Shown here: positions 1 through 64,000 of the stretch, piece after piece
How positions within the stretch are numbered: position 1 is the first letter of the stretch
Layout: each line of letters starts with the position of its first letter
From: Leptolyngbya sp. 'hensonii'
GTDB lineage: Bacteria; Cyanobacteriota; Cyanobacteriia; GCF-001939115
Assembly: GCF_001939115.1 (NCBI RefSeq)
Contig: NZ_MQTZ01000049.1
Coordinates: 1 to 64,000, forward strand
Reading direction: 5' to 3'
Length of the DNA stretch: 64,000 bases
Notes under the pieces: model-generated
Database searches by the model: none
Seen by the model: the letters and a program-made list of their open reading frames with translations, nothing else
Told to the model about the DNA's origin: nothing
Made by a program: the position numbers and the translations under genes

Positions 1-326
1 CCCTTGACCTCCCCAACCGCAACCGGACAGATCTCCCCGGATAAGACCGTGAACTGTCCCTACACAACTGCGTCATTTACCGTGTTCCCTGAACCAATGG
101 GCTTTGTTGTGTTGTGCCAACTCGCCCCAGGACTATCTCGGCCTTCTATGACGTTTCTGTCCGTCAGCTTGTAGGTTTGCCGCTGGCTTCCTCCAGACCC
201 TTCCTCACGGAAGCGCCCTTGCCTTAAGCTAGTAGTTGTCGTCACTCGGATCTTTTCGATCATTTGGACGCTGGTTCTCCTACAGGGGACTTTCACCCCA
301 TTAGTTCACGCCCGTGCCGGGCGTAC
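1..326 (-). mobile_element. Group II intron, 5' part (domain I), runs off the left edge
   Basis: Read on the minus strand, the segment from 326 leftwards begins GTACGCCCGGCACGGGCGTG and continues with GGTGAAAGTCCCC, the usual opening of a bacterial group II intron ribozyme (5' GUGYG-like end, small stem, then the GGUGAAAGUCC block). The following GC-rich paired segments fit domain I. The domain IV reverse transcriptase and domains V-VI would lie beyond position 1 and are not visible. The 5' splice site is placed at 326/327 because the exon then ends in TTGT inside an attC-like site, the insertion point known for class IIC-attC introns. A 78-codon open frame in this stretch is a by-product of RNA structure, not a gene. 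The class assignment is inference; the intron identity is fairly secure. Confidence 0.82.
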
Positions 327-408
327 ACAACCCTAGTGCAGCGGATTGACCGAAGCCGCCTTGTGTTGTTGCAAAGTCTCTGGCAACCGCTGACCAGGGA
401 CGTTAGGC
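327..408 (+). other. attC-like integron recombination site, interrupted by the intron
   Basis: The left arm (327-348, ACAACCCTAGTGCAGCGG...) pairs with the right arm (384-408, CAACCGCTGACCAGGGACGTTAGGC) to form a long imperfect hairpin with single unpaired bases, as in attC sites. The right end carries the canonical core GTTAGGC (402-408). The expected left core GCCTAAC is cut: only its final AC remains at 327-328, and GCCTA would lie on the far side of the intron. Joining the two gives GCCTAACAACCC, a normal attC start. Recognition rests on pattern; no integron integrase is in the window. Confidence 0.68.
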
Positions 409-522
409 TCAACCTGTGAGTGGAGCACTTCTGCAAACGCAAATCTCGATTCAAAGATTCTTCGTCGTAGCCTTTACTTTTTTCGGCACCCTTAGTAAAG
501 TAAGGGGCAGTTTGCTTTACTA

Positions 523-1737
523 ATGTTTCTGCTAAGTATGTCATCCTTTACTAAGAGGTCAGAACGGGCAGGGCGATGGGTGCAGCAGGGCAGCGGTGAA
601 ACTTCTTACAGTGCCTTTATTCCTGCGCCCCTCCCTCCTGTTCCAGCAATTACAGTAGACTCAGTACTTCAGCGGCGGCTTGAAGCTGCTGGGTTAGCAC
701 TAGGGCGACTTGATGGGATTGGGCGAATACTACCGGGACCAGAAGAGCTTCTATACAGCTACATCCGAAAGGAAGCCGTATTATCAAGTCAGATTGAGGG
801 AACTCAATCGTCCATTGCTGATTTGCTTCTTCATGAAAATCAGGCAGTACCGGGAGTTGTATTGGAAGATATTCAAGAGGTTTCCAACTATATTGGTGCA
901 TTGAGCTATGGTATTGATCGGCTTTCAACACTGCCTCTTAGCTTGCGTCTAATTCGTGAGTCACATGAGCGGCTTGTCCGTGGTACCCGTGGCGATCAGA
1001 AGGCACCCGGAGAGTTTAGGCGTTCCCAGAACTGGATTGGGGGAAGCAAACCGAGTGACGCAATGTTTGTGCCGCCGCCACCACATGAGTTGCCAGATGT
1101 ACTCAGTGCATTCGAGAAGTTTCTCCATTCTGTGGAATATCCCGTCTTGCTCAAAGTTGGGCTCGCACACGCACAGTTTGAGACAATTCACCCCTTCCTT
1201 GATGGTAATGGTCGGGTAGGTCGTATGCTTATAGCACTGATGCTCGTTGCTGAAGGGGTTTTGGAACGACCGTGGCTGTATGTGAGCCTTCATTTTAAGA
1301 AGCACCGTGACAAATATTACCGTCTTCTCCAAGAAGTAAGAACTCAAGGAAATTGGGAAGAGTGGCTTATATTTTTTCTTGAAGGTGTTACAACTATTGC
1401 AAATCAAGCTACAGAGAAAATCCGTGCTTTAATGGCACTCTTTGAGCGAGATCGAAAAGTAGTAGAGCAGTCGCGGAAAGGTTCGATTTACCAATCGGTT
1501 GCAGTGCAGTCGAACTTGACAGTCTATGATTACTTAAAGAAAAGGATTGCTATCCGAATTCCCGAAACCGCAGAGGCTTGTGCGACAACTAAGCCAACTG
1601 TTAAACGTGCAATCGAAGATCTTCAGCGACTTGGTATCGTAACTGAGGCAACAGGTAAGCCTAGGAACAAAGTATATATCTATAAAGAGTATCTTGATAT
1701 CCTGAATCAAGATGATGGAACATTTGAAACGCAATAA
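523..1737 (+). CDS. Fic family protein (probable AMP transferase)
   Basis: A 404-residue Fic protein. Fic domains usually move AMP from ATP onto hydroxyl side chains of target proteins. The catalytic motif HPFLDGNGRVGR is complete near residue 223. An inhibitory-helix motif SSQIEG ([S/T]xxxE[G/N]) lies N-terminal to it, near residue 88, so this is an autoinhibited enzyme with the inhibitory helix in the same chain. The Fic_N-type region (GLALGRLDGIGRILPG) precedes it, and the C-terminus looks like a winged helix (TTKPTVKRAIEDLQRLGIV). No clear Shine-Dalgarno sequence separates the ATG at 523 from the ATG at 538, so 538 is possible. The gene sits alone between two attC-like sites in the same orientation, the arrangement of an integron gene cassette. 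Its target is unknown. Confidence 0.9.
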   Translation: MFLLSMSSFTKRSERAGRWVQQGSGETSYSAFIPAPLPPVPAITVDSVLQRRLEAAGLALGRLDGIGRILPGPEELLYSYIRKEAVLSSQIEGTQSSIADLLLHENQAVPGVVLEDIQEVSNYIGALSYGIDRLSTLPLSLRLIRESHERLVRGTRGDQKAPGEFRRSQNWIGGSKPSDAMFVPPPPHELPDVLSAFEKFLHSVEYPVLLKVGLAHAQFETIHPFLDGNGRVGRMLIALMLVAEGVLERPWLYVSLHFKKHRDKYYRLLQEVRTQGNWEEWLIFFLEGVTTIANQATEKIRALMALFERDRKVVEQSRKGSIYQSVAVQSNLTVYDYLKKRIAIRIPETAEACATTKPTVKRAIEDLQRLGIVTEATGKPRNKVYIYKEYLDILNQDDGTFETQ

Positions 1738-1789
1738 TGATTGAGTGAGTAGGTGTAATCGATGAACCATCTTTTACATATAATCAGTT

Positions 1790-1873
1790 GCCTAACAAGT
1801 CGTTGCAGCGGCGAAATGGAATTTACTATCAAGAGTCAAAAGTCATTAGCCGCCGCTGAACTTGGTCATTACC
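1790..1873 (+). other. Second attC-like hairpin, downstream of the Fic gene
   Basis: The site begins GCCTAAC (1790-1796), a perfect left core. The left arm AACAAGTCGTTGCAGCGGCG (1794-1813) pairs with CGCCGCTGAACTTGGT (1851-1866), leaving unpaired bases as in attC sites. The expected right core GTTAGGC is degenerate: the sequence reads CATTACC. The order gene then attC on one strand fits a cassette. A decayed right core would make the site poorly active or inactive. The rest of 1738-1935 shows nothing else. Confidence 0.6.
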
Positions 1874-1935
1874 AAATCCAATTTTCTTAAGCAAAGTAAA
1901 AATATTTCGGTGTGTCAAGTATATTAATCCCAAAC

Positions 1936-2517
1936 TTATGCTCCAGGGGTGAGACTTTGGATCTGGGGCAACAGCACCTCAAAAGCCTGACCCCGATGAC
2001 TGATGGCCCGTTTCACTTCTGGGAGCATTTCCGCAAAGGTCAACCCATGCTCTGGCACGTAGAAGATCGGGTCATAGCCAAAACCATCCGAGCCTCTGGG
2101 AAGATGGAGAATTTCGCCCCGGCAAATCCCCTCCGCTTGCAAGGCAATATTGCCATCCGGGCGGGCGATCGCGATCGCACAGGCAAACTGAGCCTGCCGG
2201 TTCAACTCATCCCCCAGTTCAAACAGCAGTCGTTCGATCCGCTCTGGATCGGTTTTGCCGTAGCGAGCTGAGAAAATGCCGGGAGCTCCTTCCAGGGCAT
2301 CTACTTCCAGGCCAGAGTCATCGGCGATCGCCCATTCTCCTGTGGCCAGAGCCACCTGGGATGCCTTAATACAGGCATTGGCCAGGAATGTATCCCCTGT
2401 TTCCTCGATGTCCAACTCTTCTGGTTTGAGAATCAGCTCCCAGTCCAGCTCTACCAGGTATTCCTGCATCTCTCGGACTTTGCCTGGATTACCGGTTGCC
2501 ACCACCATGATCGGCAT
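1936..2517 (-). CDS. rdgB: XTP/dITP pyrophosphatase (RdgB/HAM1)
   Basis: House-cleaning nucleotide pyrophosphatase that hydrolyses non-canonical purine triphosphates (XTP, dITP, ITP) to monophosphates, keeping them out of DNA and RNA. The family motifs are all present: the N-terminal TGNPGK loop, DDSGLEVDAL with the catalytic aspartate, the PGIFSARYG segment, GFGYDPIF, and the C-terminal SHRGQA. The length of 193 residues is normal. The start at 2517 is chosen because GGAGG lies 7 nt upstream of it, while the ATG at 2523 is only 1 nt from that Shine-Dalgarno sequence. It lies downstream of tldD on the same strand, separated by hairpins. Confidence 0.93.
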   Translation of the reverse strand: MPIMVVATGNPGKVREMQEYLVELDWELILKPEELDIEETGDTFLANACIKASQVALATGEWAIADDSGLEVDALEGAPGIFSARYGKTDPERIERLLFELGDELNRQAQFACAIAIARPDGNIALQAEGICRGEILHLPRGSDGFGYDPIFYVPEHGLTFAEMLPEVKRAISHRGQAFEVLLPQIQSLTPGA

Positions 2518-2551
2518 TTGCATTCCTCCTTACCACAACAAATCCATCCTG

Positions 2552-2579
2552 TGGAGACGTTCCGATAGAACGTCTCTAG
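2552..2579. repeat. Short palindromic hairpin of the GAGACGTTC type
   Basis: GAGACGTTC (2555-2563) and GAACGTCTC (2568-2576) form a 9-bp perfect stem with a 4-nt loop. Hairpins with similar gagacgttc or gagaggcgatt cores are commonly scattered between cyanobacterial genes. A related but longer one lies at 22768-22827. Confidence 0.5.
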
Positions 2580-2595
2580 GACACCCAATTAAAAG

Positions 2596-2619
2596 TTTTG
2601 GAGGGGGTGAAACCCCTCC
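2596..2619 (-). terminator. Probable terminator of tldD
   Basis: GGAGGGG (2600-2606) pairs with CCCCTCC (2613-2619) across a 6-nt loop. On the minus strand the stem is followed by AAAACTTTT, so the U-run is weak. It lies 33 nt past the tldD stop and separates tldD from rdgB. Confidence 0.5.
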
Positions 2620-2651
2620 ACTCCCTGTTGCAAAATTTAGTGTTTGCCACA

Positions 2652-4088
2652 CTAGCCCCCACCGAATACCTCCAGATTGGCAAAGGCACAGATGGGCGAA
2701 CCATGCCCCACCCAGATGGCCTGATTGGGTTCCCCTTTGCCACACATGGGGGTGCCATACATGGCCCAGGATTCCTGATCGCCCACCTGGACCAGATTCT
2801 GCCAGAATTGCAGGGTCGTGCCCCGGTAATTAGGATTTCGGAGCGTCTTCGTCAGTTGCCCCTGCTCAATCAGACGGGCATATTCACAGCCAAACTGGAA
2901 TTTGTAGCGCTGGTCATCGATCGACCAGGAGCGGTTCGATTCCATATATACCCCCTGCTCGATGCTGCCAATCAACTCAGCCAGAGGGGTGGTTCCCGGT
3001 TCTAGATTCAGGTTGGCCATCCGATCGATCGGGGGCCGATTCCAGGAACAGGCGCGGGTACAGGCCACTCCTGGCAGCCCACTGCGGGTCTGACTTTCCA
3101 GCCCACCGATGCCCCGCAGGAGTTTTCCTCCCTGAATCAGATACTCCCGACTGGCAGGAGTCCCCGTATCATCGAAGTTGTAGCTGGCCAGTTCTCCCGG
3201 CACCGTGGGGTCAAAGGTGACATTCATCAAAGGCGACCCATAGGTGAGCTGGCCGAAGTCCTCTGGCTTGACAAAACTGCCCCCCGCATAGTTGCGTTCA
3301 TCCCCCAGAATCCGGTCCAGCTCCAGAGGGTGGCCGATGCTCTCATGGATCTGCAACATCATCTGGTCGGGGGCCAGGACCAGGGTGGTGGTCATGGTAG
3401 GACAATCTTCTGCCGCCAGCAGTTCAACCGCCTGTTCTCCCGTGCGTCGAACTCGCTCCCACAAATCAGGCTCGGGAAAGAGTTCGGCTCCACCCTGGTA
3501 ACAGTGGGAAAGCCAGCCATTCTGGGTGCGGCGCTGAACGATCGCCCCATCCTGAGCCGTCGCCCCATAATCCGTCGCCATTTTGAGAAATTTCTGGTAC
3601 ACCTCAGAGCCATTACTGCTAATCAACCAGGATTCTGCTTCTGTGGTCATCACCATGGCGGTGGTCTGTACGATCTGGTCCGAGACCTTCAAGGTCTGAC
3701 AGATCTTGGCCAGCAGATCGTTGATCTCCCCAGCACTGAGCACCTCCAGGGGCTTTAAGAATGGGGAAATATATTGTCCCGTCACTTTAGGCCGTGCTGT
3801 TTCCGTCAAGCGATGGATGCCCCACTCAGCCGCTGCTTTGGCCTGCTGGTAGGCCATTTGGGCCGCCAGGCGAATCGGCGCTGCCTGGAAAGAATTCGTG
3901 GCTCCATAGCCGATCTGGCCATTGACGAGAACCTCCACCATGACACCCTGGTTGTCCGATCGCCCATTCGATCGGGGCAACCCATCTCGAAAGGAACGGG
4001 TGGTTTCCGTTTCCCGTACCGCCCGCAAACCCACCCAATCCACTGGCAGGTCAAGCGAGGCTAACACCTGCGAGAGTTGATCCAACAT
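2652..4088 (-). CDS. tldD: TldD/PmbA family metalloprotease
   Basis: TldD is a zinc protease that, with its paralogue TldE/PmbA, trims unfolded peptides and matures some ribosomal peptides. The metal site HESIGH (residues about 248-253) fits the family HExxxH motif, and a C-terminal Cys in FQFGCEYARL may supply a third ligand. The start at 4088 (MLDQLSQ) is preferred over a frame open to 4163: it has GGGG upstream and gives 478 residues, the usual family length, while the extra 25 residues look non-coding. No TldE/PmbA partner is adjacent, so if the heterodimer forms its partner is encoded elsewhere. Confidence 0.88.
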   Translation of the reverse strand: MLDQLSQVLASLDLPVDWVGLRAVRETETTRSFRDGLPRSNGRSDNQGVMVEVLVNGQIGYGATNSFQAAPIRLAAQMAYQQAKAAAEWGIHRLTETARPKVTGQYISPFLKPLEVLSAGEINDLLAKICQTLKVSDQIVQTTAMVMTTEAESWLISSNGSEVYQKFLKMATDYGATAQDGAIVQRRTQNGWLSHCYQGGAELFPEPDLWERVRRTGEQAVELLAAEDCPTMTTTLVLAPDQMMLQIHESIGHPLELDRILGDERNYAGGSFVKPEDFGQLTYGSPLMNVTFDPTVPGELASYNFDDTGTPASREYLIQGGKLLRGIGGLESQTRSGLPGVACTRACSWNRPPIDRMANLNLEPGTTPLAELIGSIEQGVYMESNRSWSIDDQRYKFQFGCEYARLIEQGQLTKTLRNPNYRGTTLQFWQNLVQVGDQESWAMYGTPMCGKGEPNQAIWVGHGSPICAFANLEVFGGG

Positions 4089-4202
4089 AAAACATCCCCT
4101 TTGGATACCAGTGGGGGCACATAGCCTGTGCCCATACCTGACCGTGCGCCCATGATAATGCACCGATTCTAATCAAGGATCGGAAGCATGAATCACCATT
4201 CT

Positions 4203-5714
4203 TTATCGATGCCAGCGGGTACCATCGGCACCATCAATCAAGGTAATTCCCTGGGCTTTCAACTCGTCCCGAATCCGATCGCCCTCTTTCCAGTTCTTGG
4301 CCTTGCGGGCCTCCGTCCGTTGCTGGATCAGAGCTTCGATGGCTGCATCAGTCCAGCCTGCAATCAATTCGGGTGTTCCGGCCCCAGCACGAGCAGCGGC
4401 AGAGTCAGGTTGCAGGACTTGTGCTTCGGGTTTGGCGGTTAACCCTAACACTTGGGCCAGGCAGACCAGGGTGAACCACTCGCGCTCCAGGACCTGAGGG
4501 TCCGTTTTTGTTTTCCCCTCATGGACGAGCAGGTTCCCCTCCTTCCGTAAGTCCTTCGCCAAGTCAAAAAGCACTGCCAGGGCACCAGCAGTATTGAAGT
4601 CATCATCCATAGCGGCTTGGAATTGTGTTACTGCTGGACTGCCTGACGGCACTCGCATGTGGGCGGGATCGCCAAAGGTGGCATCCCCCCGATCGGGCCA
4701 CTGCAGATCCTGGCCAAAGTTGTAGCCAAACAATAATCCTTCCCTGAGCGTCTGCCAGCCATTGGTGGCAGCGGCCATGGCTTCTTCTGTGAAGTCGATC
4801 GGCTGCCGGTAGTTGGCCTGCAGGACGAACAGCCGCACCACCATGGGGTCATACACCTCCAGCAAGGCCCGGATCGTGGTGAAGTTCTTCAGGGACTTGG
4901 ACATTTTGTCCCCCCTGATTTTCACAAAGCCATTGTGCAGCCAGTAAGTGGCAAGGGGTTGGGCAAGGGCCGCTTCCGATTGGGCAATTTCATTCTCGTG
5001 GTGGGGAAACACCAGGTCTTCGCCACCGGAGTGGATGTCAATGCGATCGCCCAGCAACTCCCGCACCATGGCCGAACATTCGATATGCCAGCCCGGGCGT
5101 CCCTGACCCCAGGGAGACTCCCAAAAAGGTTCCCCCGGTTTGGCCGCCTTCCAGAGAGCAAAATCCATAGGATGATGCTTTTTTGTCTCTGGTTCTTCAC
5201 TCAGTCGTCCACTGGCCCCCGCTTCCATCTGCTCCAGGTGCCGCCCAGAAAGCTTGCCATAGCTGGGAAACCGTTCTACCGCATAATACACATCCCCTCC
5301 AGCAGCATAGGCGTAGCCGCCCTCAATCAGGGTTTTAATCAGATCGATCATCTGGGGGATGAATTCAGTAGCTTTGGGATAGGCGTCTGCCCGCTGAATA
5401 TTGAGCTGATCCATATCGACAAAGTACTCATCGATATAGGTTGCAGTTACCTGATCCCAGGGTTTCTGTTCTTCCTTCGCCCGGTTGATAATTTTGTCAT
5501 CAATATCCGTGAAGTTCTGAATGTAGCGCACGTCATACCCACACCATTGCAAGTATCGCCGGACCACATCCCAGACGATGTAAGAGCGGGCATGACCCAA
5601 ATGGCAGTAGTCGTAGACGGTGACCCCACAGCAATACATCCGCACTTGACCGGCCTCCAGGGGTTCAAAGGCTGCTTTGCCACGAGTCAGCGTGTTGTAG
5701 AGTGTGAGTACCAT
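4203..5714 (-). CDS. cysS: Cysteinyl-tRNA synthetase
   Basis: Class I aminoacyl-tRNA synthetase that attaches cysteine to tRNA-Cys. The HIGH-type motif reads HLGH (residues 38-41), KMSKS is intact at about 270-274, and the conserved Cys and His residues of the catalytic zinc site are present ([23 protein letters not shown]). The length of 503 residues is slightly longer than bacterial enzymes of about 460 because of an insertion around the C-terminal linker ([20 protein letters not shown]). It is transcribed away from the CobW gene. The open antisense frame inside it at 4935-5744 is a shadow. Confidence 0.95.
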
Positions 5715-5829
5715 AACAATGGGAAATTATTAAGATCAAAGTAATGCCATAGGGCATCGAATCTTGATGCTAGCATTGGATTGCTGACAGCTTCCTAACC
5801 ATTTTTTCAGACATTTTGAGCGATCGCTT

Positions 5830-6984
5830 ATGCCATCCGTAGCCAGTTCCCCCAGCCAGACCATGGACGCTCCCAAACATGGCCTGCCCGTTACCATCAT
5901 CACCGGCTTTCTTGGGAGCGGCAAAACCACCCTCCTGAACCACATTCTCACCAATCAGGAAGGGGTGAAGACAGCGGTGCTGGTAAATGAATTTGGTGAG
6001 ATTGGCATTGACAACGAACTGATTGTATCCACAGACGACGACATGGTGGAACTCAGTAATGGCTGTATCTGTTGCACCATTAATAGCGACTTACAGGATG
6101 CCGTTTACAAAGTCCTGGAGCGGGAAGATAAAGTCGATTATATGGTGGTCGAAACCACTGGCCTGGCTGATCCCCTGCCGGTTGCTCTTACCTTCCTGGG
6201 CACGGAACTGCGGGACCTGACCCGGCTGGACTCCATCATCACCGTGGTGGATGCGGAGAATTACAGCCTGGATCTGTTCAATAGTCAGGCGGCCCATAAT
6301 CAGATTGCCTATGGCGACATTATTCTCCTGAATAAGGCCGACCTCGTTGATCCGGCTGATCTGGATCTGCTGGAAGTCAAGATTCGGGATGTGAAAGAAG
6401 GAGCCCGAATTCTCCGTACAGTGAAAGGAGATGTGTCCTTACCCCTGATCCTGAGCGTGGGGCTGTTTGAATCCGATCGGTATTTTGAGACAGACGATAA
6501 AGCCGAGGGCCATGATCACCATGACCATGACCACGATCACCATGACCATGACCATGACCACGCCCATGCCCATCATGGGCACGACGAGCAGGATCACTCA
6601 GCCTGTGACCATGACCATGGCCACTGTGAACATGACCATGACCATCACCACCATTCCGATCACCTGGAGATGGATGGCTTCACCTCGATTTCCTTCCAGA
6701 GTGACAAGCCCTTTGCGATTAAGAAGTTTCAGAACTTTCTGGATCACCAACTACCTGAATCGGTCTTCCGCGCCAAAGGGATTCTCTGGTTTGATGAGAG
6801 TCCCCGTCGTCATATCTTCCATCTCAGTGGTAAACGCTTCACCATGGACGATGAGGATTGGAAAGGCCAGCCCAAAAATCAACTGGTGTTAATTGGCCAG
6901 AACCTGGATCATGCAACCCTAAGAGCCCAGTTGGAAGCCTGTTTGGGGCCAAAATCATCGCGAGGTAAGGGGTTTGGCAAGTAG
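5830..6984 (+). CDS. CobW/Zng1-like GTP-dependent metallochaperone with a His-rich loop
   Basis: A G3E-family P-loop GTPase thought to deliver metal, often zinc, to client proteins. Walker A is GFLGSGKT (residues 26-33), the metal-binding GCICC is at about 78-82 (CxCC type), and NKADL is the guanine-specificity motif. Between the GTPase and C-terminal CobW domains lies a stretch of about 50 residues (about 228-280) made almost wholly of His and Asp with two Cys, a likely metal buffer. The ATG at 5830 follows a GCGATCGC octamer, and an ATG at 5863 is possible. No clear Zur-type palindrome was seen upstream. The neighbouring cysS encodes a zinc enzyme, but a client link is only a guess. Confidence 0.88.
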   Translation: MPSVASSPSQTMDAPKHGLPVTIITGFLGSGKTTLLNHILTNQEGVKTAVLVNEFGEIGIDNELIVSTDDDMVELSNGCICCTINSDLQDAVYKVLEREDKVDYMVVETTGLADPLPVALTFLGTELRDLTRLDSIITVVDAENYSLDLFNSQAAHNQIAYGDIILLNKADLVDPADLDLLEVKIRDVKEGARILRTVKGDVSLPLILSVGLFESDRYFETDDKAEGHDHHDHDHDHHDHDHDHAHAHHGHDEQDHSACDHDHGHCEHDHDHHHHSDHLEMDGFTSISFQSDKPFAIKKFQNFLDHQLPESVFRAKGILWFDESPRRHIFHLSGKRFTMDDEDWKGQPKNQLVLIGQNLDHATLRAQLEACLGPKSSRGKGFGK

Positions 6985-7291
6985 CCTGGACAATCCGCTA
7001 TTTTTGATCGGCCTTGCCATTATTGTGCTGAGCAGCCTCGTTTCCTTCTTTTGCTTCATCCGGGTGCTGATCTGGATGTTCCAAAACGATGAAACCACAT
7101 GGGGAACGGTTTGTCTCGTACTGACTTTTCTGAGCGGCCTTGGCCCCCTGATTGGCTATGTTCTTGGCTGGACACTCCCCAGGGAAGGCCAATTGCGACC
7201 CACCATGGGCATCTGGACCTTGTCCATTGTCGTTACGATCGTGGGTACCATCCTCGTGATCGCCACCTCTGGGGCAATCACGACCCAATAA
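6974..7291 (+). CDS. Small membrane protein, three predicted TM helices
   Basis: Family not recognised. The 105-residue product has three hydrophobic segments: about residues 9-35 (LFLIGLAIIVLSSLVSFF), 44-66 and 78-100. The TTG start at 6974 overlaps the end of the cobW-like gene by 11 nt and has GAGG 8 nt upstream; no ATG preserves the first helix. The overlap suggests translational coupling with the GTPase gene, which makes a role in metal handling conceivable but unproven. Confidence 0.6.
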   Translation: MASSLDNPLFLIGLAIIVLSSLVSFFCFIRVLIWMFQNDETTWGTVCLVLTFLSGLGPLIGYVLGWTLPREGQLRPTMGIWTLSIVVTIVGTILVIATSGAITTQ

Positions 7292-7393
7292 TCTCCAGAC
7301 ATCGCACACAACACCCCTATCCCAACTTACAGGCGTTGCTTACAATGCCTCTATCCCATCCATTCATTTCATTGGCATCATCCACGGAATTTC

Positions 7394-7783
7394 ATGACGA
7401 CTGATTTGACTTGCCTGCTGATCCTGACCCTCTGGACCTTACTCCTGAACCATATTCCCGCCGTGGCCCGAATTACTAAAGGTGGCGTTGCCTGGGGCCT
7501 CAGTAATCGCGAGGTGATGCCAGAGGTGGCACCCTGGGTGGGACGGGCCGATCGGGCCCAGCGCAACCACCAAGACAACCTGGCCCTGATTGCGATCGTC
7601 ATCCTGATTGCCCAAATCACCGGCCAGGCTGACGGGATCACGGCCATTTCGTCCATCATTATGGTGGTTTCCCGCATCCTGCACGGTCTCACCTACATAG
7701 CTGGCAATCCGCTGCTGCGATCGACCGCCTACTTTGTCTCCATCCTGGCCCTGCTGACGATCGTCTGGCGCATTCTGACTTAG
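7394..7783 (+). CDS. MAPEG family membrane protein
   Basis: The 129-residue membrane protein resembles MAPEG proteins (membrane-associated proteins in eicosanoid and glutathione metabolism). The conserved loop reads GRADRAQRNHQDN (residues about 50-62), matching the family RAxRAxxN pattern. Four hydrophobic segments are visible, beginning with LLILTLWTLLLNH. Bacterial members may have glutathione transferase or peroxidase activity, but the substrate here is unknown. It follows the small membrane protein by about 100 nt on the same strand. Confidence 0.8.
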   Translation: MTTDLTCLLILTLWTLLLNHIPAVARITKGGVAWGLSNREVMPEVAPWVGRADRAQRNHQDNLALIAIVILIAQITGQADGITAISSIIMVVSRILHGLTYIAGNPLLRSTAYFVSILALLTIVWRILT

Positions 7784-7874
7784 GGCTCAAGTCTTGCTAC
7801 CCTCTGACCAGATCCCCCCAGCCCTGGGATAACTCAGGACTGCGGCCAAACCAGCCCTTCGCTACAATAAAAAC

Positions 7875-8186
7875 ATGAGTAGGTCAACCAGGGTGGGATC
7901 ACTACGACAGGTCTCTGTTTGTCAACATACCAACTGTCTCCAAAATGGCTCGTCGGAGGTTTTAGGGGCTTTTGAAGCTCAGCCTATTTCGGGGGTTACG
8001 GTTTGTGCAACGGGATGTCTGGGGCAATGCAATATGGGACCAACCGTGCATATCGAGCCGGATCAGACCTGGTACTGCCGGGTTAAGCCCCAGGATGTAC
8101 CGGAAATTGTCGATCGGCACCTGCAAGGCAATGAACCCGTGAAAAGATTGTTGCATCCCCGCTTTCATCCTCAATTTATCGAGTGA
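7875..8186 (+). CDS. Thioredoxin-like [2Fe-2S] ferredoxin
   Basis: A 103-residue protein of the thioredoxin-fold 2Fe-2S family. Cysteines occur as CQHTNC near the N-terminus and CATGCLGQC in the middle, followed by the typical GPTVHIEPDQTWYCRVKPQDVPEIVDRHL segment. Related domains occur at the ends of NuoE/HoxE-like subunits and as stand-alone proteins in cyanobacteria. It probably carries electrons in the cytosol; its partner is not apparent from the neighbours. Confidence 0.82.
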   Translation: MSRSTRVGSLRQVSVCQHTNCLQNGSSEVLGAFEAQPISGVTVCATGCLGQCNMGPTVHIEPDQTWYCRVKPQDVPEIVDRHLQGNEPVKRLLHPRFHPQFIE

Positions 8187-8344
8187 GGGCGTCAGGTGTT
8201 CCATCCCAGGGCAGACAGGCAACTGTCCTGTTTTGTCCCAGTCGTCAACCCCGTAAGGAAGTCAGTAGTTTTTAACCCCAGGGGCTGGCGATGTGATACT
8301 ATCCCTGTTGCATACAGATTGTAATAATTGAGCTGTGAGACCCC

Positions 8345-10114
8345 TTGCCTCGGACTAAAATTGTTGCCACGATCGGCCCTGCTACCAGCACTCCCGATGT
8401 TCTTCGTGCCCTGATCGGAGCGGGAGCTACAACGCTACGGCTCAACTTTTCCCATGGCACCCACGATGACCACCAGCGAAGCATTCGTCTGATTCGTCAA
8501 ATTTCCTTTGAGTTAAATCAACCCGTTGGGATTCTACAAGATTTGCAAGGCCCTAAGATTCGCCTGGGTAAGTTTATAGATGGCCCCATCACTCTGAAGA
8601 AAGGGGATCCCTTTATCCTCACTAGTCGGGATGTGACCTGTAACCAGGAAATTAGCACCGTCACCTATGAGCCTCTGGCCGATGAAGTGCCTTCAGAGTC
8701 CCGCATTCTGCTGGATGATGGGCGGGTCGAAATGGTGGTGGAAACAGTCGATCGACCCCAGCGCGATCTCCATTGCCGGGTCACTGTGGGTGGGGTCCTC
8801 TCCAATAGCAAGGGGGTCAACTTCCCTGGGGTTTACCTCTCAATTAAAGCCCTGACGGATAAGGACCGGCGGGACTTGATGTTCGGTCTGGACCAGGGTG
8901 TAGATTGGGTAGCCCTGAGCTTTGTTCGTAATCCTCAAGACATTCTGGAAATTAAGGAACTGATTTCTAGTGCCGGGAAACAGGTGCCTGTGATCGCCAA
9001 GATTGAGAAGCATGAGGCGATCGAACAGATGGAGGCCATTCTTTGCATCTGTGATGGCGTCATGGTAGCTCGAGGGGATCTGGGGGTAGAGCTTCCGGCA
9101 GAGGATGTCCCGGTTCTGCAGAAACGTCTGATTGCCACAGCCAACCGGCTGGGTATTCCCGTGATCACGGCCACCCAGATGCTAGATAGCATGGTCAGTA
9201 ATCCCCGACCAACCCGGGCTGAAATTTCCGATGTGGCCAATGCCATTCTGGATGGGACTGATGCCGTGATGCTGTCCAATGAAACTGCGGTCGGTAAATA
9301 TCCGGTGGAAGCCGTAGAAACCATGTCCCGAATTGCCACCCGGATTGAGCAGGAAAAACATGTCCGCAATCTGGAAGAAGATACGGGACGATCGATCACC
9401 AATGCCATTAGTCAGGCCGTCGGGCATATCGCGGGGCAGTTGGGGGCTGCTGCCATCATGACCCTGACCAAGACGGGAGCAACAGCCCGTAACGTTTCTA
9501 AGTTTCGGCCTCAAATCCCAATTCTGGCTGTCACCCCCCATGTGGATGTGGCTCGACAACTACAACTGGTCTGGGGTGTGAAACCCTTGCTGGTGTTAGA
9601 TTTACCCAATCAGGTTCAGACGTTTCAGGCAGCTATCAGTGTCGCCCAGGAGAAGCTGCTTCTGGCAGAGGGCGATCTGGTTGTGCTGACGGCAGGAACC
9701 CTCCAGGGGGTCGCTGGTTCCACAGACCTGATTAAGGTAGAAGTGGTGACCGCTGTTCTGGGTAAAGGCACTGCCATTGGGCAACAAGGGTCCATCAGTG
9801 GTCGGGCCAGGGTCGCCCACAGCAACATAGAGATCAGTAATTTCAACCCTGGAGAAATTCTGGTAGCCCCCCGCACCAGCATGGATTTTGTCGATGCCAT
9901 TCGCAAAGCCGCCGGAATTATTACAGAAGATGACAGCCTCACCAGTCATGCAGCAGTCATTGGCTTGCGCCTGGGTGTCCCAGTTATTCTGGGAGTAAAA
10001 AATGCAACGTCCGTAATTCGAGATGGGGCAATTCTGACGCTGGATATGCAACGGGGCTTGGTTTATTCTGGCACCGTAGGTCCAGCTCAAAATGACACAG
10101 CATCAATGATTTAG
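8345..10114 (+). CDS. pyk: Pyruvate kinase with C-terminal phosphohistidine-type domain
   Basis: Last step of glycolysis: phosphoenolpyruvate plus ADP gives pyruvate plus ATP. The N-terminus RTKIVATIGPAT and segments LRLNFSHG, DLQGPKIRLG, VIAKIEKHEAI, VARGDLGVE, ATQMLDSM and SNETAVGKYP are classic pyruvate kinase. The 589 residues exceed the usual 470 because of a C-terminal PEP-utilising-enzyme mobile domain (NPGEILVAPRTSMDF, DDSLTSHAAVIG) like those in some cyanobacterial and Bacillus enzymes. The start is an unusual TTG at 8345: an in-frame TGA lies only 9 nt upstream and no ATG or GTG is available. Confidence 0.95.
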   Translation: MPRTKIVATIGPATSTPDVLRALIGAGATTLRLNFSHGTHDDHQRSIRLIRQISFELNQPVGILQDLQGPKIRLGKFIDGPITLKKGDPFILTSRDVTCNQEISTVTYEPLADEVPSESRILLDDGRVEMVVETVDRPQRDLHCRVTVGGVLSNSKGVNFPGVYLSIKALTDKDRRDLMFGLDQGVDWVALSFVRNPQDILEIKELISSAGKQVPVIAKIEKHEAIEQMEAILCICDGVMVARGDLGVELPAEDVPVLQKRLIATANRLGIPVITATQMLDSMVSNPRPTRAEISDVANAILDGTDAVMLSNETAVGKYPVEAVETMSRIATRIEQEKHVRNLEEDTGRSITNAISQAVGHIAGQLGAAAIMTLTKTGATARNVSKFRPQIPILAVTPHVDVARQLQLVWGVKPLLVLDLPNQVQTFQAAISVAQEKLLLAEGDLVVLTAGTLQGVAGSTDLIKVEVVTAVLGKGTAIGQQGSISGRARVAHSNIEISNFNPGEILVAPRTSMDFVDAIRKAAGIITEDDSLTSHAAVIGLRLGVPVILGVKNATSVIRDGAILTLDMQRGLVYSGTVGPAQNDTASMI

Positions 10115-10334
10115 CCTGGTCAATCATGATTTAAATTCTATGTCGCTGACCGTGAGCTTGCCTACACACAGGTTTCTTTTAAGACCTGGTTAAGAAAAAA
10201 GCCAGGAGATTTCACGGATTTTCCGAGATAACTCGCTGTTCTTCGTTGAGAAGACCCCGGTAAGATTGCTTGCATAATCCAAATTCTCTGTCGCCATCAC
10301 TCCGTGATTCTGCACCAGGAATACTTAACTGATT

Positions 10335-11771
10335 ATGCTGCACATCAGCAACCTTCCCCTCGGCTTGACCTCAATTTTGGAAGATTTACCCCTCCATAAT
10401 ATTCAGGTTGAGTTGGATTGTTCAGGCTCGAAAGTGATTAAAATTTTTGAGAAAAATCCTTTTCTCCCAGGTATCGTTCTCGTAGAACAGGGAGAATTTC
10501 GTGGGATGGTTTCGCGGCGTCAGTTTTTTGAGAGTATGAGCCGCCCCTATAGTCTGGATTTATTCTCAAAACGACCTATCCGGACTTTATATGAATTCAC
10601 CCCCTCGGACGCCCTGACCTTCCCTGGGGAAATGTCCATTGTCAATGCCACCCGTCAGGTTCTCAGTCGCCCCCAGACTGACCTATATGAACCGATCATC
10701 GTTTTGACCCGGCAGGGAGTTTATAAAATCCTAGATGCCCAGAAGCTGCTGCTGGCCCAGTCCCAAATCCACTTGTTGACGATCTCGGCTCTGGAAGAGA
10801 GTCAGGAAGCCCTCTCCCAGGAAAAAGAATTAGCCCAGGTCACCTTACAGTCCATCGGGGATGCAGTCATTACCACTGACGCCCAGGGGCGGATTGAATC
10901 GTTAAACCCAATGGCCGAAAAGTTAACGGGTTGGACGGCTGCCGCAGCCTACCATCAACCTCTCACAGACGTATTTTGTGTGATTGACGAAGTAAGCCGC
11001 CAACCCGTGGCCAATCCTGTCACCACTCTGCTGCAGCATGGTCTTGCACTTGAGCAGGCTGAACATAAGGTCTTGATCGCGAGGGAAGGGCATGAAGTGG
11101 CGATCGATGATTCAGCAGCTCCCATTTATTCCCGGACTGGGCTACCCATTGGTGCAGTCCTAGTATTTCGAGATGTGACCCGATCCCGCCGGATGGCTCA
11201 CCAACTCTCCTGGCAGGCTACCCATGATGCTTTGACGGGGTTGGTGAATCGCCACGAATTTGAACGGTGCCTGGAACAAGCTACCGATCTGGCGCGTCTG
11301 GAAGAGCGCCGCCATACCCTGTGCTATATGGACCTGGATCACTTCAAAATCATCAACGATACCTGCGGGCACCACGCTGGGGATGAGTTGCTGCGTCAGG
11401 TCACCCACCTGCTTCAGACCGAAATTCGAAAAACGGATACCCTGGCCCGTCTGGGTGGGGATGAATTTGGCCTGCTGCTCTATGAATGTTCGGTCGCAGA
11501 GGGGCTCCAGGTGGCAGAAAACCTCTGTCATCGCGTCAAAGATTATTCCTTCTTCTTCGAAGACCACACGTTCCATATTGGGGTCAGTATTGGTCTGGTA
11601 GAAATTCAACCAGACTACTGCAATCCGAGCCATGTGTTACGCGCTGCAGATACAGCCTGTTACGTTGCTAAACGGGGAGGCCGCAACTGTGTGCAAGTGT
11701 TTCAACAGACTCAGATGGGAAAAGTCGATCATGCCTCGATCGGGAGTGCCATTTTAGAATCTGCCCGATAA
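10335..11771 (+). CDS. CBS-like / PAS / GGDEF diguanylate cyclase
   Basis: Synthesises the second messenger cyclic di-GMP from two GTP. The N-terminal 160 residues resemble a CBS pair (PGIVLVEQGEFRGMVSRRQFF), a PAS domain follows (QSIGDAVITTDAQGRIESLNPMAEKLTGW, about 172-285), then a GGDEF domain with an intact RLGGDEF (GGDEF at 374-378). The product-inhibition I-site RKTD lies five residues before it, so the enzyme is probably active and feedback controlled. There is no EAL domain: the chain stops shortly after AKRGGRNCVQVF. No transmembrane segment is seen, so the protein is likely cytosolic. The signal sensed is unknown. Confidence 0.92.
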   Translation: MLHISNLPLGLTSILEDLPLHNIQVELDCSGSKVIKIFEKNPFLPGIVLVEQGEFRGMVSRRQFFESMSRPYSLDLFSKRPIRTLYEFTPSDALTFPGEMSIVNATRQVLSRPQTDLYEPIIVLTRQGVYKILDAQKLLLAQSQIHLLTISALEESQEALSQEKELAQVTLQSIGDAVITTDAQGRIESLNPMAEKLTGWTAAAAYHQPLTDVFCVIDEVSRQPVANPVTTLLQHGLALEQAEHKVLIAREGHEVAIDDSAAPIYSRTGLPIGAVLVFRDVTRSRRMAHQLSWQATHDALTGLVNRHEFERCLEQATDLARLEERRHTLCYMDLDHFKIINDTCGHHAGDELLRQVTHLLQTEIRKTDTLARLGGDEFGLLLYECSVAEGLQVAENLCHRVKDYSFFFEDHTFHIGVSIGLVEIQPDYCNPSHVLRAADTACYVAKRGGRNCVQVFQQTQMGKVDHASIGSAILESAR

Positions 11772-11855
11772 AGTGAAGAAGCATGTTATGCAACGCGCTA
11801 CGGTTGCTCTCTCCCGTCCAAATTGGTATCAGTGCTGATGCAAGGGTCGTAAAAA

Positions 11856-12431
11856 ATGCTTAAGCAGATGAAATGGCTTTCCCAAAATCCCCATCTATCC
11901 CTGGCTGCCACTCTATTACTGGGGTTCAGCCTAAACATAGGAGAACCCCTGAGGGCTGAAAACCCCCCTCCGCTCCAAAAACTGTTACTGCAAAAAGAGT
12001 GTCGTCATTGTAATCTGCGCAATGTGGATCTGAGATATGCCAATTTACGGGGCGTTGATTTATCAGGGGCTGACCTGACGGAGGCCAATCTTTACCAGGC
12101 CGATTTACAGGAGTCGCGCCTGTCCAGCGCAAATTTGACGGGTGCTAACCTGATTAACGTGAATTTACTGAGGGCTGATTTACAACAAGCCAATTTGCAC
12201 CGAGCCAAGTTAATTGGAGCAGATGTCCGATCGGCCCAACTGAATGGGGCCAACCTGGAGCGGGCAGACCTCAGTGAAACAGATCTGAGCAATGCAGATT
12301 TGCGAGGAGCCAACCTCAAAGAAGCCACAATGATTAGCACCACCCTCCAACAATCCCTGCTGTGTGGAGCAGTGATGCCGACGGGCTATACCTTCAAACG
12401 GGGCTGCGAGAACAAAAGCACGGAAAGGTAA
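11856..12431 (+). CDS. Secreted pentapeptide repeat protein
   Basis: The 191-residue product has a hydrophobic N-terminal signal (LSLAATLLLGFSLNIG, cleavage probably near RAEN), then about 20 pentapeptide units of the A(D/N)LXX type (LSGADLTEANLYQADLQ), which fold as a right-handed quadrilateral beta-helix. A short Cys-containing segment (KECRHCNL) precedes the repeats, and two further cysteines follow them (SLLCGAV, RGCENK), so disulfides are possible in the periplasm or thylakoid lumen. Function unknown; the family is abundant in cyanobacteria. Confidence 0.85.
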   Translation: MLKQMKWLSQNPHLSLAATLLLGFSLNIGEPLRAENPPPLQKLLLQKECRHCNLRNVDLRYANLRGVDLSGADLTEANLYQADLQESRLSSANLTGANLINVNLLRADLQQANLHRAKLIGADVRSAQLNGANLERADLSETDLSNADLRGANLKEATMISTTLQQSLLCGAVMPTGYTFKRGCENKSTER

Positions 12432-12466
12432 CCGCATAGACCCAGCTTCCGTACTGTAAGATGTGG

Positions 12467-12480
12467 TTCAACATGTTGAA
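12467..12480. promoter_or_regulatory. 14-bp perfect palindrome, possible operator
   Basis: TTCAACATGTTGAA is a perfect palindrome 27 nt before the start of the 65-residue gene. Position suggests an operator; no regulator is assigned. Confidence 0.3.
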
Positions 12481-12506
12481 GCCCTATCTATCATCTGGGA
12501 GCAGCG

Positions 12507-12704
12507 ATGCACAGCCACAATCCAAACCTGGAAGTCAGTCAAATCGTGGAAGGGATTTTGCGATCGGGTAAAATTAGCCGCCGGGAGTATGAGCAGCTCT
12601 CGGCAGCTATTTTGGCCGACAATAAGGTGGACGAAGAAGAGCATCGCCTGGTGAACCGGGTGTTCAATGCGATTCAAGAGGGACGTCTAAAAATTGTGGA
12701 TTAA
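12507..12704 (+). CDS. Small conserved-looking helical protein
   Basis: A 65-residue protein (MHSHNPNLEVSQIVEGILRS...) with amphipathic helices and no membrane segment. It looks like a cyanobacterial small hypothetical, but no named family is recognised. Its TAA stop overlaps the stop of the convergent SLH gene in the shared TTAA at 12701-12704. A perfect 14-bp palindrome TTCAACATGTTGAA lies 27 nt upstream of the ATG and could be an operator or just chance. Confidence 0.65.
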   Translation: MHSHNPNLEVSQIVEGILRSGKISRREYEQLSAAILADNKVDEEEHRLVNRVFNAIQEGRLKIVD

Positions 12705-13909
12705 GGGTTGACCAGGACTACATAGGGAGAAGCAACGGCCTGAACTCGACCGGTACTAGCTAAAGCCTGGTAGACAAAAGCAGCAACTTCAGCCCGAGTG
12801 GCCGGACGATTTGGGTTCAATTGTCTGACTTCGGGATAGTTCACCACAATCTGCCGTTCCGTTGTAGCTGCTATGGCACTGGCTGCATAGGCTGGAATCT
12901 GGGCCACATCCTGGTAATAGTTGAGCAGGCTGGTATTGGCACTCTTCAGGTTCAAGCCACTGGCCAACGACACTAGAGCCTGGACTCTGGAGATATTCTG
13001 GTTGGGCTGGAAAGTACCATCGGGATAGCCAGAGATAAAGCCCTGTTGGGAAGCATTCCGAATCGCCTGGAGCCCCCAGTAGTTGGGAGCCAGGTCTTTG
13101 AAGCTACCTGGGGGACGACTGGCCGGGATATTGCTGAAGGCCTTGCTGACAATGATGGCATACTGGACACGGGTCACCGGCTCTTCAGGCCGGAAGGTGC
13201 CATCGGGGAAACCTGTGATAATCCCTCGGCTGGCTAAGGTTTCAATGTAGTTCCTGGCCCAGTGGTTAGTAGTATCGGCAAAGGTGGCCAGATCAGGCAA
13301 CTTGATCCCAGCCACGATCGTATCTGTGGTCAGGTAAACATGCCCCAGCACTTTATCCTTAAACACACGCTTAGTTAACCGCCAGCCCGGAACCAGGTTA
13401 ATTTTGACAAATTGGCCTGCCGGAGGCAGACCGTTGGTGCGGCCCAGCAGCAACACCGGTGCTTTGCGATCGCCCCCCACATTTGTCCCAATCAAAAGCA
13501 GTTCATTATTCTGCCGGACAATGCTGAGCGCATACATGAGCCCTAAATCTCTCCCCGCCATCCGAATCGAGTACCCGTTGCTATCCGTACTCCGAGAACA
13601 GATGCGGGTAAAATCAAATTGCAGTAGCAAAGGGTCCACAATAACTGGATTGGAACCACTCTCAGCCCAGCAGTTTTTCTGAAAAGATAACTGTTCAACA
13701 ATCAATAATTGATAGTTACCGGTGTTCCCGATCGGGGAGGCAATGAGAACAAACTTACTGGAATCAACTTCTTCCTGGCCAAAAAATTGAGCAACCGCAG
13801 CGCCAGAGGGCTGCCATCTGCCTGCGAGGTCCAGAGAAGGTAGAGGCCAATTGAGCGTGAGCGCCAGGGCAGCGGAGGTAAGTCCAAGGTTGAGTAGGTG
13901 CCGTTTCAT
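12701..13909 (-). CDS. DUF3747 / S-layer homology (SLH) surface protein
   Basis: A secreted cell-surface protein of 402 residues. The start at 13909 (MKRHLLNLGLTSAALALTLNW) gives a clear signal peptide; the same frame stays open to 14233, but that extension is not protein-like and would bury the signal. Residues about 40-190 resemble the cyanobacterial DUF3747 domain (FGQEEVDSSKFVLIASPIG, NYQLLIVEQL). Three SLH repeats follow (HWARNYIETLASRGIITGFPDGTFRPEEPVTR, then two more), which normally anchor proteins to the cell wall polymer or outer membrane periphery. It converges on the 65-residue gene with a 4-nt stop overlap. Confidence 0.87.
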   Translation of the reverse strand: MKRHLLNLGLTSAALALTLNWPLPSLDLAGRWQPSGAAVAQFFGQEEVDSSKFVLIASPIGNTGNYQLLIVEQLSFQKNCWAESGSNPVIVDPLLLQFDFTRICSRSTDSNGYSIRMAGRDLGLMYALSIVRQNNELLLIGTNVGGDRKAPVLLLGRTNGLPPAGQFVKINLVPGWRLTKRVFKDKVLGHVYLTTDTIVAGIKLPDLATFADTTNHWARNYIETLASRGIITGFPDGTFRPEEPVTRVQYAIIVSKAFSNIPASRPPGSFKDLAPNYWGLQAIRNASQQGFISGYPDGTFQPNQNISRVQALVSLASGLNLKSANTSLLNYYQDVAQIPAYAASAIAATTERQIVVNYPEVRQLNPNRPATRAEVAAFVYQALASTGRVQAVASPYVVLVNP

Positions 13910-14302
13910 GGTGGTTATATCCAAGGAAAGCAGGAAGGCTAGGGCAGCCACTAGATAGGATAGCGCCTGACGTTCCTGAATCGGGGGCCATGCAACAATC
14001 TTGCAACTGTTCATCAGTAACGACCTGCTGCAATAGCTATTGTTCCCAGCGTTTTTTATGGGTGAAGCTTGACTGAAAGTGTAAAATCTTCGAGAGAGAC
14101 TGGGCAATCTATGAGCATCAGTAACCAGGACACTCACAGGAAAGTTCAACCCTCTCGTCAGGACGCATCCCCTTCCGACCTTAGTTGACCGGCCCCAGTT
14201 TAACCATTCCCTTTTGAGTTGAGTCGGAGGCAAGGCTCTTGCAGTTGTATCCCTATCTGCTCACTTAGCCTGGGTTGCTATTCCCGATTCTGGAGTCTCG
14301 AC
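13910..14302. other. Divergent intergenic region
   Basis: This 393-nt spacer lies between the SLH gene (minus) and the 121-residue gene (plus). It must hold two promoters, but no convincing -35/-10 pair was found by eye, and no RNA gene or repeat was recognised. Confidence 0.4.
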
Positions 14303-14668
14303 ATGGAGTCTCAACATATGGATCAGAACCGACGAGAATTGCGTCGTGCCGCCGCAAGAGCATTTCTTGATTCCCTGGATGCCTTACAGGAAACCCTGGA
14401 TCTCACAGAACTGGAGACGGCTGAATTGTCATCCAGCGGGACACCGCATCGTCCAGCCGCACCATTGCCGCCGCCAGCAGAGGCTGGTGGCAAAGCAGAA
14501 GCGACTGATCAACCCCCCGTTACCGCTCCCCAACCTGGTAACCCGGAAGTCAAAAAAAAACCGCTGCCTCAGAATACTTCCAATGCGTTGAATCTGGATG
14601 ACCTGGAACAGGCGATCGCCGATATTGACCAATTCATGCAGGCGCGCAATTCCCAGGGGCAGGGTTAA
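14303..14668 (+). CDS. Hypothetical protein with low-complexity centre
   Basis: A 121-residue protein. The N-terminal part (MDQNRRELRRAAARAFLDSLDALQ) is a charged helix, the middle is Pro/Ala rich (APLPPPAEAGGKA), and the C-terminus (LNLDDLEQAIADIDQFMQ) is another helix. No family is recognised. GGAG lies 7 nt upstream of the ATG at 14303; the ATG at 14318 also has GGAG 9 nt upstream and is possible. Its last 35 nt overlap the end of the convergent RNA methyltransferase gene. Confidence 0.65.
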   Translation: MESQHMDQNRRELRRAAARAFLDSLDALQETLDLTELETAELSSSGTPHRPAAPLPPPAEAGGKAEATDQPPVTAPQPGNPEVKKKPLPQNTSNALNLDDLEQAIADIDQFMQARNSQGQG

Positions 14669-15443
14669 ACCCTCGTTGTCGTTGCACCTCGTAGAGAATC
14701 AGAGCCGCTGCGATCGTCACATTTAAAGACTCCACCCCCGGACTCAGGGGAATCCTCACAGGTCGATCGGCCAGAGCCACCACTTCCGGCAACAAACCGG
14801 CTCCCTCATTGCCCAGAACGATCAAGGTTGGGGGACGTAGATCGACCTGCCAATAGGTGAGATCAGCCGTAGGGACAGTGGCAAGCACCTGGAACCCCTG
14901 CCCCCGACTGTGCTGCAGGGTCATCCGTAGATCTGGACTAACCGCCATGGGGAGACGAAACCATTGTCCGGCAGAGGCCCGCATGACTTTAGGATGATCC
15001 AGGTCCACGCTATCGTGGCTGAGCCAGAGCCCCTCTGCACCGGCTGCCGCTGCTGTGCGGATGATACCTCCCAGATTACCCGGATCTTGAATCGTGGCCA
15101 GAGCCAGCCCCAAAGTTGTGATCGGTAGCTGCCTTAGAGGTGGCTGCCGCTCTGCTATGGCCAGGATGCCATCCGGCTCAACCGTTGTCGCGATCGCCTT
15201 CATCACCGCTGGACTCACCCGTTCTGATCTCGGGGTCTGCTGACAGAGTTGGGCCCAAATCTCGGGATGGCGGCCCTGCCAGGACTCGGTGCTGCAGACC
15301 GTGTGCAGTGGATAGCCCGCAGCCAAAGCCTCCTGAATTAAATGGGTTCCTTCCAGGAGAAACATCTGCTGCTCATGGCGGGCTCTAGCCTGGTGCAATT
15401 TTCGAATTTGCTTGACCAGAGAATTTTGCAGACTGGTGAGCAT
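14634..15443 (-). CDS. TrmH/SpoU family RNA 2'-O-methyltransferase
   Basis: An AdoMet-dependent RNA ribose methyltransferase of the SPOUT fold. An N-terminal substrate-binding domain (LVKQIRKLHQARARHEQQMFLLEGTHLIQEAL) is followed by the three family motifs: IQDPGNLGGIIRTA, VLGNEGAGL and IPLSPGVESLNVTIAAALILYE. The length of 269 residues fits the 23S rRNA methyltransferase-like members. The exact rRNA or tRNA target cannot be read from sequence. Its 3' end overlaps the convergent upstream gene by 35 nt. Confidence 0.9.
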   Translation of the reverse strand: MLTSLQNSLVKQIRKLHQARARHEQQMFLLEGTHLIQEALAAGYPLHTVCSTESWQGRHPEIWAQLCQQTPRSERVSPAVMKAIATTVEPDGILAIAERQPPLRQLPITTLGLALATIQDPGNLGGIIRTAAAAGAEGLWLSHDSVDLDHPKVMRASAGQWFRLPMAVSPDLRMTLQHSRGQGFQVLATVPTADLTYWQVDLRPPTLIVLGNEGAGLLPEVVALADRPVRIPLSPGVESLNVTIAAALILYEVQRQRGFNPAPGNCAPA

Positions 15444-15650
15444 TGATTAAACTTTTAGTATAAAGATGAATTTTTGATAAGAAAACCTAACGATAATGTC
15501 ATTACCCTCGATCGAGGTCAAGTTAAGCGTGTCCCGATCTCGGAGTATAGCCATCCAGGCTCAAGCCATACCGCTAAGAACTGGGCAGTGGCAGGTTTTC
15601 TTCGGGTGCTGCTGGACATCAAGGCCACCCATCCACAGTCTAATTGCAGT

Positions 15651-15683
15651 TTAATCGGGATAAAAAATTTTCCTCCCGATTAA
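15651..15683. terminator. Perfect 10-bp stem-loop
   Basis: TTAATCGGGA (15651-15660) pairs exactly with TCCCGATTAA (15674-15683) around an A/T-rich 13-nt loop. It lies between the methyltransferase gene and tRNA-Leu, about 35 nt past the tRNA end on the minus strand. There is no strong U-run. Otherwise 15444-15717 holds only a doubtful TTG-initiated frame at 15474-15683. Confidence 0.45.
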
Positions 15684-15717
15684 TAAACCAAGAGGAAAGC
15701 AGACAAGATCTGGCTAA

Positions 15718-15801
15718 TGCGGAACCCGGGACTTGAACCCGGAAGTCTTTGCAGACACTAGAACCTGAATCTAGCGCGTCTACCAATTCCGCCAGTTCCG
15801 C
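15718..15801 (-). tRNA. tRNA-Leu (anticodon CAG)
   Basis: The minus strand folds as a tRNA with a long variable arm. The acceptor GCGGAAC pairs with GTTCCGC and the discriminator is A. The D-loop contains GGTAGA, the anticodon stem CTAGA/TCTAG encloses TTCAGGT (anticodon CAG), and the T-loop is GTTCAAGTC. It reads the leucine codon CUG. CCA is not encoded. Confidence 0.95.
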
Positions 15802-15915
15802 ATATCAAAGTCACAATCTCTAATGATTCCAGAGTTCAGCTTATTCGTCAACTACTGTGATCGGAAAGATGAGAGGTTGTTAACCTAATTTTATCTGATT
15901 CAGGCGTTCAGAAAG

Positions 15916-17361
15916 ATGGACATCTGCCGGGATTCCGGTAAGATTGAGACCAAATCCAAGAATTTACACAAGTATAAATTGACTCCGGAGGGTAGGGTTA
16001 TCATTTCCGCTCGTACATCACCAGAAAGCTACTCTCAACCTGAAGAGGACAAGTCTGTTCTACGCGTCTGGGGCAAATCCCCTCTGCAAGGGCAGGTTAA
16101 GATCAGCGGGGCTAAGAATTCAGCTCTGGCCATTATGGCAGGTGCCTTGCTGTGCCCTAAGGACTGTCACCTGCGTAATGTCCCGACCCTGGTGGATGTT
16201 TCCCGTATGGGAGAGATCCTGACCGCCCTGGGGGTCAAACTGAAGCGAAATAACGACATCCTGGAGATAGATGCTCGTCACATTGGGCAATCTAAGGCTC
16301 CCTACGAACTGGTTAGCCAGCTACGGGCCAGTTTCTTTGTCATTGGTCCTCTCCTGACACGCCTGGGAGTAGCACGGGTGCCTATGCCCGGTGGTTGTGC
16401 GATCGGGGCCCGTCCGGTAGATTTACATGTTCGCGGTCTGCAGGCCATGGGAGCCGATGTCCAGATCGAGCATGGTACGGTGCATGCCTGTATCCCTGGT
16501 AACAGCCGCCGCTTGAAAGGGGCACGGATTTACCTGGATTATCCCAGTGTTGGTGCAACAGAAACCTTGATGATGGCAGCCACCCTGGCCGATGGGGAAA
16601 CCATCATTGAGAATGCAGCCCAGGAGCCGGAAGTGGTTGACCTGGCTAATTTCTGTCGAGCTATGGGAGCCCGGATTCGAGGGGCTGGAACCAATACGAT
16701 CGTCATTTCTGGCGTTCCCAGCCTGCATTCAGTGGATTATTCCATCATTCCGGATCGAATTGAAGCTGGAACATTCCTGGTGGCGGGTGCGATCACCCAC
16801 TCGGAGTTCAGTCTGGCACCGATCGTGCCGGAACATCTGACAGCAGTGATTGCCAAACTGCGGGCGATCGGAGCCCAGATTCTGGAAGAAGGCCCTAATC
16901 GGCTGCGGGTGATTGGCTCTCCAGAACGCCATCGAGCGACAGATATCGAAACCCTTCCCTATCCAGGTTTTCCGACAGATATGCAGGCTCAATTTATGGC
17001 CCTGCTGACCCTGAGTGATGGAGATAGCGTGATTTCGGAGACGGTATTTGAAAATCGGCTCCGTCATGTAGCTGAGTTAAGTCGGATGGGGGCAGACATC
17101 CGGGTGAAGGGCAACCATGCCATTGTGCGTGGCGTACCCATGCTTTCGGGAGCCCCTGTGCTGGCTACCGATCTGCGGGCTTCGGCGGCTCTGGTGCTAG
17201 CAGCTCTGGCTGCTGACGGCCAAACCACGATTCATGGCCTCCAGCATCTCGATCGGGGCTACGACAACATTGAAGGCAAACTCCGACAATTGGGAGCCCG
17301 TCTAGAGAGAGCTCAGGCAGAAAATGTCGATCCGGCGATGTTTCAGCTACAACCTAAGTAG
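15916..17361 (+). CDS. murA: UDP-N-acetylglucosamine 1-carboxyvinyltransferase
   Basis: First committed step of peptidoglycan synthesis: transfers enolpyruvate from PEP to UDP-GlcNAc; the target of fosfomycin. The catalytic cysteine is present in [14 protein letters not shown] (Cys about 161). Other signatures are [41 protein letters not shown] and HLDRGYDN. The 481 residues include about 50 extra N-terminal residues ([14 protein letters not shown]...) not found in most bacterial enzymes. The true start may lie further in, although no ATG is available before the conserved region. Confidence 0.94.
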
Positions 17362-17437
17362 GGATGCAAGTTATTGCACCTCTGCTGGATAGGGTTTTTC
17401 CCTAACCGGTATGTAGCCTTCATCGTTTCTGTTTACC

Positions 17438-18313
17438 ATGTCTACCCTGAAAACTCCCCTGATCGGCCTCCGGGCCGATCACTTTCGCCATCCCCTGGAT
17501 CTGGAAGCGACCAGAGCCCTAAAGCAAATTCCCGGCCTGGATCTGCTGGTACGGAATCTGCTCGGATCCCTGGCTGAACAGGTCTTTTATCTGGAGAACA
17601 TCGCCTCCAGTATTCTGGTCAGCGATCGACAGATGCCCCAACTGCACACCCTTTTACAGGAGGCCTGCCAAATTCTTGATTTGGAGCCTCCTGAGCTCTA
17701 TGTCCGGCAAAATCCAGTCCCGAATGCCTACACCTTCGCTATTCGCGGAAAGCAGCCCTTCATCGTGATTCATACCTCCCTGTTGGAACTTCTGACCCCA
17801 GAGGAAACCCAGGCCGTGATTGCCCATGAACTGGGCCATCTGAAATGTGAGCATAGTGTGTATCTGACCCTGGCCAATCTCATCATTCTGGCAGCCGGAC
17901 AATTGCCCAATTTGGGCGGTCTGCTAGCCCAGGCCCTGCAAACCCAGATTCTCGAATGGGTCCGGTGCGCAGAGTTCACCTGTGATCGGGCCGCCCTACT
18001 GGCGACTCAGGACCCTCGGGTGATGATGTCTACTCTGATGAAATTAACGGGTGGCTCCCCATCTCTGGTCTCCCAGCTCAACCTGGAGGCCTTCATCGAC
18101 CAGGCCCGCGCCTATGATCAGATCAGCCTGACCGAAATGGGAGAGATGTTGAAACAGGCTCAGACTGCAGCTCGGACCCATCCCGTGCCAGTTTTGCGCG
18201 CCCGGGAAATCGATCGTTGGGCTGGGAGTCAGGCTTATCAAACATTGCTCCATCACCGTTCGATTCAGTATAATAATGAAGCTAAACCTGTGGGCGGGTG
18301 GCGAAACTGGTAG
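17438..18313 (+). CDS. M48 family zinc metallopeptidase
   Basis: A HtpX/Ste24-type protease of 291 residues. HELGH (residues 130-134) supplies two zinc ligands and the catalytic Glu, and the downstream AEFTCDRAA helix supplies the third ligand Glu. One hydrophobic stretch (LTLANLIILAAGQL) follows the active site. The substrate is unknown; relatives take part in membrane-protein quality control. Oddity: the last codons (GGWRNW and the TAG stop) are encoded inside the tRNA-Leu gene that starts at 18292, so the C-terminus uses tRNA sequence. Confidence 0.9.
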   Translation: MSTLKTPLIGLRADHFRHPLDLEATRALKQIPGLDLLVRNLLGSLAEQVFYLENIASSILVSDRQMPQLHTLLQEACQILDLEPPELYVRQNPVPNAYTFAIRGKQPFIVIHTSLLELLTPEETQAVIAHELGHLKCEHSVYLTLANLIILAAGQLPNLGGLLAQALQTQILEWVRCAEFTCDRAALLATQDPRVMMSTLMKLTGGSPSLVSQLNLEAFIDQARAYDQISLTEMGEMLKQAQTAARTHPVPVLRAREIDRWAGSQAYQTLLHHRSIQYNNEAKPVGGWRNW

Positions 18314-18373
18314 ACGCATCAGACTCAAAATCTGACGCCGCAAGGTATGGGAGTTCGATTCTCCCCCTGCCCA
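18292..18373 (+). tRNA. tRNA-Leu (anticodon CAA)
   Basis: The acceptor GGGCGGG pairs with CCTGCCC and A is the discriminator. The anticodon stem TCAGA/TCTGA encloses CTCAAAA (anticodon CAA). A variable arm and GTTCGATTC T-loop are present. It decodes UUG. The first 22 nt also encode the end of the M48 protease. Confidence 0.95.
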
Positions 18374-18403
18374 TTCTCTGTTTTCCGGAGGGAGGATGGT
18401 TCC

Positions 18404-18739
18404 ATGGCCAGACAATTGAAGCGGTGGGAGTCTCCCCGCAAAGAGGGGCGTAACTCCAAGGGCAAAGGCGGCTCAGCTCGCCAACGTCAGGTTCGCAAGC
18501 AAACGCAAGTTCTGCGACAGCGATTAAAAGAACAAGGTGACGCTAACTCTAAAAGCCAGCGTCCTAAGGGGGGAGAAGGTCAATCTTCTCCCCTTATTTT
18601 TTGCCAAAATTTAAGCCTAGACACACCAGTACAGCCTGGAACAACTCTCAACGCCCCCGATTTTCTGCAGGTGCGGGAATTCCTCCTGAGTGACGCGAAA
18701 GAACCGAACCTGTCTGGATTCCAGTCCTTGGTAAGCTGA
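18404..18739 (+). CDS. Small basic hypothetical protein, possibly lacking its true stop
   Basis: The first 50 residues (MARQLKRWESPRKEGRNSKGKGG...) are strongly basic and resemble a nucleic-acid-binding tail; GGAGGGAGG lies upstream of the ATG. No family is recognised. The frame then runs straight through an apparent rho-independent terminator at 18568-18602 and on to 18739, giving 111 residues. The part after about residue 60 is not convincing protein. Either the real stop was lost by mutation or a frameshift, or only the first part matters. Confidence 0.5.
   Translation: MARQLKRWESPRKEGRNSKGKGGSARQRQVRKQTQVLRQRLKEQGDANSKSQRPKGGEGQSSPLIFCQNLSLDTPVQPGTTLNAPDFLQVREFLLSDAKEPNLSGFQSLVS
18568..18602 (+). 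terminator. Rho-independent terminator
   Basis: GGGGAGAAG (18570-18578) and CTTCTCCCC (18585-18593) form a perfect 9-bp stem with a 6-nt loop, extended by two G-U pairs and followed by TTATTTTTT. It is a textbook terminator for the tRNA-Leu or basic-protein transcript, although an open frame passes through it. Confidence 0.85.
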
Positions 18740-18813
18740 AAGCAAGGTTGAAGCAGGTTAGCGGATACCGAACAACATCAATTCAGAAGAAGTTGACCGA
18801 GGAGGTTGGTATT

Positions 18814-19245
18814 ATGACTCTGATTCGCTGGGAACCGTTTCGGGAAATTGATACCCTTCAACGAGAAATGAACCGTCTCTTTGAGACACTCACTCCGACA
18901 ACACCCAACGGTACAGCCTTTGTGCCCGCAGCAGAGATGCGTGAAACGCCAGAAGCCGTGCTTCTGAAAGTTGAATTACCTGGCATGGAGCCCAAAGATC
19001 TGGAGGTGCAGGTGATGGCAGAGGCTGTCTCGATCAGCGGTGAACGCAAGACCGAAACCAAGACGGAAGAAAAGGGCGTGATGCGCTCCGAGTTCCGCTA
19101 CGGCAGATTCCAGAGAGTGATTCCTTTGCCGGTTCGAGTTCAGAACACCTCTGTTCAAGCCGAGTATAAGGATGGCATCTTAAACCTGACTCTGCCCAAA
19201 GCGGAAGAAGAAAAGAACCGAATTGTCAAGGTCAGCTTGAACTAG
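18814..19245 (+). CDS. hspA: Small heat shock protein Hsp20
   Basis: An ATP-independent holdase chaperone of the alpha-crystallin family, 143 residues. The start at 18814 (MTLIRWEPFREIDTLQREMNRLF) follows GGAGG by about 8 nt. The alpha-crystallin domain covers about residues 40-130 (LLKVELPGMEPKDLEVQV, then YKDGILNLTLPK). The C-terminal NRIVKVSLN contains the I-x-V anchor used in oligomer assembly. No CIRCE element was found upstream. It is followed by the dnaJ-like gene on the same strand, but a long spacer separates them. Confidence 0.94.
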   Translation: MTLIRWEPFREIDTLQREMNRLFETLTPTTPNGTAFVPAAEMRETPEAVLLKVELPGMEPKDLEVQVMAEAVSISGERKTETKTEEKGVMRSEFRYGRFQRVIPLPVRVQNTSVQAEYKDGILNLTLPKAEEEKNRIVKVSLN

Positions 19246-19366
19246 GATCACTGGGCATCTGTCCAGCGTCAAGGCTAAGCCGAGATCGCCTGCAAGGGAC
19301 AGCCTGGGACGGCTGAGTAGTCCCCCAGGAGGAGTCCCCACTGACCGATAACAATCGGCTATAGTT

Positions 19367-19402
19367 CAGGGTAGAGGATTCGAAAGAGCCTCCTCTACCC
19401 TG
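19367..19402 (+). terminator. Stem-loop downstream of hspA
   Basis: CAGGGTAGAGGA (19367-19378) and TCCTCTACCCTG (19391-19402) form a perfect 12-bp stem with a 12-nt loop. No U-run follows, so it may stabilise or end the hspA mRNA. Confidence 0.55.
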
Positions 19403-19474
19403 GGTTCGTTGGATGGAAGCGAGGATGGTAAGGTGCGATCGGGTGGAACCAATCCACCTTCAAACTAATGTTCA

Positions 19475-19569
19475 GTCAATGATTAATTGACGGATAGCCA
19501 AAATCGAGGCCATTGATTTGGGTTAAATTTTGCGGGTCTTCGACCCGTCAACATTTTCCTGACGGAACA
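19475..19569 (+). repeat. Dispersed 95-bp repeat, copy A
   Basis: The stretch aligns without gaps to 61475-61569, with 84 of 95 positions identical by eye. It carries the core hairpin CGGGTC-TTC-GACCCG and outer arms TTGACGGAT and ACCCGTCAA that can pair. It lies between hspA and the dnaJ-like gene, starting 163 nt before the dnaJ-like start. Confidence 0.8.
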
Positions 19570-19592
19570 GTAAACCGGGTCATGATTGAGTA

Positions 19593-19612
19593 CCCCTGCC
19601 CGTGAGCAGGGG
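19593..19612 (+). promoter_or_regulatory. Leader hairpin before the dnaJ-like gene
   Basis: CCCCTGC (19593-19599) pairs with GCAGGGG (19606-19612) over a 6-nt loop. It ends 25 nt before the dnaJ-like start and just before its GGAGGAG. It could stabilise the leader or gate translation; this is inference. Confidence 0.4.
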
Positions 19613-19637
19613 CAATGCTATAGGAGGAGATGGGTTG

Positions 19638-20630
19638 ATGGCTGCGACCGACTTCAAAGACTACTATGCCGTTCTGCAGGTGAATAAAACTGCCAGCACG
19701 GACGATATTAAGAAGGCGTTCCGCAAATTAGCCAGGCAGTATCACCCTGATGTGAATAATAACAACCGGGAAGCAGAAGCACGATTCAAGGAAATCAACG
19801 AAGCCTATGAAGTGCTGTCTGACCCGGAAAAGCGCCAGAAATATGACCAGTTTGGTCGCTATTGGAAACAAGCGGACCAGGCTGGAGCCGCAGGCTGGGG
19901 AGGTGCCCCCAGTAGTGGGTTCGACAATTTCGAATTTGGCCAGTATGGGAGCTTTGAAGAATTTATCGATGCCCTGTTAGGGCGTTTCAATACCAGTACC
20001 ACTGCCAGTGGGTCACGGGCCAGTACAGGCCGATCGCGCACGCCGGGAGGATACGGCGACTTTGGGTTTGACGAGCGGGCTACTACCAGTGCCAGTTACG
20101 ATCGGGAAGCGACCCTAGCCCTGACCCTGGGGGAGGCTCTGCATGGTACCTCCAAGCGGTTGAGCCTGGGCACAGAGGTGGTGGAAGTCCGGATTCCAGC
20201 AGGCACAGGGGCCGGTAAACGCATCCGCCTCCGGGGTAAAGGTCAGCCCAATCCTTTTAATCAACAGCGGGGCGATCTGTATTTGATCGTAGACCTGCAA
20301 CCCCACGCCTTTTTCCAACTGGAAGGCGAAAACCTGACCTGTGAAGTGGCGATCGCACCGGATGAAGCCGTTTTAGGTGCTCAGATTGAAGTCCCCACAC
20401 CCGATGGGAACGTGAAATTAAATGTCCCGGCGGGAATTCGCTCCGGCCAGTCCCTGCGTCTGCGAGGGAAAGGCTGGTTCAAGGGAGATGGAACCCGGGG
20501 CGATCAACTGATCAAGATCGTGATCGTGCCCCCGAAGGACCTGAGTCCGATCGAGAAAGAGTGTTACGAAAAAATTCGAGCCAATCGGAGCTTCAATCCT
20601 CGCAGCCACCTCCAATCCGTCAAACTGTAG
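19638..20630 (+). CDS. DnaJ/CbpA-type co-chaperone (no zinc finger)
   Basis: An Hsp40 that stimulates DnaK ATPase and presents substrates. The start at 19638 ([13 protein letters not shown]) follows AGGAGGAG. The J domain (residues about 6-70) contains the essential HPD (QYHPDVN). A Gly/Ser-rich linker follows, then two C-terminal substrate-binding domains ([20 protein letters not shown] and [19 protein letters not shown]). There is no CxxCxGxG zinc finger, so it is CbpA-like (type II). At 330 residues it is normal. It lies downstream of hspA, as stress genes often do. Confidence 0.93.
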
Positions 20631-20715
20631 CGGACCTCCCCTCTCAATCCTGCCCGATCGCTCCCTTGGTCCTCGCTGAGGGAACCATGGGACAGCCAGC
20701 AGAAATGCCCCAATC

Positions 20716-21258
20716 TTACAGGGCTGCGATCGCCTGCAACAGTTCCTCAATACCAGCGTTATAGGACAGGAAGGAAAACAGGTGTCGATAACGCAGCCTG
20801 CCCTGGGGATCCAGCACAAACTGAGCCGGTAGGGGAGCCCCCAGAGCCTGTCCTGTCTGGTAAACCTGGAAAACTGCACAACTGGAATCGGTCAGCAATG
20901 GCATCTGTAACCCCAGATCCCTGGCCACAATCCGACTCTGGCGCTCATCCGTGCTGGTGATCATGAGTAGTTCTGCACCCAGATCCAGAATGCGATCGTA
21001 GTTTTCATTCAACGCCTTAATGTGGGGATAGCAAAAGGGACAGTATTGCTTCTCCGTAAAAATGCGCGTGAAGGCGAGTAGAACTGGCCTATTCCCCCGA
21101 TATTGGGACAATTGAACCAGCCCTCCCTGGGTCACATCAGTCAGGGTAAAGTCAGGGGTTGGTTCTCCCAATTGCAGTTGATTGGTCGCCGGAATAGGAA
21201 ATAAATGATTGAAAAAGCGCTGATTAAACAAACCACTGAAATCATTGGAAGTCAGCAT
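20716..21258 (-). CDS. Peroxiredoxin-like (AhpC/TSA) protein
   Basis: A 180-residue thioredoxin-fold protein. The segment FTRIFTEKQYCPFCYPHIKALN carries the CPFC pair where peroxiredoxins have the peroxidatic Cys, and FTLTDVTQGGLVQLSQYRG and PAQFVLDPQGRLRYRH are typical AhpC/TSA or redoxin landmarks. The usual T-x-x-C is altered, so it may be a redoxin with CxxC chemistry rather than a classical peroxidase. It is transcribed divergently from the secreted-protein gene at 21634. Confidence 0.82.
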   Translation of the reverse strand: MLTSNDFSGLFNQRFFNHLFPIPATNQLQLGEPTPDFTLTDVTQGGLVQLSQYRGNRPVLLAFTRIFTEKQYCPFCYPHIKALNENYDRILDLGAELLMITSTDERQSRIVARDLGLQMPLLTDSSCAVFQVYQTGQALGAPLPAQFVLDPQGRLRYRHLFSFLSYNAGIEELLQAIAAL

Positions 21259-21633
21259 TATCCTTACCCTCTGTACAATTACAGCTTAACAGGGCACTTT
21301 GAACTTTGATTCCCGTCCCATTGACACGAATTTGCTCAGATCTGAGCAAATTATTGATGGTGCTCCTCTGAGGGACTCTCATCAGGCATCGGTGACCCAT
21401 CAGGAACATCTTTCTGGTAATTTAAGTCCGATCGCATCAAGTCGATCGCCTGCTTCACTGAACTATCTGAGCACAGCTTTTCCCTGTTGACATCTGTGGC
21501 ACACCCTAGCGTTAAGCCTGAAATAGCCATCTTTCTATCCTGAGATAGAGCCAGAAGTGAATTCCAGACCGAAGACAATTCAGCATGTCAGCATCAATTT
21601 TTAAACTGAGATAGACGTTTGAAGGAGAATTAC
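21259..21633. other. Divergent intergenic region with a long palindrome
   Basis: This 375-nt region separates the peroxiredoxin gene (minus) from the secreted-protein gene (plus). The main feature is the perfect palindrome at 21329-21352, with a TTGACA box 2 nt upstream of it (21321-21326). No convincing -10 was assigned and no RNA gene or other coding region is seen. Confidence 0.45.
21329..21352. promoter_or_regulatory. 24-bp perfect palindrome, candidate operator
   Basis: AATTTGCTCAGA is followed at once by its exact reverse complement. A 12+12 symmetry with no spacer is typical of a dimeric repressor site. It lies between two divergent genes, 70 nt from the peroxiredoxin start and 280 nt from the other. 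Confidence 0.5.
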
Positions 21634-22770
21634 ATGGATCGTTTCCCTGGTTTGTCATCAGCAAGCGCGTTACTGGTGGCAGTAGGTATGGTGTCTGGAG
21701 CCGTAGCTCCCCTGGTCGCTCCTGCACCGGCAGGAGCCGTAGCCATTACAAATGGGGAATACAGCGGATTTGTTCAAGGCAGTTCCCGAATTTTCACCTT
21801 CCGCAATCAATCGAAGCGGAATAGTCCCTTTGAAAAAGCACGGGGCGAAGAGTACACCTTCACGGCCAGAGCTGGGGATGAACTGGAATTCCAGGTTGAT
21901 CCCGAAGATGGGAGCACCTTACAGACCATTCTAGTCCTGATTGCGGTCCAGACTGGTAAACAGGTTGTCTTTGTTGATAAGGGCAATATGGTGCGCTATA
22001 AGGCCCCTACGGCTGGGGCTTATAAATTGCTGGTACTGGCTAAAGGAAATACTCGCGGCAGATATATTCTCTATTCAGAAGGCATCGGTCAGGCTGCCGT
22101 TGCCGCTCAACCCGATCAGATTATGGCTGACGTGTTGAAACTCCGGGTTGTAGGCTGTGGTGTCCCCAATGTGGCTCGTGTCAAGTTTGGGAACGAAGAG
22201 CGCTGCACCCGCGATATTGATCCGGGCCTCTACACCTATGATGACGCCTCTCGCAGTCTGAAAATTGTGGATACTCGCCGGGACACGATCGGCCAACGCC
22301 TGCAACTCAGTATGCTGGAGAAGTGCCCCCCGGCTGGCACAACGACCGTGAAGATCAATGTTCTGGACCCCCAGGATGGCCAGCGGTATGTCTATTGTGC
22401 CACCCCAAACCGTTATGTGTCCGCCGGTGAGTATAGCTACGATCTGACCGCCGATCGATTGCAGCCTGTAACCACAGGTTCAACACCCACCACACCTACC
22501 ACGACTCAATCCGATGAACGACGGGTGTTACTGCAGCGGGACTATGGGCTAACCACTCTGGATGCCTGTCCCACCCAACGCACCTCCCTGGTCGTGGTCG
22601 CTTTTCCCGATCCCAGTCAGGCCACTCAGGGCTATGTCTACTGTGCTCAGCCAAACCGATTGGTCCAGGCTGGCGAATATGTTTACAACAACAAGACGGG
22701 CGATCTGGAAGTTGCCCGTAAAGCCGAACAGTGCACCGTATCCTTGGGCGGTGTTTGTATTGTGAAATAA
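21634..22770 (+). CDS. Secreted protein with two internal Cys repeats
   Basis: A 378-residue exported protein of no recognised family. The start at 21634 (MDRFPGLSSASALLVAVGMVSG) follows AAGGAG and encodes a signal peptide ending near PAGAVA. Residues about 40-150 resemble a bacterial pre-peptidase or beta-sandwich fold (YTFTARAGDELEFQV, YKLLVLAKG). The C-terminal half contains two copies of a unit of about 60 residues: LSMLEKCPPAGTTTVKINV...YVYCATPNRYVSAGEYSYD and LTTLDACPTQRTSLVVVAF...YVYCAQPNRLVQAGEYVYN, each with paired cysteines. A Thr/Pro linker separates them. Probably periplasmic or surface located; function unknown. Confidence 0.8.
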   Translation: MDRFPGLSSASALLVAVGMVSGAVAPLVAPAPAGAVAITNGEYSGFVQGSSRIFTFRNQSKRNSPFEKARGEEYTFTARAGDELEFQVDPEDGSTLQTILVLIAVQTGKQVVFVDKGNMVRYKAPTAGAYKLLVLAKGNTRGRYILYSEGIGQAAVAAQPDQIMADVLKLRVVGCGVPNVARVKFGNEERCTRDIDPGLYTYDDASRSLKIVDTRRDTIGQRLQLSMLEKCPPAGTTTVKINVLDPQDGQRYVYCATPNRYVSAGEYSYDLTADRLQPVTTGSTPTTPTTTQSDERRVLLQRDYGLTTLDACPTQRTSLVVVAFPDPSQATQGYVYCAQPNRLVQAGEYVYNNKTGDLEVARKAEQCTVSLGGVCIVK

Positions 22771-22827
22771 TAACTTAATGCCCGTAGAGAGGCGATTAAT
22801 CGCCTCTCTACGGGCATTAGGTTATTA
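22768..22827. terminator. Bidirectional terminator, 30-bp near-perfect stem
   Basis: The core 22777-22818 is a perfect 42-nt palindrome (AATGCCCGTAGAGAGGCGATT plus its complement). Outer pairs TAATAACTT/AGGTTATTA extend the stem to 30 bp with one G-U pair. It begins with the stop codon of the secreted-protein gene and lies 10 nt from the convergent glgC stop. Confidence 0.8.
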
Positions 22828-22837
22828 CTATCCCACC

Positions 22838-24127
22838 CTAAATGATGGTTTTATCGGGGATGACGGCATTTTTCAACACCACGACAATGCCGCTGCGGAT
22901 GTAAAAGCCCAGGCTTTCCCGATCGGCTTCCTCCACCCGATCCTTGTTGATAATCTGCACATCACAACCAATGCGCGCATTCTTATCAATGATGGCCCGC
23001 CGCACGGTGGTGTTGGCACCAATTCCTACAGGAATCGCACTGTTTTCATCGTTGGACTTCCGTTCTGCAAAGGGCTGGTAATAATCCGCCCCCATGATCA
23101 GAACATCTTCAATCAGGCAACCCGCTTCCACTCGCGTCCGAACACCCAAAACAGAATGGTTGATCGTGCAGCTTTTTAGAATACAACCCTCACCAATCAT
23201 CGACTCTCGTATGGAGCAGTCGAGGAACTTGCTCGGGGGCAAATAACGGGACCGGGTATAAATGGGGGCTTTTTCATCATAGAAGCTGAACGGCGGCTGC
23301 GGCTGGTGGGTCAGAGCCAGGTTAGCTTCAAAGAAAGACTCGATCGTCCCGATATCTTCCCAATATCCGTTAAACAGATAAGCTTGAACATTGTAGTCTT
23401 TCGAGGATTCAGGAATAATTTCCTTGCCGAAATCAGTCCGATCGGGAGCTTCCTTCAAGAGTCTGGTGAGAACTTCTTTCTTAAAGACATAAATGCCCAT
23501 AGAGGCAATGTAGGGATACCGTTTAGCCTCTGCCGATGGCAGACCCAAAATGGTGGTATCAACCTGCATCTTGGCCAGTGCCTCCCCTTTGGGTTTTTCA
23601 CTGAAGTCAATGACTCGACCAGAATCATCGATCTTCATCAGACCAAAATCGGACGCCCGTCGTTCATCCATCGGCACCACTGAGAGGGTGATGTCCGCAT
23701 TGGTTTCCCGATGACGCTGGACAAAATCCGCATAATCCATCCGATAGAGATGGTCCCCAGACAGGATCAGGTACTCATCCACATCCCACTCTTCCAATAG
23801 CCACAGGTACTGCCGCACTGCATCTGCCGTCCCCTGGAACCAGTTTGGATTTTCCGGTGTTTGCTGAGCCGCCAGTACTTCGACAAAACCATCCGTGAAC
23901 CCGGCAAAGGTATATGCCCGAGCAATATGACGGTTCAGCGAAGCTGAATTAAACTGGGTCAGGACGTAAATCTTGAGAATTTCAGAATTGACGCAGTTAC
24001 TCACTGGAATATCGATCAGGCGATATTTCCCAGCCAGGGGAACAGCGGGCTTAGCGCGCAACTTAGTCAGTGGGTAAAGGCGTGTTCCTGCTCCGCCTCC
24101 AAGGATAACTGCAAGTACTCTTTTCAC
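22838..24127 (-). CDS. glgC: Glucose-1-phosphate adenylyltransferase (ADP-glucose pyrophosphorylase)
   Basis: The controlled step of glycogen synthesis: glucose-1-phosphate plus ATP gives ADP-glucose and PPi. The N-terminal [21 protein letters not shown] loop, [29 protein letters not shown] and the left-handed beta-helix C-terminus with the allosteric-site lysine region ([11 protein letters not shown]) are present. The start is GTG at 24127, with AGAGG 6 nt upstream, giving 429 residues as in other cyanobacteria; an upstream GTG at 24148 has no ribosome site. Relatives are activated by 3-phosphoglycerate and inhibited by phosphate. Confidence 0.95.
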
Positions 24128-24249
24128 AAAAAACCTCTTAACTGCCACTGTACTCCCACATCCAGTGTCTGACTGTGTGGATCAGTTGGCAAGAGGCAAA
24201 AGAAATAAAAAGGAAATCATTTGGGGGATTTTTGGAAAAGCCATTGGTC

Positions 24250-24273
24250 ATGACTCATTGGTCAATGAGTCAT
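24250..24273. terminator. Perfect 11-bp inverted repeat
   Basis: ATGACTCATTG (24250-24260) and CAATGAGTCAT (24263-24273) are separated by only 2 nt. It lies about 80 nt past the end of cytM on the minus strand, between cytM and glgC. It could be a terminator or an operator for glgC; no U-run was seen. Confidence 0.4.
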
Positions 24274-24353
24274 TGATTTAGCGGGTACGGTTCAGTGCTG
24301 ACAGAGGAATCGACCCGATCGTCACCAATGAGCCATGGGAAATGACCCATAAC

Positions 24354-24728
24354 TTACAAACTCTTGAGATAGCTTAAAAGATCTGCCATTTCCTGATGAC
24401 TGGGTTGAAACTGCGGCATAGGAGGCGTTTTGCCACTGATCACCTGTTGGATCAGGCCAATATCAGACTTCCGATCTGATATGTTTTTCAGGCTAGGCCC
24501 AACTCGCCCATCCGCCATCAATCCATGGCAACCTGAACAATTCATCTGGAAAATCGCATGCCCTTGAATCGGGTCACCAGAAAGGGTCAAAACAGCACGA
24601 ATATACGGATCAGAGACTTGCCATTGGTGAATACCTAAGATTGCCAAGAAAATCACAAGGATAATCGCCAGGACGATCAAGCCGACCTGCTGCATAAGAA
24701 TTTCTGGTTTGACAAGCTGGTTATCCAA
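24354..24728 (-). CDS. cytM: Cytochrome c, cM type
   Basis: A membrane-anchored c-type cytochrome of 124 residues. An N-terminal hydrophobic anchor (VGLIVLAIILVIFLAILGI) is followed by the haem site CSGCH (residues 64-68) and a distal Met ligand in PPMPQF (about 104). This matches cyanobacterial cytochrome cM, which lies on the thylakoid or plasma membrane and affects respiratory electron flow and stress acclimation. It is divergent from petG, a subunit of the cytochrome b6f complex. Confidence 0.82.
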   Translation of the reverse strand: MDNQLVKPEILMQQVGLIVLAIILVIFLAILGIHQWQVSDPYIRAVLTLSGDPIQGHAIFQMNCSGCHGLMADGRVGPSLKNISDRKSDIGLIQQVISGKTPPMPQFQPSHQEMADLLSYLKSL

Positions 24729-24944
24729 AAGATCTGCCCGAAAAAACAGGAATGTTTAACTGAAGTGATAATCAATAACACTACTCTACAAAATCAAACG
24801 CCAATTGTTGAGAAGTGTTAATATTTTTTCCTATTTTTTCAGTGTGCTAGATGGGAAGGGACTGGATTAAAGGCTTAAACTGCCACAGCCCTTGCAGTAA
24901 GATGATGAAAAGTAAGGTAACAAAACTTTAGTGAGGAAATAATC

Positions 24945-25058
24945 GTGGTTGAGCCTCTGCTTTCAGGAATCGTTCTGGGGTTGATTCCAATTACTCTGGC
25001 CGGTTTGTTTGTGGCTGCGTATCTTCAGTACAAGCGCGGCAACCAATTGGGTTTATGA
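24945..25058 (+). CDS. petG: Cytochrome b6f complex subunit PetG
   Basis: A 37-residue single-helix subunit of the cytochrome b6f complex in the thylakoid membrane, needed for assembly of the complex. The translated frame ([20 protein letters not shown], then [16 protein letters not shown]) agrees along its whole length with PetG. It starts with GTG at 24945 with GAGG about 9 nt upstream and ends with TGA at 25056-25058. It shares a 216-nt divergent spacer with cytM. Confidence 0.95.
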
Positions 25059-25064
25059 GATTCA

Positions 25065-25118
25065 GGGCGGGTTCTACCAACCCCATTGTCAGGGGTTTGC
25101 GTTTTACCAGACCCGCCC
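25065..25118 (+). terminator. Nested hairpin after petG
   Basis: GGGCGGGT (25065-25072) pairs with ACCCGCCC (25111-25118), and an inner AACCCC/GGGGTT hairpin lies within. It starts 7 nt past the petG stop. The remaining 25119-25454 holds nothing recognisable apart from the upstream region of the next gene. Confidence 0.5.
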
Positions 25119-25454
25119 TCGCCCTCTGCTCCTATTCATTGCTGACCATTATTTGTTGCATTGCTCTCCTGAGAGAAGTTCATGGCCTTGCTATCAAGCA
25201 TGGGCTCTACTTGAGCATTTTTCCATCGATCCACAGTGGCATCCTATTCCCATCTGCGCTTCCCGGAGCTCTGCAATCCCTCCCTGAAAGCCCATGCTTG
25301 CTTGGACTTCCCATCTCAGGTTCCCCCCTCTAACCTCAGCCCTGAGTCAAGTCAAACCTGAACACATACAAAATTGTCTTTGCTGCCATCCACTGTATAC
25401 CTGACCTCATGCATTAGAGGTTTACCGTGAATATACAGAAATTCAGATGCAGTA

Positions 25455-26291
25455 ATGAAAACATTCTTCACCCATACCCTGGCGATCGCCTCCCTGCTTT
25501 CCGGTACTACCCTCTCGGTTTCCCCTGCTCAAGCAGCCAGCTTCTCCTGGGGACAATGGACCAGTCCCTCATCCCTGCAAGTAAAAAGCAAAACCACAGA
25601 CCAAACTGGATTCCAGGCTCTCATGCCAGAATTTCAGAAATTTGTTCAACTGGAAAATCAGGTTCTCAATAATCCAGAAACCTATGCCGTAGACCCGACA
25701 AAGCTGACTCTGACAGTGGATAGTGCCGTTCGAGTCTACTTCCTGAACGAAGGTGCAAGCTACAAGAACCAGTTGGCCTACGATGGCACCACCTCATCCA
25801 GCTATCAAGCTAAACTGATCTTCAACAATGTGTCGGCTTACGATAGCCTTAAGCCCAACCCAGAGGGTCCTTTGACTATTGGGGATTACGTCGATCTGGG
25901 GGTCATGCAAGGCGGCACAAAACTGAACTTCTGGATCAGAACCAATGGCTACAACGGGGGTGCCAATGTTTACGGTAGCAGTGCAACCCTGAATCCAGAT
26001 CAACTGGAGCACATGGTGAGCTACGTTTACAAGGACTATCTGATTCTGGGGTTTGAAGACCTCTATGGCCCCAAAGGGCTATTTGGTGGCAAAAACGAAG
26101 GCTCTGATCGGGATTTTAACGATGTCCTGTTTGTGGTGGATATCGGTAAAACCAATATTCTCAACCTGACAGTCCTGCCCCAATCCGCCCTGAAGCAATC
26201 GGTTCCCGAAGCCACTCTGGGCAGTTTCGGATGGGGCGCGATCGGGCTGCTCCTCTTTAAGAAACAACGCAAACCCGTAAACAAGGTATAA
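25455..26291 (+). CDS. Exported DUF4114 protein with PEP-CTERM-like tail
   Basis: A 278-residue surface or extracellular protein. The N-terminal signal peptide ([22 protein letters not shown]) is clear. The C-terminal third has the DUF4114 signature, with [11 protein letters not shown] followed by [13 protein letters not shown], a likely calcium-binding beta-sandwich. The C-terminus [24 protein letters not shown] has the PEP-like motif, a hydrophobic stretch and a basic cluster of a PEP-CTERM sorting signal, so an exosortase may process it. No exosortase gene is in the window. Function unknown. Confidence 0.8.
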
Positions 26292-26311
26292 TAAGCCTAA
26301 ACGTAGTCGTT

Positions 26312-27700
26312 ATGAGTTCATTTCTTGCCATGGCGAATCCGGCAATTGAAAACCTGGTAATTATTGGCTCCGGCCCTGCTGGATACACCGCTGCTATCTA
26401 TGCTGCCCGCGCAAACCTGAAGCCTTTTGTCTTTGAAGGCTTCCAGGCAGGAGGTCTGCCTGGGGGACAATTGATGACCACTACGGAAGTCGAGAATTTT
26501 CCTGGCTTCCCCCAGGGCATCATGGGGCCAGAACTGATGGATCTGATGCGGGCTCAGGCAGTCCGTTGGGGAGCTGAACTGTATACCGAAGATGTCACCT
26601 TTGTAGATTTCACCCAACGCCCCTTCATCATTCGCTCTGAGGAACGGGAAGTTCGAGCCCATACTGTGGTGATTGCGACGGGGGCCACTGCCCGACGCTT
26701 GGGCTTACCCGGTGAAGGCCAGTACTGGAGCCGGGGCATTTCTGCCTGCGCCATCTGCGATGGTGCCACCTCCGTCTTCCGCAACAGTGAATTGGCCGTA
26801 ATTGGCGGTGGCGACTCCGCCACCGAAGAGGCCATTTATCTGACCAAGTATGGATCCCAGGTGCATCTATTGGTTCGGAGTGAGAAAATGCGGGCCAGCA
26901 AAGCCATGCAGGATCGGGTCTTGCGAAATCCTAAAATCACTGTCCACTGGAATACCCAGGCTATTGATGTCGTGGGGGATGATAAATGGATGACGGGCCT
27001 GAAGGTCGAGAACAGGCAGACCGGCGAAGTTCAAGAATTGCCCGTCAAAGGTCTGTTCTATGCGATCGGGCATACCCCCAACACTGCCCTCTTTAAAGGT
27101 CAGTTAGACCTGGATGAAGCGGGCTATATTATCACCCAGGCAGATTCTGCTGCCACCAATATTGATGGCGTGTTCGCTGCTGGAGATGTCCAGGACCATG
27201 AGTATCGCCAAGCCATTACTGCTGCTGGATCCGGTTGTATGGCGGCTCTCCTGGCAGAACGCTGGCTCTCAGCCCATGAGTTGATTCAGGAGTTTCACCA
27301 GACGGAAGCTTCAGAAAATCCAGTAGCTGAACCGGCTCCGAAGAAAACCGAGGCTGAGCAGACGGCTGAATTTGATGCCATGGCTACCCGTCATCAGGGT
27401 GGGTACGCCCTACGGAAGCTCTATCATGACAGCGATCGCCTGATTGTCGTGAAGTACGCCTCTCCTACCTGCGGTCCTTGCCATACCCTGAAGCCTATCC
27501 TGAGTAAGGTGGTTGATGAATTTGACGGCAAGATCCACTTCATTGAGATTGACCTCGAACAGGACCCAGAAATTGCTGAATCTGCTGGTGTGGTTGGGAC
27601 TCCGACAGTCCAGTTCTTCAAGAACAAGGACCTGGTTGGTGAACTAAAAGGGGTGAAGCAAAAGAGCCAGTATCGCCAGACGATCGAGCAGTATCTCTGA
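26312..27700 (+). CDS. ntrC: NADPH-dependent thioredoxin reductase C (NTRC)
   Basis: A fusion of thioredoxin reductase with its own thioredoxin, found in cyanobacteria and chloroplasts. It uses NADPH to reduce 2-Cys peroxiredoxins. FAD binding: [16 protein letters not shown]; redox CAIC at 146-149; NADPH loop [10 protein letters not shown]; second FAD motif [11 protein letters not shown] linker of about 50 residues leads to the thioredoxin domain with CGPC (387-390). The 462 residues match the family. The ATG at 26330 ([13 protein letters not shown]) is an equally likely start. A strong terminator follows. Confidence 0.95.
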
Positions 27701-27751
27701 TAACCTGCCCTGGAAGCTTCGCGTAAAGGCACTATGACTTGAAGATGTGGA

Positions 27752-27774
27752 AACCCGCACAGGCGGGTTTTTTC
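27752..27774 (+). terminator. Rho-independent terminator after ntrC
   Basis: AACCCGC (27752-27758), loop ACAG, GCGGGTT (27763-27769), then TTTTC. Confidence 0.85.
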
Positions 27775-27860
27775 TTGTCGCAGTTGTCTCGACTCGAACA
27801 GTTTGGAAAAAGTGCCAAACTAGAAGCAGTCATTTGAGACAACCTCAGGAGGCTGGAGCG

Positions 27861-28427
27861 ATGACCCTCTCTACTGAAAAGAAGGTTTGGACCGATGAGA
27901 AATTTATGGCCCTGCCTAAGGACGGGCATCGCTATGAGTTGGTCGATGGTGAGGTTCTGGATATAGGCAATTCAGGCATGGAGCATGGTGGCATCGGCTC
28001 ACTGCTGGGTGGTCTTTTAGCAATTTATGTTAGGCAGCACAAGCTGGGCACTGTCTGTGATTCCAGTACGGCGTTTACGTTGAAAAATGGCAATAAGCGA
28101 TCGCCCGATGTGTCCTTTGTCTCTAAAGACCAACTCAAAGGGCTGAAACGTCCTCCTCGTGGTTTTTTTCAAGGTTCCCCGGATCTGGCCGTTGAAATCC
28201 TTTCCCCCAGCAACACGATCGAAGAAATCCACGACAAGATTGTGGAATATTTCGAGAATGACTCTCGTTTAGTTTGGGTTATCCATCCCGACGAGAAGTA
28301 TGTGTTGGTGTACCACTCTCCCGAACCCGATCGGTTTTTGCGCTCTCCAGATTGCCTCGATGGAGAAGGGGTAGTGCCGGGGTTTTCGATGGCGGTATCC
28401 GAACTGTTTGAAGAATGGGATTTTTAG
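27861..28427 (+). CDS. Uma2 family (DUF820) putative endonuclease
   Basis: A 188-residue member of a restriction-endonuclease-like family greatly expanded in cyanobacteria; the true function is unknown. The start at 27861 (MTLSTEKKVWTDEKFMALPKDG) has AGGAGG about 12 nt upstream; the frame is open to 27747 but that part runs over the ntrC terminator. The PD-(D/E)xK-like residues sit in RSPDVSFV, LAVEILSPSN and EIHDKIVEY, and YELVDGEVLDIG is the family opening. No partner genes are obvious. Confidence 0.85.
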   Translation: MTLSTEKKVWTDEKFMALPKDGHRYELVDGEVLDIGNSGMEHGGIGSLLGGLLAIYVRQHKLGTVCDSSTAFTLKNGNKRSPDVSFVSKDQLKGLKRPPRGFFQGSPDLAVEILSPSNTIEEIHDKIVEYFENDSRLVWVIHPDEKYVLVYHSPEPDRFLRSPDCLDGEGVVPGFSMAVSELFEEWDF

Positions 28428-28562
28428 GAGGCTGGGGCCATGAGGGCTTCCGCCTGAGATTGCAGTAACCACATGTCCCTGTCAAGTTCTGGAATCATAT
28501 CCGACTCTTGGTCAAAAGTTTGTGTTAGGACTATTCTATAGATACGACAAATCAGAACGTCT

Positions 28563-29057
28563 ATGACCGCAGCCAAAGCTGAACCAAAGCTAGAAAGGAC
28601 AAATCCGTCAGACCAGATGGCAGCAGCCAGGGCAGCAGCGAAGGAGCCTTGCCTGCAAGTTCTGTGGGAGTTAGCGCGAACCTACCAGGCCTTCATTACC
28701 TACGATGAGGAAAATATTCGCAAACTGGGTCTAACCTTGCCCCAATTTGATGTCATTGCTACCCTGGGAAATACACCCGGCATGACCATGAATGTCCTAG
28801 CTGAAAAAACATTGGTCACGAAAGGAACCCTGACGGGCATTGTCGATCGCCTGGAAAAAAAGGGCCTGGTTCGCCGCGAAGTGCCCCCTGAGGACCGGCG
28901 CTGTTTTGTCATCGTCCTAACGCCAGAGGGAGAGCGGGTATTTGAAGAGGTCTTTCCCAATCACATTGCCTATTTGAAGCAGCGCTTCGATCGGCTACAA
29001 CCCCAGGAAGCCCAGGAGATTCTGGCCTCATTACAGCGATTGCGGGAGATCTTCTGA
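28563..29057 (+). CDS. MarR family transcriptional regulator
   Basis: A 164-residue winged-helix regulator. The core (LTLPQFDVIATLGNTPGMTMNVLAEKTLVTKGTLTGIVDRLEKKGLV, residues about 57-104) is a typical MarR DNA-binding domain, followed by the wing REVPPEDRRCFVIVLTPEGE. MarR proteins are usually repressors released by small ligands or oxidants. It heads a likely operon: its TGA overlaps the ATG of the DUF2993 gene (TGATG). The ligand and operator are unknown. Confidence 0.9.
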   Translation: MTAAKAEPKLERTNPSDQMAAARAAAKEPCLQVLWELARTYQAFITYDEENIRKLGLTLPQFDVIATLGNTPGMTMNVLAEKTLVTKGTLTGIVDRLEKKGLVRREVPPEDRRCFVIVLTPEGERVFEEVFPNHIAYLKQRFDRLQPQEAQEILASLQRLREIF

Positions 29058-29908
29058 TGGAAATTCTGACAATCCTTCTATCCGGGCTGGTTGGTCTGCT
29101 TTCTCCCCTGGGGTTGCTGGTCGAGGGTGTCGCAGAAGGTGCCATTCGTTCCCAATTCCAATCTGTGGAGCAAGTAGGGATTAGGGTAGATAACGCTCCC
29201 AGCTATCAGATCGTGCAGGGGAAGGCCGATCGAGTTTTTCTGGCGCTGCGGGGTGCCTTTCCACTTCAAGATCTGCGGATTGCAGTTCTGGATGTCGAAA
29301 CCGATCCAGTTGATCTTGCGTTGGGACAGGGTAAGCCCAAGTTAAATCGCCCGTTCCAGGCGGGTATACGGTTGGTCCTGGCCCAAGCAGACCTGAACCG
29401 GGCCTTGCAGAGTTCAGAAATTGCCAGTCAGTTCCGGAACATTGTGATCAATCTGCCCAATGTGCCCCAGGCCCAGCAGATTCAACGCTATGACCTGCTC
29501 AATCCCAGGCTGACTGTTCTGGAAAACAATCGTCTGCGGCTGCAGGTAGACTTGCAGGAGCAAAAACGTCCCGATCGCTTACCGTTAATGGTGGAATTTG
29601 GACTTCAGGCCCTGACAGCTCGTCGGTTAAAACTTGTGGAACCGGTCATCCTGATTGGAGGGGAGCCTGCCCCCCCAGATCTACTGGCCAACTTTACCAA
29701 AGGGATTAATGACCAGTTAGACTTGCAAAACCTGGAGAAGTTAGGGATCACCATTAGGGTTCTGAAATTAGCCATGACGCCGGAACAACAGGTGGAAATT
29801 GCTATCTTTATGCGTATAGAGACTAGTAGCCCCCTGTTGACAGCGGGTTTCCAGCCCCAACTGCCCTCTCCCCTGGCCTACCCTACCCTTTCTCAAGGAG
29901 AGTTTTAA
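29057..29908 (+). CDS. DUF2993 protein (LmeA-like)
   Basis: A 283-residue protein with a hydrophobic N-terminus (ILLSGLVGLLSPLGLLVEG). The rest (ESVEQVGIRVDNAPSYQIVQGKADRV-like opening, then repeated beta strands) resembles the DUF2993 family, which may bind lipids at the envelope. It overlaps the marR gene by 1 nt and is followed after 1 nt by the GerMN gene, so the three are probably cotranscribed. Confidence 0.82.
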   Translation: MEILTILLSGLVGLLSPLGLLVEGVAEGAIRSQFQSVEQVGIRVDNAPSYQIVQGKADRVFLALRGAFPLQDLRIAVLDVETDPVDLALGQGKPKLNRPFQAGIRLVLAQADLNRALQSSEIASQFRNIVINLPNVPQAQQIQRYDLLNPRLTVLENNRLRLQVDLQEQKRPDRLPLMVEFGLQALTARRLKLVEPVILIGGEPAPPDLLANFTKGINDQLDLQNLEKLGITIRVLKLAMTPEQQVEIAIFMRIETSSPLLTAGFQPQLPSPLAYPTLSQGEF

Positions 29909-29909
29909 A

Positions 29910-30530
29910 GTGAACGATCGTAAATTCCCTCGCCGCCCTACAGCCCTCATCCTGGGGGCAGGGGGCATTGTTTTGGCTGCTGCTGGTACTTTTCTGGCTG
30001 TTTATCCTTGGTCCAACCCTAATCGAGTCGAAACACCTTCAGTCCCCACAATAGCCGTCTCTCCCAGTACCCAAACCGCCCCATCCCCCCAAAGTACCCC
30101 TGAGAAACCGGCTCAGGTTTACTGGCTTAGCATCGCGGGGGATGTGACGAAACTGGTGCCCACTCAGGTTAACCTGTCAGCATCCAGCAAAACTACAGAT
30201 GACCTGAAAGCAGCCTTCGATCGCCTGCTGGCCGGTCCACAAAATCCTGACAATGTTACCAGCATCCCTCCCGGAACCACCCTTCGCAATCTGACCATGG
30301 AAGGTGACAATATCCGGATTGATCTGTCCAAAGAATTTACCTCTGGCGGAGGCAGTGCCTCTATGAAGGGAAGGCTGGCTCAGGTGCTCTATACTGCCAC
30401 CAGTATCAAACCAACCGCCAAAGTCTGGATTTCAATCGAGGGCAAACCCTTGACCACATTGGGGGGAGAGGGACTGGAATTAGAACAGCCCTTAACCCGT
30501 CAAAACTTTGAAGAGAATTTTCCCCTCTAG
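29910..30530 (+). CDS. GerMN domain envelope protein
   Basis: A 206-residue membrane-anchored protein. One N-terminal helix (TALILGAGGIVLAAAGTFLAVY) is followed by a Pro/Ser/Thr-rich linker and a GerMN domain (about 65-200: AAFDRLLAGPQNPDNVTSIPPGTTLRNL, IRIDLSKEFTSGGGSASMKGRLAQVLYT). GerMN domains occur in spore germination and lipoprotein LpqB proteins; the role in cyanobacteria is unknown. The GTG start at 29910 has AAGGAG 9 nt upstream. It is the last gene of the marR unit. Confidence 0.85.
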   Translation: MNDRKFPRRPTALILGAGGIVLAAAGTFLAVYPWSNPNRVETPSVPTIAVSPSTQTAPSPQSTPEKPAQVYWLSIAGDVTKLVPTQVNLSASSKTTDDLKAAFDRLLAGPQNPDNVTSIPPGTTLRNLTMEGDNIRIDLSKEFTSGGGSASMKGRLAQVLYTATSIKPTAKVWISIEGKPLTTLGGEGLELEQPLTRQNFEENFPL

Positions 30531-30535
30531 AACCC

Positions 30536-30769
30536 TCAGGTTTCACTTAAAACTTCTAACTCTGCCTCTTGCAGATGAACTTTAAATTTGTTCGTAAATT
30601 TCACCACAATGGGCAGATTGGCACTGATGGGACGGTCCTGCCACTGATTTGCAAAATCAATCACTTCACCTTCCTGGCCCTGCAAATCGAAGGCTTGATT
30701 GCGATGCTCCGGGTGATGATAGATCACAACTGACTTACTGACTCTAACCCGATCGCCAACCTTGACCAT
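30536..30769 (-). CDS. ftrV: Ferredoxin-thioredoxin reductase, variable chain
   Basis: The small SH3-like subunit that stabilises the catalytic chain of ferredoxin-thioredoxin reductase, which passes photosynthetic electrons to thioredoxins. VGDRVRVSKSVVIYHHPEHRNQAFDLQGQEGEV and RPISANLPIVVKF match the family closely. The start at 30769 (MVKVGDRVRV) has GGAGG 8 nt upstream and gives 77 residues; the open frame reaches 30886, but the extension is not protein-like. It converges on the GerMN gene. Confidence 0.93.
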   Translation of the reverse strand: MVKVGDRVRVSKSVVIYHHPEHRNQAFDLQGQEGEVIDFANQWQDRPISANLPIVVKFTNKFKVHLQEAELEVLSET

Positions 30770-30989
30770 GCAGCAATCCTCCGTTCCACAAACCGTAATA
30801 TATTCTGATTTTCTCATATTTGAGGTGCTATTCCTGTACAGGAGATAGCCTGGGAAGCCGCAACTGAATTCGGGGTGCCTGGACAACGAGGCAAGCCTGA
30901 AGGTAGTGTCTATTGATACTCCTGAGTGCTTAAATCCTATCAGTACCCAACAGCGTCATAGAAGCCTCTCCTGGAGGCATGAAACTCAA

Positions 30990-31063
30990 TGGACACAACT
31001 GGACTCGAACCAGTGACCCCCACGATGTCAACGTGGTGCTCTAACCAACTGAGCTATGCGTCC
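30990..31063 (-). tRNA. tRNA-Val (anticodon GAC)
   Basis: The acceptor GGACGCA pairs with TGTGTCC and A is the discriminator. The anticodon stem CCACG/CGTGG encloses TTGACAT (anticodon GAC), and the T-loop is GTTCGAGTC. The length is 74 nt and CCA is not encoded. Confidence 0.95.
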
Positions 31064-31114
31064 GAACGGCTCTTAATTATCTCATAAAATTAGCAAAAAA
31101 AGCAACTGAAAGAC

Positions 31115-31155
31115 TTTAGCGGTGGGATGGGCAGAGCCGCTCTCCCACCGCTAAA
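31115..31155 (-). terminator. Terminator of the rpoB-rpoC1-rpoC2 unit
   Basis: TTTAGCGGTGGGA (31115-31127) and TCCCACCGCTAAA (31143-31155) form a perfect 13-bp stem, 15 nt past the rpoC2 stop. On the minus strand GTCTTTC follows, then a run of seven T about 20 nt further on. Confidence 0.75.
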
Positions 31156-31170
31156 ACCCTTTAAGTCAGA

Positions 31171-34100
31171 CTATTCGTCATCATCACCATCATCGTTGCC
31201 ATCATCACTGTCGTAGTCATCATCCAGGTCGTTGGTCGGATAGTCTCCCCCAATCAACTCATCGTCATCCAGAATCCCTGGTTTCTCGGCTTCGCCAAAA
31301 CGCTCAAAGCTGAAGGTAGGACGGTCTTCAAATCCGGTTTCCAGGCCATAGGCTCGGGCCGTCCGATCGTCCAGAACCACATCCTTCAGATCCACATCAT
31401 CATCAAAGATAGTGCTGGGATCATAGGAGAGGTCAATGTCAGGACTGCCGACTTCCTCATAGGCATTGAACCCAGTTCCTGCAGGAATCAGGCGTCCGAT
31501 AATGACGTTTTCCTTCAGACCCCGGAGCCAGTCAGACTTTCCTTCTATCGCAGCCTCAGTCAGGACCCGAGTCGTTTCCTGGAAACTGGCAGCAGAGATG
31601 AAACTATCCGTATTCAGGGAAGCCTTCGTAATCCCCAACAGCACCGGAGTGTACTCAGCCGGAGCACCACCGGTAATCGCCATAGCTTCATTCACCTGCT
31701 GAATCTGGTAAAGCTCTACCAGTTCTCCCGGCAACATGGTGGTATCTCCCCCGTCATCTACCCTGGCTTTAGATGTCATCTGCCGCACAATCACTTCAAT
31801 GTGTTTGTCGGAGATGTCAATTCCCTGAGACTGGTATACAGACTGGACTTCATTCACCAGGAAGGTTTGCACCTTTTGCAAACTCACCAGAGCCGCATCA
31901 TGCCCCCCCAACTGCTCCCGATTAATCCGGAAGAAAATTTCCAGAATCTCATGGGGATTAGAGGGACCGTCCGTGATCGGTTCTGCCCCTCCCACTTCCT
32001 GGCCATCGGAAACAATCACATTCTGACCAGGACCGATCGGATAGTCTGTAACCACCCCATCCGCTTCGATGATTTTAATCTCCACCGTATCGTCTTCACC
32101 AAAGTGAACCTGAGCGATACCAGGCCGCTCCGCCAGAACACAGGCTTCTTTAGGTTTCCGGGCTTCCAACAGTTCTTCAATCCGGGGTAGACCCTGGATG
32201 ATATCTCCCGTCTTGGTACGTTCAAACACAAGCAGCACCAGATTATCACCCCGTTGCACCAGATCACCATCATCAATATGCAACACAGCACCAGGAGACA
32301 CCCGATAAGGACGAGCAACCCTGAGAAAAACTTGAGACCCCTCAATCCGGATGACCTGGCCTGAATCCGAAGCCATCACACCCGAGGCAACCTCATCTTT
32401 AGTAGCTACCAGCAGATCCCCCACTTGGACCGATGGAGTTTTACCCTGGGCATCGATCGCAATCTGGTCAGAATCACGGACAATCAGAACCCGTCGGATG
32501 GCCTCCGAACCTTCCTTAATTCCCCGAACTTCTCCGGCTTCCTTAGATTGAATCTCAGTCCGGGCCACCACCGCACCTGGAGCAATCTGCTCCCCATCAC
32601 GAACCAGCAGCCGCGTGTGAGTACTTCCCTGGGTTTGATCAGCCGCAACATCGCGACGAATAACCAGGGACTCCAGAATAACCAGTTGCAGACGCATCAC
32701 TTCTGGATCAGTCTCATCGGGAATCAGCTCAATATCAGCAGCCAGTTGAGGGGCATCCTTATCGATTTCCAGCACCAGTTGAGTCCTGAGCAATTCCAGC
32801 CCTTCCACAGACTTGACGCGCTCACCATCCTTGTAGGGCAGCCGCTGAATCGCCCGTAACCGAATCGATCGACCCGATTCATTCGTTGATTCCTGACTGG
32901 GAACTGAGGGTTCATCAGGTACCGTGAATTCCGTCACAGGCCTCAATAACAGGGCCGGTCCTTCAGGAGTTTCCACATATTCCACATATCGCAGTTCTTC
33001 AGCCACTAGGCCTGGAATAATTTCCTGACCCGGGCTGACCAGAGAACTTTCCCGGTTCACCACATCATTCGGGTTATCCACCATGTGCAGTTCACCAGGC
33101 TTAACCATGATTTCCCGCAAAATATCATTCTTTTGCAGAACCTCAACCACACCGCTGCTCTGACAGAAGATATCTTTAACCACTTCAGTCCCGGCTTCGA
33201 CGTACTGACCATCTTCCACCAGCAAAAGGGAGATATCCTTATTCACTTCATGGGCTTCCTCTGGAATCCACAGGATCGTGCCTCCCTGGACCACCTCATA
33301 CCCCTGCTTGGCCTTCCCCTTTTTGGCCACATCAATCCCAGAGTATTTGATGATACCTCCAGTTTGGGTATGGTAACTATCATCAATAAGTTCAGCTACA
33401 ACCTGACCATTCGTCACTTTGGTTCCGGGAGTAGCCTTTAGCAAGAAGCGCTGATTGAAATTGGTTTCAACCAGATACTGATCTCGCCCTTGTTGGCTTT
33501 CAACTCTCACCCGGGCCTGATCCAGCAGCACCGAAGCCGTAATAATTTCTACTTCACGGCCTCCTTTGCCCTCACCTTCCTGGGGCAGACGGACTATCCC
33601 CCCATGCTCTGTCACCAATTTGGTTTCAGCCAGAACACTATTGGACTGGATATGATCCCCATTCTTGACAATCGGCTCTGCTCCAGGGGGCAGATTATAA
33701 ACCTCCCCAGAGAGAATCCAGAGCAGACCCCCTCTTTGGGCAATGCGGGTGGTATTGCCCTGACGGTCCTTCTTTTCTTCCGGAATAATATCTGCAAACC
33801 TGACCTCTCCCGCCAGGTCAGAAGCCACGTCTTTGGTTGCTTTTTCTGTAGTTTTGCGGGTCCGGCTGGCCAGGGGAACTTCTGCCAGGATCTGGTCTTT
33901 CTTAACCTGTTCCCCATCCTTCAGTACAAACAGAGTTGTTCCCTGGTTAAGGGACACTTTCTCTTTGTTCCCGCCTCCTTCCACAATCAGATCGGCGTTC
34001 ACTTCCACCAGCAACGCATCCTCTCCATGGCGCGTCCGCAGAGCGCGGGTCCGAATGTTTTTCGGATAGCGAACCACCCCATCAAATGGAGCCCGCACCA

Positions 34101-35181
34101 GACGAGCCATCTCACCCGTAAAGACCCCGCCCGTGTGGAAGGTCCGCATGGTGAGCTGAGTTCCCGGCTCACCGATCGACTGAGCCGCAATAATCCCCAC
34201 GGCTTCTCCCATATCCACTAGATGGGCATGGGCCAGACTCCAGCCATAGCAACGCTGACAAACTGAGCGAGTCGCTTCGCAAGTCAGGGGAGAACGCACC
34301 ACCACCATCTCAACCTTAGCGGCTGCAATGGCCTGACAGAGTTCATCGGAAATATCCTGATTGCGGGGAGCAATAACCTCTCCTGTTTCAGGGTGCAGCA
34401 CATCTTCAGCGACGACTCGGCCAAACAGACGATCTTTCAGCGGGATAAGAACCCGATCACCATCCGTCATGCTGCGCAGGGGAATTCCGCGTGGGGTGCC
34501 ACAATCTGCCTCCCGAATAATCACATCCTGAGACACATCCACCAGACGACGGGTCAGATACCCAGAGTCTGCCGTGCGCAGTGCAGTATCTACCAGGCCC
34601 TTTCGAGCTCCATAAGACGAGATGATATATTCAGTAACCGTTAGCCCTTCTCGAAAGTTCGTTTTAATCGGCAGGTCAATAATTTCCCCTTGAGGGTCAG
34701 CCATCAAACCCCGCATCCCGACAAGCTGGCGCACCTGGGAAATGTTTCCCCGTGCCCCTGAGAAGGCCATCATGTAAACTGAGTTCAGGGGATTATTCTT
34801 CCGGAAGTTCCGGACAACTTCATCTTTCAGCTCTTCGCTGGTCCCATTCCAGGTATCAATAACCTTCTGGAATCGCTCTACCTCAGTGATTTCGCCACGG
34901 GTATAACGGCTTTCGGTCAAACGAATCTGCTCCTCGGCTGCTTCCAGCAATCTTCGCTTACTGGGGGGAACCTGCAAATCCTCCACACTGATAGAGACCC
35001 CCGCCCGAGTCGCAAACCGGAATCCCAAATCTTTCAACAGGTCTGCCATTTGGGCGGTGCGGGCAGTCCCATGATTCGTAAAAGCCCAGGCAATTAACTT
35101 TTTTAACTGTCCTTTATCAACAATCCGGTTCCGAAAAATCTTCTGAACTTCCGACTTCTGACTTGCGTTTTGCTCTGCCAT
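31171..35181 (-). CDS. rpoC2: RNA polymerase subunit beta''
   Basis: The C-terminal piece of the split beta' subunit, as in cyanobacteria and plastids. The chain has 1336 residues. The conserved start ([26 protein letters not shown]), the trigger-loop region ([28 protein letters not shown]) and the C-terminal clamp part ([41 protein letters not shown]) are intact. Between them lies the large cyanobacterial insertion of about 600 residues made of repeated sandwich-barrel hybrid motifs. An acidic tail of Asp residues ends the protein. It follows rpoC1 after 96 nt. Confidence 0.97.
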
Positions 35182-35277
35182 GTTAACCCTTTGCCCCTCA
35201 AATTAGGACGTTTTGAGTGATGCGTTTTGAGCCATAAGGTCGCCAAAAAATCCCAGCTCCCATGACTCAAAACTGAT

Positions 35278-37170
35278 TTAGCTGACTAATGCGTCGTGGA
35301 TGGTCTTGTTGTAAATAATCCGGCCTGGGGTAGTCCGCACATACTGAGAGATGAGATTTCCTTCGTCATCTTGCCGAGTCCGCCGCAGGGGATTACCCGT
35401 CTTAGCCCCGCTATACAGCTTGACAATGAAACCATTCTCAGCAGATTGGACTTCTGGCTCCTTCTCCGGCTCATCTCCTTCAACCTGGCCATCAAAACGA
35501 ACCCAGATATAAGCATGGAGATCCACTTCTTTCTGCTCGTAGGCAATGATGGCATCCTCTAAACTGTAGAAATAGCGACCAGCCCCCTTCTGCTGATGAG
35601 GATTTTCAGCGGTCAGGTAATAACAGCCCAACACCATATCCTGGCTAGGGGTAATGATGGGACGCCCTGTGGCTGGAGAAAGGATATTGTTGGAGGCCAA
35701 CATCAATAGCCGAGCTTCGACCTGAGATTCTAGGGAGAGGGGCACATGAACCGCCATCTGGTCTCCATCAAAGTCTGCGTTGAAGGCAGGGCAAACCAGA
35801 GGATGAAGTTGAATCGCCCGACCATCCACCAGAATGGGCTCAAAAGCCTGAATGCCCAGACGGTGCAGGGTAGGTGCCCGGTTCAGCATGACCGGGTGAC
35901 CATCAATCACTTCCTCCAGCACATCCCAGACACTGGAATCTCCCCGCTGAATCAGTTTTTTGGCAGCTTTGATATTGTTGACCAATCCCTGCCGAATTAG
36001 ACGATGAATCACAAAAGGCTGGAATAGTTCGATCGCCATTTCTCGCGGCAGCCCACATTGATGAATCTTCAATTTAGGACCGACCACAATCACGGAACGA
36101 CCGGAGTAATCCACCCGCTTACCCAGCAGGTTTTGCCGGAACCGTCCCTGTTTCCCTTCAATAATGTCAGAGAGGGACTTTAAAGGACGATTATTAGCAC
36201 CCACCACCGTGCGCCCGCGCCTACCATTGTCGATCAGGGCATCCACGGCCTCCTGCAACATCCGCTTTTCGTTGCGGACGATAATCTCCGGAGCCAGAAT
36301 TTCCTGCAATCGAGCCAATCGATTGTTACGGTTAATCACTCTGCGATAGAGATCGTTCAGGTCAGAGGTAGCAAAGCGACCTCCATCCAGTTGCACCATG
36401 GGACGCAAGTCTGGCGGAATCACTGGAATGTAGGAGAGCACCATCCACTCCGGTTTTGAACCTGTGGCAATAAAGTTATCAATCACCCGCAGGCGCTTAA
36501 TCAGCTTGGCCCGCTTCTGGCCTTTGGAACGACCGATCTCTTCCCGCAACTGTTCAGCTTCTGACTCCAGGTTAATATCCTGCAGGAGCCGTTGCAGAGC
36601 TTCAGCCCCAATTCCGACTTCCACACCAGTTAATTGTGAATCTTCACTGTAAATCTGATCTTCAATCTCAATCCACTGGTCTTCTGTCAGCAGTTGTTTG
36701 TAAGAGAGATTCTCAGCATTGCCAGAACTGAGAACCACATAAGCATTGAAATAGACAATCTGCTCCACATCTCGCAGCGGCATATCGAGCAGAATGGCCA
36801 TGTAACTGGGAATTCCTTTCAGATACCAGACATGCGCCACCGGAGCAGCCAGCTTGATATAGCCCATGCGATGGCGACGGACGCGCGATTCCGTCACCTC
36901 AACCCCACAGCGCTCGCAGACAATGCCCCGATGGCGGACCCGCTTGTACTTACCACAGTGACATTCCCAGTCCTTAGCCGGACCAAAGATTCGCTCACAA
37001 AAGAGGCCATCCATCTCCGGCTTCAACGTCCGATAGTTGATTGTCTCCGGCTTGGTAACCTCACCAACGACCTGGCTATTAGGTAGCGTCCGTTCTCCCC
37101 ACTGACGGATGCGATCGGGAGATGCCAGACCAATCTTGACGTAGTCAAACCGCTGTTCTAGCTTCGGCAT
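35278..37170 (-). CDS. rpoC1: RNA polymerase subunit gamma (N-terminal beta')
   Basis: N-terminal part of beta', 630 residues. The zinc-binding cysteines lie in [22 protein letters not shown], and the catalytic Mg-binding motif is NADFDGDQM. The clamp and rudder regions ([17 protein letters not shown]) are complete. It sits between rpoB and rpoC2, the order normal for cyanobacteria, with 94 nt to rpoB. Confidence 0.97.
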
Positions 37171-37264
37171 CGTGCAATATTCCTCTAATTAACGGGTGAG
37201 AATAAATTCTTCAGTTGCAGGGGCTAGCAGAACAGCGTCTTGTCTGCAGCCCCTCAGCTTTGCC

Positions 37265-40200
37265 TTAGTCTTCGTCTTCGATGAACTCTTCGCGGGAGAT
37301 CGACTCATACGTGGGTCGCGAGGGAGCCCGACGACTACCGACATCCGCCATCAAATCCACTTCAACGTCGCGGCTCGTTCCGTCTTCTTTCGTTTCCACC
37401 TTATGCACAGCCACATCCAGACAGAGGGATTGCAGTTCCCGCATTAACACTTTGAAGGATTCCGGCGTTCCCGGTCGAGGAATGGCCTTGCCCTTCACAA
37501 TGGCATTCAACGCTTCATTCCGTCCCTGCATGTCATCCGACTTGACCGTCAACAACTCTTGCAACGTATAGGCCGCACCGAAGGCTTCCAGAGCCCATAC
37601 CTCCATCTCTCCAAAGCGCTGACCTCCCTGTTGAGCCTTACCTCCCAGAGGCTGCTGCGTCACCAGTGAGTAGGGGCCTGTAGAACGGGCGTGAATCTTG
37701 TCGTCCACCAGGTGAACCAGCTTTAACATATAGGCTTTACCCACGGTCACCGGACGATCGAAGGGCTCACCCGTACGCCCGTCATAGACTTGAATTTTGC
37801 CCGGATTCTCCGGGTTATATAACCAGTGACCTCTTTCCCCACCACTGGCCGCAACGTTCTGATCACGAGATTGCTGCAACTTACCATGCACGGTCTCGCG
37901 GGATTTTTCTGAACCATGCATCTCATCAAAGGGCACCACCTTAAACCGCAGGTCCAGATTTTCCCCCGCCCAGGCCAACAAGCACTCAAAGACCTGGCCC
38001 ACATTCATCCGACTCGGCACCCCCAGAGGATTGAGGACAATATCCACAGACGTTCCATCCGGCAGGTAAGGCATATCTTCTACAGGCAGAATCCGAGAAA
38101 TAATCCCTTTGTTGCCATGACGACCGGCCATCTTGTCCCCTACCTGAATCTTGCGCTTTTGAGCCACATAAACCCGGACCACCATGTTGGCACCGGGCGG
38201 CAGTTCATCTCCCTGTTCGCGGGTGAAGACTCGCACATCCACAACCCGGCCCTTCTCACCATTCGGAACTCTGAGGGAGTTATCTCGTACATCTCTGGCC
38301 TTCTCACCAAAAATGGCCCGCAACAGCTTCTCTTCCGGTGGCTGATCCGACTCACCTTTGGGGGTTACCTTACCCACCAGGATATCCCCAGCTTCCACCC
38401 AGGCTCCAATACGAATGATTCCGTTTTCATCCAGTTGCCGCAGAGCATCCTCACCCACGTTGGGAATTTCACGGGTAATTTCCTCCGGCCCCAGTTTGGT
38501 TTGTCTGGCTTCAATCTCATACTTCTCAACGTGAATGGAGGTATAGATGTCATCTGCCACCAACCGCTCACTGATCAGGATGGCATCCTCATAGTTATAG
38601 CCTTCCCAGGGCATATAGGCTGCCAGGATATTCTGGCCCAGAGCCAGCTCACCTCCCTCTGTTGCCGATCCATCAGCCAGCACCTGACCAGCAACCACCT
38701 TATCCCCGACGAAGACGATCGGCCGTTGATTGAGGCAAGTGTCCTGGTTCGATCGCTGATACTTTTGCAAGGGATACTCAATTTCCCGACCATTCGGATC
38801 CCGGACCCGCAGCTTATCTGCAGCAACATAGGTGACTTCCCCATCCGTGCGGCTGACAATCACCATCCCAGAGTCACGGGCGGCCTGCGCCTCCAAGCCA
38901 GTTCCTACGAGCGGGCGCTCTGGCCGCAACAGGGGCACTGCCTGCCGTTGCATGTTGGAACCCATGAGGGCTCGGTTCGCGTCATCATGCTCCAGAAATG
39001 GAATCAGAGATGCGGCCACCGAAATGATTTGAACGGGGGAAACGGCCACATAGTCCACCTGATCTGGGGTGGTGGTGGTGAAATCCTGCCGATAGCGCAC
39101 CGGCACAGACTCACCCAAAATGTATCCATTCTCATCCGTGGATACATCTCCCGGCGCAACCCGCAAATCATCTTCTTCATCCGCCGTCATATAAGAGGGT
39201 GGGCGATCCTTCAGGACGCGGCCATTCTCTACCGGGTAAAAGGGTGTTTCAATGAACCCATAGGCATTGACCCGGGCATGGGTGGCCAGAGAACCAATCA
39301 GGCCTGCGTTGGGGCCTTCCGGTGTTTCGATCGGGCAGATGCGCCCGTAGTGACTAGGGTGAATATCTCGAACCGCAAAACCTGCCCGTTCCCGAGTTAA
39401 ACCACCGGGACCCAGAGCACTGAGCCGTCGTTTGTGGGTCAATTCAGCCAGAGGGTTAGTCTGATCCATGAACTGAGACAACTGACTGGACCCAAAGAAT
39501 TCTTTGATGGCCGCAACCAGAGGCTTGGGGTTAACCAGGGAAGCAGGTGTGAGAGAATCTGCATCAGAAACGGTCATCCGTTCCCGGATAATCCGCTCCA
39601 AGCGGTTAAAGCCAACTCTGACCTGGTTTTGTAGCAGCTCTCCGACAGAACGAACCCGACGATTACCCAGGTGGTCGATATCATCCACCGTCCCCAGGTC
39701 ATACTCCAGGTTGATCAGGTAATCGATCGCAGCCAGAATATCTTGAGCCGTCAGCACCCTGACTGTATCGGCCACATTCAGGCGCAGTTTCTTGTTCAAC
39801 TTGTACCGGCCCACCCGACCCAAATCGTAGCGCTTGGGATCAAAGAACCGGGATTCCAGTAATTGTTGCCCCCCAGAAATGGTGGGTGGTTCACCAGGCC
39901 GCAGTTTTCGGTACAGTTCCATGAGCGCTTCTTCTTCGCTGAACTGACCTTCTTTGTCGATCGTTTTCTGGAAATAATCCGGGTGGCGCAGCGCGTCAAA
40001 AATCTCACCATCCGTCAACCCTAAAGCTTTCAGGAGAACTTGAGCAGACAATTTGCGAGTTTTATCAATCCGGACCCAAACCAGGTCATTCTTATCTGTT
40101 TCAAACTTTAACCAGGCTCCCCGGTTGGGAATCAGACTGGCATTGTAGGTGCGACGACCGTTCTTGTCCGTCTCAGATTTGTAATAAACACCGGGACTGC

Positions 40201-40600
40201 GGACAATCTGGTTGACAATAACCCGTTCTGCTCCGTTAATAATGAACGTGCCCCGATCGGTCATCAGCGGGAGATCCCCAATAAAGACTTCCTGCTCTTT
40301 GATTTCTCCAGTTTCCTTATTGATTAACCGAGTTGGAACATACATCTGCACTGCATAGGTTCCATCTCGCCGCTTCGACTCATCCACATCATATTTGGGT
40401 CGTTTCAGCTTATAGTCTTTACCCAGAAAATGCAGCTCCAGCTTACCTGTGTAATCCGTAATTGGGGAAAAGCTATCCAGTTCTTCAATCAAACCCTCTT
40501 CCAGAAACCAGCGAAAGCTGGCCCGCTGGATTTCAACGAGATCGGGCAGGGTAAAAACGGGCGCATCAGCAGAGGCAGTGGTGTAAGTCAGATTAGTCAT
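37265..40600 (-). CDS. rpoB: RNA polymerase subunit beta
   Basis: The 1111-residue beta subunit forming one jaw of the polymerase and the rifampicin pocket. The region [57 protein letters not shown] is the classical rif cluster. The ATG at 40600 ([11 protein letters not shown]) is chosen. The frame is open to 40681, but the upstream part contains a consensus promoter (-35 TTGACA, -10 TACAAT) that would lie inside the coding region. Long antisense frames within it are shadows. Confidence 0.97.
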
Positions 40601-40649
40601 TGCGTCTTCTCGAAGGGGTCGCACTTGGACGGACGGAGCGGGACAGAGT

Positions 40650-40678
40650 ATTGTACTGAATGAAAAAGGGTTTGTCAA
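40650..40678 (-). promoter_or_regulatory. rpoB promoter (sigma-70 type)
   Basis: On the minus strand TTGACA (40678-40673), a 17-nt spacer and TACAAT (40655-40650) form a near-consensus promoter. The expected start is near 40643, about 43 nt before the rpoB ATG at 40600. Confidence 0.75.
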
Positions 40679-40701
40679 CAAATTCCATTCAGCCTGATAC
40701 C

Positions 40702-41634
40702 TTACGAATTCATGTCTGCTGAATTCACGTCATTCTCATCGTATGAAAAGTTATCATGCGGAAATTCCATGATAGAGGTTCGCCCTGAGGCGTTCAAACC
40801 AACCAGAGTCTTCAGGGGAAGGCTCACCAGAGACTCATCCCCCGCAGCCAAGGACAATCCAAACAAATGGCAGGCATTCTGGGTCGTTTGGGCTGCCAGT
40901 TCCTCAACTGAAACGCCGCGCAAACTAGCCAACTGTTCTGCGATATACTTCACATAAGCTGGCTCATTACGACGTTCGCCTCGCTTGGGTACTGGTGTCA
41001 GAAAAGGGCAATCTGTTTCAATTAATAAGCGATTGTTAGGCACAACCCGTGCCGATTCCTGGATTTGGGCTGCATTTTTGAAGGTGACCGTACCACTAAA
41101 ACTGATATGAAACCCCAGATTCAAAAACTGATAAGTCTCCTCTGGCGTTCCACCCCAGCAATGCATGACTCCTTTCAATGCGTCAAGGTCATGGGCAAGA
41201 CAAAATTCCTGCAGAATTTTAACCATAGCAACAGCGGCATCCCGGCAGTGAATAATCACAGGCAGGCTGAGGGCATGGGCAATCAGCAACTGTTTCGTAA
41301 AAGCAATCTCCTGCTGCTCCCGGTTATCTGCCTTGTAAAAGTCCAGACCCGTTTCACCAATGGCAACCACCCGGCGGTCAGAGTTTGCCAGATTGATAAT
41401 CTGTTCCTGAGAGCCAGAGGTCCATTGACCAACATCTAAGGGATGCAACCCCACAGCGAAAAACAGTTCTGGAAATCGATCGACCAAGGCACGGATCACC
41501 TCAAACTCTGATGGCTCGACGCAAGAATGGACCAGACGAACAACGCCTGCTTCACGCCAACGACGAGCTACAGCCTCCAGATCAGGCTGAAATGCATCAA
41601 AATTAATGTGAACATGTGTGTCTATCAACTGCAT
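40702..41634 (-). CDS. tatD: TatD family metal-dependent hydrolase (DNase)
   Basis: A TIM-barrel hydrolase with two metals; family members degrade DNA 3' ends and act in repair. DTHVHINF (5-12), [29 protein letters not shown] and [10 protein letters not shown] carry the metal ligands. The 310 residues include a C-terminal tail of about 45 ([21 protein letters not shown]...) that most TatD proteins of about 260 residues lack. The order rpsT-tatD-rpoB seems to be a cyanobacterial neighbourhood. It stops 102 nt before the rpoB start. Confidence 0.93.
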
Positions 41635-41672
41635 GAGTTGCGTCTGCCCGATGCTCTCAGTTCAGCAGGAGA

Positions 41673-41757
41673 TAATTTGGAACAGCCATTAATTTGGAAC
41701 AGCCATTAATTTGGAACAGCCATTAATTTGGAACAGCCATTAATTTGGAACAGCCAT
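41673..41757. repeat. Five perfect tandem copies of a 17-bp unit
   Basis: TAATTTGGAACAGCCAT is repeated five times without change at 41673, 41690, 41707, 41724 and 41741. Degenerate aacagac/aacagcc pieces continue to about 41800. It lies between rpsT and tatD on the transcribed strand. Confidence 0.95.
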
Positions 41758-41803
41758 AACAGACTAAAACAGCCAATAGACTTGAAACAGGGAACAGACT
41801 TTC

Positions 41804-42139
<336 letters not shown>

Positions 42140-42349
42140 TTAACGAATAGGTATCTAGCATAGCAGATATCAACTACAATCATTCATTTTCCCATAAAAT
42201 CCCACTTCCCGTGGAATCCAGGTTAACCTAGAGTCAAAAATCACTTGGGGTCCGGTTGCAAAATCACCTTTAGCCCTCGATACAAAATCGCTAAGATATT
42301 GACAGACCTGTTTCCTACAGGTGACTTCTAGGGAAGGTATTCCTGCTCC

Positions 42350-43663
42350 ATGCTGCGAATTATTACTCAGCCATCTGAAGCACGAACTGAATTGCGGCGG
42401 ATTTGCGATCGCATGCATGACGATCAGATTGTGCACAAAGAGGCAACGGTTAGAGAAGTACTGCAAACGGTCAAACGCCAGGGCGACAAAGCCCTGCTTG
42501 ACTACACATTAGAGTTTGATCGCCAGACCTTGCGAGCTGATGAACTCCGTATCAGTGGGACGGAGCTGGATGCTGCCTATCGCCAGGTTTCTAATGAGCT
42601 GATTAACGCAATTCGGCTGGCTCGAAAGCAAATTGAGGATTTTCATCGCCAACGCATCCCTAAAAGTTGGGTGCAGTTTGGGGATGATGACGTAGTGCTG
42701 GGCAAGCGCTATACCCCTGTCGATCGGGCTGGTATTTATGTTCCTGGTGGGCAGGCTGCCTATCCCAGTACGGTGCTGATGAATGCGATCCCGGCTAAAG
42801 TCGCAGCGGTTCCCCATATTGTTATGGTGACCCCACCGGGTCCAGACAAAACGGTTTCACCCGCAGTCTTGGTTGCGGCTCAAGAAGCTGGCATTCAGGA
42901 GATCTATCGCATTGGGGGGGCTCAAGCAGTCGCAGCGCTGGCTTACGGCACAGAAACCGTCCCCAAGGTAGATGTCATTACCGGACCTGGAAATGTTTAT
43001 GTAACGCTGGCCAAAAAGCTGGTTTACGGCACAGTTGGCATCGATTCACTGGCAGGGCCTTCGGAGGTTTTGATTATTGCTGACGAAACAGCCAATCCTG
43101 TGCATGTTGCGGCTGATATGCTGGCCCAAGCAGAACATGACCAGATGGCTGCTTCTATCCTGTTGACAACTGACTCCGGTTTAGCCTTGAAAGTTCTGGC
43201 AGAAGTTGAACAGCAACTGGTTGATCATCCTCGACGACTACTGACTGAGAAAGCGATCGCCCACTATGGCCTGATTGTTGTTGTCGATTCCTTGAAGACA
43301 GCCGCCGATCTCTCGAATGAATTTGCGCCTGAGCATTTGGAACTGGAAGTGGGCGATCCCTGGGCTTTACTGGAACAGGTCCGGCATGCTGGCGCTATTT
43401 TCATGGGCTCATCCACCCCTGAAGCGGTCGGAGACTATCTGGCAGGACCCAATCATACCCTGCCGACCTCAGGGGCAGCCCGCTATGCATCAGCCCTGGG
43501 AGTAGAGACTTTCTTAAAGTACTCAAGTCTGATTCAATATTCTCCGGTAGCCTTACAAAAAGTTTCTGATGCTGTGCAGCTACTGGCTCAGGCGGAGGGG
43601 CTACCTTCCCACGCCGCCTCAGTTCGCTTACGAACTCAACAGTACCTGGATGGAGAAACTTGA
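42350..43663 (+). CDS. hisD: Histidinol dehydrogenase
   Basis: The last two steps of histidine synthesis, oxidising L-histidinol to L-histidine with NAD. The 437-residue chain contains YVPGGQAAYPSTVLMNAIPA, the NAD-site GGAQAVAALAYGTETVPKVDVITGPGN and the zinc-binding region AEHDQMAASILLTTD, with FAPEHLEL and a catalytic HT in GPNHTLPT. It is a lone his gene, divergent from rpsT; scattered his genes are normal for cyanobacteria. Confidence 0.96.
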   Translation: MLRIITQPSEARTELRRICDRMHDDQIVHKEATVREVLQTVKRQGDKALLDYTLEFDRQTLRADELRISGTELDAAYRQVSNELINAIRLARKQIEDFHRQRIPKSWVQFGDDDVVLGKRYTPVDRAGIYVPGGQAAYPSTVLMNAIPAKVAAVPHIVMVTPPGPDKTVSPAVLVAAQEAGIQEIYRIGGAQAVAALAYGTETVPKVDVITGPGNVYVTLAKKLVYGTVGIDSLAGPSEVLIIADETANPVHVAADMLAQAEHDQMAASILLTTDSGLALKVLAEVEQQLVDHPRRLLTEKAIAHYGLIVVVDSLKTAADLSNEFAPEHLELEVGDPWALLEQVRHAGAIFMGSSTPEAVGDYLAGPNHTLPTSGAARYASALGVETFLKYSSLIQYSPVALQKVSDAVQLLAQAEGLPSHAASVRLRTQQYLDGET

Positions 43664-43768
43664 GTAGAGCGATACAGTGCAGCAAATTCCATTTGAATGA
43701 GGCGAGTGTAGGGGGAGTCCCCCCCTGTACCCCTTTGTACCTCACCTGCTAGGGAATCGCTATAAAAG

Positions 43769-44074
43769 ATGGGTAACATCAAATTCGTCAAAGAAAATCG
43801 TGAGATCATTGCCGCCGACGGAGCAAACCTGAGAATCAAAGCAATTGAAAATAAGATTGACCTCTATACCTTCACAGGGAAAATGATGAACTGTGGGGGG
43901 TACGGCCAATGTGGAACCTGCATTGTTGAGATTGTGGAAGGGATGGAAAACCTTTCCCCCCGAACGGATGTCGAGAACCGGAAGTTAAAGAAAAAACCTG
44001 ACACTTACCGACTTGCCTGTCAAACCCTGGTTAATGGCCCGATTAGTGTTACGACAAAACCCCAGGCCAGTTAA
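43769..44074 (+). CDS. Plant-type [2Fe-2S] ferredoxin
   Basis: A 101-residue ferredoxin. The cluster ligands are in [11 protein letters not shown] (Cys about 43, 48 and 51), and a fourth Cys lies in RLACQTL. The N-terminus [33 protein letters not shown] differs from PetF, so this is a specialised ferredoxin of the basic, cyanobacterial type, not the main photosynthetic one. psbM follows 168 nt downstream. Confidence 0.9.
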
Positions 44075-44218
44075 CTCCCACCTCAGGGGATTCAGATTCG
44101 CAGGAGTTCTACCCTGACGTGTAACGCAGTGTGATAAAAGTTTAGGTAGGGTTTGGAGTTGCGTCTGTCCTTCGTAACCGCCTGTCTATCTTTTGCAGTT
44201 CGCAGGTACTGACCTTTC

Positions 44219-44224
44219 TATAAT
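44219..44224 (+). promoter_or_regulatory. -10 element TATAAT upstream of psbM
   Basis: A perfect TATAAT lies 18 nt before the psbM ATG. No good -35 at 16-18 nt was found; TTGCAG lies 20 nt upstream. Confidence 0.45.
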
Positions 44225-44242
44225 TTTTAGGGAGCTTAATTC

Positions 44243-44356
44243 ATGGAAGTTAACAATCTCGGTTTTGTTGCCAGCATCCTCTTTGTCCTGGTCCCCGCTG
44301 TTTTTCTGATCATTCTCTATATTCAAACAGCCAGCAGAGAGGGAGACAAGGGTTAA
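44243..44356 (+). CDS. psbM: Photosystem II protein M
   Basis: A 37-residue single-helix protein at the dimer interface of photosystem II. The frame ([20 protein letters not shown], then [17 protein letters not shown]) matches PsbM throughout. GGAG lies 8 nt upstream of the ATG at 44243, and the TAA ends at 44356. A -10 box sits 18 nt upstream. Hairpin arms AAGCTGG (44366-44372) and CCAGCTT (44396-44402) may end the transcript. Confidence 0.95.
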
Positions 44357-44406
44357 TCTCCTGGAAAGCTGGCTCGCAAGCTATTGGGCATTGCTCCAGC
44401 TTCTGG

Positions 44407-44886
44407 CTATCCTCTTTGATAATCGCGTGGGTAGGTTGCCATTCTTTGATTTGCAGCCTCCTGCGCGTTAATTTTTTGGTTAAGTTCCCGAATCCGACGA
44501 GTCAACAACCGAATGATATTAATCGCGATGCCAGGGGTCTCTTCGATCGCATCATAAAGTTGCTGCTGAGTCAGCACCAGACATTCACAGGGCGCAAGGG
44601 TTGTAACAGAGGCAGAGCGAGGTTCTGCATCAAAGAGAGACATTTCACCAAAGCAGGTTCCCTGTTCCAGTTGAGCCAACTCCTGAGAACCAATATGAAC
44701 CAGAACCTGGCCCGACACGACAATGTAGAGAGACTTACCCTCCTGCCCCTGGGTAAAGATCGTATGTTTGGCTGGGAAAGAAATCTCATCCATGATAGAG
44801 GCCAACCTGACAAGAAAATCATCCCGAAGTTCTTTAAACATCGGAACACCTCGAACAAATAACAGGCGGTCTACACTGGTCAGCAT
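44407..44886 (-). CDS. Stand-alone cyclic-nucleotide-binding domain protein
   Basis: The 159-residue product is a single CRP-like sensor domain with no DNA-binding helix-turn-helix. The phosphate-binding cassette FGEMSLFDAEPRSASV (about 79-94) has the E and R that bind cAMP or cGMP, so ligand binding is plausible. A helical tail (IRLLTRRIRELNQKINAQEAANQ) follows. It lies 236 nt downstream of the transporter-HEAT gene on the same strand. The pairing suggests that a second messenger controls that transporter. Confidence 0.87.
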   Translation of the reverse strand: MLTSVDRLLFVRGVPMFKELRDDFLVRLASIMDEISFPAKHTIFTQGQEGKSLYIVVSGQVLVHIGSQELAQLEQGTCFGEMSLFDAEPRSASVTTLAPCECLVLTQQQLYDAIEETPGIAINIIRLLTRRIRELNQKINAQEAANQRMATYPRDYQRG

Positions 44887-45122
44887 GGAATCTACGACTG
44901 GAATAAATGAGGGATTTGGGTCATGGACCTCATCACCCTCCAGGGAAACAGAGGTTGATCAATGGAGCTGGAGCACAATCCACTCTGTCTAAAATCTATC
45001 CTGCTTCGTACCGCTAACCCTAGGAATGTCAGCAACTTCCTGCAAGATAACCACCAGATCCTTAACTCACTAGCTGCCCCAAACAAACCTTTCCATCTTA
45101 AGACAGCCATCCCATCAAAAAG

Positions 45123-48116
45123 CTACTGAGCTGAACTGGCTTCCAGTTCCTCAATCATCTGATTCACCTGAGCTGCGACCAGAACATCTGGATCATTCTT
45201 TAACATGGGCAACAATTCCCGCAAGGCTCGGGGTGAGCCAATCCTCAGGTAGGATAGCACGGCTTCACGCACAAAACCGGTTGGATGGCGTAGACAACTG
45301 AGGGTCTGTTCAGGTGTCAGACTCCAGCGAGCCTGTCGCGCCAGATGGAAGCAACAAGCCAAAGACCAATCTGATAGGAAGTAGCGTAACTCTAGCAGAT
45401 ATCGCAGGCGATCGCTGGAGGACAACGGCTGATTCACAATCAATTCCGATAGGCTTTGAAGTTTCTCCAGATCAGCCCGCCGATCTAACACACTGAGCAA
45501 AATCCGTTTACTGGGGATATCTAATGTGTTATCCAGGATTTCCAGCCCCCGTGCAATGTCAGTCAGGGAGTTAGACTGCAAGTTAAAAGCAGCCGCCTGA
45601 ATGGCAGTCAGGGGATATAACAATTTCATGAGCAGGAATAGCCTGGTCACGGTATCGGTAATGACATCGCGCAGGGCTCGTCTGAGCAATTCGGCTTCAG
45701 AACCATCGATCCGTTCGGGGGTCAGATCTGCCAGAGCAGCATAAATTTGCCCCATAAACAGCAGTTCCTGATCGATCAGAGTCTCTACCCCCGATCGGCC
45801 AATGCGATCCATGACCGCGTTAATCCCCATCTCATTGGTCATGATTTCCCGACTCAGCAAAACCTCCAGGATATGGTGCCTGGTTTTCCCCCAGGAGGTC
45901 ATGAGATGACCCACCAACAGGTTTTGTGCCTCCAGGGTTCCAATTTGGCCAATGGCATTCCAGGCATGCATTCTAACCAGATCAGGCTTATGAATATCCT
46001 CAGCTAATGAGACCAGCATGGGAATTGCTTCATTTTCCAGACGAATTAAAGCCCGCATGGCTGCTTCACGGGTGGACTTGTAATGTAAGCCCTTGAGTAG
46101 AGAGGGGTAATACTCCTCCAGATGCGTCGCTGCGATCGCCTCCAGGAGGGCGCAGCGAACCCGCAGCGACTCGTCCTGGAGCAGATCGGGAATGTACAGG
46201 CGCAAAGCCTGCATGTAGTCCGCTTCCCCTAAAGCTCGACAGCCCATAACCCGTTCCCGTTCCCGCTTATGGGTCAGCATTTTTCTCAGCGTATTGGTGG
46301 CTTCGGCTTTCTGGCTGGATGTCCCTCGACGCAGAACCAGGGAAGCAGCGGTACCACGCACCACAGGATCAACTTCCGGACTCAAGTAGGGACGTAACTG
46401 GCGGATGTCTGGATCCGGCTCTGTTAACCAGATATATCTCAAGGCCACAGCCAGCACCTCGGGTTGCAAAGGCCTGGTGATCAAATTTTTCACCTGACCC
46501 AGATAAGCGGGGTTGGGATAACCCATCATTTCTTCCAGACTCTGCCGTTGGAGAGAGGGGGGCAGGTTGGGTAGCAGGGGAGCCAGCACCTCTCCCACAT
46601 TTTGTGGATCGATATGACTGAGCAGCTCAATGCAGGAACGCTTATCAGCTTCTGTTCCCCGACGATTCAGAGCCTCGATCACAGCCCGCTTCAGCTGACG
46701 CAGATCCACATCCGAAAGGCTGAGCTGCCCTCGCTCTGCCCCTAACACCAGAAGGCCAACATAGCGCGATCGCAGGAGCCAGATATTAGCCACCCAGATA
46801 CCCGCAATGATGACAATCAGACAGACCACGATCGTCCCACGAATCTGCGGCCCCATCCCTGCCCCTTGATAAATGGCCAGTAGGGCCAGCATGGCACAAC
46901 CAGTTACTCCCGTTGCGATCGCTTCTGCGAGACTACGAGACCCGGACTGGATTCTGGCTCGCACATTATCCGGCAGGGGCTGAAACAGAATGGGGCCACT
47001 ACTGGTAAACAGCGTGAAACGGAGGAGTTCATCCCAAAACTTAAGCACCACAATGCTGACGAAAAAGGGGAGGAGCCCGACCAGGGACACAAACCCTAAA
47101 GGAATCACCATCGCTGGGAGCAACATAACTGCAGAAAAAACTCCCAGACGTTCAATAATGCGACTGGAGAGAAACCACTGCATGGTAATTTCGAAAACCC
47201 CCAGAACCCCATTAAAGAGACCAATAAAGCCAGCAATTCCAATTTGGGCTGCCAATTTTCCCTTATCTTGATTCCATAATTCCAGTTGACTCAAAAACTG
47301 AAAATCAAGGAGTAAGTAGAGCACCTGCGCCAGGCTGAAAAAAACCATCAACAGGACAACGTAACGGCGGATTGGCCCCTGAACCCTGCGAGCTGTAGCA
47401 TCCAACTGATCCTCTTCCGTGAGCCGTCGTCGGGCATCGGGAAAAAACTGTCGATGGGTCTGGCTCAAGTAAAACAAGATACTGGCCCCGGTGATCATAA
47501 ACAGGCAGGAGAGCAAGATCACGGTAGGCAGACCAAACAAAGAGTTGAGGACAGGCAGGGAAAAGCCACCAATAATGTCTGCAATCAGAACGCCACTGCT
47601 GACGATCGGAGCCGTTCGTTTAATTTCCCGAATATTGAACAGTTGGTTGGCTGTGATCGAAGCGTTCAAGTCGTTGAGGACATTGATGACTTCCAACCAC
47701 AATCGCATCAAGACAATGGTCAAGCCCAGGAGGGTCACTTTCCCAAAAATCGCCTCATTAGGCAGACTCAGCCCCAGGTAGAACAAGACCAGAGGAGATG
47801 CGAGTAGAGCTGGGATCAGGATAATGACCTGGCGCAGGGGCAACACCTTAGGCAGCCAGGAGTATAAAATGCCCAGACCCGAATTAATCGGGGCACTGGC
47901 AATGTAAATCCAGGGAAGACCACTGGCACCAAATCCGGATTGATCCAGGAACAGATCTGCAACACTCGCTTCAAACCAGGAAAGCCCGATCGCAGTGACT
48001 GTGTTAAAAACAAACATCAGGACTGTCCGTTCACCTTCCTCCAACCGGAGGTTCAGCCATCGGAGTAGCCGCAGACTCAGATTCTCCACAGCAAATCTCT
48101 GACTTTCATCCCTCAT
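45123..48116 (-). CDS. Npt1/Npt2-like nucleotide transporter fused to HEAT repeats
   Basis: A 997-residue membrane protein. Residues about 20-450 contain about 11-12 hydrophobic segments resembling the MFS-related ATP/ADP translocase (TLC) family. Residues about 460-990 are helical repeats of the HEAT or ARM type (LLQDESLRVRCALLEAIAATH, LASDIHKPDLVRMHAWNAIGQIGTLEAQN-like), typical of scaffolds. Such a fusion occurs in several cyanobacteria, but the substrate is unknown: these cells have no obvious need to import ATP. The cNMP-binding gene follows. No regulatory site was seen. Confidence 0.75.
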   Translation of the reverse strand: MRDESQRFAVENLSLRLLRWLNLRLEEGERTVLMFVFNTVTAIGLSWFEASVADLFLDQSGFGASGLPWIYIASAPINSGLGILYSWLPKVLPLRQVIILIPALLASPLVLFYLGLSLPNEAIFGKVTLLGLTIVLMRLWLEVINVLNDLNASITANQLFNIREIKRTAPIVSSGVLIADIIGGFSLPVLNSLFGLPTVILLSCLFMITGASILFYLSQTHRQFFPDARRRLTEEDQLDATARRVQGPIRRYVVLLMVFFSLAQVLYLLLDFQFLSQLELWNQDKGKLAAQIGIAGFIGLFNGVLGVFEITMQWFLSSRIIERLGVFSAVMLLPAMVIPLGFVSLVGLLPFFVSIVVLKFWDELLRFTLFTSSGPILFQPLPDNVRARIQSGSRSLAEAIATGVTGCAMLALLAIYQGAGMGPQIRGTIVVCLIVIIAGIWVANIWLLRSRYVGLLVLGAERGQLSLSDVDLRQLKRAVIEALNRRGTEADKRSCIELLSHIDPQNVGEVLAPLLPNLPPSLQRQSLEEMMGYPNPAYLGQVKNLITRPLQPEVLAVALRYIWLTEPDPDIRQLRPYLSPEVDPVVRGTAASLVLRRGTSSQKAEATNTLRKMLTHKRERERVMGCRALGEADYMQALRLYIPDLLQDESLRVRCALLEAIAATHLEEYYPSLLKGLHYKSTREAAMRALIRLENEAIPMLVSLAEDIHKPDLVRMHAWNAIGQIGTLEAQNLLVGHLMTSWGKTRHHILEVLLSREIMTNEMGINAVMDRIGRSGVETLIDQELLFMGQIYAALADLTPERIDGSEAELLRRALRDVITDTVTRLFLLMKLLYPLTAIQAAAFNLQSNSLTDIARGLEILDNTLDIPSKRILLSVLDRRADLEKLQSLSELIVNQPLSSSDRLRYLLELRYFLSDWSLACCFHLARQARWSLTPEQTLSCLRHPTGFVREAVLSYLRIGSPRALRELLPMLKNDPDVLVAAQVNQMIEELEASSAQ

Positions 48117-48406
48117 CTGATTCTTCCGTGTCCTGAATAGGCTGGCACCAGCATGCCTAAATTAACTCAGATTCTACAGAATTCGGCTAAAGTCAGGGAC
48201 ATTCGAAGCATAAAAGGATACTTGAGAAAAAATGGAGACACGCAAAACGCATCTCCATCGCACTCAGACCATAACTGAATCCCCATGCCTTCCATGAAGA
48301 CACAGGCAAAGGAATAGATATCTCTTCGCCCTACCCAAGTACCGATTCCAGTCAGGGTGTTCACGCTCCTTAGACTGGAAGTTCTTAGGCTGGAAGCTCC
48401 CTTTGT
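48117..48406. other. Intergenic region between infC and the transporter gene
   Basis: This 290-nt spacer contains one open minus-strand frame at 48167-48364 (65 codons, MNTLTGIGTWVGRRDIYSFA). It has no family, no clear ribosome site and a Cys/Trp-rich composition unlike neighbours, so it is not called as a gene. No hairpin with a U-run was found. Confidence 0.35.
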
Positions 48407-48940
48407 CTATTTCTTCGGAGAGAGCAACATCATCATGTTCCGCCCCTCTTTCTTAGGCGCTTGCTGCACTTCCGCCACCTCTTTAAGATCCGTAGCCATG
48501 CGCATCAGCAGGGTTTCAGCCAAGTCACTATGCTGAATCTCACGCCCCCGAAACATGATGGTCGCCTTCACTTTATCTCCAGCCTTAAGAAAACGCTCCG
48601 CCTGATTGATTCGCACGTTATAGTCATGGTCTTCAATCTTATAGCGCATCTTCACTTCTTTCACGTCAGAAGTATGCTGCTTCTTTTTGGCCTCTCTTGC
48701 CTTCTTCTCTTGCTCAAACTTAAATTTGCCGTAATCCATAATTCGGCAAACGGGAGGGTCAGCTTTATCACTGACCAGAACCAGATCCAACTCTTTCTCC
48801 TCAGCGATTTGTAGAGCTTCGCGAGGAGTAAGAATACCCAGTTGAGCTCCATCTGTATCAATTACCCGAATTTTGGGGAACCGAATACGTTCATTAATTT
48901 GTGGCAGATCACGATTTGGTTTTCTTTCAGTCACAGGCAT
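48407..48940 (-). CDS. infC: Translation initiation factor IF-3
   Basis: Binds the 30S subunit and checks start-codon pairing. The 177 residues show the family N-terminal domain ([43 protein letters not shown]), the linker ([22 protein letters not shown]) and the C-terminal domain ending MMMLLSPKK. It starts with ATG rather than the AUU used by enteric infC, so the AUU-based autocontrol is absent. Confidence 0.96.
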
Positions 48941-49147
48941 CCATATCTGTTACTCACTGACATTCTAATCAGTCCGAAGGAGTTTCTGTCCAAATTGGGT
49001 ACAAATATTTTCACGGTTTTTCCATTATAGAGCCCCTTAGATAGATGTGGGGACAGTGTTCCAAGCCCAAGGCTTTGGCTTTATGCCCCTCCGATCGTTG
49101 AAACATAAACAAATATTACGAATGTGCCGTCATGACAGCATAACGTC

Positions 49148-49182
49148 TTGACAGCTTTCAGATGGAGCCGTTATCGTAACGG
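49148..49182 (+). promoter_or_regulatory. Promoter with an overlapping palindrome before the RHH-like gene
   Basis: TTGACA (49148-49153) is followed after 18 nt by TATCGT (49172-49177). The perfect inverted repeat CCGTTA-TCG-TAACGG (49168-49182) covers the -10, which is where a repressor would act. It ends 32 nt before the ATG at 49215. Confidence 0.45.
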
Positions 49183-49214
49183 AACGTACCCGGGTATAGC
49201 GGCCGTAAAGTTAT

Positions 49215-49577
49215 ATGCAAGATAAGCAAAAGGTTACTCTCTATATTTCGCCAGGACTTCATCGTCAGCTCAAAGTAAGGTCAGCAGTTGATTGTGAGCC
49301 GATGTCTTCTATTGTTGAGAAAGCGATCGTCTTCTACCTCTCTCACCCGGAAATTGTTGACGAAGTCGCTTCTGGACAGAGTTCCTACGGTCAGGCCCAT
49401 GCCGTGCATAGTTGCCCCGAATGCGCCACTTCGGTTGTGGTTCGAGAAGGCACCCTCGTGGCACTGGGAGGGCAAGCAACATTCTTGGCGGAATCGGAAA
49501 CCAGTCTATCTGTCAAAGATGCTCAAAGGGTTTCGGGAAGCGATAAGCAGGGCGAAGAAGAATTAGTGCCTTGCTAG
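49215..49577 (+). CDS. Small ribbon-helix-helix-like protein
   Basis: A 120-residue protein whose N-terminus (KQKVTLYISPGLHRQLKVRSAVDCEPMSSIVEKAIVFYLSH, residues 4-44) has the strand-helix-helix pattern of CopG/Arc DNA-binding proteins. The middle has a CPEC motif (HSCPECATSVVV) and the rest is low complexity. It lies upstream of ycf46 with a 321-nt repeat-bearing gap. It resembles the position of small stress genes near ycf46 in other cyanobacteria, but the link is not proven. Confidence 0.6.
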   Translation: MQDKQKVTLYISPGLHRQLKVRSAVDCEPMSSIVEKAIVFYLSHPEIVDEVASGQSSYGQAHAVHSCPECATSVVVREGTLVALGGQATFLAESETSLSVKDAQRVSGSDKQGEEELVPC

Positions 49578-49898
49578 GTCTTGCTAGGTTTGGTGTGGTG
49601 GTGATTGGTGCTTTTTGAGTCAGGTGTCGCCCTTGTAGAACTTTCTTGTAGAACTTTATTGTAGAACTTTATTGTCAAAGAGCCTTTATCTGAACAATTT
49701 CTCTAGGTATCTCCAAGAGTTCTCCAAAAGTATTGTTCTTGGCTTTAAGCATTCAGGGATACAGGAGTGGGCGACAGGAGTGGGCGCAAGAGGAAGAAAA
49801 TTTAGGATTTAGCCTGCAGCTTCAGCACTGGTTTCTCCAAGATGAGGCTATCAGGTGAAAGTCAGGGCTAGGCAAAGTCTGCACCGTCTATCGGATCG
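49578..49898. other. Intergenic region with short tandem repeats
   Basis: TTGTAGAACTTT(A/C), a 13-bp unit, is repeated three times at 49633-49671. ACAGGAGTGGGCG, also 13 bp, is repeated twice at 49761-49786. The rest of the 321-nt spacer between the RHH-like gene and ycf46 shows no gene, terminator or RNA. Confidence 0.7.
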
Positions 49899-51413
49899 AT
49901 GGTCATGCAAGAAGAGATTGGTATCTTACTTCAAGCTCAGTATCCTCTGATTTATCTCGTAACTTCTGAGGAGGAGCGCGCTGAGCAGGCAATTGCCACA
50001 ATTGCTCAAGTTAAGCCCCAGCGGCGTGTCTTTATCTGGACTGTTACTCACGGCATCGTCGAGTATGGTCAGCCCCGAACCACTACCCAGCACAACACTG
50101 TCTCCCCAGAAGCCGCAATTGAATGGGTGGTTCGGCAGCGCGATCCCGCTATTTTCGTCTTTAAAGATCTCCATCCTTTCATGGATTCCCCTGCTGTTAA
50201 CCGTTGGCTACGAGATGCCATTGCCAGCTTTAAGGGTTCCCAGAAAGCAATTATCCTGATGTCACCGGTTCAGCAGGTTCCGATTGAACTCGAAAAGGAA
50301 GTCATCGTCCTGGATTTTCCACTCCCAGATATTGCTGAATTGAATCAGGTCTTATCTCAGCAGTTAGAGCAAACTCGGGGTCGGCGGGTCACCACTGAGA
50401 TGCGGGAGAAATTGTTGAAGGCGGCTTTGGGCCTGACCAAAGATGAGGCGGAAAAGGTCTATCGCAAAGCCCAGGTCACTGCAGGCCGATTGACGGAAGC
50501 AGAAGTCGAGATTGTTCTTTCCGAAAAGAAACAGCTAATTCGACGCAATGGCATCCTGGAGTATATCGAGGAAGATGAAACAATCGACTCTGTTGGTGGT
50601 CTGGAAGAACTGAAGCACTGGCTGAAGCAGCGCTCCAATGCCTTTACCGAGCGGGCCCGAGAATATGGGCTCCCTCAACCCAAAGGGATGTTAATTCTTG
50701 GAGTTCCTGGATGTGGTAAATCTTTGATTGCCAAAACCACCTCTCGCCTCTGGGGATTGCCCCTCCTCCGTTTAGATATGGGGCGGGTTTATGATGGCTC
50801 GATGGTCGGGCGTTCAGAAGCAAACTTACGAAATGCTTTGAAAACGGCTGAGTCCATTTCTCCAGCGATCCTATTCATTGATGAGATCGACAAAGCCTTC
50901 GCTGGGGGGGCCGGTTCTGCCGATTCTGATGGTGGTACCTCCAGTCGGATTTTCGGCTCTTTCCTGACCTGGATGCAGGAAAAGGTTTCTCCGGTGTTTG
51001 TGATGGCAACAGCCAACCGGGTTGATCGATTACCAGGGGAGTTCCTGCGCAAGGGGCGCTTTGATGAAATCTTCTTTGTGGATCTGCCCACCCCAGAGGA
51101 ACGCCAGGACATCTTTCGCATTCACCTGGCAAAACGCCGTCGTGATATTGCCAGGTTTGATCTGGATCAGCTTGCGAATGTTTGCGAAGGCTTTTCGGGC
51201 GCAGAAATTGAACAGGCCCTTGTTGCAGCCATGTACGAAGCCTTCGCCCAAGAGCGTGAGTTTACCCAATTGGACATTATCGCATCGATTAAGGCTACCC
51301 TGCCGCTGTCCAAAACCATGAATGAACAGGTCACAGCGCTACGTGACTGGGCCCGTCAACGGGCCAGACCTGCTGCAGCCTCCGTTGCTGAGTATCAGCG
51401 AATGGAGTTCTAA
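49899..51413 (+). CDS. ycf46: AAA ATPase, Ycf46-like
   Basis: A 504-residue AAA protein of the family also encoded in some algal plastids; its role is unsettled, with proposed links to CO2 use and stress. The N-terminal 220 residues are a family-specific domain (EEIGILLQAQYPLIYLVTSEEERAE). Walker A GVPGCGKS lies at about 268-275, Walker B is ILFIDEIDKAFAG, and the second region of homology (MATANRVDRLPGEFLRKGRFDEIFFVDLP) has its arginine fingers. ycf35 follows 164 nt later on the same strand. Confidence 0.9.
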   Translation: MVMQEEIGILLQAQYPLIYLVTSEEERAEQAIATIAQVKPQRRVFIWTVTHGIVEYGQPRTTTQHNTVSPEAAIEWVVRQRDPAIFVFKDLHPFMDSPAVNRWLRDAIASFKGSQKAIILMSPVQQVPIELEKEVIVLDFPLPDIAELNQVLSQQLEQTRGRRVTTEMREKLLKAALGLTKDEAEKVYRKAQVTAGRLTEAEVEIVLSEKKQLIRRNGILEYIEEDETIDSVGGLEELKHWLKQRSNAFTERAREYGLPQPKGMLILGVPGCGKSLIAKTTSRLWGLPLLRLDMGRVYDGSMVGRSEANLRNALKTAESISPAILFIDEIDKAFAGGAGSADSDGGTSSRIFGSFLTWMQEKVSPVFVMATANRVDRLPGEFLRKGRFDEIFFVDLPTPEERQDIFRIHLAKRRRDIARFDLDQLANVCEGFSGAEIEQALVAAMYEAFAQEREFTQLDIIASIKATLPLSKTMNEQVTALRDWARQRARPAAASVAEYQRMEF

Positions 51414-51577
51414 AGTCTTTCTCTCCTGCTCCCAACAGGAGGAAAGGTCGGTAAATTGCCGACAGTTTCAACAAAAAAGTTTTGAATCCAAAGTCTTGTT
51501 CAACACAAGCTCTGGCCCTCAAAACTCTTCCCATAAAAACCAACGTTGTCGTTTTTATCTCTTCAGGAGGATTCCCA

Positions 51578-51931
51578 ATGTCTCACTTTAGCACTTTGCG
51601 CACCAAAATTACTGACGCCGAAATTCTGAAGGCCTCCCTGCGTGACCTGGGTATCACCGTCAAGACCGAGGCTGATGTTCGCGGGTACAACGGTCAGCGA
51701 GTTCGTTCTGATATCGTTGCTGTTCTGGAAGGCGAGTATGACCTTGGCTGGTCTCGCAATAGCGACGGTTCCTTTGATCTGATTGCTGACCTGTGGGGTG
51801 TTGCCAAGAAGCATAACCAGACTGAGTTGATTAACTCAATCAACCAGAAGTATGCCGTCAATAAGACCCTGGCAGAGGTGAAGCGCCCTGGCCTACAAAA
51901 TGCCAACGTTAAGTTGGTTCTGCAAAAGTAA
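51578..51931 (+). CDS. ycf35: Ycf35 (DUF1257) protein
   Basis: A 117-residue protein conserved in cyanobacteria and red-lineage plastids; function unknown. MSHFSTLRTKITDAEILKASLRDLGI is the standard opening, and SDIVAVLEGEYDLGWSRNSDGSFDLIADLWGV is the core. The start at 51578 is fixed by AGGAGG 7 nt upstream; the frame is open to 51482 but not protein-like there. It follows ycf46, and a strong terminator ends the unit. Confidence 0.93.
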   Translation: MSHFSTLRTKITDAEILKASLRDLGITVKTEADVRGYNGQRVRSDIVAVLEGEYDLGWSRNSDGSFDLIADLWGVAKKHNQTELINSINQKYAVNKTLAEVKRPGLQNANVKLVLQK

Positions 51932-51955
51932 CTTTTCTGCGCGTTCCCAAGCTTG

Positions 51956-51989
51956 CGGGTTAACCAGTCTGTAGGTTAGCCCGTTTTTT
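51956..51989 (+). terminator. Terminator after ycf35
   Basis: CGGGTTAACC (51956-51965) pairs with GGTTAGCCCG (51974-51983) with one G-U pair and an 8-nt loop, followed by six T. Confidence 0.85.
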
Positions 51990-52130
51990 CCTGGGGATTT
52001 TTGATAGAGCCGTCACCGCCTTCATGCAGAAAACTGCCATAAATCCGCAGAAGCGCCCCATTGGGATAGAAATATCCTGGTGGGGCATCTGTACAATGGG
52101 CAGTGTTGTCGCGGAAATAGGCGATCGGTC

Positions 52131-53021
52131 ATGGGGAACAGGATTACACCATATTTTTCGCTGGAGCAGGATCAACGGATTCGGCAAATCGTGCAAGACT
52201 GTGGCCGCAAAGTCAGAAATCTGGCTGCCGAGCAACTGGAGGTCTTCCAAAAGGGTCCGAACGATTATGTCACCAATGTCGATCGAGAACTGGATCGATA
52301 CCTATCCAATGCCTTTCAGTCCCTATTTCCGGAGGATGGCATCGTCACGGAAGAAAATGCCCAATCCAGAGACGCCTTTTTCCGTAACGTCGATCGGCTG
52401 TGGGTGATCGATCCCCTGGATGGAACCGAAGATTTTATTCAGGGGAAGGCGGAATATTCCGTCATGGTTGGGTTACTCCAGGCCAGTCGCCCTATTGCTG
52501 GCTGGATTTACGCCCCCGTGACCGACCAAATGTACTTTGGTAGTCCCCAGTCTGGACTATTTAAGACAACCGGTGACGCCTTACCCCAGAGCCTGCAACC
52601 CACTCAACCCCCTGCGCTCTCCAGGGAATTTTGCCCCGTCATGATTGGAACCAGGGACCAGAAGAATTTTGGGCTGGCTCTTTCACAGGCTATCCCTGGC
52701 ATCCAGTTTAGTTCTCTCGGCAGTTTTGGCCTCAAGGTGATGGAAGTGATTCTAGGTAGAGCAGGACTGTATCTTTACCTGAATGGTCGAGTTAAGGTAT
52801 GGGACACTGCTGGCCCCCTGGCCCTGGCCCAAACCGCCGGACTGGTCTGCTGCGACCTGGCAGGTGAGCCGATTAGCTTCCTGCCTGAGGCCCTGAACCT
52901 GGAAACCCTGAGCCACAAACAAGCGATCTTAGTTGGCTGGCCAACATACATGGAGCCTCTTCTGCCCAAAATCAGACAGGTTGCAACGCTAGCCCTCCCT
53001 GACAGTCACAACCCAACCTGA
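52131..53021 (+). CDS. Inositol monophosphatase family phosphatase (CysQ/IMPase-like)
   Basis: A Mg-dependent sugar- or nucleotide-phosphate phosphatase of 296 residues. DPLDGTEDF is the metal-binding motif, VTEENAQS supplies the first acidic ligand, and WDTAGPLALA is the C-terminal signature. Candidates include 3'(2'),5'-bisphosphate nucleotidase or inositol monophosphatase; the motif set cannot decide. The start at 52131 (MGNRITPYF) is preferred over 52080. Confidence 0.88.
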   Translation: MGNRITPYFSLEQDQRIRQIVQDCGRKVRNLAAEQLEVFQKGPNDYVTNVDRELDRYLSNAFQSLFPEDGIVTEENAQSRDAFFRNVDRLWVIDPLDGTEDFIQGKAEYSVMVGLLQASRPIAGWIYAPVTDQMYFGSPQSGLFKTTGDALPQSLQPTQPPALSREFCPVMIGTRDQKNFGLALSQAIPGIQFSSLGSFGLKVMEVILGRAGLYLYLNGRVKVWDTAGPLALAQTAGLVCCDLAGEPISFLPEALNLETLSHKQAILVGWPTYMEPLLPKIRQVATLALPDSHNPT

Positions 53022-53090
53022 TTTTTAGAGTACAAATCTACTAAAAAACGATCCCATTATGGTAAAGTACTCCTGAATCGGAGTCAGGCT

Positions 53091-53579
53091 ATGAGTGGAA
53101 TCACCCGCAGACTATCTATTCCTGAACTGAGTCAGCAAATTCTGCAAATGGCAGAATTGGGCGTTTACAGGGAATCCATTTTGGAAGCCTTCCAACCTCT
53201 AGCAACTCAGAAAGAAATCCGTTGCGCGATCGCCCATGCCAAACGGTTTGGACTACACTCCGTGCCCAATCTGCGCGATGCGGAATTGGGGACTTATTAC
53301 CAGCTCGACCAAACCAAGTATCAATCTTTACAACATTTACTCGATCGACCCGAAACCTTCGGGAAAGATGCCGACCTGATTCAGCGCGTGACCCAGGCGA
53401 GTCAATCCCTGGAATTAACCCTGACGATCGCCCGAGGTGTTACCGTTGCCCTGACCTGCCTCACGATCGTCGCCTGGTGCATGGGTGGAGAGCAAATCAG
53501 TCTGGGGCTTCTGGGAAGCACCGTCAGTGCCGCCGGAATCTGGGCCTTACAGAAAGCCTTGACTGGACGATTCTCTTAA
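53091..53579 (+). CDS. Membrane-anchored hypothetical protein
   Basis: A 162-residue protein. The N-terminal part (LSIPELSQQILQMAELGVYRESILEAFQPLATQKEIRCAIAHAKRFGLHSVPNLRDAELGTYYQL) is helical and soluble. Two hydrophobic segments (VTVALTCLTIVAWCMGG and SLGLLGSTVSAAGIWALQ) close the chain. No family is recognised. It converges on the 65-residue gene with a 4-nt overlap of the ends. Confidence 0.75.
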   Translation: MSGITRRLSIPELSQQILQMAELGVYRESILEAFQPLATQKEIRCAIAHAKRFGLHSVPNLRDAELGTYYQLDQTKYQSLQHLLDRPETFGKDADLIQRVTQASQSLELTLTIARGVTVALTCLTIVAWCMGGEQISLGLLGSTVSAAGIWALQKALTGRFS

Positions 53580-53773
53580 GCCAAGAACCCTAATCTCTTC
53601 CCATTGTCACGAGCCAGACGGATCAAGTTTTGCCGTTGGGTGCGGTCAATGGTCATGCCTTCACAGAAAGCCGTGATGACCTCGGCATGGATGGCGATGG
53701 CTTGACCCCGCATCTGATTGAATTTTGCTTTACCAATCCGGTTCCGCAGCAAACAGACAATCGGTGCAAACAT
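53576..53773 (-). CDS. Small conserved-looking cyanobacterial protein
   Basis: A 65-residue basic protein (MFAPIVCLLRNRIGKAKFNQ, ending RQNLIRLARDNGKRLGFLA). The pattern of this short protein is familiar from cyanobacterial genomes, but no function is assigned. AGGAG lies 5 nt before the ATG at 53773. Its end overlaps the convergent gene by 4 nt. Confidence 0.75.
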   Translation of the reverse strand: MFAPIVCLLRNRIGKAKFNQMRGQAIAIHAEVITAFCEGMTIDRTQRQNLIRLARDNGKRLGFLA

Positions 53774-54074
53774 GATGAACTCCTTCTGTATCGTTTTGTT
53801 TACTTTTCTTTACATATATTAACAAATATTTCTAAATGATCAAGGCATGGTGAGTATTTTTGCTCATTTCTTTAAATAAGGGGGGTCTCGATAAAGCAGC
53901 AGGGGGGGCTGGCAGGAGTGGTCCGGGAAGGTCCGGCTCGCAATCACCCATTGAACGGGTATTCCAGCAATGTCTCATTCGACACGTACTTTCCGGATCG
54001 CCTCACAAAGTCTGGAAAATTGGAGTTGGAGTATGATTCGCCATCGCCCCATGAGGGGGTAAGTGCTGAAGGGA
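53774..54074. other. Intergenic region before the NACHT gene
   Basis: A 301-nt spacer, A/T rich up to 53880 and then GC rich with homopolymer G runs (seven G near 53906). It holds promoters for the divergent 65-residue and NACHT genes. No gene, RNA or clear repeat was recognised. Confidence 0.4.
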
Positions 54075-56387
54075 ATGGCAAAACGATCTCTGAAAGCTTC
54101 TCCAAGTGGAATTGTTAGAGCAAAACAGGCCTTCCAACGACGAGAATGGACCCAGGAATATCTGGCCAGTGAAGTCGGTTTACAAACCCGCCAACCCATC
54201 TGGAAATTTTTTTCTGGCCGCCCGATCGAGCGACATCTGTTCATTGATATTTGCTTCCGCCTGGATCTGGATTGGGAAGACATTGCCGATCGACCCCGGT
54301 TAGACGATCCGATCGACAATCCAGAGCCGATCTCAGACCCCAATCAGCAGCCGTCCTTGCCCTGGGTTCAGCAGGTCCAGGCCCAACTTGAGCCCGTGAT
54401 CCAGACCCAATGTGGAGTCCTCCAAACCACGATCGATCTGGCCCAACCCCTTCCCCTTTTGCAGGTCTACACCGATGTCTATCTATTACCCCACCTGTCC
54501 AGTCAGCGCTGGTTAGAGGTAGAGGATCTGCAGCCCAGTCCAGCCCATCTGAGATCGGGGCACGGCTTTCCCTCTGGCGTATCCCGAATCAAAGCATGGG
54601 AAGCTCTGGCAACCTATCCCAAACTCCTGATTTTGGGTCAGCCGGGATCAGGAAAGACCACACTCTTGCAGTATCTTGCCCTGCAATGCCTCCAGGGCTC
54701 TGTCCAAGGCGATCGGATTCCCATTTTCCTTCCCCTGCGGCACCTGCACAATGCAGCCACCTCCGCCCTGGAAGCAGTGATTCACCAACAATGGAGTGAA
54801 TTTGGCCTCACCCAGGACCAGAGTCAAACCCTATTGAAGCAGGGTAAAGCCCTGTTGTTGCTGGATGGATTGGATGAAGTCAACCCGGCTGAGCAGGACC
54901 TGCTCCACTATCAGATCCAAAAATTTGCCGACACCTATCATCAGGTTCTGATTGTCATCACAAGCCGACTGGCTGCCCGGGAGCATTCCTTCCAGGGGTT
55001 TGCCCGTATGGAAGTTGCGGACTTTGACCCTTCCCAAATCACGAGCTTTGTCCACAAGTGGTTCGTCGCCATGAATCCAACCGCCCCTGAGGTGGGAACG
55101 GCTCGGGCGACCCAATTTCTGGAACAGTTACAACGGCGGGAAAATCAACCCATTCTGGAACTGGCCGTCACCCCAATTCTGCTCCACCTGGCCTGTCTGG
55201 TCTTTCAAGAACGGGGAGCCTTTCCCAAAAAGCGGTCACAACTTTATCAAAGCAGTCTGGATATTCTGCTGGTGCGATGGGACAGTGCCCGTGGCATTCA
55301 ACGACAAACTGGAGACAGCCTGTTCCATCTTTCATTGGCCGATCGCATCACCCTGCTCAGTCAAATGGCCGCCACCATGTTTGAACAGGGCCGTTATTTT
55401 TTCGATAAAGCAGAAGTTCTGCCCCTGATTGTGGCACATCTGGCCACCCATGGAGACGGCAATCTCGACCCTGAAACGCTCTGGCAGGCCGGTGAAGACA
55501 TTCTACGCACGATCGCCTGCCACCATGGTCTTTTAATTGAACGGGCCAGAGATGTGTATTCCTTTTCCCACCTCACGTTTCAGGAATACCTGACTGCCCG
55601 GCGCAGTTTTATCAACAGTCTAGCTCCCGCGCCATCTGAGTCTAACGGGAAGTCCCCGGCATGGTTGGCCTTAAGCCACCACGTTTTGGAACCCCACTGG
55701 CACGAGGTCATCGCCCTGACGGCTGAACTGCTCCCAGGAGCAGACCCCCTGATCGAGGCCATGATCAGCCAGATTGAGGATTTGACGACAGCCCCTGCCC
55801 TGCAACCGCTCCTCCACTGGGCTCAACGCAAAGCAGTTGTGATTGATCGTAGTCATCCGGCTGCCGTGCGGGCCTTTTACTTATCGCTGGCCCTCGGCCA
55901 GGGTCTGGATCTGGCTTCTGCCCTGGATCCACATCTGGCGATGGACCTGCCATCCGATCTGGCCCTCGATCGGGCCCTGATGCATCTTCTGAGTCTAGCC
56001 AAGGCTCTGGTCATTGCCCCCACGATAGAGCAAAGTTTGTCCCTCTGTTTCGCCTTCGATCTGGAGCAGCGGTTTAGCATTGCCGCTCAGTTTAGCCAGG
56101 AGTTACAAACCCTGCGCGACGACCTGATGACCGGAACACCCAATGAGCCTTCCCTGCAGGTCTGGTGCGAGGAGGCTGGAGGCCCTTGGTTGGAGCAACT
56201 CCGGCAGACCCTAATCACCGGGCGTGATGTGGGCCATGACTGGCAACTGACCCCATCCCAATGGGAGCAAATGCAAGGCTACTACCAGGCCAACCTGTTT
56301 ATCATGCAATGCCTGAGCCGGGGTGTACGAATTACCCCTGCACTCCAGGGAAAGCTGACCCAAAGGCTATTGCAGATTCAAGTCTAG
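54075..56387 (+). CDS. NACHT-domain NTPase with N-terminal HTH-like domain
   Basis: A 770-residue signalling NTPase of the STAND class, relatives of which act in bacterial antiphage defence and in eukaryotic NLRs. The N-terminal 70 residues (GIVRAKQAFQRREWTQEYLASEVGLQTRQPIWKFFSGRPIERHLFIDIC) look like a helix-turn-helix domain. Walker A is GQPGSGKT (188-195), Walker B is LLLLDGLDEV, and sensor TSRLAAREH follows. A helical C-terminus lacks obvious repeats. The ATG at 54075 is preferred to a GTG at 54063. It precedes the hybrid kinase by 119 nt, which may be chance. Confidence 0.88.
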   Translation: MAKRSLKASPSGIVRAKQAFQRREWTQEYLASEVGLQTRQPIWKFFSGRPIERHLFIDICFRLDLDWEDIADRPRLDDPIDNPEPISDPNQQPSLPWVQQVQAQLEPVIQTQCGVLQTTIDLAQPLPLLQVYTDVYLLPHLSSQRWLEVEDLQPSPAHLRSGHGFPSGVSRIKAWEALATYPKLLILGQPGSGKTTLLQYLALQCLQGSVQGDRIPIFLPLRHLHNAATSALEAVIHQQWSEFGLTQDQSQTLLKQGKALLLLDGLDEVNPAEQDLLHYQIQKFADTYHQVLIVITSRLAAREHSFQGFARMEVADFDPSQITSFVHKWFVAMNPTAPEVGTARATQFLEQLQRRENQPILELAVTPILLHLACLVFQERGAFPKKRSQLYQSSLDILLVRWDSARGIQRQTGDSLFHLSLADRITLLSQMAATMFEQGRYFFDKAEVLPLIVAHLATHGDGNLDPETLWQAGEDILRTIACHHGLLIERARDVYSFSHLTFQEYLTARRSFINSLAPAPSESNGKSPAWLALSHHVLEPHWHEVIALTAELLPGADPLIEAMISQIEDLTTAPALQPLLHWAQRKAVVIDRSHPAAVRAFYLSLALGQGLDLASALDPHLAMDLPSDLALDRALMHLLSLAKALVIAPTIEQSLSLCFAFDLEQRFSIAAQFSQELQTLRDDLMTGTPNEPSLQVWCEEAGGPWLEQLRQTLITGRDVGHDWQLTPSQWEQMQGYYQANLFIMQCLSRGVRITPALQGKLTQRLLQIQV

Positions 56388-56506
56388 AATTTCACCGATC
56401 AATCCCTATGCCCTACTTGAATGGTGATCGCGACAATTATTTCCACCCAAGCACTTCAGGCAACCCCTCTTTCATACCCAGTTTTGAGTCACTAGGCCAT
56501 TAGACT

Positions 56507-59500
56507 ATGCAAGTCGATCTTTCTTCCAGCCCTGAGGGTCGCAAGCAATTTTATGATCAGGTCGCCGAGATTGCTCTCCAGATCTACCAATCGGTGAACT
56601 TGAGTGAAACCCTCAGCACCACGGTACAGGAAGTGCGTCGGCTGCTGCAGACCGATCGCGTCCTGATCTATCGGTTTCAACCGGATGGAAACGGTACTGT
56701 GCTGTCAGAGTCAGTGGGAACGGATTGGACCGCAATTAAAGGCATGACGATTGCCGATCCTTGTTTTGAATCGGGATGGTTTCAACCTTATGTGGAGGGC
56801 CGGGTACGGGCGATCGATGACATCCACCAGGCTGATCTGCAAGATTGCCACATTGAGATGCTGGAACAGTTTCAGGTCCGGGCCAACCTGGTCATTCCGA
56901 TTTTGCACGGCTATCCAGAACTCCTGGTCTTCAAGTCTTCCCTGCAAGAAGAGGCTCAACCTTCCATGGCTGAGATGGAGCAACGCTGCATCGAAGATTT
57001 GGAGCGGGAAGCCAAACTGCATAATTTTCGCTACTCCGAACTCTGGGGGTTGTTAATTGTTCATCACTGTTCCGCTCCCCGCTCCTGGAGCCCTCTGGAA
57101 ATCGCCTTTTTGCAACAACTGGCCGTTCACATTTCCACCGCCATCCAAAAGTCAAAGCTGCAGCAATTCTCTGAGTGGCTGATTGATAGCAGTGTAGATG
57201 GCATTTTTGCCTTCAACAGAGAGTGTCGTTACATTGTCTGGAACTCGGGCATGGAGCGCATCTCCGGTGTCAAACGGATTGAAACACTAGGCCGCATCGC
57301 CTTTGACCTCTTCCCCTTTTTGCAAACCACCCAGGAAGATGCCTTGTTCTATGCCGCCCTGGGCGGGGAAACGGTGATCTCCAAAGACAAACCCTGCGCT
57401 TTCTCCCTTCAGGGGCAACAGGGGGTTTTAGAAACCCATTACTGCCCCCTGAAGGGAGAATCCGGCACCATCATTGGTGGGATTGGGATTGTGCGCGATA
57501 TCACCGAGCGAAAACGGGCAGAAGAACAACTCCAGGCCACTACCCTACGCCTGAGCACCCTGATTAAAAGCCTTCAGGCCGGGGTCTTACTGGAAGATGA
57601 GAATCGCCGGATTATCCTGACCAATGAAGCATTTTGCCAGTTGTTCAGCCTCTCAATGCCTCCAACAGCCTTGGTAGGCCAGGATTGTAGACAGGCTGTC
57701 CAGGGCACTTTAGCCCTGATCAAAGATCCAAACGGCTTTGCGCTCCGCTTGCAGGAGGTTTTACGCCAGCGTCAACCGGTTCTCGGTGAAGCGATCGATC
57801 TGGCCGATGGCCGCATTCTGGAGCGAGACTACGCCCCTATCTTTGCCGGAGAGGATTACCGGGGACATCTCTGGCAGTATCGGGATATCAGCGATCGCAA
57901 ACGGGCAGAGCGACGATTGGCCCAGTTGAAAGACTGTTTCCTCAACTTTGGCAGCGATCCGAATGACAATATCAATCACCTGGTTGCCCTCTGCGGAGAA
58001 GCTCTACAAGCCACCTGCGCCATCTATACCCATCTTGAAGGAAATTGCCTGGTGGCGATCGGGCAATGGCAGACCCCACCTGATTTCCCTCCCCAACATC
58101 CAGCAGAGGGACACCTGTACCATGAGGTGATTCACCAAAACGGAGATAGCCCCCTGGTTGTCCACCAACTGACCCAAACCCCCTATGCCCAGATCGACCC
58201 CAACATCCGGCGCTACCAGTGGCAAACCTACGCCGGGGTATCTGTGAAATGGAATCGGGTCGCTGTGGGTTCTCTCTGTGTCCTGTATGGGTCGGATGTG
58301 GCTCCCAGTGCCGAAGATTTGCAATTTATGAGCATTATTGCTGGGGCGATCGGGGTGGAAGAGGAGCGCTGGCAATCAGCTCAGGCTTTAGAGCGCCAAA
58401 ATCTGGTTCTGGAGCAGGCCAGGGCGATCGCGGAAACCGCCAACCGGGCCAAAAGTACATTCCTGGCCACCATGAGCCATGAAATCCGCACTCCCATGAA
58501 CGCGGTGATTGGCATGACCGGCCTGTTGCTCAACACTCGCCTCAGCCCTGAACAACGGGATTATGTGCAGACCGTTCGGAGCAGCAGCCAGACGTTGCTG
58601 ACCCTGATCAATGACATCCTGGACTTTTCGAAGATCGAGTCTGGCAAGTTGGAACTGGAGGAACATCCCTTCAACCTCCATACCTGCCTGGAGGAATCCC
58701 TCGATCTGGTCGCGCCCCAAGCTGCCGCCAAAAACCTGGAGCTCAGTTACCTGATCGATCCCCAGGTTCCCGCCCAAATCATTGGAGATATCACACGACT
58801 CCGACAGGTCCTGGTCAATCTCGTCAGTAACGCCGTTAAGTTCACTGAGGTCGGAGAGGTGGTGATTGCCGTCTCCGTCTGTGCGATCGGGAAAGAGCAG
58901 GAAATTCAGGCTCTCCCCACCCAGGGACAACCGGAGGCTCCTCTCTACACCCTCCTATTCACGGTAAAAGATACCGGAATTGGGATTTCGCCCGATCGCC
59001 TCGATCGGCTATTTCAGCGGTTCAGCCAGGCGGATGCTTCTGTGACCCGTCAGTATGGCGGGACCGGACTGGGCTTGGCCATCAGCAAGCGGATCTGCGA
59101 GATTATGGGTGGGAGCATGTGGGTCAAGAGCCACAACCATGTGGGTGGAACCCCCCCCGCCACTGTTCCCTCCTCGATTCTGGATGCCCCTGTCTTCTCA
59201 GCCTCCTCCCATCGCACCTTCCATTCCAAGTATCAGCCGTCTACCTCCCAGGGCACCACCTTCTATTTCACAGTCACAGTTCGCACCGCTCCTACTTCCT
59301 TAGCCCATGCTCCCATCTTTCCCGAACCTGATCTGGCCGGGAAGCGTTTGCTGATTGTCCATGGCAGTGCCATGAGCCGCCATTCCCTGGCATTGCAGAT
59401 GCTGGCCTGGGGCATTAAGGTCCAAGCCGTCCACACAGGGATGGCCGCCCTGAAGCAACTCAAGCAGGGAAAAGCCCCAGATGCTGTGTTGATTGAGATG

Positions 59501-60607
59501 ACCCTTCCCGATCAGGATGGGCTGGAGTTGGCCGGGCAAATCCACACCCTCCCTGGCCAAGCAACCCTACCGATCATCCTGCTTCGGCCTGTGGGACAGC
59601 AGATTCTTACCCTGGAGAACAGGCAGGTCGATCGCTTCACCTGCTTGAATAAACCCGTCAAAACAGCCCAACTGCATCAGGTTCTGGTGCAAGTCGTCCT
59701 GGGCCGCTCCTCCGAACCGGTTGCCCCCAGTACAATTCTGCTCTCCGATCCGGAGCTGGCGGATCTGCTATCCGCCGATCGCTTACCCCTGAACATTCTG
59801 GTCGTCGATGACATCACCATCAACCAGACCATTATGTTGAAGATGCTAGAAAACCTGGGCTATCGGGCTGATGTTGCCAACAATGGGAAAGAAGCCGTGG
59901 AATGCCTCAGGCGGCAACCCTACGACCTGGTGTTTATGGATGTGCAGATGCCGGATATGGATGGGCTGGAGGCCACTCGCCAGATCCGCCAGGGGGAAAC
60001 AGATTATCCCCCCCCCTGGGTCGTTGCAGTCACAGCCCATGCTATGCAGAGCGATCGGGAAGAATGTTTGAACGCAGGAATGGATGACTACATCAGTAAG
60101 CCGATTTTTATGGAGGAACTGATCCGAGTGTTGAACCATTACCGCGATCGCCATCAGATTCCTCTGGGAGCACCCCGCTTCTCGACTGATGCCTTTGAGT
60201 CAGCAGGGACCATGGGGGGATATTCTCCTGCACCGTTGCCCAACAGGGCTGGCTCTACAGATGCCGTGATTGACGATCAGGTTGTCCAGAGCCTGATGCA
60301 AATGTTCGGCCAGGAAGCCATCCCACTCCTGGCCGAACTCTTCCAGAACTACCAGGAAGATGCCCCGATCAGTTTGCAACGAATTCAGACTGCGATCGTG
60401 GAGCAGAACGATGCCGCTCTCAAAACAGCCGCCCATGCCCTCCGTTCCATGAGCCTTAATCTCGGCATGATCGCCCTGGGAGAACTGTGCAAAACCCTAG
60501 AGATGAATGCGAAAAGCCATCACCTCGATGGAGCAGCCGAGCTACTGAGCCAGATTGAGACTGAATATCAGCGATCGCTGATCACCTTTCAGCAGCAATA
60601 TCTTTGA
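56507..60607 (+). CDS. Hybrid histidine kinase with cyanobacteriochrome-type GAF
   Basis: A 1366-residue sensor without membrane segments. Order: GAF1 (about 15-220), PAS (about 221-335), PAS (about 345-465), GAF2 (about 475-625), HisKA with [10 protein letters not shown] (His658), HATPase, receiver 1, receiver 2, HPt. GAF1 has DPCF (Cys86) and DCHIEML (Cys114), exactly 28 residues apart, as in DXCF cyanobacteriochromes that attach a bilin through two cysteines; a blue/green or similar photocycle is likely but not shown. An insertion of about 40 residues (about 134-178, with Cys161) splits GAF1. Receiver 1 is degenerate (HG at 952-953, E997 for Asp). Receiver 2 has D1101, D1102 and D1145. HPt His is H1310. 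Confidence 0.9.
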
Positions 60608-60635
60608 CCTCCAGTCCTTTATTTTAAATCTTCTG

Positions 60636-61121
60636 ATGAATTTTTCTTCCTTTGAACCGAAGACATTGACTGTGCTCGTAGTGGACGACGAACGAAACCT
60701 GCGCCTGTTGCTCTGTCGAGCCATGGAAACAGAAGGCTACCAGGTGCAGGAGGCCAGCAGCGGAGAATCCTGCCTGGCCCTCTGTGAGCAACACCTGCCA
60801 GATTTAATTTTGCTGGATGCCGTCATGCCCGATCTGGATGGGTTTGCCTGTTGTAACCAGCTTCAGGCGCGTCTGGCCGATCGCTGCCCTCCGATTCTGA
60901 TGATCACAGCCCTGTCTGACTGTGAATCCGTAGACCGAGCCTTTGCAGCCGGGGCAATTGATTTTGTCACCAAACCCATTCAGTGGCCTGTCCTCCGCCG
61001 CCGCGTTCAGCGCATTTTACAGACCCATCAGGCTATGACAGAGCTCCGACAACTGAGAGCACAGGTCAAAGCGCTCCAGGAAGCTGCCAGCCCGCAGACC
61101 CCTGAGACGTATATCACCTGA
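60636..61121 (+). CDS. Single-domain (CheY-like) response regulator
   Basis: A 161-residue receiver domain with no output domain. Acidic pocket VVDDE, phosphoacceptor in LILLDAVMPDLDG, Thr in MITALSD and Lys in FVTKPI are all present. A coiled C-terminal tail (MTELRQLRAQVKALQEAA) follows. It starts 28 nt after the hybrid kinase and is almost surely cotranscribed, so it is the likely receiver of the phosphorelay from the kinase HPt domain. The partner it regulates is unknown. Confidence 0.92.
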   Translation: MNFSSFEPKTLTVLVVDDERNLRLLLCRAMETEGYQVQEASSGESCLALCEQHLPDLILLDAVMPDLDGFACCNQLQARLADRCPPILMITALSDCESVDRAFAAGAIDFVTKPIQWPVLRRRVQRILQTHQAMTELRQLRAQVKALQEAASPQTPETYIT

Positions 61122-61172
61122 TGGAGAATTGCTATAGATTGGAGTCAGCTTGTATTTACTGAGTGGATCCTT

Positions 61173-61490
61173 ATGCCTCCTCGCTGGCCCCGTCAACCCG
61201 ATCGCAAAGACCCAGCCTATCGCCGGTTAGACGATCGGATGAACTTTGCTGTCCATGTTGCCCTTTTTGCGGTAACCAATTCTGGTCTGTGGTTCTTCCA
61301 GCTTCTTAACCATGCTGGAAATACTGCCGCTATCTGGCCGATCACCCCCTGGATTACGGGAGGCTGGTTATTCATCCTGTTCCTGCATGCGGTCTATATT
61401 TTCAAGGTAGCTGACTACTCCTATGCTGCCGTCGAGATGGGGGCTCCCCCAGATAGCCCCCCGACTCGTGGTAAGTCAATCAATGATTGA
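61173..61490 (+). CDS. 2TM domain protein
   Basis: A 105-residue membrane protein with two hydrophobic helices (FAVHVALFAVTNSGLWFFQLL and WITGGWLFILFLHAVYIFKVA) of the 2TM-domain type. The N-terminus is basic (PPRWPRQPDRKDPAYRRLDDR). Its last codons and TGA stop lie inside the dispersed repeat copy B that begins at 61475, so the C-terminus (KSIND) is contributed by the repeat. Function unknown. Confidence 0.78.
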   Translation: MPPRWPRQPDRKDPAYRRLDDRMNFAVHVALFAVTNSGLWFFQLLNHAGNTAAIWPITPWITGGWLFILFLHAVYIFKVADYSYAAVEMGAPPDSPPTRGKSIND

Positions 61491-61569
61491 CGGGTAGCCA
61501 AAATCCAGGTTGTTGATTGGGGTTAAATTTTGCGGGTCTTCGACCCGTCAAAATCTTCCTGACGGAACA
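61475..61569 (+). repeat. Dispersed 95-bp repeat, copy B
   Basis: Matches copy A at 19475-19569 over its full length with 11 substitutions and no gaps. Here TTGACGGGT (61487-61495) and ACCCGTCAA (61543-61551) pair perfectly. It supplies the stop of the 2TM gene and ends 39 nt before the DUF3181 gene. Confidence 0.8.
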
Positions 61570-61607
61570 CTAGCTCTGCTGATTAATTCACCCTCGGAGG
61601 TCTGACG

Positions 61608-61916
61608 ATGGCACGATCGAACACGACTGAACTGCTGGAAGCTCTCGCCGCTGAGCTTGGCGAAAATATCTATCTGGATATTGCCAAGTGGCATCTCCAT
61701 CTGGAGAATGCCAAACTCCATACCCCTCTGGCTGAACAATTGTATCCCCTCTTAGCTGCTGGCCCCATTCAGGAGGATCAGGTCATCCGAATCTTAAGCA
61801 CCATTCCCGTCAAAATTGGCGGCGGCAAGAAAGAGATTCCTCTCGTGGATCTGCTCCCGATGCAGTGCCAGGTGACCTTGATCGATATCCTGGAGCGATT
61901 CCAGAAGGATCTGTAA
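61608..61916 (+). CDS. DUF3181 family protein
   Basis: A 102-residue soluble protein of a small cyanobacteria-specific family (TTELLEALAAELGENIYLDIAKWHLHLENAKLHTPLAEQLYPLLAA, then VKIGGGKKEIPLVDLLP). GGAGG lies 8 nt upstream of the ATG at 61608. Function unknown. The upstream 95-bp repeat sits where its promoter would be expected. Confidence 0.82.
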   Translation: MARSNTTELLEALAAELGENIYLDIAKWHLHLENAKLHTPLAEQLYPLLAAGPIQEDQVIRILSTIPVKIGGGKKEIPLVDLLPMQCQVTLIDILERFQKDL

Positions 61917-62075
61917 CCAGGTCTGAACAATCCGATCGGTACAGGAGCATCCCTGCTGTCCCACCTGGCCCGAACAGGCATAACCATCCTGACCAGTCAG
62001 GCTCAGACAGGATAGAGTATGTGGGGAAGACATCGAATCCTATTTCTCTGGCCTCATTTCCATTCCTCTTAAGAT

Positions 62076-63011
62076 ATGCCCGATCCTCAAATCTCGGCTA
62101 TTATCTGTACCCATAATCGGGATCATTACCTGGGCGCTGCGATCGACAGCCTGCTGCACCAGGATTTTTCAGCCTTTGAGGTCATCGTAGTCGATAACGC
62201 TTCCACCGATCGCACCCGGGCTGTAGTGGAAAGTCGGCTGCCCCATCCCAAACTGCAATATATTTACGAAGCCACCGTCGGACTCTCGGTAGCCCGCAAT
62301 ACGGGAGCCCATACCGCTATTGCCCCCATTCTGGCCTATCTGGATGATGATGCCGTCGCTTCTCCCCAGTGGCTTCAGGTTCTGGTCAAGGCCTATGGGG
62401 AGAATGAGCGACTGGCGATCGCAGGCGGGAAAGTCACCCTCCTTTGGCCTCCCGGTGTCACCCCTCCCCCCTGGCTCTCTTTGAATCTATCTGGCAACCT
62501 GGGGTACTACGATCTGGGGGATCAAGTGCTCTCGATTACAGAACCCGGCTTAACCCCACGGGGATTAAACTACTCCCTGCGTCGCAGCTTTTTAGATCAG
62601 GTAGGGGGATTTGATACCAACCTGGGCCGAGTGGGAAAAAACTTACTATCTAACGAAGAGTTACAAATGACCGAGAAGGCTCTGGAGTTGGGTTGGCAGG
62701 TCGCCTACCTACCCCAGGCTCTGGTGGCTCACAATGTCGCCCCGGAAAGGCTGGAACGATCCTGGTTTTTCCGCCGGAGCTGGTGGCAGGGGATCAGTGA
62801 ATGCTATCGAGAGCAACTGGCGGGTCGGGATGGTCCGATCCAACTGACCAGGGGCGGAGAGCGGCTGTTACGGGGACTCTACAAGTGGGTACAATACTCC
62901 GGGGACCCGGCACACAGCTTCGATAAGCTCGTCTACGCCTACGGTCAGCTCGGTTACTTAAGTGCTGTGATTAAAGGTGTACTGTGGAAACCAACCCGGG
63001 CCAAACAGTGA
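62076..63011 (+). CDS. Family 2 glycosyltransferase
   Basis: Transfers a sugar from a nucleotide donor to a polysaccharide or lipid acceptor. The GT-A fold is shown by ISAIICTHNRDHYLGAAIDSLLHQ, VIVVDNASTDRT and the metal-binding YLDDDAVASPQWL. The 311-residue protein has no membrane helix. The donor and acceptor are not readable from sequence. The following GT2 gene starts only 11 nt later, so the two are one transcription unit and probably part of a surface-polysaccharide cluster continuing to the right. Confidence 0.9.
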   Translation: MPDPQISAIICTHNRDHYLGAAIDSLLHQDFSAFEVIVVDNASTDRTRAVVESRLPHPKLQYIYEATVGLSVARNTGAHTAIAPILAYLDDDAVASPQWLQVLVKAYGENERLAIAGGKVTLLWPPGVTPPPWLSLNLSGNLGYYDLGDQVLSITEPGLTPRGLNYSLRRSFLDQVGGFDTNLGRVGKNLLSNEELQMTEKALELGWQVAYLPQALVAHNVAPERLERSWFFRRSWWQGISECYREQLAGRDGPIQLTRGGERLLRGLYKWVQYSGDPAHSFDKLVYAYGQLGYLSAVIKGVLWKPTRAKQ

Positions 63012-63022
63012 TAGGAGCCGCC

Positions 63023-63961
63023 ATGTCCAAAATTCCGGTTTCTGTACTGATTCCTGCTAAGAATGAAGAGCTGAATCTCCCAGCCTGCCTGACCAGTGTC
63101 GCCAGGGCAGATGAAGTCTTTGTGGTGGACTCCCAAAGTAGCGATCGTACCGGTGAAATTGCCGAGCGCTATGGGGCTCAAGTGGTTCAGTTTCACTTCA
63201 ATGGCCGCTGGCCGAAAAAGAAGAACTGGTCCCTGGAAAATCTTCCCTTCCGCAATGAGTGGATTCTGATTGTGGACTGTGATGAACGCATCACCCCCGA
63301 ACTCTGGGAGGAAATCGCAACGGCCATCCAGAACCCAGCCTTCAATGGCTACTTCTTGAATCGCCGGGTTTTCTTTTTAGGGAAATGGATTCGGCATGGT
63401 GGCAAATATCCGGACTGGAACCTGCGCCTGTTCAAACACCAGGCCGGTCGTTATGAGAACCTGAATACGGAGGAGATCCGGAATACAGGGGATAACGAAG
63501 TCCATGAGCATGTCATTTTGCAGGGCAAAGTCGGTTACCTGAAGGAAGACATGCTCCATGAGGACTACCGGGATATTTACCACTGGCTAGAGCGGCACAA
63601 TCGGTATTCCAACTGGGAGGCCCGGGTCTACCTGAATTTATTGACTGGTAAGGATGAGACCGGGTCAATCGGGGCCAATCTGTTTGGAGATGCCGTGCAA
63701 CGTAAACGCTTCCTGAAAACCATCTGGGTGCGGTTACCCTTCAAGCCCATGTTACGATTCATCCTGTTTTACATTATTCGTCTGGGCTTTCTGGATGGCA
63801 GGGCCGGTTATATCTATGGCAGGCTTTTGAGCCAGTATGAGTATCAGATTGGGGTCAAGTTATACGAACTCCGCTATTGTGGTGGCCAGTTGAATACCGC
63901 CGTCACGGCTCCAGTTGCGCCTCCAGCCATCCCGCAGGTCGAGAAGCAAGCTGTTCCTTAA
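63023..63961 (+). CDS. Family 2 glycosyltransferase (WaaE/KdtX-like)
   Basis: A 312-residue GT-A enzyme. VSVLIPAKNEELNLPACLTSV, VFVVDSQSSDRTGEIAERYGA and WILIVDCDERITPELWEEI carry the nucleotide-sugar and metal sites. YFLNRRVFFLGKWIRHGGKYPDWNLRLF is typical of the lipopolysaccharide-core WaaE-like branch. The start at 63023 (MSKIPVSVLIP) has AGGAG 5 nt upstream. It is coupled to the preceding glycosyltransferase. Confidence 0.9.
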   Translation: MSKIPVSVLIPAKNEELNLPACLTSVARADEVFVVDSQSSDRTGEIAERYGAQVVQFHFNGRWPKKKNWSLENLPFRNEWILIVDCDERITPELWEEIATAIQNPAFNGYFLNRRVFFLGKWIRHGGKYPDWNLRLFKHQAGRYENLNTEEIRNTGDNEVHEHVILQGKVGYLKEDMLHEDYRDIYHWLERHNRYSNWEARVYLNLLTGKDETGSIGANLFGDAVQRKRFLKTIWVRLPFKPMLRFILFYIIRLGFLDGRAGYIYGRLLSQYEYQIGVKLYELRYCGGQLNTAVTAPVAPPAIPQVEKQAVP

Positions 63962-63976
63962 GTGGACCTATCAGCG

Positions 63977-64000
63977 ATGTCAGAAGAGCTTCCAACGTCT
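63977..64000 (+). CDS. Possible start of a next gene, cut by the window edge
   Basis: An ATG at 63977 opens a frame of eight codons (MSEELPTS) on the same strand, 15 nt after the glycosyltransferase stop. The frame is too short to identify. It would be the next member of the polysaccharide unit. Confidence 0.25.

Follow-up and report, generated by a model that had tools for sequence, protein, structure and literature searches.

The repeat and its neighbourhood

The window, the whole 64,000-nucleotide stretch of Leptolyngbya sp. 'hensonii' contig NZ_MQTZ01000049.1 that was analysed, contains two copies of a dispersed repeat. In the preliminary description these were boxed as a 95-bp sequence at 19475–19569 and 61475–61569, and realignment bears out the match that was given for them, with 84 of 95 bases identical and zero gaps. 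The inner hairpin CGGGTC/GACCCG is present in both copies, and the longer arms that had been described do pair, in the alignment as well as in the fold computations. The element is wider than the original box at both places (Table 1). A repeat finder extends the pair to 109 nt with 85% identity. The unit consists of CTAG, 101 bp and a second CTAG, has imperfect terminal inverted repeats and contains no gene.

Copy 1 has an HSP20 gene (18748–19245) on one side and a DnaJ gene (ATG at 19638) on the other. Copy 2 is upstream of a same-strand gene for a DUF3181 protein (ATG at 61608) and overlaps the 3' end of a small ORF with a 2TM domain (61173–61490), the stop codon of which is within the element. 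Elsewhere in the window, a tandem 17-bp repeat, TAATTTGGAACAGCCAT, occupies 41656–41757 directly upstream of a minus-strand ORF (40702–41634), and a group II intron match (RF02001) is present on the minus strand at 46–214, at the window edge.

Table 1. Features of the two copies, in window positions. For the terminal repeats of copy 1, the comparison is that of the consensus ends.
Feature	Position	Strand	Basis
Putative MITE, copy 1, with flanking tetramers CTAA (left) and GTAA (right)	19465..19573	+	Ungapped with 28 other copies; host-genome match list
Copy 1, left terminal inverted repeat, holding the GTCAAT..ATTGAC dyad	19465..19498	+	Family consensus ends against IS630 ends
Copy 1, hairpin 1, dyad within the left end	19475..19491	+	Columns 11–27; two-sided changes in 3 of 7 pairs in both alignments
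Copy 1, hairpin 2, weak middle stem	19496..19524	+	Columns 32–60; two-sided changes in 4 of 6 (first alignment) and 5 of 6 (second) pairs
Copy 1, hairpin 3, palindrome around CGGGTCTTCGACCCG	19525..19556	+	Columns 61–92; two-sided changes in 4 of 14 and 3 of 14 pairs
Copy 1, right terminal inverted repeat	19540..19573	-	Host consensus right end against left end of the C33 IS630, 25 of 34
Putative MITE, copy 2, with flanking tetramers CTCG (left) and CTAG (right)	61465..61573	+	Ungapped; 97% to family consensus
Copy 2, left terminal inverted repeat	61465..61498	+	20 of 34 to both reference IS left ends; 22 of 34 to the G189 IS right end
Copy 2, hairpin 1	61475..61491	+	Stem count and fold
Copy 2, hairpin 3	61525..61556	+	Stem count and fold
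Copy 2, right terminal inverted repeat	61540..61573	-	26 of 34 bases shared with the C33 IS630, left end

Copy number and distribution

The host genome (5.94 Mb, 77 contigs) has 47 matches to the element at E≤10. At E 1e-12 or better there are 35 places, some of them partial, so the repeat goes well beyond what chance would give and is not confined to two copies, as the preliminary description had allowed that it might be. The remaining matches are short, weak or self-palindromes; 40 of the 46 first-look candidates were scored, and no reading frame is reported for the host matches. Two arrays of three copies are found in the host, at C3:114936–115253 and C43:56881–57198, with starts 105 bp apart and a single CTAG shared by array neighbours.

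Among 388 genomes of the class, the element is present in 16 at E≤1e-6, with the host counted, and these carry five family labels. First-look candidate places, of which two per genome were scored outside the host, number 176 in G121, 162 in G016, 104 in G189, 90 in G132 and 61 in G154. When up to 3 mismatches are allowed, a pattern for the right end is found 73 times in G189 and 34 times in G154, as against 0 times for the reversed control pattern. Weak partial matches occur in G014 and G039, that in G039 being the end of an IS630 copy. In named genomes an exact pattern is found in nine stretches from four organisms: Leptolyngbya sp. PCC 6406, Leptolyngbyaceae cyanobacterium HOT.MB2.61, Leptolyngbyaceae cyanobacterium M33_DOE_097 and Petrachloros mirabilis ULC683. 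The consensus has no match in the plasmid and phage collections at E 1e-3. Terminal inverted repeats are found, though imperfect, as in the outer ends TAGTCTGTCAA and TGTTCTGTCAA of G016, compared by eye.

Some copies are modified. In one (L028, G000:C19:63571–63672) the loop of the inner hairpin is inverted, reading GGGTCGAAGACCC in place of GGGTCTTCGACCC. Another (L026 / L036, G000:C31:9145–9422) is broken by an insert of about 170 bp with imperfect inverted ends, GGCAACAATATACTT and GGCATTAATATACTT, and an apparent 8-bp duplication, AAAATTTT; by eye, this is a second, unrelated MITE-like element. Loci L103 (G298) and L105 (G203), from one genus, keep the right half alone with the same upstream gene end beside it, as if an insertion made long ago had been retained at a common site; the genes at L103, named by eye, are for a cytochrome-like protein and SecA. 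Right-half-only matches at L098, L103 and L114 were considered as IS ends and rejected, the adjoining ORFs being host-type genes.

Flanking sequences and empty sites

From several genomes 146 copies were gathered. In 28 of them no left end could be recognised, and the flanks were counted in the other 118. A check for target-site duplications had been proposed at the outset, and its result is that CTAG flanks the element left and right in 83 of the 118, a different tetramer does so in 2, and in 33 the two tetramers are unlike. CTAG is a scarce sequence in the 64-kb window, where 67 are seen and about 249 are expected from base composition. IS630 elements duplicate 2 bp (TA). A duplication of TA and one of CTAG give the same flanks at a CTAG target, therefore these copies cannot separate the two. 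The two concordant pairs other than CTAG, TTAG/TTAG and CTAC/CTAC, look like 4-bp duplications and compare with 0.26 such pairs in shuffles (p 0.026). One IS copy, flanked by GTAG/GTAG, likewise resembles a 4-bp duplication, and another (L210) has unlike tetramers.

Empty sites are found in G189. The joined flanks of L143 are identical to L131 at 116 of 116 bases and 99% identical to L206, an A run differing by one A. For L240, the joined flanks agree with L200 at 97.4% of 116 bases. Each empty-site copy (L131, L206 and L200) carries a single CTAG. These sites are in repeated sequences, L143 being, by eye, within another transposase-like gene. A CRISPR-like direct-repeat array, seen in translated repeats, is located beside this element-containing transposase-type gene (L143, 1–619). 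Further CTAG-edged sequences in G189 (L211, L238, L254 and L186) and G154 (L130, L134 and L148), namely CTAGTGGTCTGTCAAGAATTATTTTGTGGG, CTAGTGCAGATTGGCGAAAATAACCCGCC and CTAGTACCGCAGGGCGTAAATCAG, look by eye like other element families with the same target.

An IS630 subfamily with matching ends

In G189 a copy of the element has beside it a 1221-bp IS with CTAG ends, which begin CTAGTAGTCTGTCAA and CTAGTAGCTTGTCAA. Paired end matches in this genome led to it; the 1.2-kb element that these pairs themselves suggested was rejected, as it is two copies of the repeat around a host gene. Pieces of the IS match two Pfam models, HTH_32 and DDE_3, as well as transpos_IS630 of NCBIfam, with scores of 69.8 and 80.3 on the latter, for which the whole-protein cut-off is 100. 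The C-terminal part of this IS630-type transposase gives 34 matches in G189, and 30 are full length with 100% identity. The host has one relative of this IS, on contig C33, with 60% identity, a frameshift and an internal duplication; its pieces score 81.9 and 101.2 on transpos_IS630, one of them above the cut-off. The host genome yielded no intact autonomous partner; ends were examined there at 14 of 29 DDE_3 matches and many matches are at contig edges; in G154, ends were examined at 8 of 23. A PDB sequence search with the C-terminal part of the transposase gives no match.

Matches to both ends of the element are found at the C33 IS630 left end and at either end of the G189 IS630. When 14 ends of the element are compared with these three IS ends, 18 to 26 of 34 bases are identical, and 29 of the 42 comparisons are above the background maximum (20 or 21 of 34). 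This background is made of 2306 CTAG-starting 34-mers, with a mean of 11.3–11.4, after removal of 247 that resemble the element. The right end of the C33 copy matches poorly, at 13 to 19 of 34, with 0 of 14 comparisons above background. A candidate for the partner transposase, which the preliminary description had suggested looking for, is that of the IS630 subfamily: of 27 further IS loci of this subfamily, from a class-wide search, 22 have an end with at least 24 of 34 bases identical to an end of the element, the best being 31 of 34 (L292), and L290 has none at 19 or more. Scored in this way, the window, cut into 36 chunks with the element copies masked, reaches at most 21 of 34, and 22 loci with other IS630-type (DDE_3) transposases are at 19 or below, except L179 at 24. 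In G189, 5 of the 21 IS loci measured abut an end of the element; these come from 22 loci of the 34 matches, of which L213 gave no measurable ends.

At 1e-40 the IS subfamily is present in 65 of the 388 genomes, these being 8 of the 16 with the element and 57 of the 372 others (Fisher p 0.0017, relatedness uncorrected). A matching IS is not found in every genome with the element. The subfamily is absent at 1e-10 from G016, G121, G132 and G134, which include the two genomes richest in first-look candidates (G121 and G016). No matching end is present at the single DDE_3 locus of G016, nor in G154 at the locus of the one, distant subfamily relative (46%), where the best is 18. In such genomes the partner is lost, outside the assembly, or another IS. 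Its presence is not strictly defining for an IS630-derived MITE, as partners can be lost.

Gene context

The context of 85 entries was determined using rough ORF calls, with partial copies and array members counted. There are 25 convergent, 14 divergent, 23 sense and 17 antisense locations, with 3 inside an ORF and 3 incomplete. In both window copies the element has a gene on the same strand downstream, as the preliminary description had it, but this does not extend to the family: of the 79 entries that have an ORF on each side, 37 have the downstream one on the same strand and 42 on the opposite strand (p 0.65). The upstream ORF is on the same strand in 48 (p 0.07). There is no clear rule of orientation relative to genes.

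Location inside ORFs is rare (3 of 85 entries, two from one array) when compared with background CTAG sites (229 of 370), which fits the removal of harmful insertions. A neighbouring ORF stops in the TAG of the element's CTAG in 20 of 79 entries; for background CTAG sites that are not in ORFs the count is 20 of 141 (Fisher p 0.046; the background is the sum of four samples, of which the window and the host loci partly overlap). As the ORF calls are rough, no claim is based on these stop codons.

Fold and covariation

Clustering of the 118 copies gave 31 representatives. The first alignment has 29 chosen copies from several cyanobacterial families, ungapped over 109 columns; L252, L261, L265, L267, L270, L147, L036 and L027 were left out of it, and copy 2 of the window, L046, L038, L111, L074 and L093 were added. 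This alignment favours covariation because L046, L038 and L074 were added for their paired changes. The count was therefore redone on a second set, made of 29 of the 31 representatives, without L147 (left end decayed) and L036 (interrupted).

In the first alignment 89.8% of the cells of the three stems are paired. Two-sided changes affect 11 of 27 pairs (4.9 in shuffles) and 26 cells (8.9 in shuffles). In the second set 87.6% of cells are paired, and there are 11 two-sided pairs (4.8 shuffled) and 19 cells (6.9 shuffled). Slid controls are lower on five of five measures in each case, a comparison that flatters the stems because they were drawn by eye on the same sequences. RNAalifold alone finds stems 1 and 3, with a small covariation term of -0.52 kcal/mol. 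The preliminary description had considered that compensatory substitutions might be lacking, and two-sided changes are found in both alignments. The covariation is real in count, and does not need an RNA.

Stem 1 is a dyad, GTCAAT..ATTGAC, that is also in the ends of several subfamily IS630 copies (L292, L064 and L302), not in all. Pairing of stem 3 is as good on one strand as on the other, at 0.94 and 0.94. DNA palindromes such as those at transposon ends account for the compensatory changes better than an RNA does, with the exception of the middle stem. In this stem 2, G-U cells outnumber A-C cells by 37 to 2 in one count and by 37 to 3 in another; with one copy per host (11 hosts) there are 44 Watson-Crick, 10 G-U, 1 A-C and 11 other cells. 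Of arbitrary stems placed on the alignment, 17% show a G-U excess as large, and the strand bias is not significant. A strand-specific RNA, proposed from this count, was abandoned on that control.

It is possible, if unlikely, that the entire three-hairpin fold is under selection across several families, the element then playing a part, as a folded single strand of DNA or RNA, in how it spreads or survives. This is suggested by the fixed length, the lack of gaps and the compensatory changes in all three stems. Stem 2 would be the telling part here, because it is not explained by the ends.

A cis-regulatory or other functional RNA, repeated by chance and kept for its fold, is very improbable. 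The changes in all three stems would suit it, as would the fold z-scores of copy 2 (-3.46 as DNA, -2.38 as RNA). It is not needed to account for the repeat, since the left dyad is in IS ends, the right hairpin is strand-neutral and the orientation has no clear bias, and the 17% of arbitrary stems that match stem 2 also count against it. No Rfam family reaches its gathering score at the element, the sole match of copy 1 at E≤1 having a score of 10.7 with a cut-off of 50, and promoter and terminator scans show no pattern at either window copy. The cis-regulatory RNA suggested in the preliminary description is therefore not supported.

Interpretation

The element is very probably an IS630-driven MITE family of cyanobacteria, about 101–105 bp in length with imperfect inverted ends of about 34 bp. 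This is the most likely reading because of the copy number, the CTAG flanks, the empty sites and the match to the subfamily ends. The MITE that was one of the early suggestions is thus upheld, including in its inverted ends and its unit of about 105 bp. Directly seen are the copy number, the boundaries, the flanking CTAG, the empty sites, the matching ends and the IS next to copies of the element; the steps of transposition, a transposase acting in trans and the origin of the arrays are inferred.

Judged from the sequences, mobilisation in trans by an IS630 transposase is the most likely route. A transposase of the IS630 subfamily with like ends would bind both ends of the MITE and excise it. 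The excised element would be inserted at the TA within a CTAG, leaving a CTAG on either side. Each insertion would then have two CTAG sites, at the edges of the element, that may act as landing sites for further elements. Insertions that leave such edge sites would account for the tandem arrays sharing one CTAG and for the IS abutting a MITE.

The repeat had also been suggested to be REP-like, that is, a palindrome moved by a single-strand transposase (IS200/IS605 or RAYT), and REP-like elements are tied to a Y1 transposase. The strong palindromes close to both ends are of this kind, and such an enzyme could use the constant CTAG on either side for targeting and cleavage. REP-like elements are described in PMC3733652 as short palindromes of 20–40 bp, whereas the copies here are 105-bp units. 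Their two ends are mutually inverted and match IS630 (DDE) ends on both sides, which makes a REP-like origin scarcely credible on this comparison with DDE-type elements.

There is next to no probability that this is the MITE of another DDE family, IS5 or IS701. IS5 targets YTAR, which CTAG fits, and IS701 makes 4-bp duplications, at which the few concordant flanks other than CTAG hint. The search covered the IS701 type, where the one DDE_5 locus of the host, L090, has no matching end (best 19 of 34), and the IS630 ends match clearly. An IS701-type partner was rejected on a search of G000 and G016, each with one DDE_5 match and no matching end within 4 mismatches; the G016 locus stops within the gene at a contig end.

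As an IS630-driven MITE, a repeat that could otherwise be read as regulatory RNA is now explained, and annotators of Leptolyngbya-like genomes gain a defined element with exact ends. One 105-bp architecture is found in several families, which makes this a handy system for the spread of a gene-less element between hosts and its survival beyond its transposase. The tens of copies in some genomes, in some of which no matching transposase was found, add to its usefulness.

Comparison with known systems

No description of the present family was found in the literature searched, and as far as these searches show the family is new, with Nezha compared by description only; its kind is ordinary. MITEs of Anabaena sp. 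90, which are likewise non-autonomous and cyanobacterial, are reported in PMC3542288 as having no match to the IS ends of that genome. Nezha is another non-autonomous element of cyanobacteria, said to be moved by ISNpu3-like elements (PMC3049150), and may be the same family.

ISY100 of Synechocystis, of the IS630/Tc1/mariner group, is a cyanobacterial member that displays the IS630-type mechanism, as described in PMC2170065: the transposase acts on the inverted ends and a TA target is duplicated. The likeness to the present element is one of description, not of sequence. For IS630 itself, a title cited in PMC2170065, 'Preferential transposition of an IS630-associated composite transposon to TA in the 5'-CTAG-3' sequence', gives the same target, TA within CTAG. 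Unlike the MITE, IS630 is an autonomous element, and it is from another bacterium.

The closest analogue is RUP, the Repeat Unit of Pneumococcus. According to PMC3049150, this is a tightly folded repeat of about 107 bp, present in high copy number in Streptococcus pneumoniae, with ends that resemble those of IS630-Spn1, an IS630 element. RUP differs in the phylum of its host, whereas the present MITE has CTAG flanks as a rule and a 109-column architecture that is ungapped in the 29 chosen copies from several cyanobacterial families. By description rather than by sequence, the two share a similar length, a high copy number, IS630-like ends and a tight fold.
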